Virus record (IMG/VR): IMGVR_UViG_3300047673_000232
Coordinates: 1-39,784 of that record
DNA length: 39,784 nt
Direction: 5' to 3' (one strand)
Source of the DNA: a virus
The notes below the pieces were generated by a model that searched no databases, was not told where the DNA came from, and saw only the letters and a list, made by a program, of their open reading frames with translations. The position numbers and the translations under genes were made by a program. Position 1 is the first letter of the stretch. Each line of letters begins with the position of its first letter. This document shows positions 1 through 39,784 of this stretch, one piece after another.

Positions 1-172
1 CGGCCTTATTCACGGGTTGTCCACAGATCCAACAAAGATCATTTTCCCGGATCACCCGGCGTTGCATACGCCGCCACGGTCGGCCCTGACGCTGTTGGCG
101 CGGTGCCCGTCGTTGGGGCCGCTGTACGCCTGCCTGCGGGACGAACGCCGTCCCCGGCGTCCCCTGAGCCAT
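1..172 (-). CDS. HNH endonuclease, N-terminal fragment cut by window edge
   Basis: ATG at 172 is preceded by a good ribosome site (GAGGGTGG). The 57 visible residues are basic and Gln/Arg-rich, then read RRVIRENDLCWICGQPVNKA, the zinc-knuckle start of phage HNH nucleases (CWICGQPV). The catalytic His-Asn-His part would lie beyond base 1. Reading on across the window ends as if circular does not give an HNH continuation, so sequence is missing. In actinophages such an enzyme typically sits next to the terminase and assists packaging. It follows the preceding gene by about 30 bp in the same direction. Confidence 0.75.
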   Translation of the reverse strand, partial: MAQGTPGTAFVPQAGVQRPQRRAPRQQRQGRPWRRMQRRVIRENDLCWICGQPVNKA

Positions 173-203
173 CGTGGCCACCCTCAGTCCCGCAGAACGC
201 CGC

Positions 204-674
204 TCAGCGCCTGCGGGGTGTGGCGCGCTTGCCGGTCGCCGTGGATCGCGACTTTTCCTTGCCGGATTCGCGCTCGGGTTCGGCCTTCGCCGGTTCGGCC
301 ATTGGGTCGGCCAGGATCGGCTCGCCGCTGGTCTCGGTCTCCGGATCGGTGCCCTCGGTCTGGGATGCGCTCGACCAGCCGTAGGCCTGCGGCACGTCAT
401 CGACCACGGGCGCGGTGTCGCTTGCGCCGTGCGTGCTCTCGGAGGTGTCGGCAATTTCGGTGTGGTAACGCGAGCCCTCCGGGATATCGCCAACCGGTTC
501 GCCTTCCGGGCCGACCTCGCTGGTGATGGTCGAGCTGTACTCGCGATCGGGGTCGATATCGGCGGCCGGGGTCGGTGATGGCGCTTCCGCCGGGGCAGGC
601 GTCAGCGGCTCGCCCTCGGGAATGGGTTCGCCCGAATCGCTGCGCCACGTCGCCGGGTCGCTGGTGCTGGCCAT
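204..674 (-). CDS. Acidic, Pro/Glu/Ser-rich hypothetical protein (156 aa)
   Basis: I do not recognise this protein. It starts at ATG 674 with AAAGGACAGG upstream. It is low in hydrophobic residues and rich in Pro, Glu, Asp, Ser and Thr, with a basic tail ending in TPRRR, so it is probably largely disordered. It lies 2 bp downstream of the preceding 80-aa gene and is co-transcribed with it. No catalytic motif is visible. Confidence 0.6.
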   Translation of the reverse strand: MASTSDPATWRSDSGEPIPEGEPLTPAPAEAPSPTPAADIDPDREYSSTITSEVGPEGEPVGDIPEGSRYHTEIADTSESTHGASDTAPVVDDVPQAYGWSSASQTEGTDPETETSGEPILADPMAEPAKAEPERESGKEKSRSTATGKRATPRRR

Positions 675-676
675 CG

Positions 677-919
677 CTAACCGCCTGTCCTTTCGCCGGG
701 TGCCTTGCCGGGTCGCGCGCCAGTGGCGCGTTGGTGAAGGTTGCTGCACAGTCCCTTGACGATCTCGGGGCCAACGTATTTGGACAGTTGATTGACGCAG
801 CGATCGAAGTCGCCGGAACTGCCCCAACGGATCTTTGCCGCGCCCGGCCCGATCGTCCAATACCGCACGAGCTGTTCGGTTCCCGCCGGATTGCGGACCT
901 CGCCGCCGGTATCGACCAT
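677..919 (-). CDS. Conserved small actinophage protein (80 aa)
   Basis: ATG at 919, with GAGAG-type Shine-Dalgarno upstream. It contains the pattern NPAGTEQLVRYWTIGPGAAK followed by IRWGSSGDFDRC. I recall this as a recurring actinophage protein family of unknown function, but cannot verify it by search. A single Cys and many basic residues suggest nucleic-acid contact, which is inference only. Confidence 0.7.
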   Translation of the reverse strand: MVDTGGEVRNPAGTEQLVRYWTIGPGAAKIRWGSSGDFDRCVNQLSKYVGPEIVKGLCSNLHQRATGARPGKAPGERTGG

Positions 920-928
920 AGCGAATGC

Positions 929-1078
929 CTACTCTCGCAACGGGATTCTGTTTTGGGGTATGGCATCGCCCCGGCGGTTCACGTCGAGCTGTCGCGTGCC
1001 TTGGGGAGCTGGCGATCTGACGATGATTGCCGGGGCGATGCCGGAATCCCGACCGTGAATGGCGTGCCAGGGACGCAC
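929..1078 (-). CDS. Small basic hypothetical protein (49 aa)
   Basis: GTG at 1078, stop TAG at 929-931. It fills the gap between the MerR-like gene and the 80-aa gene. The translation starts VRPWHAIHGRDSGIAPAIIV and ends DAIPQNRIPLRE. It has no clear ribosome site, but the operon is otherwise gap-free here and no other frame fits better. Function unknown. Confidence 0.45.
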   Translation of the reverse strand: MRPWHAIHGRDSGIAPAIIVRSPAPQGTRQLDVNRRGDAIPQNRIPLRE

Positions 1079-1095
1079 GAAAGCCAGGATGGAAA

Positions 1096-1341
1096 TTACT
1101 CTGCCTCACGAGCGGCCCGGCGCACAAGTGCCGTTGTCCGGCGGCGGGTCGGATCGGATTGCCTGGCAAGCCTTTCGGCCGCCAGCACGTCGCCGAGGTG
1201 ATACAGGTTCGGACGTCCGCGACCGGGGCCTTTTCTGTCCGACACGAGTAGTCCCCGTTCGTGCCACGAGCGCACCGTCCCGACCGGCACATTGAGCACG
1301 ATTGCGGCCTGCCGGGCTGTAACGAGCTGGCGCGGGTTCAC
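1096..1341 (-). CDS. MerR-like helix-turn-helix protein (81 aa)
   Basis: GTG at 1341 overlaps the upstream stop by 4 nt (GTGA). Residues 5-35 (LVTARQAAIVLNVPVGTVRS then WHERGLL) form a MerR/excisionase-type winged helix-turn-helix. A Gly/Arg wing (GPGRGRPNLYHLGDVLAAER) follows. The basic tail probably aids DNA binding. It could act as a late-operon activator or a transcription regulator at the end of the early operon. There is no ligand-binding domain. Confidence 0.75.
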   Translation of the reverse strand: MNPRQLVTARQAAIVLNVPVGTVRSWHERGLLVSDRKGPGRGRPNLYHLGDVLAAERLARQSDPTRRRTTALVRRAAREAE

Positions 1342-2006
1342 TGACGCGCTGTCCGACGCGCCTCACGGTTGCGCTGCTCATCGACCAGCACCAGCACGAG
1401 GTGTTGGTACTCGGCTTCCGACCAGCTCGACCCGCAGCCAAGGCACCTCACGTAGGCATCGCCGTCGTAGCGCACGAGCGTGATGGCGTCGCATTGCGGA
1501 CACGGCAACGGCAGTCGGTGCACCAGCTCGACCAGCCCGAGCACCCGATCGACCCTGGCCCGGCACTTGTCGAAATCGTCCACCAACGGTCCGGCCATCG
1601 CCAGCGGCGTCACCCGGTCCCACTGCGCCACGATCAGCGTCGAGCACCGCACCACGTTGACCACGGCCCGCACGCCAACGTAGCTGCGCGCCGGGAGATC
1701 GAGCACGGCACGAACGCTGCGGTCAGTGTCCAGCAACAGCCGTTCGACGATCTCCAGTGCATCCATCGCACCGGCACTGACCGGCGGCCGGGAACCGATC
1801 CGCGCCCGCGATATCCGACCGCCGGACGGCTTGCGGCCCGGCACGAGCGCGGCCCGCAACTGCAACCAACGTCCGGTCAGGAGCTGCACACTGCGTCGTC
1901 CGTGCACGCTGCAGCGGTCGCAGATCGCCTCGCCCGGCCGGGAGCTGTGACGGCAGCCGGACGCCGCGCACGGTTGCGATACCAGCGGGATCGTCGCGGC
2001 GCTCAC
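1338..2006 (-). CDS. Two-zinc-site DNA-binding-like protein (222 aa)
   Basis: GTG at 2006 overlaps the nuclease stop (GTGA). The N-terminus has a Cys cluster (QPCAASGCRH then ICDRC). The C-terminus has a zinc ribbon (LPCPQCDAITLVRYDGDAYV then RCLGC) followed by WSEAEYQHL. The helical middle carries LLLDTDRSVRAVLDLPARS. Actinophages often carry this kind of Zn-ribbon protein beside replication genes. No enzymatic motif is visible. Confidence 0.75.
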   Translation of the reverse strand: MSAATIPLVSQPCAASGCRHSSRPGEAICDRCSVHGRRSVQLLTGRWLQLRAALVPGRKPSGGRISRARIGSRPPVSAGAMDALEIVERLLLDTDRSVRAVLDLPARSYVGVRAVVNVVRCSTLIVAQWDRVTPLAMAGPLVDDFDKCRARVDRVLGLVELVHRLPLPCPQCDAITLVRYDGDAYVRCLGCGSSWSEAEYQHLVLVLVDEQRNREARRTARQ

Positions 2007-2497
2007 GGCGCACCGAATCCGAACCCGTCGCCGACCTCGGCGAAATTGAGCGGGTCGCCGTAGCCGCACGTGCGCAGCAACCGCACCGCGTCGGCCAGCG
2101 ACGTCCGCATCGGGATTAAGCGCATTTGGGCATCGATCTTTGTCAGCGGAGCGTTCGTCAGGACGAACAGCGCCCACAACGGCAGGAACGCATCGTGCGT
2201 TCCGACCCGCATCGAACCGACGCCCTTCCGTTTGCAGACGAGCAGACCGATTTCGGCGTTCGCATTCCGGCGCTCGGTTTCGGTCTCGGCGAGCCACGCG
2301 GCCCGCTGCTGTGCACCGTGCACCTCGGCGGCCCGGCCGCCCTTGCATTCGATGACGACCCCCGGAATCCCGACAATGTCGCCAAGGTCGTACCGTCCGG
2401 CCTGATTGCGCAACTCGGCATTGATAAAGCCATTGCCGCGCAGGAAGCGGATAATGTCGCTGGTGAATCGGGTACCAATGGCACCACTTTTATTCAT
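2003..2497 (-). CDS. Resolvase-like PD-(D/E)XK nuclease (164 aa)
   Basis: ATG at 2497, with a purine-rich stretch upstream. The core is GRYDLGDIVGIPGVVIECKG. Asp37/Asp40 and Glu50-x-Lys52 match the metal-binding PD-(D/E)XK motif of VRR-NUC and archaeal Holliday-junction-resolvase-like enzymes. A following helix carries HGAQQRAAWLAETE. Likely role: cutting branched DNA before packaging or during replication. It lies between two Zn-ribbon genes downstream of the primase-helicase. The fold assignment rests on motif spacing only. Confidence 0.7.
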   Translation of the reverse strand: MNKSGAIGTRFTSDIIRFLRGNGFINAELRNQAGRYDLGDIVGIPGVVIECKGGRAAEVHGAQQRAAWLAETETERRNANAEIGLLVCKRKGVGSMRVGTHDAFLPLWALFVLTNAPLTKIDAQMRLIPMRTSLADAVRLLRTCGYGDPLNFAEVGDGFGFGAP

Positions 2498-2509
2498 CGT
2501 CGTTTCCTC

Positions 2510-2947
2510 TCAGAAGGGCGGATCGTCGTCCGGCCCGACCGGCGGTCCGGCGTGCCGATTGCGCGGCTCCCAATGGCCCGGTACGCCCGGCGTGGGGAGG
2601 CCGCAGCGGTGCTGCACCAGCACCTCGACCACCCCGCCGTTCAGCGGGTCACCGGGATGTTCGGTTTCGATCTCGACCGGCGTCCGTGGGTCCAGCTCGT
2701 ACCGTCCGACCCAGCTCAGTCGGTAGGTCCGGCGTCCGGCCAGCAGCGCCGCCAGCTCCCCGGCCGGGTCCGGCACCGGTACCGGGTCGCACCGGACGCT
2801 GATCGCGCACCGGTCCGCGTCCAGCCCGGCAATACACAGCGCGTGACATTGCGGACAGTAGATAGCGTGTGCCCGGCGGCCGGTTCCGGTCTCATCGATC
2901 TGTCCGGCCGCGTATCGGATCCGCTGGACTTGCTGCCAATCAGTCAT
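2510..2947 (-). CDS. Zinc-ribbon hypothetical protein (145 aa)
   Basis: ATG at 2947. An N-terminal knuckle (IYCPQCHALCIAG, then RC further on) suggests one structural zinc site. The Pro-rich C-terminus ends DDDPPF. That acidic, aromatic tip resembles the protein-docking tails of SSB-like proteins, but this is suggestive only. It is separated from the primase-helicase by an unusual 133-bp non-coding repeat cluster. Confidence 0.65.
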   Translation of the reverse strand: MTDWQQVQRIRYAAGQIDETGTGRRAHAIYCPQCHALCIAGLDADRCAISVRCDPVPVPDPAGELAALLAGRRTYRLSWVGRYELDPRTPVEIETEHPGDPLNGGVVEVLVQHRCGLPTPGVPGHWEPRNRHAGPPVGPDDDPPF

Positions 2948-3080
2948 GGCATTGGTTCCGGTGTGCCGTGCCCCCCGGCACCGTGCAGGGTGTCGGGGGG
3001 TGGTGTGCCGGCCCCCCTAAAGGGGTGCCGACGGCACACCAGGTGCCGCTGCGGCACACCGGACAGCACGCGGTCCTTTT
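2948..3080. repeat. GTGCCG/CGGCAC repeat cluster (possible origin or binding array)
   Basis: This is a non-coding gap in an otherwise gap-free operon. The hexamer GTGCCG occurs at 2963, 3005, 3025 and 3043, and its complement CGGCAC at 2976, 3032 and 3052. The longer GGTGTGCCG is found at 2960-2968 and 3002-3010, and its inverse CGGCACACC at 3032-3040 and 3052-3060. Runs of C and G add further potential hairpins. It sits directly 3' of the replication gene. Confidence 0.65.
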
Positions 3081-5297
3081 TCATCCGTTTTGCACCCTTC
3101 CGCCGAGGTAGTGTTCAACCGTCGCGTTGGCAGCCTTCTGCTCGGTCCGGACCATTCCCTGTGACTCAAGCGCGGCAATCGCATCGGTTACGCGCTGTGA
3201 CGATGCCGACCCGAGCGCCTCCCGACAGAACGCCCGCAGTGCCCGCGATCCGATGCCCGGCGTCGTGTCGATCGCGTGCAGGATGGTGCGCTGCAGCTCG
3301 CCGGTTGAGTCGGTGCGCCGGTTCGTGGCGGCATCGAAACTGAGCCGCCGGTTCCCGTCGTAACTGAGCTGGCCCTCGCCAACCTCGACGTCGCGCCCGT
3401 CGGCCCGGAAGTAGCGCAACCCGCTCTCGTGATCGCGCACCAGTAGCCAGCGGACGTCGGGCCAGTCGTCCAGCCGGGTCGCGCCGCGGGCCCGCTCCGC
3501 CCCGGCGCTCTGATCGGCCCGGCCGGTATGGGCGACGACAACTAATTCCCGTACCCCGGCCGCCGCTTTCACGTCGTCCAATTGATCGAGGTAGCGGGCG
3601 ACGGCGCTATTGTCATTCTCCGATTCGCCGGTGTAGGAACGGGCGAACGGGTCGACAATCCACACCTCGGTTCCGTGCGCCAACAGCGAGTCGATCGCGT
3701 ACTGCCGGGCCAGCGGACTCGTTAATGGCATGGTCAGCCCGCGCAGATTTTCCACCCACACCGCGCCGGGCTCGACAATGCCGAGGTCGGCCAGCCACGC
3801 CGCGAATTGCCCGCGTCCCACCTCGAAATTCCACAGCGCCACCCGCCGCCGGGCGTTGACCGCGAACGCGCCGAGGAACGGCACCCCGTCGACCAGCGAC
3901 CGGGCCAGGTTCGCCACCAACGTTGTCTTACCGGCCTTGTACTGCGCCGTCACCACAACGTTGCCGTCGGCCGGTAGCAGCCGCTCGATCGTGTACGGCT
4001 CGACCTCGCGCGGCAGCGCCAACAGCTCGTCCAGTCGCATTCCGTCCGGTGCCTGCCAGCTCGCGGCCGCCCGCTCCGCCTCGACCACCTCGCGGGCGTC
4101 GTGTCCGATCCGCAGCCGCTCAGCCTGCTGCGCCACCGCACCGGCGTACCAACGGCTGTACGCCTCGCCAGCGTCCGCAACCGGCTCCGGTGACACAGCG
4201 GCAGCCGGGACCCCGGCCGGGGCGGCAGGCGGCCATTCACGCGGCGGCGGCGGCACGTCCTGCCGGGCGGCGTCGGCCCGCAGCTCGTTCGTGGTCGGAC
4301 CGGGGTCCAGTATCCCGGCCAGCGGGTAAATGCATGGGTCCAGCGGCGCAGTCGGTGTTCCGGCGACCACCTCGATAGCGCCGCGCAGCATCACCGCAAA
4401 CTCGTGTTCGGCGTGGCCCGGCGGCCGGACGGTACCGCGGGACGGGTCGGCGCACGCGGTCAGGAACGCCGCCCGCACCGCGTTCAACGCGTCCGCTGCC
4501 CCGGTGTGACCCTCGGCGGCGAGCCGGACCAACCGCAGGCAACCGCGCAGCGCCGCCGGATGCCGGGCACCGTCCAGTTCCCCGACCGCGGTGCCGAGCG
4601 CGTCGCGGGTGGCCCGACACAGTCCATCCCCGCGTCCGGCCGTCACCGCGTCCAGCCACGCGCCGACCGCCGCGTCGTCCAGCTCGGTCCGCACGGTCCC
4701 GCCCCGGACCCCCTGCACGCCGAGCGCCTCGACCCACGCGCCCGGCAGAGCCGCCAGCTCGGCCGGACGCGGCGGGGTTAGCGACGTTGCACCGTCCGGC
4801 CGGATCCACCGATAGCGCGCGCCGGACGGGTGTACCGACGGTGGCGCAACCATGTACCGGTGCCGGTGTTGGATGATTTCGACGTCGCGACCCAGCTCGC
4901 CGGGCCAGGCCAGACCGTCCGGCACCGTGTACAGGTAAATGCCGGACACGCTTTGCTCGCGCGAGGTTGAGCGCCACGTCGGCGGCAGCGGCCCGTACTT
5001 TTCGACGGCCAGCTTGTGTGTGGTGCCGCCGAGTTTGTTGGCGTAGGCATCGACGTCGATCCCGATCACGGTGCCCGGCAACCGGATCGCCACATTCGCG
5101 CCGGGCCGACCATCGTCAACCCATGACTGGACGTCGGCCCGTGATGGGTAGACCCCGCCCGCCCCGGTAAACCCTTCCGGCGGTGGGGTTTTCGACCGCT
5201 CGGGTAGCGGCAGCACGCCCACCCACCCGGCTTGCCACAGTGCCAGTGCGGCCTCGACGTACGGCCCGGCCGGGCGCGGGGCCGGTTCGCTGCTCAT
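3081..5297 (-). CDS. Bifunctional primase-polymerase / RecA-like helicase (738 aa)
   Basis: The likely replication initiator and helicase. ATG 5297 overlaps the stop of a tiny upstream gene (ATGA). An N-terminal Prim-Pol domain covers about residues 10-170, with the DVD metal motif (81-83), SGIYLY (118-123) and QHRHRYMVAPPSVHPSG (143-159). A Pro/Ala-rich linker lies around 370-410. A RecA-fold ATPase follows, with Walker A AQYKAGKTTL near 450, Walker B VWIVDPF near 542 and an H-motif VVVAHTGR. The C-terminal ~80 residues resemble a winged helix. Architecture matches phage and plasmid primase-helicases. It has no strong ribosome site of its own, so translational coupling is likely. Confidence 0.88.
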   Translation of the reverse strand: MSSEPAPRPAGPYVEAALALWQAGWVGVLPLPERSKTPPPEGFTGAGGVYPSRADVQSWVDDGRPGANVAIRLPGTVIGIDVDAYANKLGGTTHKLAVEKYGPLPPTWRSTSREQSVSGIYLYTVPDGLAWPGELGRDVEIIQHRHRYMVAPPSVHPSGARYRWIRPDGATSLTPPRPAELAALPGAWVEALGVQGVRGGTVRTELDDAAVGAWLDAVTAGRGDGLCRATRDALGTAVGELDGARHPAALRGCLRLVRLAAEGHTGAADALNAVRAAFLTACADPSRGTVRPPGHAEHEFAVMLRGAIEVVAGTPTAPLDPCIYPLAGILDPGPTTNELRADAARQDVPPPPREWPPAAPAGVPAAAVSPEPVADAGEAYSRWYAGAVAQQAERLRIGHDAREVVEAERAAASWQAPDGMRLDELLALPREVEPYTIERLLPADGNVVVTAQYKAGKTTLVANLARSLVDGVPFLGAFAVNARRRVALWNFEVGRGQFAAWLADLGIVEPGAVWVENLRGLTMPLTSPLARQYAIDSLLAHGTEVWIVDPFARSYTGESENDNSAVARYLDQLDDVKAAAGVRELVVVAHTGRADQSAGAERARGATRLDDWPDVRWLLVRDHESGLRYFRADGRDVEVGEGQLSYDGNRRLSFDAATNRRTDSTGELQRTILHAIDTTPGIGSRALRAFCREALGSASSQRVTDAIAALESQGMVRTEQKAANATVEHYLGGRVQNG

Positions 5298-5371
5298 GTC
5301 CAGACCAGCAGCAGAAGGCAGCCGACGAGTATCACGATTAACCAGATGGTTTCCCAGTTGCGTTGCGACAC
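5294..5371 (-). CDS. Single-span membrane microprotein (25 aa)
   Basis: GTG at 5371 is preceded by GGGGTGA about 9 nt upstream. The translation is VSQRNWETIWLIVILVGCLL then LLVWT, an amphipathic start followed by one hydrophobic span. Its TGA overlaps the ATG of the primase-helicase (ATGA). It may exist mainly to couple translation to that gene, or may act at the membrane. It is too short for routine gene calling. Confidence 0.55.
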   Translation of the reverse strand: MSQRNWETIWLIVILVGCLLLLVWT

Positions 5372-5377
5372 AGGGGA

Positions 5378-5788
5378 TCACCCCGCTCGGCGATCATGCG
5401 CCCGGACGTTGTGTTCTGCGCGCAACTGCAGCAACACGGCAGCGAACGCGTCGGCATCGCCGACGCAATGCCGAGGTTGCTGGTAGACCTGAAAGGCCTG
5501 CAATGTCAGCAACTCGACCGGCGCGGGTCGTTTGCAGGTGATGCACAGTTGTTCCGGCGTGGTCGTGTAGTACACGGCGAACGCAGGCACGCCGAGCCGA
5601 GCCGCAATCGCCTCGGTCCAACTGGTCGCCTTCGCTGCGCCGCGGGTCGTTTCCAGTAGGTACAGCGGCGTGCGGCAGGGGCACATCCCGCAAAAGTCAA
5701 TGTCAAGTCCGACGGCGGAGTCATCGAATCGGCCGCGATGCCATGCACTGAAGGCAAGATCACGTTCTCCGCTGCGTTCCCGGTTCAC
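5378..5788 (-). CDS. Conserved actinophage protein with Cys motifs (136 aa)
   Basis: GTG at 5788 overlaps the methyltransferase stop (GTGA). It begins RSGERDLAFSAWHRGRFDDS and continues VGLDIDF. I recall this layout in actinophage early operons as an unknown family. CGMCPC and CITC could hold a metal. The mix of alternating strands and helices could be a nuclease-like fold, but no complete catalytic set is seen. Confidence 0.7.
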   Translation of the reverse strand: MNRERSGERDLAFSAWHRGRFDDSAVGLDIDFCGMCPCRTPLYLLETTRGAAKATSWTEAIAARLGVPAFAVYYTTTPEQLCITCKRPAPVELLTLQAFQVYQQPRHCVGDADAFAAVLLQLRAEHNVRAHDRRAG

Positions 5789-6972
5789 GTCAACCGCCGC
5801 AACGTCGTTGCGTAGTGATCGGGATCAATCTCGGCACCGACCACGTGACACCCGTGCTCGCGCGCCGCGATCAGTGTCGTGCCCGCACCGGTGAACGGGT
5901 CGGCGACCGTCATGCCGGGCCGAACGAGCTGCCGCACCAGCTCGCGGAATCCGTCGAGATCCTGGCCCCATTCGTGATGCGCCTGCGCCGCACCGATCGT
6001 GTCCTGCGCCGTGATCGTGTCCCGAATGCGTGGCCCATTGCCGTAAAGCAGTACGGGTTTCCAGTTCGTTGACGCCCTCGCGTGGTGCACGACCAGCGAG
6101 CGGCCGGGGGTGATGTAGGCGAGCGTCCAGCGGTACGGACGACCGCCGTCGAGCCGTCGATAGACCTCGGGTAGGTGCGCCTGTCCGAACAGCACGGCCA
6201 ATACCCCATCGGGCGCGAGCACCCGGTCCGACCAACTGGCCAGATCGTCAAGCAGCGGTAACCATTCACGCGCATACGGCGGATCGGTAATGACGGCGTC
6301 GACGTCGCGCACGTCGGCCAGCACCTCGCGGAAGTCGCCGAGTCGGACGTCGATCCGTAGCGGTGTTTCGCGCTGCTGTTCGTCCTCGCGGGCCTGTTCG
6401 GCCCGGCGTTCCTCGGCTTGTCGATCCCGCAACGTCCGTTCGGCGCGATCGAGGGTGATCTTGGCCGTCTCGACCTCGTCGGCGAGATCCGGCGCTTGCT
6501 CCTTGACCCGCTTTGCACGCTCGACGGAACGTGTGGACGAGCCCACCGCACGCGCCGCTTGCGTCGCAGCCTTGCCGGAAACCAAGCGCCGATCGGCGCT
6601 AGGTTCCTTGCCCTTCGCTGGCCGTCCACCTACACGTTGTGCAGCCTGCTCCTCGAACATCGGCAAGATTCGTACGGCGAGCATGTCCCGCTGCCCCGGC
6701 GTTAAGTGTCGCCGTTTCAAGTTCGCCGACACGGCATATCCGATCGGGTCGTCGCCGTCATAGGTCACGGTGCGCGGCTCAACTCCGGCCATTCCGCATG
6801 CCGCCCATCGGTTGCGACCGTCGAGAATCCGCCCCTCAGGGTCAAGGGTGATCGGTTGAATAAGTCCGTGCTCGGCGATGTCGGCGGCGAGTGCAGCCAG
6901 CTCATCGTCGGCGAGCATCGGGAACAGCTCGGCGACGGGATGAACGAGCGGTGTTGCATCGATCGCGGTCAT
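5785..6972 (-). CDS. ParB/sulfiredoxin-domain plus beta-class DNA methyltransferase (395 aa)
   Basis: The ATG at 6972 is chosen because AAGGTGG lies 8 nt upstream, although GTGs at 6981 and 6984 are also in frame. Residues 1-90 are a ParB-N-like domain with EHGLIQPITLDPEGRILDGR and NRW. A helical and Glu/Arg-rich coiled linker follows (about 95-205). The methyltransferase part has DPPY at 230-233 (target-base motif IV) and DPFTGAGTT near 358-366 (AdoMet-binding motif I). This order defines beta-class amino-methyltransferases (N4-cytosine or N6-adenine). No restriction partner is adjacent, so it probably acts as a solitary modification enzyme. Confidence 0.88.
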   Translation of the reverse strand: MTAIDATPLVHPVAELFPMLADDELAALAADIAEHGLIQPITLDPEGRILDGRNRWAACGMAGVEPRTVTYDGDDPIGYAVSANLKRRHLTPGQRDMLAVRILPMFEEQAAQRVGGRPAKGKEPSADRRLVSGKAATQAARAVGSSTRSVERAKRVKEQAPDLADEVETAKITLDRAERTLRDRQAEERRAEQAREDEQQRETPLRIDVRLGDFREVLADVRDVDAVITDPPYAREWLPLLDDLASWSDRVLAPDGVLAVLFGQAHLPEVYRRLDGGRPYRWTLAYITPGRSLVVHHARASTNWKPVLLYGNGPRIRDTITAQDTIGAAQAHHEWGQDLDGFRELVRQLVRPGMTVADPFTGAGTTLIAAREHGCHVVGAEIDPDHYATTLRRLT

Positions 6973-6991
6973 GTGCCACACCACCTTTCGG

Positions 6992-7219
6992 TTAGGACTG
7001 CAGCGCGCTGTAGTGGTCGTGAGCCTTCTGCGAGTCGTGACTGAGCCACTTGCCGACCACGGCGCACACCGCCATCCGGTGCAGTGGGGTCATCGTCGGA
7101 AAATCGCGCTTGCACGCGGCGTCGATCAACTCCGCAGCTTCGACCGTGTACTTGCCCACATGCTCAATCAGTTCGGTCTGTATTCGAACCCATTCGGCAT
7201 CGCGCTCAACGTTAGCCAT
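6992..7219 (-). CDS. Small helical hypothetical protein (75 aa)
   Basis: ATG at 7219, with the strong ribosome site AAAGGGGACG upstream. It is mostly helical and mildly acidic, with EWVRIQTELIEHVGKYTVEA as its N-terminal helix. No known motif. It lies directly upstream of the ParB-methyltransferase gene and is probably co-transcribed with it. Confidence 0.7.
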   Translation of the reverse strand: MANVERDAEWVRIQTELIEHVGKYTVEAAELIDAACKRDFPTMTPLHRMAVCAVVGKWLSHDSQKAHDHYSALQS

Positions 7220-7236
7220 GCTGGCGTCCCCTTTCC

Positions 7237-7377
7237 TTAGTGGTGCAACAGATCCCACGTGATCGCGTACGCGAGCCCAATGCCGATCGCGAGCATTGCG
7301 ACCGCGATCCCGGCGACGACCGTTGGCGACGGTTCTCTCTCACCCCGCCACCAACGACCGCCGGGTCGTTGGGTCAA
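7237..7377 (-). CDS. Candidate small membrane protein (up to 46 aa)
   Basis: An open frame ends at TAA 7237. It has a basic, Trp-rich N-terminus (GGRWWRGEREPSP) and one hydrophobic span (VVAGIAVAMLAIGIGLAYAI). The start is unclear: TTG 7377 gives 46 aa, while ATG near 7296 gives only 19 aa. The topology looks natural for a type-II or tail-anchored membrane peptide. It fills an otherwise empty gap. Confidence 0.4.
   Translation of the reverse strand: MTQRPGGRWWRGEREPSPTVVAGIAVAMLAIGIGLAYAITWDLLHH
7351..7372. other. 9-bp perfect stem hairpin
   Basis: CCAACGACC and GGTCGTTGG are separated by four bases. It lies at the start of the candidate membrane-protein frame and downstream of a 35-aa Cys-rich frame. 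It could be a weak terminator or a translation-control hairpin in the minus-strand message. No T-run follows. Confidence 0.5.
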
Positions 7378-7387
7378 ACCCGGACGC

Positions 7388-7495
7388 TCATCGGAGCGGA
7401 CACCCGACGTGCGGGATAACGTGACCGTGAGTCGGGCAACAGCGGCCCTCGCTGCAGGTGCGGCATTTCTCCTCGCTGCCTACGTCCCCGCTCAC
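7388..7495 (-). CDS. Candidate Cys/His-rich microprotein (35 aa)
   Basis: GTG at 7495 overlaps the stop of the Gln-rich gene (GTGA), the coupling used throughout this operon. The product contains KCRTCSEGRCCPTHGHVIPH then VGC: five Cys and three His in 35 residues, consistent with one zinc site. It is unrecognised, and is supported by its coupling and composition. Confidence 0.45.
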   Translation of the reverse strand: MSGDVGSEEKCRTCSEGRCCPTHGHVIPHVGCPLR

Positions 7496-8355
7496 GACGG
7501 CACTCCCGGCAGCGTCGCCCCGGCCGCGCGGGCAGCGGCCAACTGTTCCGGCGTGTACTGCTGTCCGGCCAACTGCGCCGCGACCTGGGCACCGGCTTGC
7601 GATACCTGTTGCGGGGCACCGTTCTGCGGCGCGAATTCAGCCATCCCGCCCGGCTGTTGCTGCTGTGTAGGGGCCTGCACAAACGCGGGGCCGGGTCCCT
7701 GTTGCTGCGGCGGCCACTGCGTCTGGGTTTGCGGCGGGTACTGGCCCGGCTGGTATTGCTGCTGCGGTTGCTGCTGCTGCGGAGCCCCGTAATAGGGCTG
7801 CTGGTATTGCGGCTGTTGGGGTTGCTGCGGTGCATACTGCGGTTGCTGCTGCTGAACCGGTTGCTGGACCGGCTGCGATTGCGGTTGCTGCTGTTGCGTA
7901 CCGAGCTGGGCGTTCGCCGCGCTCACGTAGCGCACCGCGTAGGTGTTCGCCTCGGTCGTGCCGACCCCGGTCGGTTCCTTGCCGGTTTTCACACAGTAGA
8001 TCGCCGCGCCGGGCTCGATCCCCTGCGCACCCCCGGCCCGGATGGCGTCCCGCACCGCCTCCTTGAACCGCGCCGAATCCACGTAGATCCGCCGAACTCC
8101 ATCGTCGGTCGGTTCCTCCCGTAGCGGGGTTTGGATATCGATGTGCACCCCGAAGATCGGGTCGCCGCTGTTCGGGTAGGTCTTGATGGGTCCGCGGCCG
8201 GGGTTGAGCGGGTCGTACTCGCGGACCGGATGGGTTCCGTTGCCGACGATCGGCCCGCCCACCTCGACCCCGACGTCGAGCTGCGCGGCCTTGACCGAGC
8301 TGCCGAAGAGCACGTCATTCGGGGTCGGCGGGGGTCCCTGCGGTGCGTACGTCAT
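7492..8355 (-). CDS. Gln/Pro-rich-tailed early protein, possibly ssDNA-binding (287 aa)
   Basis: ATG at 8355, with AGAGGAAAG upstream. Residues 1-155 form a folded domain that starts PPPTPNDVLFGSSVKAAQLD and contains RIYVDSARFKEAVRDAIRAG. Similar actinophage proteins occur next to Cas4/RecB-like nucleases, and an OB-like ssDNA-binding role is plausible but unproven. Residues about 156-255 are a low-complexity Gln/Pro/Tyr tract, followed by an Ala/Gln helix ending GVPS. The tail is reminiscent of the flexible tails of SSB proteins. Confidence 0.65.
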   Translation of the reverse strand: MTYAPQGPPPTPNDVLFGSSVKAAQLDVGVEVGGPIVGNGTHPVREYDPLNPGRGPIKTYPNSGDPIFGVHIDIQTPLREEPTDDGVRRIYVDSARFKEAVRDAIRAGGAQGIEPGAAIYCVKTGKEPTGVGTTEANTYAVRYVSAANAQLGTQQQQPQSQPVQQPVQQQQPQYAPQQPQQPQYQQPYYGAPQQQQPQQQYQPGQYPPQTQTQWPPQQQGPGPAFVQAPTQQQQPGGMAEFAPQNGAPQQVSQAGAQVAAQLAGQQYTPEQLAAARAAGATLPGVPS

Positions 8356-8383
8356 GATGCTTTCCTCTCGAGATTTGTTTGCG

Positions 8384-9199
8384 CTAGTAGGTCTGTGCGC
8401 CGGGGCAGCAGACAGCGGGGTCAGCCGCGCCGGGCCGGTACCACGGGCAGTACGTGCAGTAGGCGGGGGCCCGCGGCAGTCCGCGCAGCACCGTTGCCGG
8501 GTCGACCAGTCGGAGCAGCGTGGCCACCCCGGACGCCCGGCGCAACGCCGCACGGGCCACCTCGGCGTCATAGGGTTCGGACCAGTAATAGGACTGCGCC
8601 AGTAGGCCGTCACGGGGTAGGAACATGATCCCGACCGCCGCGACCGGCTCGCCGCGCTGAGCAAACCCGAGGCCGTAGCTGTGCGCCTGCACCCGGTATT
8701 GCTCACCCGGCCCGTTGGCCCGGTACGCCTTGATTTTGTTGAGTCCGGTCAGCTTCCAGTCCGTCACCCGGCAGGTCACCCGGTCGAACACGTCGCAGGA
8801 TCCGCCCATCACGTCCGGGTCGTCGCTGCCGTCGTCAATCTCACCGATGTTGACCCGCGCCTCGACAATCCACCGCGCCGGGTCAATGCTGCGGTTGGCG
8901 GCAACGAACACGTCGGCCAGCCAGGCGTGCACCGCCGTCCCCACGGTGGCCTTCCAGCCGTCGGCCGCCAGTCCGCTCACATTTGTGGGGGGGTTCCCGG
9001 CCAGCTTGTAACCGAGCCGCAGCGTGCACGGGGTGCCGATTTCGCTCGGTCCGATCTCTTGTTGCTGTGACCGGGGGTGCGCGTTGATGGCGGTCGTGAT
9101 GACGTGCCGCAGTTCCTCGGCGTGCAGTTGCGGCGAGCCGCCGAGCTGGCGGTCGATGGTCGGCAGCCGGTCGAAGGATGCCAGCGGACGGCGGCTCAC
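8384..9199 (-). CDS. Cas4/RecB-family nuclease with probable Fe-S cluster (271 aa)
   Basis: GTG at 9199 overlaps the upstream stop (GTGA). The PD-(D/E)XK exonuclease set is complete: His91 (GTAVH), Asp136 (GSCD), Asp147-Trp-Lys149 (TDWKL) and Gln171-x3-Tyr175 (QAHSY). Cys58, Cys248, Cys251 and Cys264/265 have the Cas4/AddB arrangement (one Cys before and three after the nuclease core) that binds [4Fe-4S]. It probably resects DNA ends for phage recombination, perhaps with the Gln-rich protein encoded just downstream. Confidence 0.85.
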   Translation of the reverse strand: MSRRPLASFDRLPTIDRQLGGSPQLHAEELRHVITTAINAHPRSQQQEIGPSEIGTPCTLRLGYKLAGNPPTNVSGLAADGWKATVGTAVHAWLADVFVAANRSIDPARWIVEARVNIGEIDDGSDDPDVMGGSCDVFDRVTCRVTDWKLTGLNKIKAYRANGPGEQYRVQAHSYGLGFAQRGEPVAAVGIMFLPRDGLLAQSYYWSEPYDAEVARAALRRASGVATLLRLVDPATVLRGLPRAPAYCTYCPWYRPGAADPAVCCPGAQTY

Positions 9200-9378
9200 G
9201 GCTTGCCCCGCCGCGCTCGTCCCGGCGAACTGTCGCGGGCGCGGGCCCGGTGCAGTTTGTCGGCAAAGGTGTCGGTATATCGGTTGATCCGGCACCACTT
9301 GCCGACCGGTGCACCACAGAAGGGACAGGCGTAGCCGAGCACCAAATGCTCGATATCCGTTGTGAAGTGGCGGCTCAC
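9196..9378 (-). CDS. Zinc-finger microprotein, copy B (60 aa)
   Basis: GTG at 9378 overlaps the preceding stop (GTGA), and its own stop overlaps the nuclease start. It contains YACPFCGAPVGKWCRI, a CPxCxAxVGxWC knuckle also found in the gene immediately upstream. A basic tail (RARARDSSPGRARRGKP) suggests nucleic-acid contact. It is probably a duplicate of its neighbour. Confidence 0.65.
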   Translation of the reverse strand: MSRHFTTDIEHLVLGYACPFCGAPVGKWCRINRYTDTFADKLHRARARDSSPGRARRGKP

Positions 9379-9596
9379 GGCGTTGCCTCGCCGGTCGTCG
9401 CCCCGCCATTGTCGCGCAACGTCTCGCGCAGCTCGATCGGCACCGCCCACCATCGGGCCAAGTGCAGGACCTCGGTCGGCCAGTGATACCCGGCACTGGC
9501 GTAGATCCCGCACCAATCCCCGACTGCGGCATTGCAGTACGGGCATGGCACGGTGAGCATCACCCGGTCAATTGGCGACGGCGTCCGGCGACTCAT
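9375..9596 (-). CDS. Zinc-finger microprotein, copy A (73 aa)
   Basis: ATG at 9596 overlaps the winged-helix stop. The motif VPCPYCNAAVGDWCGI matches the next gene's knuckle, and His/Trp-rich sequence follows (GYHWPTEVLHLARWW). Such knuckles are widespread in actinophage early genes; function unknown. Confidence 0.68.
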   Translation of the reverse strand: MSRRTPSPIDRVMLTVPCPYCNAAVGDWCGIYASAGYHWPTEVLHLARWWAVPIELRETLRDNGGATTGEATP

Positions 9597-9901
9597 TGCT
9601 TGGACCGCCAGACGATCGCGTGTCGACCGCTCGGCAGCTTCCAGCGGAACCCGGAGTCGATGACGTCGCCGGATCTCACCAGCTCACTGCGCCGGGTCCG
9701 GATCCCGCTGTGTGACTGCGGTGGCAGTAGCGTCCCGGCGTCCAGCTCGGCGTCATAGGTCTCGACCAACAGCGCGTCCGTCATCGGACCCCATCGCCGG
9801 ATCACGGCCAGCACCGCGCGTCGCCGGGTCGGCAGATCGTGCAGACTGCGCGCCGCCTCGTGCGAGGTTTCCGGGTCGGTCGCCCGCGCCGCGCCGCTCA
9901 T
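9593..9901 (-). CDS. Winged-helix-like protein (102 aa)
   Basis: ATG at 9901 (ATGA overlap). DPETSHEAARSLHDLPTRRR then AVLAVIRRWGPMTDALLVETYDAE and GIRTRRSELVRSGDVID outline a three-helix winged DNA-binding domain common in phages, possibly related to RusA-neighbouring 'ETSHEAA' proteins. Likely regulatory or replication-accessory. Confidence 0.7.
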   Translation of the reverse strand: MSGAARATDPETSHEAARSLHDLPTRRRAVLAVIRRWGPMTDALLVETYDAELDAGTLLPPQSHSGIRTRRSELVRSGDVIDSGFRWKLPSGRHAIVWRSKQ

Positions 9902-10269
9902 GACTCGACCGCCGAAACCAGTACCCGACGTTGGGCACCGGCGGCCGGAACCTTACAGGCCAGGAACAGTGCGCCACTCAGCTCACGCTCGGCCAACTTG
10001 GCGTCGACCACGAGCCGACTCACCTTTGGCAATAGCTCGGCGGGGATGATCCGCGCCGCGTAGGCCGCATCGAATCGGCGATACGGCTCGCCGATCAGAA
10101 TGCGAACCGGCCCGGCGACGTGCGTCCCGAGGTCGAGCACGCTGCGCAACAATGCCTCTATCTGCGTCTTCTCGGCTTTCAGGTCCTCGATCTGCGCCTT
10201 GAGATCGAGGTGCCGCGCGGCCAATGCCTGTACGTCAATACCGTTGGTGTCGTAAGGGTTTGCGCTCAT
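9898..10269 (-). CDS. Coiled-coil hypothetical protein (123 aa)
   Basis: ATG at 10269 overlaps the upstream stop. Residues about 12-45 (ALAARHLDLKAQIEDLKAEK) form a coiled coil, followed by a basic beta/helical domain. No family is recognised. Position suggests an accessory role in replication or recombination. Confidence 0.65.
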   Translation of the reverse strand: MSANPYDTNGIDVQALAARHLDLKAQIEDLKAEKTQIEALLRSVLDLGTHVAGPVRILIGEPYRRFDAAYAARIIPAELLPKVSRLVVDAKLAERELSGALFLACKVPAAGAQRRVLVSAVES

Positions 10270-10586
10270 GTGACGTCAACTCGCTTCCCGCACCGGCATA
10301 GCGGTGCGTCGACGTATTCCTGAGTGCGCGCCGGAACATCGCACAACCGAACACCCGATGTGGCGCACTGGACCGGCGCGCCGGACCACGTTCGATAGGT
10401 GTGCTCGCGCCACACGAGGTGTCCGCCGAGCAGCACCAACCCGACTTTGCCGTTGTGGCAGTAGGGACAGCTCCCGAAGGTGAACGGCCGTGCCGCTCGC
10501 TTGCGTTGTCGGGCAACGCGTTCCGGCTCGGCGAACATCGGCGGGGTGCCCATCTCGTCACCGTCGACCCGTCGCCGGGTCGTCAT
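10266..10586 (-). CDS. Zinc-ribbon protein (106 aa)
   Basis: ATG at 10586 overlaps the previous stop (ATGA). One knuckle is SCPYCHNGKVGLVLLGGHLV and a second is LCRCGKRVDV near the C-terminus, so Cys-x2-Cys ... Cys-x-Cys could bind one zinc. The N-terminus is basic. Unknown role. Confidence 0.65.
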   Translation of the reverse strand: MTTRRRVDGDEMGTPPMFAEPERVARQRKRAARPFTFGSCPYCHNGKVGLVLLGGHLVWREHTYRTWSGAPVQCATSGVRLCDVPARTQEYVDAPLCRCGKRVDVT

Positions 10587-10849
10587 CGCCGCATCCGATT
10601 CGCCTCGTGCAGCTCGTCGGCGATTGCGCCGAATGACCGGCCGAACCGTTCCAGCAGCTCGGTCAGTCGTCCGAGCTTGCGGCCGATATCGACCAGCGAT
10701 TCGGCCATTGACGCGTCCAGTGCGTACTGCACGTCGTCCAACGCATAGCGCACCACCTCGGCCGGGGTGGCCTGCTCGTGTTCCCGCTGCGCCTCGGCGG
10801 CGTCCATCAGGTGTTTGGTGGCCGTGCACCGGCTCGGTTCGGCGGCCAT
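10583..10849 (-). CDS. Helical hypothetical protein (88 aa)
   Basis: ATG at 10849. Almost entirely helical, with heptad-like ESLVDIGRKLGRLTELLERF. It is Ala/Glu/Arg-rich and probably oligomeric. It starts 1 bp after the upstream stop and overlaps the downstream start. No recognised family. Confidence 0.62.
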   Translation of the reverse strand: MAAEPSRCTATKHLMDAAEAQREHEQATPAEVVRYALDDVQYALDASMAESLVDIGRKLGRLTELLERFGRSFGAIADELHEANRMRR

Positions 10850-10850
10850 C

Positions 10851-11168
10851 TCAGTACGCCCGCATCATTTGGGTGGCCACCGCGACCACGTACGACACCC
10901 GCTGGCCGTTGACCTCGACGTCACCGGCGAACGGTCCAACCGGGTCCAGATCGTCCGGCCCAATGGCCAGGTGGACGCGATCGGCCGCGCCCAACTCGTC
11001 CAGCCCGAGCGCCTCGGCGAGCCGGGCGGCGTCCAGTTCGCGGGTGAGCGTGATGTGCACATAGATCGTGTCCGTTTGACGGGACAGCGCCACCGCGAAC
11101 GGGTGCAGGTCGAGCCGTTCGCAATGTAATTCGGCGTACATCAGCGCCGAGCTGAACAGCCCGCTCAC
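10851..11168 (-). CDS. Hypothetical protein (105 aa)
   Basis: GTG 11168 is preferred: it overlaps the HTH gene's TGA (GTGA) and has GGGGA about 9 nt upstream. The in-frame ATG at 11177 has its ribosome site too close. The product alternates strands and helices, as in DTIYVHITLTRELDAARLAE and VEVNGQRVSYVVAVATQ. Function unknown. Confidence 0.62.
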   Translation of the reverse strand: MSGLFSSALMYAELHCERLDLHPFAVALSRQTDTIYVHITLTRELDAARLAEALGLDELGAADRVHLAIGPDDLDPVGPFAGDVEVNGQRVSYVVAVATQMMRAY

Positions 11169-11467
11169 CGCGACCATTCCCCGGAAGCGCGCTGGCGGCG
11201 ACTTTGCATAAACCGGACAAGTGCCTCATGGGTGTACGACACCCGATTGCCGTCGAGCCGGTATTCGATCAACCCGTCGTGCTTATACCGCTCAAGGGTG
11301 CGGGTTGAGACCCGCAGAACGGCGGCGGCGGACTCCGGGGACAGTCGCCGGACGTCGCGGGCGGTGCTCTCGACGTCGGCCAGAGCATCCGGCTCGACCC
11401 CGTCGGGGCGGTTCGCCACCGACGCCGCGATCGGCCCGGCGGCGTCCGGTTCCGGGTCTGTTGGCAT
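11165..11467 (-). CDS. Helix-turn-helix regulator, first gene of early operon (100 aa)
   Basis: ATG at 11467, with GGAAGGGCG upstream. After an acidic, Ala/Pro-rich N-terminus comes SPESAAAVLRVSTRTLERYK then HDGLIEYRLDGNRVSYTHEA, an AlpA/excisionase-type (HTH_17) fold. Standing first behind a structured leader, it could autoregulate the early operon. It lacks the size and shape of a classical CI repressor. Confidence 0.75.
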   Translation of the reverse strand: MPTDPEPDAAGPIAASVANRPDGVEPDALADVESTARDVRRLSPESAAAVLRVSTRTLERYKHDGLIEYRLDGNRVSYTHEALVRFMQSRRQRASGEWSR

Positions 11468-11512
11468 GACGCATCGCCCTTCCGTTGGGGGGAGGTTGAT
11501 TGGCTGGAAAAC

Positions 11513-11571
11513 GTTGTCCCGCAGTCGGGCCGGTGTCCGTCACGAGACGGCCCGGCTGCGGTGCGGGCAAC
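11513..11571. other. Long hairpin in early-operon leader
   Basis: GCAGTCGGGCCG (11521-11532) pairs with CGGCCCGGCTGC (11548-11559), one G:U. Outside it, GTTGTCCC can pair with GGGCAAC (to 11571) around a small bulge. It lies 46-104 bp upstream of the start codon at 11467, within the likely transcribed leader, where it could attenuate or stabilise the message. Confidence 0.55.
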
Positions 11572-11787
11572 ACTTCTCCGCCGCCGCCCAACCGGTCAAC
11601 GGGGGTCATCGGCGCGGTTATCGGTGCCGACGAATGTCCGACACTGTGAACGCGGGTTGACCTCGGGAAACGATCCGGCCGTCTGTCGGTCATTCGCCGC
11701 GCCGGATAAGAATTTCTCCTTCCCGGATGTGATCTCGGGCGTGTCGCGGGTCGTCGGCACGTGTCGACACACGTAGACGCACGCACC

Positions 11788-11817
11788 TTGCGACGTCGGA
11801 CACGATCGGCGTAGTTT
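11788..11817 (+). promoter_or_regulatory. Candidate promoter for plus-strand cassette
   Basis: TTGCGA (11788-11793) and TAGTTT (11812-11817) are 18 bp apart, fitting the actinobacterial TTGNNN/TANNNT pattern. Transcription would start about 40 bp before the ATG at 11866. An overlapping alternative is TTGACC (11816) with TATGCA 18 bp further on. Confidence 0.4.
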
Positions 11818-11865
11818 GACCCGATCGGCGCGCTTAACCTATGCACCGGGGGAGCTGGTAGACGC

Positions 11866-12240
11866 ATGATCGTTCTAACTGAAAGGCAGACAGTCGAAGT
11901 CGTTGCCGTCAACGGTGACGCCTACGTGAGAGCGGGCGCATGCTGCACGCCCGAGCTGATTGCTTGTGTGAACGCGATTCACGATCGGGCCGGACGTCAC
12001 CGCACCGAACGGGCCGACATGGTCCGTCCGATGCTGGTCGGACGGCACGAGCTGGCGGAGCTACTGATCTGCTCGACCGGGGCCATTTCGTACCGGGTCG
12101 AGCACCTCGGCTTGCCCGGCCCCATCGCCGAGCTGCGGTGCGGCGATATCTTCGATGGCCGGGAAGCCCTGATGTGGCAAGCGGATCGCCGACGACACGT
12201 CATCCCGCTGGTTTCACGACGTCCTTGGGGGCCGTCGTGA
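11866..12240 (+). CDS. Putative helix-turn-helix protein (124 aa)
   Basis: ATG at 11866 follows GGGGGAG. The C-terminal half reads VGRHELAELLICSTGAISYR then VEHLGLPGPIAELRCGDIFD, a helix-turn-helix followed by a wing and a final helix. The N-terminus is a short beta-rich segment. As first gene of the cassette and divergent from the early operon, it is a candidate regulator. Confidence 0.65.
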   Translation: MIVLTERQTVEVVAVNGDAYVRAGACCTPELIACVNAIHDRAGRHRTERADMVRPMLVGRHELAELLICSTGAISYRVEHLGLPGPIAELRCGDIFDGREALMWQADRRRHVIPLVSRRPWGPS

Positions 12241-12395
12241 AGGCGCTGACCGTGTCACGACGGCGCACCCGGCCGGTACGTTGCCGGGTCTGCGGTGGCC
12301 TGCTCCGCCCACCCGGCCCCGACGTCCCCCTCTGGGAACATGTCGCGCCGATCCCGTTGCCCCATCTGGCCATCCCGGCAAGGAAGCTATCGTGA
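12237..12395 (+). CDS. Small basic Cys-containing protein (52 aa)
   Basis: GTG 12237 overlaps the HTH stop (GTGA), and its own stop overlaps the next GTG. It starts VKALTVSRRRTRPVRCRVCG, and a single CRVC plus two His could bind metal. The double overlap is the main evidence that it is real. Confidence 0.55.
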   Translation: MKALTVSRRRTRPVRCRVCGGLLRPPGPDVPLWEHVAPIPLPHLAIPARKLS

Positions 12396-12538
12396 TCGGC
12401 ATTGCCTGCCCGGTCTGCTCCGGGCCGACAGTCTGGGAGCGGGACTGTCCGGGCTGCGGGTTCAACCCGGAGGCCTTTGTCGGCGCGATGCGCGAGCCGG
12501 TCGATGACTGGCCCCCGATACCAAAGGGGACCCCGTGA
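12392..12538 (+). CDS. Zinc-ribbon microprotein (48 aa)
   Basis: GTG at 12392 with the excellent site AAGGAAG upstream. Cys6-x2-Cys9-x9-Cys19-x2-Cys22 (IACPVCSGPTVWERDCPGCG) is a classic zinc ribbon. An acidic/Pro tail follows. Coupled by GTGA on both sides. Confidence 0.7.
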   Translation: MIGIACPVCSGPTVWERDCPGCGFNPEAFVGAMREPVDDWPPIPKGTP

Positions 12539-12705
12539 GCGCCGACCAGCAGGACGTTAACCGCGCCGACGAGTACAACCAATACGTCGCGGAGCGCGTC
12601 GCCGCCGGGATGTGTCCGGCGTCCGGCATGTCGATCAAACGTTGCCGCGCAAGCGATCTGTGCGACTGTTTCGGATGGCCCGGTGAGCAAGAGGTGACCG
12701 AGTGA
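12535..12705 (+). CDS. Cys-rich microprotein (56 aa)
   Basis: GTG 12535 and TGA 12703-12705, with GTGA overlaps at both ends. The N-terminal helix reads DQQDVNRADEYNQYVAERVA. Then come four Cys spaced through AAGMCPASGMSIKRCRASDL and CDCF. Possibly metal-binding; unknown. Confidence 0.65.
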   Translation: MSADQQDVNRADEYNQYVAERVAAGMCPASGMSIKRCRASDLCDCFGWPGEQEVTE

Positions 12706-13040
12706 GTATTGGCGAGCTGTACATGCTTGACGATGACGGCAACGTGGTCGGCCCGGTCGGGGTTCTGGTCTGGGCAAAATGGTTCGAGCAAGGATTCTTC
12801 AGCGGCAACGATCCGCGCCGGGTCGCGGTCACCCGACTGGACAACGAAACCGTTGTCTCCACTGTCTTTTTCGGTATGAACCAACAGCCGGACGACGACG
12901 AGCCGCCGATACTGTTCGAAACGATGGTGATCCCGGCCAACTCGGCGACCGAGCCGTACCGGGTGTGCTACAGCAATCGCGCCGATGCACTGACCGGACA
13001 TGAGCGGTGCGTCGCCGAAGTGCTCCGGGTGACGACGTGA
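12702..13040 (+). CDS. Conserved actinophage protein (112 aa)
   Basis: GTG 12702 (GTGA overlap). The pattern STVFFGMNQQPDDDEPPILF then ETMV, followed by VCYSNRADALTGHERCVAEV, is one I recall in many actinobacterial phage and prophage proteins of unknown function. It is a compact alpha/beta domain of normal length for that group. Confidence 0.75.
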   Translation: MSIGELYMLDDDGNVVGPVGVLVWAKWFEQGFFSGNDPRRVAVTRLDNETVVSTVFFGMNQQPDDDEPPILFETMVIPANSATEPYRVCYSNRADALTGHERCVAEVLRVTT

Positions 13041-13249
13041 CCCGACCCGAGCACCTGCTTGACGAGCCGGACCTGATCGACGGCGAATGGTGCCTACCGT
13101 GTTCGTGCGGTTGGCATTCCGGCCCGTACGCCGTGGCGGCGGCAGCTCGCGCCGCGGGAAGCATGCACGTCCTCGACGTGCTCAACAGTCCGTCCGGGGT
13201 TAAGGCCCTTTCCCCGGACCCGTCCCGATCGTCAAATGGGTTGGCGTGA
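13037..13249 (+). CDS. Small Cys-containing hypothetical protein (70 aa)
   Basis: GTG 13037 overlaps the previous stop. GEWCLPCSCGWHSGPYAVAA holds three Cys and one His, probably a zinc site, ahead of an Ala-rich helix. Last gene before a strong hairpin. Confidence 0.6.
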   Translation: MTRPEHLLDEPDLIDGEWCLPCSCGWHSGPYAVAAAARAAGSMHVLDVLNSPSGVKALSPDPSRSSNGLA

Positions 13250-13261
13250 TCGGGGCACACG

Positions 13262-13303
13262 GCAGCGCCGCTAGTCGGGTGTGTGTCCGGCTAGCGGCGC
13301 TGC
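13262..13303. terminator. Strong 13-bp hairpin between cassette genes
   Basis: GCAGCGCCGCTAG (13262-13274) pairs perfectly with CTAGCGGCGCTGC (13291-13303), and TCGG/CCGG can extend the stem inward, leaving loop GTGTGTGT. No T-run follows, as is common in actinobacterial terminators. It splits the plus cassette at 13249/13332, so it may be a terminator or a processing site. Confidence 0.55.
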
Positions 13304-13331
13304 GCCACAACAACTTCCAACAGAACGGGAC

Positions 13332-13580
13332 ATGATGGCCGAAGACTTGGGTACGGCTCGAATCGGATGCGATGTGGTCGCCGGGGTTCTGCCCGGTACC
13401 CCGATCGAGGAGCTGACTCGCCGCTGGTGGGTGACCTCCGAGGAATGGGGCGCGGCCGACGGGACCGAGCGAACGCAGCTACTGTGCGACATTGCGGGCA
13501 AGGCGAGCGCGTACGCCACTTTCCTTATGCTGCAGCCGGACCAACACAACTGGGTCAAGACCGAATGGATTTGGTTCTAG
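13332..13580 (+). CDS. Hypothetical protein (82 aa)
   Basis: ATG ATG at 13332/13335, with ACGGGAC upstream. Acidic N-terminus, Trp-rich centre (TRRWWVTSEEWGAADGTERT) and helical end. No recognised motif. Its stop overlaps the next start. Confidence 0.6.
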   Translation: MMAEDLGTARIGCDVVAGVLPGTPIEELTRRWWVTSEEWGAADGTERTQLLCDIAGKASAYATFLMLQPDQHNWVKTEWIWF

Positions 13581-13843
13581 TGGTCAGGGTGGCTATCAGC
13601 GCGGAACGACAACGGGAGATCGTGACCGATTTCGAACAGCGTTACGAGCAGGCGAGGCGGTCACACCGGCACTTCTGGCTCGCTAACGTTATGTTCCACG
13701 TCACCCCGCCGCTACGTGATTGGGAGATGGTACTTGGTGCGGAACAGCTCGCGCACGTACCGCTGGTTGGTTGCTACATCTGCGAACGCGGCTACAGCGA
13801 CGACCTACTCGGCCAGCCATGTCGGGGGGAGCCGGGACCATGA
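13580..13843 (+). CDS. Hypothetical protein (87 aa)
   Basis: GTG 13580 overlaps the upstream TAG; GTG 13589 is an alternative. A basic helix (ISAERQREIVTDFEQRYEQA) is followed by WEMVLGAEQLAHVP and a CYICERGYS knuckle. Unknown function. Confidence 0.58.
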   Translation: MVRVAISAERQREIVTDFEQRYEQARRSHRHFWLANVMFHVTPPLRDWEMVLGAEQLAHVPLVGCYICERGYSDDLLGQPCRGEPGP

Positions 13844-14109
13844 GCGATGCGATCGTGTCCGACGAGCCGCACGACCGACTGACCGAGCTGGCGGCCCGGA
13901 TGACGGAATGTCTGGGCGATGCCGGGAACGAGGACGTGCGGGCAATCATCTTCCTCACCGATCACCAGCGCGGCGGGATCGAGACCTACGGATACGACGA
14001 CACGACCGAGGCGATTGCGGATCTGTTCATACATCTGCGGGCGCTGTTCCGGGCCAACGGTCAGGATCTGGACGTCGTCAGCATCCCCAACTCACCGGCC
14101 GATCTATGA
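13840..14109 (+). CDS. Acidic hypothetical protein (89 aa)
   Basis: ATG 13840 (ATGA overlap), with GGGGGGAG upstream. It begins MSDAIVSDEPHDRLTELAAR and contains AIIFLTDHQRGGIETYGYDD and ADLFIHLRALFRANG. It looks like a small alpha/beta domain of the kind found in mycobacteriophage accessory regions. Function unknown. Confidence 0.65.
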   Translation: MSDAIVSDEPHDRLTELAARMTECLGDAGNEDVRAIIFLTDHQRGGIETYGYDDTTEAIADLFIHLRALFRANGQDLDVVSIPNSPADL

Positions 14110-14225
14110 TGGCCCGTTTACTAGTGCTGCTCCGCCCCGCGCAGAAGGTGGGCCAGACCTCGGGGCGGCGGCTCCGCTCTCCTGTCATCGTTCGAACGGT
14201 CCGGGCGTTTCGTACGAGAGGATGA
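14106..14225 (+). CDS. Possible basic microprotein (39 aa)
   Basis: ATG 14106 overlaps the preceding TGA. The product is MMARLLVLLRPAQKVGQTSG then Arg-rich. Only the coupling supports it. Composition could equally be chance, and conservation would decide. Confidence 0.3.
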   Translation: MMARLLVLLRPAQKVGQTSGRRLRSPVIVRTVRAFRTRG

Positions 14226-14267
14226 CACCCGCGCTGCGTTCGACCCTACTCGCGCCGTGAACACAGC

Positions 14268-14300
14268 GACACCCCGCCGGACTTGATCCGGCGGGGTGTC
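14268..14300. terminator. Bidirectional terminator between convergent genes
   Basis: GACACCCCGCCGGA (14268-14281) pairs perfectly with TCCGGCGGGGTGTC (14287-14300) around a 5-nt loop. It stands between the end of the plus cassette and the end of the minus gene 14308-14514. Confidence 0.8.
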
Positions 14301-14307
14301 TGCTCGA

Positions 14308-14514
14308 TCACGAGGCTACGCGACTACCTGTCCCGCAGGCATCATCCCGCCGTGGCTGCGAGCGCAGGATAATAGCTCTGAGCGCAGCGTGTGAGGCATC
14401 GTCAAGGGGTGGTGCATCCTGCACGGCAGCCGCCACCGCCCGATACTGCTCATCGCTGAGGCTGGGGCACCACCATCGACCAGAAGGAGGTTGCGAGATT
14501 TCCACAGTGGACAC
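14308..14514 (-). CDS. Small actinobacterial hypothetical protein (68 aa)
   Basis: GTG at 14514, with AGGGAG 10 nt upstream. SGRWWCPSLSDEQYRAVAAA then DAPPLDDASHAALRAIIL is a short helical protein resembling small unknown actinobacterial proteins, often near phage integration or accessory regions. It shares the terminator at 14268-14300. Confidence 0.6.
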   Translation of the reverse strand: MSTVEISQPPSGRWWCPSLSDEQYRAVAAAVQDAPPLDDASHAALRAIILRSQPRRDDACGTGSRVAS

Positions 14515-14633
14515 GGGGCAGCATCTCCCTCAAATCGAGGTGGGATGCACCGGCTCCAACGGGCTCGCCTACCCTGATCCGGCTTCCGCGTGATGGTGCC
14601 TGTTGCCCTAAGCCTGCTTTGGACGGCGTTCCC

Positions 14634-14669
14634 CCGCGTTATCGGTGTCAGGGTTCCACCCGAACGCGG
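14634..14669. terminator. Hairpin downstream of integrase
   Basis: CCGCGTT (14634-14640) and AACGCGG (14663-14669) pair perfectly, and inner GGTG/CACC can also pair. Lying 45 bp past the integrase stop, it is a plausible weak terminator. 14515-14633 shows no gene. Confidence 0.45.
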
Positions 14670-14713
14670 CGCTACGTCATCGAATCATGAGCACCGACTG
14701 GCGTGCAAGGGAA

Positions 14714-16105
14714 TCAACGAGGTTTTGCGCGGGCGATGATCTCCAAATGTTCGAGCCTCGGTTTCATCCGGCCCTTACCGCGCGAACGTACGGCGACCCG
14801 TTCCAACACCCAGCGGACGACGGCGCGTCGTCGCTCGACGTCGAGCGAGTGCCACCATGTAGCGATCTCACCCGCGTCAGTGACCGCCAGTCCGTATAGC
14901 GGCGTTCCGTTCGCAAGACGGTCGTAGCGTTCCTCGGCGAAAGCGAGCCGCGGGCGAAGAGTCGCGGTCGCAGCCAGCATCTGCTCGCGCGTGACAAGCC
15001 CGCTGGCGCGATCCTCCGCCCACTCATCAAGGTCCTGCTGTAGCCGAGTCACCTCGGCGCGTGCGTCCCCAATCCCATCCCCATCCGGGGCCCAAAGGGT
15101 CGCGGCCCTGGGGTCCGAGAGTCGTGCGATCACCGCCGCTGTAACCACGTCATCGGCGAATAGCATGGGGAGGCTGGCGCACCCACCATCCCGACACACC
15201 AGCACTGAGTACCCGTCACCATTCGTAGACTTCCGTCGATTCACTCCCATCGGACCATCACACTCGGCGCACGTTGCGATACCGCCGAGCAAATGCAGCG
15301 GAGCGCGGCCACCCCGGCCCTGGCCCTGGGTACGCCGGGCCGGATTCGCGAGCAACCGCAACACGGCACGAAACGTTTCCTCGGGCACAAGTACAGCCCA
15401 GTCGCCGGGCCCCACTTCCTCACCGCGATAGGTCGCGATTCCCGCGTTGCGCGGGGATGCCAACACCCACCGCAAACCGGTCGGATCCCACTCGCCGTCA
15501 AGCGTGGTCCTGATGCCCTGGTCATTCCAACTGCGGACAACTGACCGCAGCGACGATCCTGCTAGAACGTCATTAAACGCATCCCGCACAAGCTGCGCCT
15601 CTATAGGATGCAATGTGCCGTCCATATTGTAACCGAACGGTCGCCGACTCCAGGTTGGCTTGCCACGCGAAGCCTTTTGCTGATTTGCCGCGACCTGACG
15701 TAATGCCTTCTGCTCGCCTTCGTACTGCGCCCACGCGGTGACCGTCCGGGCAACGGCCCGGCCCGCTGGCGTTGACAGGTCGAGGTGCCCGACGTGCGCG
15801 GCATGCACGTTGACCCCTGTTTTAATTACACGCTCAAGGTCATCACTGCCCCGAATTAGTCGGTCAGTGTGCCAAATGATGACCGGCAACGGGTTGCGCT
15901 GCAGATCGGTCAGCAACTGCTCGAACGCAGGCCGTCGCTTACCTGTCGTTGCGCTCAGGTCGTTGTCAATGTAGGGATCGCCGATCCACTCCATACCGAG
16001 TCGCTCACGTAGCGCATCGGCGTCAGGTTGCTGCCGATCGACGCCGAGGTGCTCCCCGGTGCGATCCTGGGAGATGCGGTAGTAGGCGTATGCCAAGGTG
16101 CTCAT
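14714..16105 (-). CDS. int: Large serine integrase (463 aa)
   Basis: Catalyses site-specific integration at attP x attB. ATG at 16105. The resolvase-type catalytic domain has Ser12 in AYAYYRISQDRTG as nucleophile, GKRRPAFEQLL and WHTDRLIRGSDDLERV. A recombinase domain covers about 165-260. A zinc ribbon follows (CAECDG ... CRDGGC), then a coiled coil (about 345-385) that controls synapsis, then a basic tail (SRGKGRMKPR). It is complete and slightly short for the family. A palindromic candidate attP lies 2 bp upstream, and a divergent excisionase-like gene starts at 16473. A leaderless -10 (TACACT) ends 6 nt before the ATG. Confidence 0.93.
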   Translation of the reverse strand: MSTLAYAYYRISQDRTGEHLGVDRQQPDADALRERLGMEWIGDPYIDNDLSATTGKRRPAFEQLLTDLQRNPLPVIIWHTDRLIRGSDDLERVIKTGVNVHAAHVGHLDLSTPAGRAVARTVTAWAQYEGEQKALRQVAANQQKASRGKPTWSRRPFGYNMDGTLHPIEAQLVRDAFNDVLAGSSLRSVVRSWNDQGIRTTLDGEWDPTGLRWVLASPRNAGIATYRGEEVGPGDWAVLVPEETFRAVLRLLANPARRTQGQGRGGRAPLHLLGGIATCAECDGPMGVNRRKSTNGDGYSVLVCRDGGCASLPMLFADDVVTAAVIARLSDPRAATLWAPDGDGIGDARAEVTRLQQDLDEWAEDRASGLVTREQMLAATATLRPRLAFAEERYDRLANGTPLYGLAVTDAGEIATWWHSLDVERRRAVVRWVLERVAVRSRGKGRMKPRLEHLEIIARAKPR

Positions 16106-16106
16106 T

Positions 16107-16160
16107 TATTGAGTGTACACGGCGAGTCGCTGCACCCCGACTCTGACTTAGGACTCAATA
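16107..16160. other. attP: Candidate attP: 54-bp nested palindrome
   Basis: Outer arms TATTGAGT (16107-16114) / ACTCAATA (16153-16160) and inner arms GAGTCG (16124-16129) / CGACTC (16138-16143) share exactly the same centre, between 16133 and 16134. Each is separated from the other by 9 bp. Central dinucleotide is CA (non-palindromic, as serine integrases need). Size, symmetry and position beside int fit known serine-integrase attP sites of about 50 bp. Confidence 0.65.
16112..16141 (-). promoter_or_regulatory. Candidate leaderless int promoter
   Basis: On the minus strand TACACT (16117-16112) is a good -10 box, and the start would fall on the A of the int ATG, giving a leaderless mRNA. The -35 position (about 16135-16141) is weak and lies on the far side of the proposed crossover. 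The palindrome GTGTACAC overlaps the -10. Confidence 0.45.
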
Positions 16161-16472
16161 TCTGAGCACGGGCCACAGCGATATCCTGCGTGCGCAGCTC
16201 GCTGAGGGTGCCGCAACTCGACGTCCGGCCGGGGTGTCAGTGGCCCGCCGTAGGGTCCTGGGGCAGGACGCGCAGCACCTCTGCCGGACCGGCGCGGTAT
16301 GCCGCACTGTCACTCAATTCAAGGGTTGTGACAACGGTGTGACGCGACTGTTACTTGCGACCCGAAACCGAGTCACGTCATGCGCCGACGTCCATACGTG
16401 TCTGCCCTCTTGCGCGTACGCTCGCCAGCACCGGGTGACCACACCGCCCGAGGCACAAAATAGGGGAGCACT
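16161..16472. other. Intergenic region upstream of excisionase-like gene
   Basis: No gene seen in about 310 bp. It contains GTTGTGACAAC at 16325-16335 and a nearby GTGAC repeat (GTGTGACG), possible operator half-sites. It should hold the rightward promoter for 16473, but no clear -35/-10 pair is visible. Confidence 0.4.
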
Positions 16473-16766
16473 GTGACAAACGCGCATCGCAGGACAGCAG
16501 GACATGAGGTGTCACCGGAGGCTGTTCCGGACGTTGAACTTGAATACGCAACGCTTCGGGAGGCCGCCGAGATTCTTGGCGTGAATTACGCAACGGTGCG
16601 CCGTTGGATCGCTGCGGGACGTCTGGAGTCCTACCGACTCGGACCGAAGATGGTGCGTGTCAGACGTGAGGACTTGACACAGTTGCTGAGTCCCATCCCG
16701 ACGGCTGTCCGGAACGGGTCCGCGACGAGTAAAGCACGATCGGAGCAAAAGACACGCAAAGACTAG
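16473..16766 (+). CDS. Excisionase-like helix-turn-helix protein (97 aa)
   Basis: GTG at 16473 is preceded by AGGGGAGC. Residues about 24-72 (YATLREAAEILGVNYATVRR then WIAAGRLESYRLGPKMVRVR and REDLTQLL) form an HTH_17/excise domain. Basic tails flank it. Being divergent from int across the proposed attP, it could be the recombination directionality factor, or a regulator of the lysis/lysogeny choice. Family alone does not tell which. Confidence 0.78.
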   Translation: MTNAHRRTAGHEVSPEAVPDVELEYATLREAAEILGVNYATVRRWIAAGRLESYRLGPKMVRVRREDLTQLLSPIPTAVRNGSATSKARSEQKTRKD

Positions 16767-16811
16767 CCGCGCAAACCTCCCCAACACGCGTCGCTTGTGA
16801 CTACCGTTGCA

Positions 16812-16839
16812 CCCATGCGCGCACTACTGCGCACATGGG
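16812..16839. promoter_or_regulatory. 12-bp inverted repeat
   Basis: CCCATGCGCGCA (16812-16823) and TGCGCACATGGG (16828-16839) pair with one mismatch around CTAC. It lies between the excisionase-like gene and the next gene. It could be an operator or a weak terminator. Confidence 0.5.
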
Positions 16840-16871
16840 CATCGGTGGACTTACCGACACGGGGAGCATCG

Positions 16872-17342
16872 TTGAAGACACCACGACGCAGAGCGGCACG
16901 ACGCGGCGACGCCGTTGGCAACTGGATTCAGTCACTACCGCAAACCTTTATTGAGTGCCGCGACCTCGGACACGTCTGGCGACCGTGGCGCGCCTCCTGG
17001 AACGCGGCGGAGCGCGAGTACCGGCGCATCCTTCGGTGTGCCCGCTGCAGCACCGAACGAACGCAGTCACTGAGTGCAGGTGGCCTCGTTCTGAAGGGCA
17101 GCTATAGCTACATCGACGGCTATGCCAAGCCCGAGGACACCGGCCACTTTGACCGGTCCGAGCGGGCGGCGCTGCGTCTTGAATCGCTGTTGCGGCTCGT
17201 GGTCGATGAACCTTCGGCACACCTTGAGTCCGGGGAGCTGGTAGTCGAACTGCCGGACGATCGGCCGGTCGTCGCGCCGCCCGAACGCATGCACGCCGTT
17301 GGTGACCTCACCGCCGTTCGCTCCGCCAAGGAGGCCTCCTAA
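16872..17342 (+). CDS. Conserved actinophage Cys-containing protein (156 aa)
   Basis: TTG 16872 is preferred because GGGGAG lies 6 nt upstream; GTG 16797 and ATG 16815 have no site, and the latter lies in a hairpin. IQSLPQTFIECRDLGHVWRP and ILRCARCSTERTQSLS form a possible zinc site, followed by YSYIDGYAKPEDTGHF. I recall this as a widespread actinophage family of unknown function. Its TAA overlaps the next ATG (TAATG). Confidence 0.65.
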   Translation: MKTPRRRAARRGDAVGNWIQSLPQTFIECRDLGHVWRPWRASWNAAEREYRRILRCARCSTERTQSLSAGGLVLKGSYSYIDGYAKPEDTGHFDRSERAALRLESLLRLVVDEPSAHLESGELVVELPDDRPVVAPPERMHAVGDLTAVRSAKEAS

Positions 17343-17932
17343 TGGCGCGCGAAATCGTCCTCTGGTGTGACGTTGACATGCGCGACGATCAGCGGGTACC
17401 GGGATCGACCCGCACTCTCGACCTCGGTCACGGTCCGCGTGAGATCGATCTGTGCGACCAGCACGCCAAGCAGTACCTCGAACCGTTGGCTGACATCCTT
17501 GACGAGCTGGGCAGTAGGGCGGAGCGTCCGCAGACGCTCCGCCCGAGGGCGGACGCGCGCAAGGTGCAGGGACTGTCGAAACTGGACAACCTGTTGACAA
17601 CCCAACGGCGCGGCAAGCTCCCGGACGATGACGACGACGGCCGGGGTTTTCAGTGCCTGTTCTGCACGTTGGACTACACGAACTCCGGTTCCCTGCGGGT
17701 GCACATCCGCAAGCTGCACGGTTTCACCGACGCCGGTTTCCCGGAGATTTTCGGCCGCGCCTGCCCGCTGTGTGGCCAGTCCGGCTACGGCGCACTCAGC
17801 GTGCACGCACTGAACACCCACAACCAACCGAACGTGTCCGCGCTGTTCGTGGCGGCCCGTGAGGCGGGTGACCCTCACGGCATCGTCGCCGAGCGGGTCG
17901 CACTGGCGCAGAACGTGCGGCTACCCGAATGA
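17342..17932 (+). CDS. Lsr2-like domain with two C2H2 zinc fingers (196 aa)
   Basis: ATG 17342. Residues 3-58 (REIVLWCDVDMRDDQRVPGS, then GHGPREIDLCDQHAKQYLEP) resemble the Lsr2 dimerisation domain, with conserved EIDL. A basic and acidic linker with a DDDDD run follows. Then comes Cys105-x2-Cys108-x12-His121-x4-His126, a textbook C2H2 finger, and Cys141-x2-Cys144-x10-His155-x4-His160. It probably binds DNA as a dimer, and may act as a silencer or antagonist of host Lsr2. Its ATGA overlap couples it to a related gene. Confidence 0.75.
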   Translation: MAREIVLWCDVDMRDDQRVPGSTRTLDLGHGPREIDLCDQHAKQYLEPLADILDELGSRAERPQTLRPRADARKVQGLSKLDNLLTTQRRGKLPDDDDDGRGFQCLFCTLDYTNSGSLRVHIRKLHGFTDAGFPEIFGRACPLCGQSGYGALSVHALNTHNQPNVSALFVAAREAGDPHGIVAERVALAQNVRLPE

Positions 17933-18432
17933 AACGCGAGGTTGTCCGGCTGGTCTGCGATCTCTGCCAGTTGGACGAAATCGAGACCGACGGGGTTGAG
18001 ACCCGACGGTTGCGGCTGGACCGCAATGAGATCGAGTGCGAGGTGTGTCACGCCTGTTGGGTCCGGGCCGTCAAACACCTACTGCCGTTGGTGAAGTCGG
18101 GTCGTCAGGCCAAACATTCGCGGACGCGGACGCGAACCCGCACCGTCTCCGATGGTGCGGTGCGGATGCCGGGAACGGACTGGCGGTTCACCTCGCACGC
18201 GTTGGAACGGATCGGCGAGCGTCGCCTCGACCCGGTACGGGTGGTCGAAGTGGCCGACCATCCGGCGCAGACCCGACCGAGCACGAGCCTGGTGGAGGCG
18301 ATGGTGCACGAATGCAACGACGTGCACGTTGTGGTCATCGCAAGCCGCAAGATCATCATCACGGCGGCCGGACGTGATCAGGCGATCGACCGGGAGGCCG
18401 CGGTATCGCTGGTCGGGAAGGCGGCGTCATGA
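17929..18432 (+). CDS. Lsr2-like domain fused to DUF4258-like domain (167 aa)
   Basis: ATG 17929 (ATGA overlap). The N-terminus (VVRLVCDLCQLDEIETDGVE, then RLDRNEIECEVCHACW) parallels the preceding protein, with extra Cys pairs (10/13, 37/40/43). A basic RTRTRTRT linker follows. The C-terminus reads FTSHALERIGERRLDPVRVV then VIASRKIIITA, the pattern of DUF4258, a fold related to small toxin-like RNA/DNA-acting domains. A silencing or interference role is possible, but catalytic activity is not shown. Confidence 0.68.
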   Translation: MKREVVRLVCDLCQLDEIETDGVETRRLRLDRNEIECEVCHACWVRAVKHLLPLVKSGRQAKHSRTRTRTRTVSDGAVRMPGTDWRFTSHALERIGERRLDPVRVVEVADHPAQTRPSTSLVEAMVHECNDVHVVVIASRKIIITAAGRDQAIDREAAVSLVGKAAS

Positions 18433-18644
18433 GCGGGCTGCGGCCGGTCGGAATGACGCGCGCCGAGCTGGCGGATGTCCTGCAAGACATGGCCGAACGC
18501 GTCAGTGCCGGCGATTCGTTCGAGGGACACATCGAATACGCGATACCCGACAACCCGGTTGGTGAGGTGGAAGTGAGTGCCGCGTACCGGATCGGAAACC
18601 TTCAGGGTCAGGGTGGCCTGCGGCTGATCGGGGTGATGTCGTGA
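18429..18644 (+). CDS. Small hypothetical protein (71 aa)
   Basis: ATG 18429 (ATGA overlap). VGMTRAELADVLQDMAERVS forms a helix, and a beta-rich segment follows (EGHIEYAIPDNPVGEVEVSA). I recall similar short proteins in actinophages. Unknown role. Confidence 0.65.
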   Translation: MSGLRPVGMTRAELADVLQDMAERVSAGDSFEGHIEYAIPDNPVGEVEVSAAYRIGNLQGQGGLRLIGVMS

Positions 18645-18865
18645 CCAGCACCCCCACCAATGACGAGGCGGCGCAAGCCGTCCGATCAGCGGCCGCGCTC
18701 TGCGATGTGGAGGAAGCATGCGCCGACGCACTGTTGACCGCATGCGCGGCAACCCTCACCCTGTCCGGACTCCCCGCAACACCCCGTGCCGCAGTCGATC
18801 GCGCGAGTTTGGCACTTGCACGCATCGTCGAACAAACGGCGCGAGAGGGGGCCAAGCCGCGATGA
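18641..18865 (+). CDS. Ala-rich helical protein (74 aa)
   Basis: GTG 18641 (GTGA overlap). All-helical, Ala/Leu/Cys-rich, ending ALARIVEQTAREGAKPR. No known motif. Confidence 0.6.
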   Translation: MTSTPTNDEAAQAVRSAAALCDVEEACADALLTACAATLTLSGLPATPRAAVDRASLALARIVEQTAREGAKPR

Positions 18866-19146
18866 GTAATACCGACGTAAGCGCCGAACCGTGGCCCGGC
18901 ACACCGGACCCGCGGTCGATGTACGTGCTGATAGTCGAAGCCGAGCGACCCGACGGCGACCGCTGCATTGACGAGGTGTTGGGACCGATGACGCTGGACG
19001 CCGTTTCGTTTCGTTTCGGCATCCGGCTCGCCGAGCTGATCACGGCGGGGGAGCTGGTCGCGCCAACCGTCACCGTTGCCGCGCTGGTCGACTGGCGACA
19101 ACGTGACCGGCCGACGCGTGTCATCAACGTGGTGGACTCGCTGTGA
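18862..19146 (+). CDS. Hypothetical alpha/beta protein (94 aa)
   Basis: ATG 18862 (ATGA), with GAGAGGGGG upstream. SMYVLIVEAERPDGDRCIDE and FRFGIRLAELITAGELVAPT suggest a small folded domain. Unrecognised. Confidence 0.62.
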   Translation: MSNTDVSAEPWPGTPDPRSMYVLIVEAERPDGDRCIDEVLGPMTLDAVSFRFGIRLAELITAGELVAPTVTVAALVDWRQRDRPTRVINVVDSL

Positions 19147-19391
19147 CCACCAACGGCCATGACAGCGAAACCACTGCGCTACTGGCGATCCTGACCGGCC
19201 ATCTGATCGGCCACCTGACCCGCGTCGACTGTCCGGTACGCATTGACCGGATCGACTTGCTCGACTGCGAGGGGGAACCGATCCCCATCTTTGCGCCCGA
19301 CGCCTTCGACCGCGACCGACACCCGACTCCGCGGTTCGATATCACCACGGCGAGCGGCCGCACGATCCGGGTCGAGCTGAGCTCGCAATGA
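19143..19391 (+). CDS. Hypothetical protein (82 aa)
   Basis: GTG 19143 (GTGA). An N-terminal His-containing helix (ALLAILTGHLIGHLTRVDCP) is followed by strands (FDITTASGRTIRVELSSQ). Unrecognised. Confidence 0.6.
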   Translation: MTTNGHDSETTALLAILTGHLIGHLTRVDCPVRIDRIDLLDCEGEPIPIFAPDAFDRDRHPTPRFDITTASGRTIRVELSSQ

Positions 19392-19594
19392 CCGGCGAGC
19401 CGATCCCGCCGGAAGACGTGCGGCTTTTCTACGCGGACGGGACCGAGGTGCCGATCTCGTGCATCTATGACGGGTTCCGGGATGGCATGCACCTATGGGA
19501 AATGATCGTTCCGCGGCCCGAACTCCCGGTCAGGGTCACGATAGCCGAACTGCCGCCGCACACGAGGATCACTGCGCGGGGGGTCGGCCCGTGA
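19388..19594 (+). CDS. Hypothetical beta-rich protein (68 aa)
   Basis: ATG 19388 (ATGA). DVRLFYADGTEVPISCIYDG and WEMIVPRPELPVRVTIAELP indicate a compact beta fold. I recall similar short proteins in actinophage cassettes. Unknown function. Confidence 0.62.
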   Translation: MTGEPIPPEDVRLFYADGTEVPISCIYDGFRDGMHLWEMIVPRPELPVRVTIAELPPHTRITARGVGP

Positions 19595-19770
19595 ACGAGC
19601 TGCGCGATGAGCGCGGCAACTTCCTAGGATTCGAACCGCGCGAGTGCGGCGAACACCGCACCGTCGGCACGTACCGCGCGTGGTGTTACGACTGTGCCGA
19701 ATGGTGCGCCCCGGCGGCACCATGTGTACGTTGCGAGATCGTGGAACTGCGCAAGCTCGCCGAGACGTAA
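19591..19770 (+). CDS. Zinc-ribbon microprotein (59 aa)
   Basis: GTG 19591 (GTGA). Five Cys in ECGEHRTVGTYRAWCYDCAE then WCAPAAPCVRCE, suggesting one or two zinc sites. Last gene before leader A. Confidence 0.62.
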   Translation: MNELRDERGNFLGFEPRECGEHRTVGTYRAWCYDCAEWCAPAAPCVRCEIVELRKLAET

Positions 19771-19800
19771 ACCGCTGTCAAGTCCCCGTTGTCTTTGGTC

Positions 19801-19909
19801 GCTGAGCCGATCGGGTGTATGTACACTCGGGACGCTCAAGCGTGGGCCGGTTCCGCCGTTAACTCCGGTTGAGAGCGGGACCGGCCCGCCGCACTGAAGG
19901 GACAGCATC
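19801..19909 (+). promoter_or_regulatory. Leader A: palindromic box plus hairpin
   Basis: The first 30 bp (19801-19830) match leader B at 28 of 30 positions. The near-palindrome CGGGTGTA-TG-TACACTCG spans 19812-19829, and TACACT may be a -10 box. GGGCCGGTTCCGC (19844-19856) pairs with GCGGGACCGGCCC (19875-19887), then AAGGGA precedes ATG 19910. The box starts exactly 109 bp before the ATG, as in leader B. Likely an operator/promoter and structured 5' leader. Confidence 0.65.
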
Positions 19910-20110
19910 ATGGGAAACTCATCGGCACTGTGGCAGATGGCGCAGACCTCACAAGCCAAGCGGTTGGGGAAAGAGGCCGCCGGACGTGAGAACGAACTAC
20001 TGGCCGTACTGCGCGAGCAGCTATCCCAGCAGCAGCAGCAAACCGCGCTACTGCAGTACCTCGCCGACCGCGCCCAGTCCGTCGAAACCGCACTGACCGG
20101 AAGGGGATGA
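19910..20110 (+). CDS. Coiled-coil microprotein (66 aa)
   Basis: ATG 19910. QTSQAKRLGKEAAGRENELL then a Gln-rich heptad stretch (EQLSQQQQQTALLQYLADRA) forms a coiled coil. First gene after leader A. The next gene encodes a ribbon-helix-helix protein 1 bp away. Confidence 0.65.
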   Translation: MGNSSALWQMAQTSQAKRLGKEAAGRENELLAVLREQLSQQQQQTALLQYLADRAQSVETALTGRG

Positions 20111-20111
20111 C

Positions 20112-20270
20112 ATGGCAAACCAACCGAAGACCCCGCACCGCACGATCCGGGTCGATGACGCGTTGTGGACGTCGGCGCAGCTTGCTGCCGCCGAGCGCGG
20201 CGAGTCGGTGAGCGACGTTATCCGCGCTGCTCTCGCCCGGTACGTCAAGCGGACGGCGGCGAACCGATGA
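20112..20270 (+). CDS. Ribbon-helix-helix DNA-binding protein (52 aa)
   Basis: ATG 20112, with AGGGGATG upstream. HRTIRVDDALWTSAQLAAAE followed by RGESVSDVIRAALARYVKR is a complete Arc/CopG/MetJ-type ribbon-helix-helix domain, at normal domain length. It binds DNA as a dimer in the major groove. It is a good candidate for the factor that recognises the nearby palindromic boxes, which is inference from position. Confidence 0.8.
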   Translation: MANQPKTPHRTIRVDDALWTSAQLAAAERGESVSDVIRAALARYVKRTAANR

Positions 20271-20407
20271 GCAACGCGCTGCCGTGCATGTGGTTTGCGG
20301 CCTGCGTCCGTCCGGCGGCCGGACTGGTCAGGCATCCGATCATCGGCAACGTGCCGACCTGCACGCACTGCGCCGAGCGGCACGAGCTGAATTTGCAGCC
20401 GCTATGA
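20267..20407 (+). CDS. Zinc-finger microprotein (46 aa)
   Basis: ATG 20267 (ATGA). LPCMWFAACVRPAAGLVRHP and VPTCTHCAERHEL hold four Cys and several His, one likely zinc site. Such 'CxxFA' knuckles are common in actinophage proteins. Confidence 0.6.
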   Translation: MSNALPCMWFAACVRPAAGLVRHPIIGNVPTCTHCAERHELNLQPL

Positions 20408-20577
20408 CCCGACGAATCGAGCTGACCCGGCCGCAGCTTGACGAGCTGATCTCCGCGTGTGATGACGCCGATTCGATCGATCGGCACGACGTGGAAGCTC
20501 GTGACGGCGCAGCGCTGCAGCGCCGAGCCATACGGGATGGTGTTCGGGAAAAACTCGTCGCAGCCGGGAATCGCTGA
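20404..20577 (+). CDS. Hypothetical protein (57 aa)
   Basis: ATG 20404 (ATGA). Starts MTRRIELTRPQLDELISACD; helical and charged. Its stop codon lies inside the first bases of leader B. Unrecognised. Confidence 0.6.
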   Translation: MTRRIELTRPQLDELISACDDADSIDRHDVEARDGAALQRRAIRDGVREKLVAAGNR

Positions 20578-20681
20578 GCCGAACGGGTGTATGTACACCC
20601 GGATCACTACGGCCCGAGCGGATTCCGGCCGTTATTGGGTATGCGAGCAACACCGCTCGCACAACCGCCGGGAGGCACCCC
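20573..20681 (+). promoter_or_regulatory. Leader B: palindromic box plus alternative hairpins
   Basis: 20573-20602 matches leader A. The palindrome CGGGTGTA-TG-TACACCCG (20584-20601) has perfect arms. CGAGCGG (20615-20621) can pair with CCGCTCG (20653-20659), the same position as leader A's hairpin. Alternatively TGCGAGC (20642-20648) pairs with GCTCGCA (20655-20661). GGGAGG (20670-20675) serves ATG 20682. Confidence 0.65.
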
Positions 20682-20840
20682 ATGCAGAACCTCAACACGC
20701 AGGCAGCCGTCAACGCGGCGCGCGACGCGCTGTACCGTCGTGAGGCGTCCGGCGAGGGCATCGCCGAGAGCGCGTGGCTCGCCGTTGGCGACGCGCAGGA
20801 CGCGCTCAACAACTGGACCCCGGAGGGGTACGTGCGCTGA
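20682..20840 (+). CDS. Small helical protein (52 aa)
   Basis: ATG 20682, with GGGAGG upstream. AAVNAARDALYRREASGEGI then AESAWLAVGDAQDALNNW; helical and slightly acidic. It is alone under leader B and followed by the bidirectional terminator. Unknown role. Confidence 0.65.
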   Translation: MQNLNTQAAVNAARDALYRREASGEGIAESAWLAVGDAQDALNNWTPEGYVR

Positions 20841-20856
20841 CCCGCACAGCAAAGCA

Positions 20857-20884
20857 AGCGCCCGCCGGGATCCCGGCGGGCGCT
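20857..20884. terminator. Bidirectional rho-independent terminator
   Basis: AGCGCCCGCCGGGA and TCCCGGCGGGCGCT form a perfect 28-bp palindrome. TGTGTTT follows on the plus strand, and GCTTTGC on the minus. It separates the plus cassette from the convergent late operon. Confidence 0.88.
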
Positions 20885-20930
20885 GCTGTGTTTCCTACCT
20901 CACTGCGTTGCCACGTCGGCCCGCTGAGAG

Positions 20931-20975
20931 GTTGCGGAAGCTCGGGTGACAGGGACGGCCACCCGTTCCCGCAAC
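20931..20975. terminator. Second hairpin after endolysin
   Basis: GTTGCGG pairs with CCCGCAAC at the base and CGGGTG with CACCCG near the tip. It lies 28 bp beyond the endolysin stop on the minus strand. Probably helps end or protect the late message. Confidence 0.55.
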
Positions 20976-21002
20976 GGGCCGTAGAATGGCGTACAGCGGT
21001 TC

Positions 21003-21602
21003 CTAGGCGTAGTTCCAAATCGTCGGCTTGCCCGGCGTGCCGCCGGTTGTGTTGCGTCCGCTCACGTCACGGCGGTCAATGTGGCGGACCATGCCCGAGC
21101 TGGCGCTACGTCCGATCCCGGCAAACTGTTTCATCGCCCGGACCTGCGTCGTGGTCAGCTTGTACCCGACGTCGGCGGCCGCGCCGTACTGGTGCTGGGA
21201 GCTGACCGCGCCGCCGACCTTTTTGTTGTGCGAGGGACAGCGGTAGCCGGACGCGATCACGGTTGGCCCGGCCTTCCTGCGGTATGCCTCCAGTGACAGC
21301 AGTAGCGATCGCAACACGTAGACACCCCGGCAGTTGCTGTAGCTGCCGCCACACTTGCACCGGAATTCGCGGAACGAAAACGACGCCGAGGCGGTGCCCT
21401 TCCCGGCTTTGCGGGCGGCGTTCGATTTGATCAGCGCCGCCGAGGTGGCCGGACCGACCTTGCCGTCAACGCGCAGCGCCGGACCGAGCGCGTAGCCGGA
21501 CTGGAATCCCTTGACCGCGGTCGTGTAGCTGGATCCGGACCTGATCAGGAAGCCGAGGTCGCGCAGGATCCCGGTCGCCGAGGCCGTGCTGAGTGAGGCC
21601 AC
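21003..21602 (-). CDS. Endolysin: peptidoglycan-binding plus M15 peptidase (199 aa)
   Basis: ATG 21602. Residues 5-58 form a peptidoglycan-binding-like domain (ALRVDGKVGPATSAALIK). The C-terminus is a zinc D,D- or L,D-peptidase of the M15 type: Ser135-x-His137-x2-Gly140-x-Ala142-x-Asp144 (SSQHQYGAAADV) and His174-x-Asp176 (RHID). It cuts peptide bridges of the host wall. No signal peptide, so it should need the neighbouring holin-like proteins. It lacks a glycosidase or amidase domain. Confidence 0.88.
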   Translation of the reverse strand: MASLSTASATGILRDLGFLIRSGSSYTTAVKGFQSGYALGPALRVDGKVGPATSAALIKSNAARKAGKGTASASFSFREFRCKCGGSYSNCRGVYVLRSLLLSLEAYRRKAGPTVIASGYRCPSHNKKVGGAVSSQHQYGAAADVGYKLTTTQVRAMKQFAGIGRSASSGMVRHIDRRDVSGRNTTGGTPGKPTIWNYA

Positions 21603-21605
21603 GGC

Positions 21606-21953
21606 TCAGCCCTCGTGATTGTTGAGCTGTCCGAGCGCGGCGGCGTCGGCGGCGTCGGTGGTCTCGGCGGCGAGCACGTCCGGATCGAGGTCGGCGGCCG
21701 ATTCGGCGTCATCCTCGGCGACGTAGTCGACCACGGTTTCGGTGGCGATCCGGCTCGGCGTCACCACGGCGCGGGTTACCTCACCCTGTAGCACCGGGAT
21801 CAATACCGCGAGTAGTCCGATGGTCGCGGTCATCACGTTATCGACGTGACTCGGGATGGTGATCCCCAACGCGATTGCCAGTGCGACCAACGCGGTATAG
21901 ACCGCCCGGACGCGGGCGGGTTCAAGGAAATTCCACTGTCTGAGCTTGCCCAT
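21606..21953 (-). CDS. Probable holin with two membrane spans (115 aa)
   Basis: ATG 21953, with GAGGTG upstream. Two hydrophobic spans: AVYTALVALAIALGITIP and MTATIGLLAVLIPVL. Then an acidic, Ala/Asp-rich cytoplasmic tail. Position between a membrane-anchored coiled-coil gene and the endolysin, and short length, fit an actinophage holin. Confidence 0.78.
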   Translation of the reverse strand: MGKLRQWNFLEPARVRAVYTALVALAIALGITIPSHVDNVMTATIGLLAVLIPVLQGEVTRAVVTPSRIATETVVDYVAEDDAESAADLDPDVLAAETTDAADAAALGQLNNHEG

Positions 21954-21964
21954 GACAGGACACC

Positions 21965-22282
21965 TCACAATCGTTCGGGATCGATACCGCGCTCGACGAG
22001 CGCGGCACGTAGCCGGTCGAGCCGGGCCTCGCATTCGACCCGGTCGGCCCCGCGGGCCAGTCGGACGCGTTCAACTTCGGTGCGCAGCTCGGCGACCAGG
22101 TCGCGGTACAGCTCGTGTTCCTCGACCCGGACGGCGAGCGCGTTGGCGCGATTCTGTTGCTGGTTGGCGTCACGGTTGGCGAGGCGGGTAAAGAACGCGC
22201 CTACCAGCGCGACCAGAACGCCGGACACCGCGACGATGAGCGTGGTGTATCCGGCCAGCGTCGTTGCCGCCGAGCTGTTCAC
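21965..22282 (-). CDS. Membrane-anchored coiled-coil protein, DUF2746-like (105 aa)
   Basis: GTG 22282, with GGTGATG upstream. One N-terminal span (YTTLIVAVSGVLVALVGAFF) followed by a long charged helix (about 38-100, LAVRVEEHELYRDLVAELRT). This topology matches DUF2746-type proteins of actinophage lysis cassettes. May regulate the holin. Confidence 0.7.
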   Translation of the reverse strand: MNSSAATTLAGYTTLIVAVSGVLVALVGAFFTRLANRDANQQQNRANALAVRVEEHELYRDLVAELRTEVERVRLARGADRVECEARLDRLRAALVERGIDPERL

Positions 22283-22285
22283 GCA

Positions 22286-22678
22286 TCACCGTTCGACCGG
22301 CAGCGTGACGGCCCGGAACGGTGCGCGGGTGACGATCACATCGCGGACAGCCAGCGAGACGAACAGCGCCGCGCCCACGATCGACGTCCGCCCGGCCAGG
22401 TAGGCGTCGAGCATGCCACCCGCCCAAAACCCCAACAGCGCCGCGGATGCGACCAGCGACCAATGTCCGAGCCGCTCGTGACCGTCCAGCGCGGCCAGCG
22501 CGCACACCGCGCCGACGATCAGGAAGGCCGCGATCAATACTGAGGCGGGAACAAGGTCGTTGATCGAGCTGTAGGCGACTTTGTCCAGCTCGCCGGTTCC
22601 GGATGCATAGATGTAGGCGAACGCAAACGACTGCGCCGCAACAAATCCGAGGTAGAACCGCGCCCACGACAACATCAC
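22286..22678 (-). CDS. Multi-span membrane protein (130 aa)
   Basis: GTG 22678 overlaps the upstream stop (ATG 22675 also possible). About four spans: FYLGFVAAQSFAFAYIY, ASVLIAAFLIVGAVCALAAL, LVASAALLGFWAGGML and VGAALFVSLAVRDVIV. In the lysis cassette, it may be a second holin or antiholin. Function not proven. Confidence 0.65.
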   Translation of the reverse strand: MMLSWARFYLGFVAAQSFAFAYIYASGTGELDKVAYSSINDLVPASVLIAAFLIVGAVCALAALDGHERLGHWSLVASAALLGFWAGGMLDAYLAGRTSIVGAALFVSLAVRDVIVTRAPFRAVTLPVER

Positions 22679-23031
22679 GTGTCGTCCGTGCTGTCCAGTG
22701 CACTGACCTGCAGACGAATCAAATTGTTGGCCTCACGGGTCAGTAACCGTACTTGCGCCAACACTTGCGCCTGCGTCGGATTCGCCAAGCCGAGGAAGAC
22801 CTTGTTCAACGCCAAACCCTGTTCGGCTTTGGCGCGTAGATCCAACTCGTTTTGTGAGTAGCTCATCTCCTTGGCGGTCAGATCGACGGCTTCCTGCAAC
22901 TGCGCGTCGGTGACGTCGGCGGCGCTGGTGATCGTGTATACCCCGCCGACCGGGCCGGTGATCGTTGCGTCAAATCCGTGCAGCCATTGCGAACCAACGC
23001 TAACCGGGTACGTACTTGTCGCGGTTGCCAT
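22675..23031 (-). CDS. Tail-region hypothetical protein (118 aa)
   Basis: ATG 23031, with GGAAAGGCG upstream. A beta-rich N-terminus is followed by a long helical region (ELDLRAKAEQGLALNKVFLG, then LAQVRLLTREANNL). It stands between fibre and lysis genes; may be a tail or fibre-associated protein. Confidence 0.6.
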   Translation of the reverse strand: MATATSTYPVSVGSQWLHGFDATITGPVGGVYTITSAADVTDAQLQEAVDLTAKEMSYSQNELDLRAKAEQGLALNKVFLGLANPTQAQVLAQVRLLTREANNLIRLQVSALDSTDDT

Positions 23032-23049
23032 GTCGTTAACGCCTTTCCG

Positions 23050-24315
23050 TCACGCTGTCGAGTCGCCGAGGTAGGTGATACCCCACGTGGTCAACGTCGA
23101 GCCGGTACCGCCGAAGGTGCAGGCCACTGTCGAGTACCCCTCGACTACGTACTGCTCACCCTCGATCAGCCAGAAATCGCTCACCGTGAACCCGAGGCTG
23201 TGCACGTTGCCGACGACCGGTACCGCGTTGGCCACCAGAATGATGGTGCTCGGCGACAGTCGACGGATCACCATCTGTCGGTATCCGCCCGCGGTGTTCG
23301 AGAAGATCACGATCCCGCTCATCAAGTACCGGCCGGTGCGGGGGATCGTGTAGACGGTGGGGTTACCGACCCCGCCCCAACCGGGATTAGGTTCGGCATT
23401 GTTGGCGTTCTGTACGCCAACCCAACTCACGGCCTGATATGTCGATGCGGCCAGTGCCGTCATGGCATTGGTTCGCAGTACGGTGCCGGGTCGTTTGCCG
23501 AATCCGATCGGGATAAAGTCACCGGCGTACAGCGGACCGCTGACAATAGTGTTATGTGTAAATGTCGTTTCGTTCGTAAACGTCGTTGGCCGTGACGTGC
23601 TCTGAGCCGAGCCGGTGTCCGCGCCGGTCGTGAGCATTTGCGGCGGTGCCAGTGATCCGGACGGCGTCCACGTCGTGGCCAGGGTTTTGCTGTAGACAAG
23701 GCCGCTCGGCAACGCGAGGTAGTAGTCCCCGATGACGCTACCGACCAACGTTCCGGACGGGACCCCGGTGCCGGAAAACCACATCGAACCGCGCGCCCCG
23801 GCCGTTCCGGGGGTGCCTGCCGTACCGGCGGTACCGGTATCGCCCTTGTCACCCTTGACGCCCTGCGGACCGGTCGCACCGGTAGCGCCCGGCGCGCCGT
23901 CAACCCCGGCCGGGCCCTGCGGACCGGTTGGACCGGTTGCGCCAGCGGGTCCCGCCGGTCCAACAGCTCCCGTTGCACCGGTGCTACCGGCAGCGCCTGC
24001 CGGGCCGGTTGGGCCCGGCGGTCCGGCCGGGCCGGGGGGACCTTGCGGGCCGACGTCGCCACCTCCGCCGCCGCCGCCGCCGTCATAGACCCCCGGCCGC
24101 CCCAGGACGATGAGCTGATCGCCGTACTGCGCGGCCAGGACGACGTGACCCTCTACCGGCGCATAGCTCTGCAGGTGCGGGACGCCCACGAGCGTTGACC
24201 CGGCCAGGGTGATGGTGCAGTGACCGGGATCCGGATCGGTGACCGGCCCGACCGTGGCGGTTCGAACACCTACCGCGGTCGGGAGTCGTTGCGCGACAAC
24301 ATCGATGGACCTCAC
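23050..24315 (-). CDS. Collagen-like minor tail / fibre protein (421 aa)
   Basis: GTG 24315 overlaps the hub stop (GTGA). The N-terminal 78 residues form a small attachment domain ([20 protein letters not shown]). A run of eight Gly (79-86) leads into about 30 Gly-X-Y triplets (89-176; [12 protein letters not shown]). The remaining 240 residues are beta-rich ([29 protein letters not shown]) like a fibre tip. Probably a trimeric fibre that contacts the host. Confidence 0.82.
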
Positions 24316-27300
24316 GGCGGGATCACGACCGGCTGCGGGTTACTCGGGATCGGGTCGATAACGATCGGTGCGGGATCGTGGTAGTAGACGATCGTGACGA
24401 CGTCGCCTTCCTTGCCGCCCATCGATGGCAGCACGGTCAAGCTTCCGTCCTCGTAATTTACGATGTAGGTCGTCGACTTGGCCACGTGGTAATTGAGCTG
24501 CACAACGGCTTCAGGTTTGGTCCGGATCGGCTTGTACGGCAGGAAAAACAGCTCATCGCCGGAATCGCCGGGCTTAATCCCGCCAACCGGATTCTTCTGC
24601 TGCGGCGGGGCCAGGACGAGCGGCACCGTTTCGCCGTGTGCCACCAATGGCATGGTGACGCTCGTCTTATCAAAGGAAGCGCTGGCATCGCCGCCGAGCG
24701 CGACGTCCAAGATGGTCGCCCAGTTGCCGTAATTGATCTGTCCACCGCGGGGGTAACCGTAACCGACGCCGCCGCTATCTCGGACGGGGATCGGGTCCCC
24801 GTCCGAATTGATGTACTTGTTTTCATAGCTCGCGCCGATCCCCCATACCGGTTCGCCGCTGCCGCTGACATAGATGAGCTGGGCGTCCTCGCCGCGTTGT
24901 TCGGGATCGAAGATGACATCGGAGGCGGGTGCGATCGGACCTTCCTCCGGGAACCCCGGTGACGGTGCCAGATCGCCGTTCGAGTAGACGACGTACCACC
25001 CGCGGCGAACCCACCAATCTTGTGGCGGTAGGTCAATCCGACTGTTGGGACGGTGGGTGTTGTGGGCGCTGCCGCCGTCCCGTGCGCTGTCAAAGATGCC
25101 GATCGCGTCGAGCCAGCTCGGTCCGCGGGGATCCGGCTCGTGCAGGGTGACGCCGTCGACCACGGGGGAGGGGTTGGTCGTGTCGATGGTTTCCGTGACG
25201 GCGGTCGGCTTCCAGTACCCGCCGCCGATTTCGAAACCGACACCGCGAATTCGAGTGGCATAGGACCATTCGTGATCGCCGGGTGCGGCGGTCGTTTTGA
25301 TCAGTGCGCCGGTCGTGGCATTGACGCCGGTTGCGTCGTCCCCGGCGTACTCGCTGCCGAACGTGTCAATGCCGAGGTAGCCCTCGCCGCCGTTGTTGGT
25401 GGGTCCGGAAACCTTCTGTGCGTAGTGATGCGGGAATTCGACCCACTGCCAGAACTGCGGGTCGTAACCGACGTGCGCCCCGCCCGACACGTTGAGTGTC
25501 TGCGTCCATGTACCGAGCAGCGTCCCCGTCTGGCCGGGTCCGGTCCACACTTTGATCCATAGCGATGACGCGGTTACGTCGGCGGCCAGGGTGAGGCCGA
25601 CGTTCCACGGGTTACCGCCAAAGGGTTCGGTACCGAGGTCGAGCGTGGTGCTGTTGAGCGGGGTGGTCAGGTTCCGGCTGTCCCCGCCGACGATGTACAG
25701 CTTGGCGGGTTTGTCAGTCGCGGACTCGTCAAGGTCGTACACGGTGAACCGGCACAACGCGTTCGTAATGTCATTGCGGTCGGTGCGATGCACCCCGAAC
25801 CCCATCGACCCATGACGCGGGGCCGGTGCCCACGATTCCGTTGTGCCAGTGGTGATGATGTCGTCATAGATGCCGAACCGATCAACGAACAGGCTGCCGG
25901 ACGGCTCGGTAAATTCCTGCCGCGTCAGGTCGTAGTACCCCTCCGGGAAGAATGCCGAGTGAACGACCTTCCAGTACCCGTCGGCATAGTTGTCATCCCC
26001 GCGAACCCGAACCGCGAACGTCAACCCGCGATCGTCGCCGGTGTGTACGTTGACGGTGTACCGGACGTTGCTGTGATACGGCGCACCGGCCCAACCCCAC
26101 GGCTCAAGCGCCACGTAGGCATAGCTGTTGCCGCCGGGGCCCCAGACGTGTTGCGGGAGTGCGACGCCGTGATGCCGGAACGCCTGCAGCGCGGTACCTT
26201 CCAGCACGAACGTTCCCGTGGCCTGCACCGGCTTGTTCGGGTCGGTACCGCCAACCGGCGGGATCACCGGGATCCCGTCCGGCCGTAGCGGGTCGGTCGG
26301 CGGACCGCCGGGGGGTGGCGGCTTGCCGGGGATGTAGGGACCGTGCGGACCGCCGGGTGGCTTTGGGAGTTTTGGCGGCGGGACCGGCTTTGGGAGGTCG
26401 ATCGGTGGCAGTACCGGCGGGACGTACGGCGGCGGAACGTCAATGTCCGGCAGCGGCGGTGCGGGGTCAACGATCACGATCGCCGCGCTCGGGGTGCGGG
26501 TGTCGATTTGCATCGGCGACGTGGCGTCCAGCGGGATCGTCAACCGGTCGATCAGGTGGCGTTCGTCAACACCGTTCGGCATCCGCACGGCGATCACGTC
26601 GCCGACGTCGAGCGCGGGGTTCGGCACACAGGTGAGCCGGACCGAGCGGGACAGTGCGACCTTGTCCGAGAGCAGCGCCTCGGCGACACGGGCCGCGCCG
26701 TTCGGGGTGTGAATCAACGGACTTTCGAAGAAGTACGTCACCTGTCCGAACGGTCCGCCCCAGCGGGTCGGACTGTCCGGATCGTCGTCCAGTGCCACGG
26801 CCCGCGCCGGGTACATGCCGTCGGCCCGCTCGCCGGACGCGACGACGCCGTTAAAGGTGTCCTCACGTGAGAGCTCGCGAGTGAAGTCGATCAGTACCCC
26901 GTGTGCACCCTGATCGACCGTCCACACCGGGGGATTGGTGATCGAGGGGGTGCGCGCCACCAACAGCTCGCCGGACGCCGAAAAGTACAGCTCAGCGCCG
27001 AGTGAGGCCGCCAGCGAGGTCATGGCGTCCCACCGTTCCCGGTCCCAGATCACTTGCGGGATAACGGGAAGGGTGGTCGAGTCGTCCTCGGGATTGGTCA
27101 CGTCAACGTTGGTGACCACGACGTCCGGCAGCACCTCGACGGCAAGGGCCTCGATCATTGCGACGGCGTCAATGGCGCTGGCCTGACGCGGTCCGGTGAA
27201 GCGTGCATCGATGAGCGCCTTGGCCCGGTCCGGTCCGGTGTAGCCGGTCGGGCTGGCCTGCGTCGTGGTGCCGACGTCGAGCCGGAACGTGCCGAGCGGC

Positions 27301-27581
27301 ACCAGCTCGGTCACACCGTCGCCGTAGTCGATGCCGCGTTGCACAACCAGCTCGATCCCGTACGGGGTGAGCTGCGCGCCGAGCGTTGGCAGGATGGCAA
27401 TGTCGGGGATCTGCACGGTGAGTTGCCGCCGGACCCCGCTAATCCGGTCGATCGTGACGCTGCCGCCGACGATCGGCAGTTGCTGGCCGACCGGGTCGCC
27501 ATCAAGGTAGGCGTCAACCTGCACCACGACACGATGGCTGTTGCGCAGCGCCGAAAGGAAACGCGGCGTCACCGGCTGCAC
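24312..27581 (-). CDS. Minor tail protein: hub-like domain fused to adhesin-like domains (1089 aa)
   Basis: GTG 27581 (TAGTG overlap), with GAGAGG upstream. Residues 1-370 resemble DUF5047/hub-type minor tail proteins ([40 protein letters not shown]). A proline-rich hinge (about 373-447, [17 protein letters not shown]) follows. The C-terminal 640 residues are beta-rich with repeated aromatic Gly motifs ([36 protein letters not shown]), likely carbohydrate-facing jelly-rolls. It combines tail-tip and receptor-contact roles in one chain. Confidence 0.75.
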
Positions 27582-28231
27582 TAGTCCGGCCTCTCAACCG
27601 CGGTGAAGCTCAGCTCCCAGATCCGTGACGGCTCAATTGCGTAGTGCGTGAGCCGGTTCTCGACCAGCTCACTGCACGCCGCCCAGAGCGCGCGCACCCC
27701 ATAGCCGGACGGGAACGCGAGCTGCACAATCCCGCCGTCGGACAGAAGGTGGCGGATCGCATCGTTTTCGGTGCTGCTGGCCGTAGCGAACTTGAGTGTG
27801 CCGACGTCGGCACCGCGGGCCGTGGTGACGGCGACCGGGGTTGAGCGTCCCAGAATCGGGAACAGGCCAACCGGTGCGGTACGAGTCATGTTCGGGGCCT
27901 CGGTCGGGTAGATCCGCACGTTGCGACTCGGGTCGTAGGGGTGCTTGATCCACGAAAGTCCCTGCGAGAGTAGTAATGTCGCCTCGCTGTAGGTGATGGC
28001 GCTGGTTTCGGAGCGCATCGCGTACTTGACGCCAACGTCAAGGGGACATTCGAAATCGTCAACGGTTACCGCCCCGGCGGTGAAGGTGAGCGGGTTGCCC
28101 TGGCGGACGTAACGCCATTCCAGATCGGGGTCGTACCGGCTCAGCGCGACCGGTTCGGCCGGACCGGTCCAGACGCAATCAATGGTTACCCGACTGTTGT
28201 AGGGGTCCGGCATTACGGTGATATCGCTCAT
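27581..28231 (-). CDS. Minor tail protein, distal-tail-like (216 aa)
   Basis: ATG 28231 (ATGA overlap with tape measure). Mixed beta protein with VWTGPAEPVALSRYDPDLEW, DVGVKYAMRSE and C-terminal RIWELSFTAVERPD. The C-terminal pattern is typical of the actinophage minor tail protein that follows the tape measure. Likely joins tail tube and tip. Confidence 0.75.
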   Translation of the reverse strand: MSDITVMPDPYNSRVTIDCVWTGPAEPVALSRYDPDLEWRYVRQGNPLTFTAGAVTVDDFECPLDVGVKYAMRSETSAITYSEATLLLSQGLSWIKHPYDPSRNVRIYPTEAPNMTRTAPVGLFPILGRSTPVAVTTARGADVGTLKFATASSTENDAIRHLLSDGGIVQLAFPSGYGVRALWAACSELVENRLTHYAIEPSRIWELSFTAVERPD

Positions 28232-31071
28232 GCCCGCCGCCCATAAACGATCTGTCGGGCCTGATTGTCATCGAAGGCGACAACCTCGGTTCGTACAATG
28301 TCGGTCAGCTCGGTATCGCCAATAAACACCCGCACTTGCGGTGCCTGCTGATTGGCTGCTCCCGCACCGATTCCGGGGATGTTGAGCTGTGACAGCGGGA
28401 TCACGGCTTCCGGTCCGGCCTCGCCGAGGACGCCGAGGGTCGGCCGGTCGACAATGCCGCCGTTGGCAAAGTAGGGAATGTCGGGAAGTCCGAGCGTGAA
28501 ACCACCGATCTTGTGTCCGGCGATGATGATCTCCGGAACGGTGAAGTCCAGTCCGTTCCACCACGCGATGATTTGGTTCAGCGCGGCCCGGAACCCTTCC
28601 TGCAGTCCATCCCAGAAATGCAGGAATGACTGGTAGACCTGGTTTGGCAGTCCGACGAGCCAGCGCACGAGCCCGCTGAACCAGGCGACGATTCCGTTGT
28701 AGGCGTTTTGTATCCCGGTCAGCAACGCCGCGAACCATTGCGTCAGATACCGCATCGCCTGCTCAAATGGCCAGATAATTACGTCGAGAATTTTGCGCCA
28801 ATTGGTGCTGAGCCAGCTCAACGCCGCCTTTGCCCGTTCAACGATCCAATCCCACGCCTTACCGGCGGCGGCCTTGACCTCGTCCCAGTAGACGATCAGC
28901 AGCACGATCGCGGCGATGATCGCGGCGATGATCACGATCACGACCTCGATCGGGAGGCCGATAATCGCTGCGAGAGCTGCGATGGCACCGCCGATCACCT
29001 CGAACGCTGTCATCAGACCGCCGAGCAGCGTACCGATCCAACCGATCGCGGTGCCGATGGCGCTGAATACGGCGGCAATCGCGGTGCCGATCCCGGCCAG
29101 GCCTCCGAACACGGATATCAGCGGTGCGACGACGTTCACGACAAACCACAGCGCCGCGACGACTGCACCGATCACCCCAACCAGCACGGTGAGCACCGGC
29201 GTCGGAATCCCCTGTATTGCCGTGGCGATGCCGGACAGTGCGCCGATCAGCGCGAGCCCGAGCGGGGCGGCGGCCACAACCAGGTCAAGCAGCGCCAGCG
29301 CAATATTGCCGATCTGCTGTGCGACCGTCGGCCCGTTCTCCTGTAGCCATGTCAGGAATTGCTGGAACTGCGGGTTGCTGCCGAGCCCGGCCGCGAACTC
29401 GGCGAGCCGCGTCGTCAAGGTGACCAGTCCGCCGCCGAGCTGTTCCGTGACCGGCGCGAACGCGACGACCAGCGAGGCGAACGCCTGCGCAAGGTTGAGC
29501 AAGACCGTGGCGAAACCTTCGGTTGCCGGTCCCGCGATACTGCCGATGTAGTCGAAGAATCGTTGCCATTCCGGCGATGCAAAGGCCTGCGCGACCAACA
29601 CGACCACGTTGCCGAGTGCGGTGCCGAGCGTCCCGACAAAGCCGGACAGCGCCGGGAGTACCGGCAGCAGCGCCGTTAACGCCGTTTGCAGACCGGGCAG
29701 GAACCCGGCCTGAGCGGCGTCGACCAGATCGTGAAACGCCGGGATCAACGTCGTGGAAACGAACGTGGCGAACGTACGCCCGGCCGGGCTGAGCTTTTCC
29801 ATTGCCGTCTGCGCGGCCTGCGCCGAGGCGGACACCTCGTTCATTGACTTGGCGGCATCGGCGTTCGCATCGGCGACGGCGCGGTGGGCGTCGACAACGC
29901 CGAGTTGTGCGTCGATGACCTGTTGCTGTGCGTCGGCGACCAGTTTCGCGGCGTCAACTTGCGATTGCGCAACGTCGGCGGCGGACTGCCCGACGGCGGC
30001 CTGCGCGTCGATCACCCGTTGATTGGCGTCGACAACGCCCTGAATCGCGTCCTTGACCTGTTCGGAGCCGTCGACCCCGGCCTTGTCCGCCTTCGTCTTC
30101 TCGGCGGCCAGATCGCTTTGTTGTTGGGTCAAATCCTCGAGCCGCAGTGTGGCCTGGTCGTAGTCCAGTTGTGCCTGCCGCCGCTGCGCCTCGGTTGACG
30201 TCGGGTCGGCCAGGGTGTTCTGCAGATTGACCGCCGCAAGCGAGAGGTCCAGTCGCGCCTGCCGTTCATCAACGGCGGTGTGGGCCATCTGCTGTTCAAT
30301 GTCGAACAGCGCCCGGCGCTCGTCCAGCCGGGCCTGTGTCAGATCCTGCTGAGCCTGTTGTGCGCTCCGCTGAGCGCCTGAAAGGTCACGAACGGCACGG
30401 GTGTAGGCCGCCGTTGCGCTGGCCACCCCAGCGGCCGCACGAGCCGCCGCAGTGGCATTGTTGGCGGCCGCGTCGCGCTGCGCCCGCTGCGCCTCGACCA
30501 GCGACCGGTTCGCCTGCGCAACGGCGCGGGTTGCGGCGAGCTGCCTTTGTGCCGCCGCCTCGGCATCCTTGGCAGCATTCTCCTGAGCTTTGGACGTCGC
30601 CTTGACGGCGTCGCCGATCCCCTGAAAGGCCAGCACGAGAACGCCGATCGCGCCGAGTGCCACTGTTGCCCCGGCAGCAATTGCGGCAAACGCACCGACG
30701 GCGAGCCCGGCAAGCGGGATCATCGCGACGACGAGACCGCCAATGGCAAGGTGCGTGGCCCGAATACTGGACAACGCCGCCGAGGCACCCCCGTGTTTAT
30801 CGACGTCAATATCGATATCAACGTCCCGGCCGTCGAGCCGATCAACAGCGGCGTTGATGGTGGCCAGTTCGGCGGCGGCGGTTGCCGCGTCAAGCCGAAC
30901 ATCGATGTCAACACTGTCAGTGATGCCACTGCTGACCGAGTCGCCCAGCTTGCGGCCGATCTCCTTACCGAGCTTGTCGGCTTCGGGCATGATGTCGCGG
31001 CGCATCGTCTGCACGAAACGGCGTGCATTCGGGACGACGTCAACCTCTACCGATCCAACGGTGATCGCCAC
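28228..31071 (-). CDS. Tape measure protein (947 aa)
   Basis: GTG 31071, with GGGAGGTGAG upstream. It sets tail length: at about 0.15 nm per residue, roughly 140 nm. Order: N-terminal alpha/beta segment, an early hydrophobic stretch (about 108-155), a long Ala/Gln-rich coiled coil (about 160-410), and further hydrophobic blocks (about 590-740). The C-terminal domain carries WWNGLDFTVPE and FANGGIVDRPTLGVLGEAGP then EAVIPL, the hallmark ending of tape measures. No peptidase motif seen. Confidence 0.92.
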   Translation of the reverse strand: MAITVGSVEVDVVPNARRFVQTMRRDIMPEADKLGKEIGRKLGDSVSSGITDSVDIDVRLDAATAAAELATINAAVDRLDGRDVDIDIDVDKHGGASAALSSIRATHLAIGGLVVAMIPLAGLAVGAFAAIAAGATVALGAIGVLVLAFQGIGDAVKATSKAQENAAKDAEAAAQRQLAATRAVAQANRSLVEAQRAQRDAAANNATAAARAAAGVASATAAYTRAVRDLSGAQRSAQQAQQDLTQARLDERRALFDIEQQMAHTAVDERQARLDLSLAAVNLQNTLADPTSTEAQRRQAQLDYDQATLRLEDLTQQQSDLAAEKTKADKAGVDGSEQVKDAIQGVVDANQRVIDAQAAVGQSAADVAQSQVDAAKLVADAQQQVIDAQLGVVDAHRAVADANADAAKSMNEVSASAQAAQTAMEKLSPAGRTFATFVSTTLIPAFHDLVDAAQAGFLPGLQTALTALLPVLPALSGFVGTLGTALGNVVVLVAQAFASPEWQRFFDYIGSIAGPATEGFATVLLNLAQAFASLVVAFAPVTEQLGGGLVTLTTRLAEFAAGLGSNPQFQQFLTWLQENGPTVAQQIGNIALALLDLVVAAAPLGLALIGALSGIATAIQGIPTPVLTVLVGVIGAVVAALWFVVNVVAPLISVFGGLAGIGTAIAAVFSAIGTAIGWIGTLLGGLMTAFEVIGGAIAALAAIIGLPIEVVIVIIAAIIAAIVLLIVYWDEVKAAAGKAWDWIVERAKAALSWLSTNWRKILDVIIWPFEQAMRYLTQWFAALLTGIQNAYNGIVAWFSGLVRWLVGLPNQVYQSFLHFWDGLQEGFRAALNQIIAWWNGLDFTVPEIIIAGHKIGGFTLGLPDIPYFANGGIVDRPTLGVLGEAGPEAVIPLSQLNIPGIGAGAANQQAPQVRVFIGDTELTDIVRTEVVAFDDNQARQIVYGRRA

Positions 31072-31075
31072 TAGC

Positions 31076-31848
31076 TCACCTCCCGAGCTCTCGGTTACGT
31101 CGTGCGCGCATGTCCGCCAGATAGGCGACGCCGCGTGGGGTCACAACCCGTTGCGGCGCGGTAGTTCCCGGCCTCGGGATCGGCGGCGGTTTCGGCCGGT
31201 TCCGATCCGCGCCGTTCTGCCACAACAGCAGCGCGAGCCGGTCGGCGACGACGGCCAGCAACAACTCGGCGTTCGACCACGGACCGTATCCGACGCGCTT
31301 GGGTGCGCGGGCGAGCTGGCTCGGACTGAGTGAGTCCCGGATCGCCGTTTTCGTAGCGCTCTCAGCCGGAAGCGCGGCGATCAACACGGCGAGTCGCCGC
31401 CATGTCAGATCGCCGCGCCACAGGTCCCGAAGGTCGATGCCCCGGTATCCAAGATCGGCCTCGATCGCCTCGCCGCACTGATCGATCAGTGCGGCGAGGC
31501 GAACGATTCCGGGGTCGATTGACCGGTCTTCTGCTGCCAGTCCGCAAACAGTGCCTCGATATCGTCCAGTGTCGGGTCAATCTGCTGCCACAACGTCCAG
31601 CTATCGGGGGTCAGTGACTTACTTGCCCACGTGTCGTAGTCGCCCGACCGCAGTGCCCTGATCGCGCTGGATCGCCACTTGCGCAATGGAATCACCGTCA
31701 CCATGTACTCGCCGAGCGACACCTCGACGGGATGGCTTTGGTCGACCTGCGCCTCGGCACGCAACCGGTCGGCCGGTTGCCGGATCGTGAGTCGCGGTTG
31801 CGGGTTGTCGATGATCGGCTGGTCATAGCGTTCCTGCTGTGTGGTCAC
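31076..31848 (-). CDS. Tail assembly chaperone, frameshift-extended form (about 257 aa)
   Basis: A -1 slip near the end of the shorter chaperone joins it to the frame that ends at 31076. The -1 frame is open through the overlap and reads LAALIDQCGEAIEADLGYRG then IDLRDLWRGDLTWRRLAVLI, the conserved second-chaperone domain. No start codon is needed for it. A candidate slip is CCCCGGA at 31514-31508 (CCG GAA read as CCC GGA), non-canonical. The long form contacts the tape measure during tail assembly. Confidence 0.78.
31486..31848 (-). CDS. Tail assembly chaperone, short form (120 aa)
   Basis: GTG 31848 overlaps the tail-tube stop (GTGA). VSLGEYMVTVIPLRKWRSSA then IRALRSGDYDTWASKSL and acidic DPTLDDIEALFADWQQKTG. 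Gene order between tail tube and tape measure, and the downstream -1 frame, identify it as the lambda G-like chaperone. Confidence 0.85.
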   Translation of the reverse strand: MTTQQERYDQPIIDNPQPRLTIRQPADRLRAEAQVDQSHPVEVSLGEYMVTVIPLRKWRSSAIRALRSGDYDTWASKSLTPDSWTLWQQIDPTLDDIEALFADWQQKTGQSTPESFASPH

Positions 31849-32432
31849 GGCGTGACCACCAACGCAGCCAGCTCGTAATACCAATGCACGGACACGCCGT
31901 TCACGTCCGGGAACGCGGTCAGGGTGACCGGGTATGTGACGGCCTCGCCGCTGCGGATGTTGAGATCGCCGCGGTCGGTGACCTCGACGTGCTCGCAAAC
32001 GGCGCGAACATGGTTGTCACCGTCGACCAGCTCGAACACGGCCACCATCGGTACCGATGCCGAACCGCCGGTCTTGAAATCGAACGAGCCGTCCGTGTCA
32101 TCAACCGTGATGCCGTCAAGATCGAGCCGGTGATAGACGGCCAGGGACACCGGGTTCGACTCAAGGAACGCAATGTCGAACGTCTGCTTGCTTTCGGTGA
32201 CGATGGTCCGGACCGGCGAGAACGTACCGAAGGCGGGGATGTCGGTCGATGACTCGGCAACCTGCGCCGAGAGACCGTCCTCGGTAATCCACCCGGCGTC
32301 CAGATACGGCACCGCCAGAGCGGTTTTCGCGTCGGCCGGGGCCGCCGTCCCGAAGGGTGCGAAATAGGCGAGTGAGGAACCGGTGCCGCCGCCCGCGATA
32401 CCGGCGAGAACCTGCGCAGCGTTGCCGCTCAT
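31845..32432 (-). CDS. Major tail (tube) protein (195 aa)
   Basis: ATG 32432 (ATGA overlap). YFAPFGTAAPADAKTALAVP then YLDAGWITEDGLS is the classic N-terminus of actinophage tail-tube subunits. The rest is a beta-barrel pattern (TFDIAFLESNPVSLAVYH). Hexameric rings stack to form the tube. Normal length, no Ig-like C-terminal domain. Confidence 0.9.
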   Translation of the reverse strand: MSGNAAQVLAGIAGGGTGSSLAYFAPFGTAAPADAKTALAVPYLDAGWITEDGLSAQVAESSTDIPAFGTFSPVRTIVTESKQTFDIAFLESNPVSLAVYHRLDLDGITVDDTDGSFDFKTGGSASVPMVAVFELVDGDNHVRAVCEHVEVTDRGDLNIRSGEAVTYPVTLTAFPDVNGVSVHWYYELAALVVTP

Positions 32433-32836
32433 GGGTTTACGCCCTTCTGTGTTGTGAGCTGGTACGACGCACCGAATCGGCGCAACGTTGTGTTGTCGTA
32501 GGGCCGCCACATCGGACCGCTGAGCGTGTCCACCCGAGCGACGTATGCGCCCGACCACGTGAGGCCGGGAAGCTCGAAACGCAATGCATCCCGGACTTGC
32601 TGCGCGAGGTCGTATGCCGCGACTCGACCCGCTGCGTAGCAGTCGATATCGACCAGCGGCCGGTCAATCGGGGTGACGTCGTCGGCCCCGCCGACCCGTG
32701 CCACCTGCACGACCGGCAACACGGTGGCCAGGTTTGACGGGAGATCGGTGCACAGTCGCGCCGTAATGATTTGGGACAGCCACGAGACGAGTAGCCGTTC
32801 CACGTCGACGTAGTACGGCTCGACAAGCTGCGGCAT
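32429..32836 (-). CDS. Tail terminator (135 aa)
   Basis: ATG 32836 overlaps the previous TAA (TAATG). PLVDIDCYAAGRVAAYDLAQ then QVRDALRFELPGLT matches tail-terminator folds (strand-helix). It caps the tail tube at the head side. Position confirms. Confidence 0.8.
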   Translation of the reverse strand: MPQLVEPYYVDVERLLVSWLSQIITARLCTDLPSNLATVLPVVQVARVGGADDVTPIDRPLVDIDCYAAGRVAAYDLAQQVRDALRFELPGLTWSGAYVARVDTLSGPMWRPYDNTTLRRFGASYQLTTQKGVNP

Positions 32837-33138
32837 TACTTGCCCCCGCGGTGCACGAGCGCGCTGGTCAGGGTGTAATGCGCCGGGGTGTCGCTGGTAC
32901 CAAACTCAATCGACAGTGCGGCGTCGTCGGTATTGGTGACTTTCGCGATCGTGCGATCCTTGCGACGCTTCACCGAAACTTCGAAGCTCTCGGCGTAGTG
33001 CCCGCTTCGCCGCGGTGCGGTCACCGTTGCGACGGTGGCGATTCGACCGGCCTCACGGACGACACCGCCGATCACGGTCGGGTGTGTTTTGAGCATTTGA
33101 CCGATGCCGCGATAGTTCGCCTTAAATTTGCCCATCAC
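32836..33138 (-). CDS. HK97 gp10-like neck protein (100 aa)
   Basis: GTG 33138 or ATG 33135. TAPRRSGHYAESFEVSVKRR then FGTSDTPAHYTLTSALVHRG fits the gp10/minor-capsid neck family, which has the 'RSG..A.S' and 'EFGT' signatures. Likely tail-completion or neck protein. Confidence 0.8.
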   Translation of the reverse strand: MMGKFKANYRGIGQMLKTHPTVIGGVVREAGRIATVATVTAPRRSGHYAESFEVSVKRRKDRTIAKVTNTDDAALSIEFGTSDTPAHYTLTSALVHRGGK

Positions 33139-33139
33139 G

Positions 33140-33490
33140 TCATCCGGTGATCCGCCGTAGCGCCACCTGAACGCCCGGCTGTCGGTTGGTGAACGCGGAC
33201 CGCCACTGACCCGGCTCGCCTATCACCTCGTAGGTCAGGCCATCGGCGAGCTGCACGCGGTCAGTCGGCCGGATCCCGGTACCGGGTGGCGCAAGCACCG
33301 TGTACCCGGAGATGACGAGGTCCTGCGCCTGCTCGCTTTCGTTGGAACCGCTGGCGTTCAGATCACTCGGCCAGACGATGCAACCCGCGATCTCTTCCGT
33401 CTGTTCGACCAGCACGTCATTGCCGTACTCGTCAACGCTGTCAATCGTGGTGCGCAGCAAGGTGATCGGTTCGGGGTACGGCCAGATCAC
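33140..33490 (-). CDS. Head-closure / stopper protein (116 aa)
   Basis: GTG 33490 overlaps the previous stop (GTGA). PITLLRTTIDSVDEYGNDVL and RVQLADGLTYEVIGEPGQWR are typical of SPP1 gp16/HK97-like stopper beta barrels. Keeps DNA inside the head and receives the tail. Confidence 0.8.
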   Translation of the reverse strand: MIWPYPEPITLLRTTIDSVDEYGNDVLVEQTEEIAGCIVWPSDLNASGSNESEQAQDLVISGYTVLAPPGTGIRPTDRVQLADGLTYEVIGEPGQWRSAFTNRQPGVQVALRRITG

Positions 33491-33957
33491 GGCGACGGCT
33501 CCCGCTCGTCAATCGTCTCAAAGGCGATCGGGTCGCCGCCGTTGTCGCCGTCCTGGTCGTACACCCAAAACGTGCCGTCGGGTTCGTCGCGGTAGGTGGG
33601 TTGAATCCACAGACCGCGGGGTCCGGCGAGCCCGTGCAGCGCCCGCAGCTCGGCGTCGGTGAGGTAGACCCCGTTAACCGAATCCTCGCTGTAGCGGACG
33701 CTGTACGGCCCGACGGTTTCGCTTTCGGCACCGGTTGGGTTGAGATAGGCCCGGCGCGCTGCGGTCAACGTGATGGTGATGGTGACCGGCTGCGGCGGAT
33801 CGGACAATGCCGTTCCGGCCGCAGCCGTCACCAGTTCCCGCGCGTCGGTCAGTGCGGCCTCGGCGCGGGCCAGCTCGGCACCGGCCAAATCGTCAACGCC
33901 AATGCGCGCCAGGAATAGCGGCATCAAATCGTCAACGATTGGCAGCGTGCCGCTCAT
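33487..33957 (-). CDS. Head-tail adaptor (156 aa)
   Basis: ATG 33957, 3 bp after the coat stop. The N-terminus is helical (DDLMPLFLARIGVDDLAGAE), followed by TLTAARRAYLNPTGAESETV then GPYSVRYSEDSVNGVYLT, the adaptor pattern. Forms the ring below the portal. Confidence 0.8.
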   Translation of the reverse strand: MSGTLPIVDDLMPLFLARIGVDDLAGAELARAEAALTDARELVTAAAGTALSDPPQPVTITITLTAARRAYLNPTGAESETVGPYSVRYSEDSVNGVYLTDAELRALHGLAGPRGLWIQPTYRDEPDGTFWVYDQDGDNGGDPIAFETIDEREPSP

Positions 33958-33960
33958 GAC

Positions 33961-34854
33961 TTACGTCGCCGACGTGGTGAGCTTGACGGCGCGCACGGCG
34001 TCCAGAACGGTTGCGCCGGTGAACGTCGAGACGATCGACCGGTCCCGCAGGAAGCCCGAGTCATAGTCCCGAATCCACCGCATCGCGATACCGCGATCGG
34101 CCACACTGCGACCGAACGGCGCGCCGTCCGGCACTGCCGGTGCCCGCATCACGAACGCGAACGCATCGCGGTGATAGGCCACCGCAGTACCGGCCGTGAG
34201 TGCGTTGGACGTGACGACGGTAAAGCCGTACAGCCGACCAACGATCGCGTCGCGCAGCGCGTTCTGGCCGGTCGGACCGCCGCCGTCGTAGGTGACCAGT
34301 CGCCGATCGGGGTCGGCGAGTAGCGTTGCCTCGACCTCGGGGGAGACCGCAAGGAAGCGGTCACCGGCGGGGACGCTGGCCTTGTTGAGCAGCTTGCGCG
34401 CGTTGATGATCTGCGTGTGCGCATCGGTCCCGTCGAGCTTGATTGTGAGCTGCGAGGCCAGCCCGTTCATCTTTGTTGCCAGGACGTTCTCACTGGACTC
34501 GGCGACCACGACCGTCTGCGGCTCAAGCACTTGCGCGCCAAAGTTCGCAATGGACAGGGTGAGCTGTTCGTCCGTGCATGCAACGGCGCTGTAGAGGTGC
34601 GTGTCCATCACGACGGGCACGAGCGTCTCGGTCAGGTCATCGACCGTGATCGGCGTGCCCGCCGTGCGGAGGGTGTCGGTGTAGGTACGCGCAACGGCGG
34701 TTGCGGGCTTCCGGATGTTGACGGTTGCGCCTGCGCCAGTGGTGAAGTCGCGCTCAACATTCCGGTAGACGGTCGCCGGTAGCACAATGTCCCGACGCAG
34801 TAGCCCGAGCGCGGCGGCAGCGATCTGCGGCGCGGTCAGGAAGGTATTTGCCAT
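33961..34854 (-). CDS. Major capsid protein, P22-coat-like (297 aa)
   Basis: ATG 34854, with GAGG upstream. MANTFLTAPQIAAAALGLLR then RDIVLPATVYRN is the actinophage form of P22 coat (Gp5) proteins, followed by GATVNIRKPATAVARTY and PVVMDTHLYSAVACTDEQLT. HK97-type fold expected. Follows the scaffold, as expected. Confidence 0.9.
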   Translation of the reverse strand: MANTFLTAPQIAAAALGLLRRDIVLPATVYRNVERDFTTGAGATVNIRKPATAVARTYTDTLRTAGTPITVDDLTETLVPVVMDTHLYSAVACTDEQLTLSIANFGAQVLEPQTVVVAESSENVLATKMNGLASQLTIKLDGTDAHTQIINARKLLNKASVPAGDRFLAVSPEVEATLLADPDRRLVTYDGGGPTGQNALRDAIVGRLYGFTVVTSNALTAGTAVAYHRDAFAFVMRAPAVPDGAPFGRSVADRGIAMRWIRDYDSGFLRDRSIVSTFTGATVLDAVRAVKLTTSAT

Positions 34855-34914
34855 GTCAAAACCTCATTTCTCGTGAGTCGCCGCCGCGCTGACATGGCTT
34901 GTCTCGCAACGGGT

Positions 34915-35436
34915 TTAGTGCGTAGCGGTGATCTGCGCCGCGAGCTTGTCGGGATCCATTTCCTCGACCGGCTCCTCGGGGTCAGCGCCGCCCCGGAGTT
35001 GCTCGGTCGGACGTCGACCGGCGACAACGGGTGCGGTAGTGGCCGTCGGACGCTTGTGTTCCTCGGCGTAGGCCGCTGCGTCAGTGCGCAACTCGTCCTC
35101 AGTGGTGCCGATCAACCGGCGGGCGTCGGCCGGGGAGAGGTTGTGTTCGGCCGCAATGCGTAGCCGTAGCAACTCGCCCTCTGCCTTACTCGCTCGTTCC
35201 TCGGCGGCCCGTTGGGCGTCAGCTGCACGCTGCTGCTCGGTCTTGCTCGCGTCTTCCATTTGCGCGAGCTTGCGAGCCGCGGCGGCGTTCTGCTTGGCGG
35301 CGGCATCAGCCTTGCGCGCCGTTTCCTCGGCCTGCGTCAGTCTCTTTTTCAGTGCCTCGACGTCGTCACTCGGCGGGTCGACAGGCGCAGTGCCCGCCGG
35401 GTCGCCCTCGGTCGGCTCGTTCGGTTGGTCGGTCAT
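34915..35436 (-). CDS. Scaffolding protein (173 aa)
   Basis: ATG 35436, with AAAGGGCGG upstream (the frame stays open further up, inside the MuF gene, but has no need to start there). Acidic N-terminus, long coiled coil (VEALKKRLTQAEETARKADA), then LSPADARRLIGTTEDEL and an acidic tail. Guides coat assembly and leaves. Typical size and position. Confidence 0.88.
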   Translation of the reverse strand: MTDQPNEPTEGDPAGTAPVDPPSDDVEALKKRLTQAEETARKADAAAKQNAAAARKLAQMEDASKTEQQRAADAQRAAEERASKAEGELLRLRIAAEHNLSPADARRLIGTTEDELRTDAAAYAEEHKRPTATTAPVVAGRRPTEQLRGGADPEEPVEEMDPDKLAAQITATH

Positions 35437-35510
35437 GCGGAACCGCCCTTTCGGGGTTGTTGGAAACTGTTGTGCCGCAACGGGTATGAGAACCCGTCGG
35501 TAAGTTGGGG

Positions 35511-36371
35511 TCAGCTCGCGGAGGCGAGCCGGTCGTATTCGCGGCCGTACAGCGGATCGCCCTCGACGGTCCGGCCCTCGATCGCCCGTCGGTAGGCGTT
35601 GAACCGCTCGGCGTTCGGTAGTCCGGTCGTAGCGGCCTTCCAGAGGTTTTCGGCCGCAACGCTTGTCGCCGGTCGTTGCGGGTTCCGGGTGAACACCGGC
35701 ACTACTTGGCAGCCACAGCCGTTGTGCCAGCTCGTCGTGAACCCGATCCCGCCCGGCACGAGCTGCTCGGCCTCGGGTACCGGTACGTCGTCCGCGCCCG
35801 CGTTGCCGCGTTCCTTGTAAACCGCACCGCGACCGGCGAGCATCGCGCAGAACGCGCACGGGTCGCCGTCGGTAACCCGCATCCAACCGAGCGCCGCGTC
35901 GTCGGCCCTGACGGTCAGATCAACAACGTCCCGCCCGGCGTCCAGCACGAGCCGCGAACCGGCCGACAATGTCGACGTGAGTGCCGCCGCACGGGCCTGC
36001 GTCGACGTGCTGCCGGTGTGCAACTTGCGTTCGATCGTGTCCGGCCCGGTATGCAGGAACGTCCGCGCGATCTGTTCGTCCGGCATCGCGCTCGGCCCGA
36101 CGATCGGCCCCGGTTCGCCCAGCTCGACCAGTCGGGCGCGTTGCATGTACTGCTGTGCCAGCGTCGCGTCGAGCCCGCGATAGCGGCGCAACAGGACCCC
36201 TGCAAGCCGCAGCCACGCCGTCACGGTGTCCGTGTCGACGCCGTCGGAATCGCTGCGCAGCAAGGCGAACAGCGCGACCATGTCCCGCATGTAGGCGGCC
36301 CGAAGAGTGAGGCCGTTGCGGCGGTAGCCCTCGGCGAGCAGTAGCGGCGCACTAGGCGCTGGCGCTGCCAC
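35511..36371 (-). CDS. MuF-like minor head protein (286 aa)
   Basis: GTG 36371 is chosen (20-bp overlap with portal). The TTG at 36422 would overlap 71 bp. Helical N-terminus, then VTDGDPCAFCAMLAGRGAVY and WHNGCGCQVVPVF: the Cys-x2-Cys ... His-x2-Cys-x-Cys signature of VG15/MuF-type head proteins. Sits at the portal inside the head. Some relatives carry a toxin or protease; none is seen here. Confidence 0.82.
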   Translation of the reverse strand: MAAPAPSAPLLLAEGYRRNGLTLRAAYMRDMVALFALLRSDSDGVDTDTVTAWLRLAGVLLRRYRGLDATLAQQYMQRARLVELGEPGPIVGPSAMPDEQIARTFLHTGPDTIERKLHTGSTSTQARAAALTSTLSAGSRLVLDAGRDVVDLTVRADDAALGWMRVTDGDPCAFCAMLAGRGAVYKERGNAGADDVPVPEAEQLVPGGIGFTTSWHNGCGCQVVPVFTRNPQRPATSVAAENLWKAATTGLPNAERFNAYRRAIEGRTVEGDPLYGREYDRLASAS

Positions 36372-37743
36372 CAACGCCGCCGTTGACGATGCCGACCGGA
36401 CCGATACCGGCCTGCCGGTCAAGGATTGACGTCAACTGCCCGAGTGAGTCGCCTTCCTTGCGCAACCGCTCCCATTCCTCGACGTCGGTCCGGGTCACGC
36501 CGGGGATCCGCTGCCACAGCGCCTGCTCGGGGACGCCCAGCATTTGCGCGGCCTTACCGAGCGCGTCGACGGCCTGCGACATGCTGCGGATTTCCATGTC
36601 CTGCCAGGTCACGTGCGCGCTGTAGTCGTTGGCGGCGACCGTGTCGCCTTCCTGCCCGGCTGCCAGTCGTAGCGACTGATCGTGCGCCTTGCCGAGCACC
36701 TTTTGCCATTCGGTCACCTTTTGACTCAGTGACGCGCGGGCGGCGGCCAGTGCCTCGGCGGACAGGTTCACCATTTTGCCGGTGAGGTTGTGCGACGGGA
36801 CCTGCGCAACGGCGGCCAGCGCCTCGATATCGCTTTCCCACGCGGCAATGAACCCGTCCAGCGGCGTCTCGTCCAGCGTGCCGAATTTCGTATCCGGATC
36901 CTCGGCGACCAGCATGTCATCTTGGCGCAGCCGCAACTTTTGCCGGTTGACCAGCTCCTCATCGTCCGGCGAGGCCAGCCCGGCAATCGTGCGGACCTTC
37001 CAGCTACCGAAGTGCTGCACCAGTAGCCGATCGAGGCTCGTTTTGTTGATCCGCTGCGCAACGGAAATGTACGGCTCGACGTCGCCGACGGCGCGGCCCT
37101 CAAGGTCAAGGTTGGCGTACCGCACAACCGGGGTCACGCCGCTGCCATGCACCTTGCTTTGAATGAACGTCGGTGCACTGTTGCGATCCGGCCCCTCGGT
37201 AGCGAGGTAATAGATGTGCGTCTCATCAATGACCCGAATCGAATAACCCTCGCCGGTCCGGTCAACGCGGATCGCGTACAACGGCCAATCGTCCTCGGCC
37301 GGATCGGCGTAAGTGGCCAGCATCTTCCGCGGTGAGATCCCGCGCATGACGGACCTTTTATTACCACTGGAGTCCACCCCCGGTAGCACCGTGACATACG
37401 CGGTGCCGTACTGCAGTGCGGCCCGGTGCACGGCGATCTGGCGAGTGTCGAAGTCGTTGGCCTCCCAGATTTCCCACGGGGTTGACTCACCGGGGTTATC
37501 GGGGGAGCGGTAGCCATCGACGTACATGCATTGCGCCGTGGTCGTGACGACCAGTCCGAGCCACGGCGTCTTGGCGAGCTGCACGAGCCGCCGCAGCTCC
37601 GCCGTTGCGGCGCGCGGCATCCGGGCGTCCTCCTGCGTCCACCGACACCACAGGTCCAACCGGTCCAGCCGTGCACGTTCCTTCCAGAACAGCGGCAACA
37701 GCTCACCGGCGGCGAGGTCGACAACAGCACTGTCGCTGAGCAC
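36352..37743 (-). CDS. Portal protein, SPP1 Gp6-like (463 aa)
   Basis: GTG 37743, with GGTGAG upstream. Wing, stem and crown order expected: WLGLVVTTTAQCMYVDGYRS, QIAVHRAALQYGTAYVTVLP, SVAQRINKTSLDRLLVQH and AEALAAARASLSQKVTEWQK. Dodecameric DNA gate and terminase docking site. Normal length. Confidence 0.93.
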   Translation of the reverse strand: MLSDSAVVDLAAGELLPLFWKERARLDRLDLWCRWTQEDARMPRAATAELRRLVQLAKTPWLGLVVTTTAQCMYVDGYRSPDNPGESTPWEIWEANDFDTRQIAVHRAALQYGTAYVTVLPGVDSSGNKRSVMRGISPRKMLATYADPAEDDWPLYAIRVDRTGEGYSIRVIDETHIYYLATEGPDRNSAPTFIQSKVHGSGVTPVVRYANLDLEGRAVGDVEPYISVAQRINKTSLDRLLVQHFGSWKVRTIAGLASPDDEELVNRQKLRLRQDDMLVAEDPDTKFGTLDETPLDGFIAAWESDIEALAAVAQVPSHNLTGKMVNLSAEALAAARASLSQKVTEWQKVLGKAHDQSLRLAAGQEGDTVAANDYSAHVTWQDMEIRSMSQAVDALGKAAQMLGVPEQALWQRIPGVTRTDVEEWERLRKEGDSLGQLTSILDRQAGIGPVGIVNGGVGGSASA

Positions 37744-37749
37744 TCGATC

Positions 37750-39171
37750 TCACCAAACCTTCCCGGATCGTTGTTTCGGTGGTGGCTCGACAACGTCAAT
37801 CCCGTGCAGCGCAAGGGTTACCGAGACAATCGGCGTAATGTCGTTGTCGGTGTCCCGGCGCTGCCAGGCCCACGCGTCGCCGAGGCGGCGCTGTCGGGCC
37901 TGATTGACGCTCACGTTCAACAGCGGCGAGTCGAGATGCCGCAGGCGTTTCGCGGCAACGGCGTCGAAGAATCGGCCGCAGGCCTGTGCGTATTCGCGGG
38001 CGCTGGTCATCCGGACCGGCACCCCCGCATCGGTCAGCGCGGGGACAAGTGCTGCCGCGCCACCCCCGGCGTCAACGATCACGCCGTACGAGTTGTGTTT
38101 CGTGACCAGCTCGCTGAGCCGGTCGACGCACCAGCTCGTACCCTTGCGGTTCTCGATCACCTCGATATGAACGAGTCCATCGGCGCGCTTACCGGCGATG
38201 GCAATGCTGGCCAGCTTGCGGTCGTTGCTCACGTCAAGCGCGAACGAGATGGGATCGAGTGCGGTGCTGCGCCGGTCGGCGAGCTTGGCCCAGTCGTCGG
38301 GATCGATCACTGCACCACTGCGCGGGTCGTCCCAGATCCCGAGGTGTTCCCGAGCGAAAGCAGCATCGTCAAGGATGCCGCGCTCATTTTCGACAAACTC
38401 GTGCGATATCCGGATGCCGAGCGCCGGGTTCGCAATCGCCCATACCGCGGGGTCGTCCATATCGGCCCGGTCGGCGGCCGACCATTCCAAGTAGCAGAGC
38501 CGTGCGGCCCGCGCGTGACCACGTTCCCGGATCCGACCGAGCTGCACGCTGCCGGGTAGCCCGGCCGTTGACGCGTACCAAATTTGCGGGTTCGGCCGGG
38601 CCGACATCGTCGGCAGTAACGCGGCCATGCCTTCCGGGGTCAACGCGTACGCCTCATCAAGGATGACCCGGTCACCGGTGAAGCCGCGTCCGGATCCGGT
38701 CGAGCGTGCGATGAACCGCAACTGCGAGCCGTTTTTGAGCTCGATACCTTCCTCGCCGTGCGAAGTGCGTACTCTCGCAACGCGTTTGCGGAGGTAGTCG
38801 CAATTCTCGATAGTCGACAGAACCCGATTGAATCCCTCGCGCGCCGTTTTGAATTCGTGCGCGCTGTGTAGAATCAACTTTTCGCCGAACAGGAAAAGTC
38901 CGGCCAGCTCGACCGCTTCCAACACGACGCCCTTGCCGTTTTGGCGCGGCACGATCAGCGCCACCTCGAACGCCGCCCACGTTCCGTCGGCCCGTTCGCC
39001 GAATCCGGCGGTCAGTACGTGCTGTTGCCAGTCGTCCAACACCAGTCCGGCAATCGCCGCCAGGTCGCATGCGTCCTCACCGGAGCTGCCCACGCTCGGC
39101 GGGATCGAGCTAATTCGCGGTAGTGCCACGCCGCGTGGCGCGTCGAGCTGTGAGATCGTCAACAGGCTCAC
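37750..39171 (-). CDS. Large terminase subunit (473 aa)
   Basis: Packaging motor and nuclease. GTG 39171 preferred (VSLLTISQLDAPRG); GTG 39129 would reduce the 62-bp overlap with the small subunit. Walker A variant VPRQNGKG (74-81), Walker B VILDEA (169-174) and coupling motif YASTAG (199-204). RNaseH-like nuclease part includes FALDVSNDRKLASIAI and VIVDAGGGAAALVPAL. Complete. Confidence 0.93.
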   Translation of the reverse strand: MSLLTISQLDAPRGVALPRISSIPPSVGSSGEDACDLAAIAGLVLDDWQQHVLTAGFGERADGTWAAFEVALIVPRQNGKGVVLEAVELAGLFLFGEKLILHSAHEFKTAREGFNRVLSTIENCDYLRKRVARVRTSHGEEGIELKNGSQLRFIARSTGSGRGFTGDRVILDEAYALTPEGMAALLPTMSARPNPQIWYASTAGLPGSVQLGRIRERGHARAARLCYLEWSAADRADMDDPAVWAIANPALGIRISHEFVENERGILDDAAFAREHLGIWDDPRSGAVIDPDDWAKLADRRSTALDPISFALDVSNDRKLASIAIAGKRADGLVHIEVIENRKGTSWCVDRLSELVTKHNSYGVIVDAGGGAAALVPALTDAGVPVRMTSAREYAQACGRFFDAVAAKRLRHLDSPLLNVSVNQARQRRLGDAWAWQRRDTDNDITPIVSVTLALHGIDVVEPPPKQRSGKVW

Positions 39172-39349
39172 TTTCGGTGTTCTGCTTGCTCGTGGCGTTC
39201 TGTCCGAGCAACTTGCTGCGGCGCTCCAGTACCCGCAGCGCCGCATTCACGCTCGACGGGTCACCGGCGGCAGCAGCGGGCCAGAGTCCGGCGAACAGCT
39301 CGCCCAGTAGGGCCAACTCGCCGTCCTGTTCGGCGTCACGGTCGGCCAT
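39110..39349 (-). CDS. Probable small terminase subunit (79 aa)
   Basis: ATG 39349. AALRVLERRSKLLGQNATS is the typical end of short actinophage small-terminase-like proteins, directly upstream of and overlapping the large subunit. Expected to recognise packaging DNA. Shorter than classical TerS, no clear HTH. Confidence 0.65.
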   Translation of the reverse strand: MADRDAEQDGELALLGELFAGLWPAAAAGDPSSVNAALRVLERRSKLLGQNATSKQNTESEPVDDLTARRATRRGTTAN

Positions 39350-39545
39350 CTTGTTTCCCCTGACCGACTAGCGATGCTCGGATAACGTGAGTCACGTAAT
39401 TCTCGTGGCGCGCGAAATTCGGCCCAATTGTTTTGACCTTAATGACACCGTTTTCGGCGTGAAAGCTAATCATCTCGATTGGATCTATTCCCAGTTCACG
39501 GCCAATCGCCGCGATGATGCCGTTAAAGCGGTCGCCCTCGGTCAC
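39336..39545 (-). CDS. Small hypothetical protein (69 aa)
   Basis: GTG 39545 (GTGA overlap). FNGIIAAIGRELGIDPIEMI then FHAENGVIKVKTIGPNF. Alpha/beta; unrecognised. Overlaps the small terminase start by 14 nt. Confidence 0.6.
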   Translation of the reverse strand: MTEGDRFNGIIAAIGRELGIDPIEMISFHAENGVIKVKTIGPNFARHENYVTHVIRASLVGQGKQDGRP

Positions 39546-39739
39546 GGGTTCGCCTCCCCGTACGGTCCGCAGTGAGCGCAGCTCGTGAGCCTGCCCAACG
39601 GCCCGCAGCCCTCACCGGTCAGCAAATACACCTCGAACGTGAATACGGTGACGTGCAGGCAATCCGGGCACAACTGCGGTTCCTGATCGGTGTCGGCGGT
39701 AACAATTCGCCAGCCGGTCACTCGCTGCTGCTGAGCCAC
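39542..39739 (-). CDS. Zinc-ribbon protein, first of late operon in window (65 aa)
   Basis: GTG 39739, with GGGAGG upstream. PQLCPDCLHVTVFTFEVYLL then LTSCAHCGPYG: Cys-x2-Cys ... Cys-x2-Cys, one zinc ribbon. May be structural or regulatory. Beyond it 45 bp remain with no gene. Confidence 0.65.
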   Translation of the reverse strand: MAQQQRVTGWRIVTADTDQEPQLCPDCLHVTVFTFEVYLLTGEGCGPLGRLTSCAHCGPYGEANP

Positions 39740-39784
39740 GCTGCCGCCTCCCTTGTGGATTGTTTTGGGGAGAGAAAGGGCGCT

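Follow-up and report, generated by a model that had tools for sequence, protein, structure and literature searches.

A nested palindrome directly upstream of a large serine integrase gene is the probable attP of an actinobacterial-type phage

Introduction

The attachment site of Listeria phage A118 provides a structural picture of how a serine integrase reads its phage site. A118 attP is pseudo-palindromic with a 50-bp minimal site. The recombinase domain reads each half-site near the centre and the zinc ribbon reads positions 16-24, while the strands are exchanged at the central 2 bp (PMC3783163, PMC3556126). In Streptomyces phage R4 (record D38173), the annotated attP core at 254-265 lies inside a 50-bp repeat at 231-280, which ends 11 bp before the annotated integrase start at 292. 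In the record of Streptomyces phage phiCAM, which encodes the closest relative that we found of the integrase described here, attP is unannotated.

Here we compare these systems with a locus in an IMG/VR virus record of 39,784 bases and approximately 66% GC, the whole of which we refer to as the window. A first-pass annotation had proposed that a nested palindrome beside the integrase gene (int) is the attP of this phage. The site has what is expected of a serine-integrase attP, namely a pseudo-palindrome of about 50 bp near int and a non-palindromic dinucleotide at its centre.

Results

Genome context and the integrase gene

Pfam and PHROG matches identify terminase, portal, head and tail genes in the window, and its phage is of actinobacterial type. 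Among the tail genes lies a strong hairpin at 31456-31509 (GCCTCGCCGCACTGATCGATCAGTGCGGCGAGGC; centre 31483, 24 of 27 positions paired), which is the best palindrome in the window by pairing.

Judged by its sequence, the int product is a large serine integrase of the R4/phiCAM group (Table 1), with 48% identity to phiCAM gp49 and 45% to R4 ORF469. Ser12 sits in a conserved YRIS motif, and a profile built from six integrase relatives matches the solved serine integrases PDB 9iu2 and 4kis, the latter being that of A118. The 463-aa protein combines the resolvase and Recombinase domains with a zinc ribbon, as large serine integrases do; the zinc ribbon is assigned by the fit of Cys279, 282, 304 and 309, with the cysteines as sole criterion and no Pfam zinc-ribbon match. 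Divergently upstream lies the gene for a small helix-turn-helix protein, a candidate regulator or directionality factor.

Table 1. Features of the int-attP region, in window coordinates
Feature	Coordinates	Strand	Basis
Large serine recombinase (integrase), 463 aa	14714..16105	-	Pfam Resolvase 2.1e-19, Recombinase 1.2e-13; PHROG integrase 2.9e-81
Outermost arm GTGCTCA, overlaps int start codon	16098..16104	+	Sequence, simulations
Probable attP core palindrome, 54 bp, centre 16133/16134, central CA on + (TG on int strand)	16107..16160	-	Direct read; P = 0.002 block statistic; centre = middle of att core in relative G577
Outer arm TATTGAGT, positions 20-27 from centre, candidate zinc-ribbon contact	16107..16114	+	Domain inferred from A118 structure
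Predicted -10 box TACACT of leaderless int transcript, 6 bp before ATG, in int-proximal attP half-site	16112..16117	-	Sequence; recurrence in representatives
Inner arm GAGTCG, positions 5-10 from centre, candidate recombinase-domain contact	16124..16129	+	Inferred
Central 8 bp CTGCACCC	between inner arms 16124-16129 and 16138-16143		Sequence
Inner arm CGACTC, pairs with 16124-16129	16138..16143	+	Sequence
Outer arm ACTCAATA, pairs with 16107-16114	16153..16160	+	Sequence
Outermost arm TGAGCAC, pairs with 16098-16104	16163..16169	+	Sequence
Divergent 97-aa HTH_17/excisionase-like (excisionase/MerR-like) protein	16473..16766	+	Pfam HTH_17 3e-11; PHROG excisionase/transcriptional regulator 7.8e-11

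Structure of the palindrome

Read directly, the 54 bp run TATTGAGT GTACACGGC GAGTCG CTGCACCC CGACTC TGACTTAGG ACTCAATA. The two arm pairs with one shared centre and 9-bp gaps on both sides that the first-pass annotation had described are exact to the base: the spacing is TATTGAGT-9-GAGTCG-8-CGACTC-9-ACTCAATA, and both perfect pairs are centred between 16133 (C) and 16134 (A). The central CA is non-palindromic, as had also been claimed, its reverse complement being TG. Overall, 16 of the 27 positions are paired. A third arm pair of 7 bp shares this centre and extends the palindrome to 72 bp (16098-16169, 23 of 36 positions paired), which takes in the int start codon. No clear equivalent of this outermost block was found in the relatives compared.

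To judge this structure, we simulated the surrounding 522 bp 2000 times with a Markov model. By itself, the pairing count of the 54-bp form is unremarkable (P = 0.16), as it would be if the repeats had arisen by chance between two genes. The block structure, however, goes beyond chance (P = 0.002). None of the 2000 simulations attained the 72-bp form, and no other centre in the 39.8-kb window does so. Only 1 bp separates the edge of the 54-bp palindrome from the int start codon, a position that gives independent support beyond the block statistics. Considering that the palindrome stands at the place expected beside int and that the arrangement is repeated in relatives, the likelihood of a chance origin is extremely remote.

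Free-phage relatives

A palindrome upstream of int is also found in R4, phiCAM, phiScoe3, Salutena, Pablito and several metagenome phages. It is present at the int start in most but not all of the free-phage relatives examined, and some of these palindromes are weak; at three loci (L008, L009 and L010) it is weak or absent. At a Serinicoccus locus (L011, near 10001), the int start overlaps the end of the upstream ORF, so attP is probably elsewhere there.

R4 resembles the window in that a palindrome of about 50 bp, its attP, immediately precedes int and a TACACT box stands before the start codon, but its arm and core sequences are different and it has no start-codon arms of the window's kind. 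In phiCAM the start reads TAGCAT-N6-ATG and the palindrome centre lies 27 bp before the int start codon, compared to 28 bp in the window, whereas the arm sequences differ.

Prophage junctions in related lysogens

Integration junctions could be read in G577, an actinobacterial genome of the same order as Serinicoccus. This genome (L158-L161, G577:C1:1-63774) has tandem prophages whose two int copies are separated by 52.6 kb and whose overlapping parts are 99.7% identical. Because the prophages are in tandem, attP, attL and attR are all readable. An intact 54-bp palindrome (20 of 27 positions paired) lies upstream of one int and host sequence upstream of the other; a second contig carries the left phage half again, fused to host sequence. 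The three sites have only AGGTCCAT in common, and the centre of the attP palindrome (AGGT/CCAT) is the middle of this core. The attB rebuilt by joining the two host flanks spans 500 bp and is contiguous, without insertion, in 22 of 23 other genomes of the family; the AGGTCCAT core was found in all five family genomes examined. This shows that in G577 the palindrome is attP, with the crossover at or within 4 bp of the palindrome centre. The G577 attB falls inside a host open frame of 320 aa.

G577 resembles the window in having a 54-bp attP palindrome directly upstream of int and a similar start (TACGAT-N6-GTG), with the crossover at the centre. Conversely, its integrases are only 38-42% identical to that of the window, and its core is AGGTCCAT. 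In a second genome, the R4-like lysogen G075, the R4-like int comes directly after host-like sequence whose last bases, GAAGCAGTGG, are those with which the R4 core GAAGCAGTGGTA begins; no attR was detected in the 66 kb examined.

The first-pass annotation had suggested looking for a prophage whose attL and attR split at 16133/16134. A split at the palindrome centre is what the relative G577 provides. For the window's phage itself, the collections searched contained neither a lysogen nor an attL or attR, and no integrase in them was more than 48% identical. Three partly overlapping draws of actinobacterial genomes (394, 396 and 294) held no integrase closer than 45%, and a single-protein scan of genome contigs returned only two relatives (40-42%). 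A half-site pattern scan of viral contigs gave 94 stretches, with no related integrase in the loci checked (L046-L129, including 80 listed). The portal protein had its best genome matches at 40-46%, which did not resolve the host, and no attB could be predicted for the window's phage. Since neither a lysogen nor a closer integrase was found, we infer by homology that CA at 16133-16134 is the exact crossover. The site is presumably active in recombination.

The int start and the predicted promoter

The int start reads TACACT-CAATAA-ATG without a Shine-Dalgarno sequence, as expected of a leaderless promoter with TAnnnT 6-7 bp before ATG or GTG. Among 24 representative integrases, the window's included, 11 have TAnnnT-N6/7-RTG with an in-frame ATG or GTG, compared to none at spacings of 2-5, 8 or 9. 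In members with a known centre, the -10 box sits 15-16 or 21 bp from the palindrome centre. There is no obvious -35 consensus. We predict that the window's int start is leaderless and that its promoter has the -10 box in the int-proximal attP half-site. The recurrence of the motif suggests that int of this family may often be leaderless, and that in free-phage members the promoter would share its DNA with attP. The literature covered on integrases, attP and leaderless or int promoters, which is partial and so a weak guide to prior knowledge, contained no paper matching by title and abstract.

The overlap with the predicted -10 box and start codon, the extension to 72 bp and the DNA-binding protein gene divergently upstream would all fit a palindrome that is mainly an operator, for autoregulation of int or for the divergent HTH protein, with attP elsewhere. 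However, in R4 and G577 the corresponding palindrome serves as attP, and near the int 3' end there is no palindrome as strong as that at 16107-16160. We consider a mainly operator function highly improbable, although an operator role and an attP role do not exclude each other.

The 72-bp palindrome could also act as RNA. In transcripts from upstream it would fold (-31.4 kcal/mol, z = -4.7) and bury the int start codon, which lies inside the outermost arms, thereby guarding against read-through expression. As modelled, the outermost arms would form this strong hairpin only if transcription enters from upstream. In the free phage the upstream gene points away from int, so that read-through is not to be expected, and the predicted leaderless transcript would be without the other arm. 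The relatives, moreover, are accounted for only by the attP explanation, which makes an RNA function very unlikely. A terminator was ruled out, as the site lies at the int start and the same place serves as attP in relatives.

Discussion

We conclude, with a probability of about 0.93, that 16107-16160 is the attP of the neighbouring large serine integrase. Several observations support the first-pass proposal: the adjacent int belongs to the R4/phiCAM group, R4 has its annotated attP core at the corresponding position, most free-phage relatives examined carry a palindrome there, the G577 junctions split at the centre, and the G577 attB is uninterrupted in related genomes. Since recombination in a related prophage with readable junctions takes place at the centre of the corresponding palindrome, the site is a well-supported addition to a known class and nothing unprecedented.

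By analogy with characterised serine integrases, an integrase dimer would bind the two inverted half-sites of attP and pair with a dimer on the host attB. Both sites would be cut at the central CA, followed by rotation and religation. The products would be attL and attR with one palindrome half each, and int would lie against one of the junctions.

The further suggestion that the inner arms are read by the recombinase domain and the outer arms by the zinc ribbon is plausible by comparison with A118, whose integrase is only distantly related. The arms fit the A118 layout in outline, with the outer arms 3-4 bp further out than its zinc-ribbon motif. The outer arms of R4 (18-25) and G577 (19-26) differ in position from those of the window (20-27), but are likewise shifted outward.

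The window thus offers a sequence-defined integrase-attP pair from a phage for which the searches returned no close relative (48% integrase identity at most), and a possible orthogonal integration tool once attB is known. With the predicted -10 box inside an attP half-site, the expected position of a -35 element falls at or beyond the crossover, and integration would change the DNA there. It is possible, though on balance we think it unlikely, that attP doubles as the int promoter. Integration would then replace the upstream promoter region with host sequence and remove one arm of the 72-bp palindrome, so that int expression would depend on the integration state, and attP-bound integrase could shut off its own promoter.
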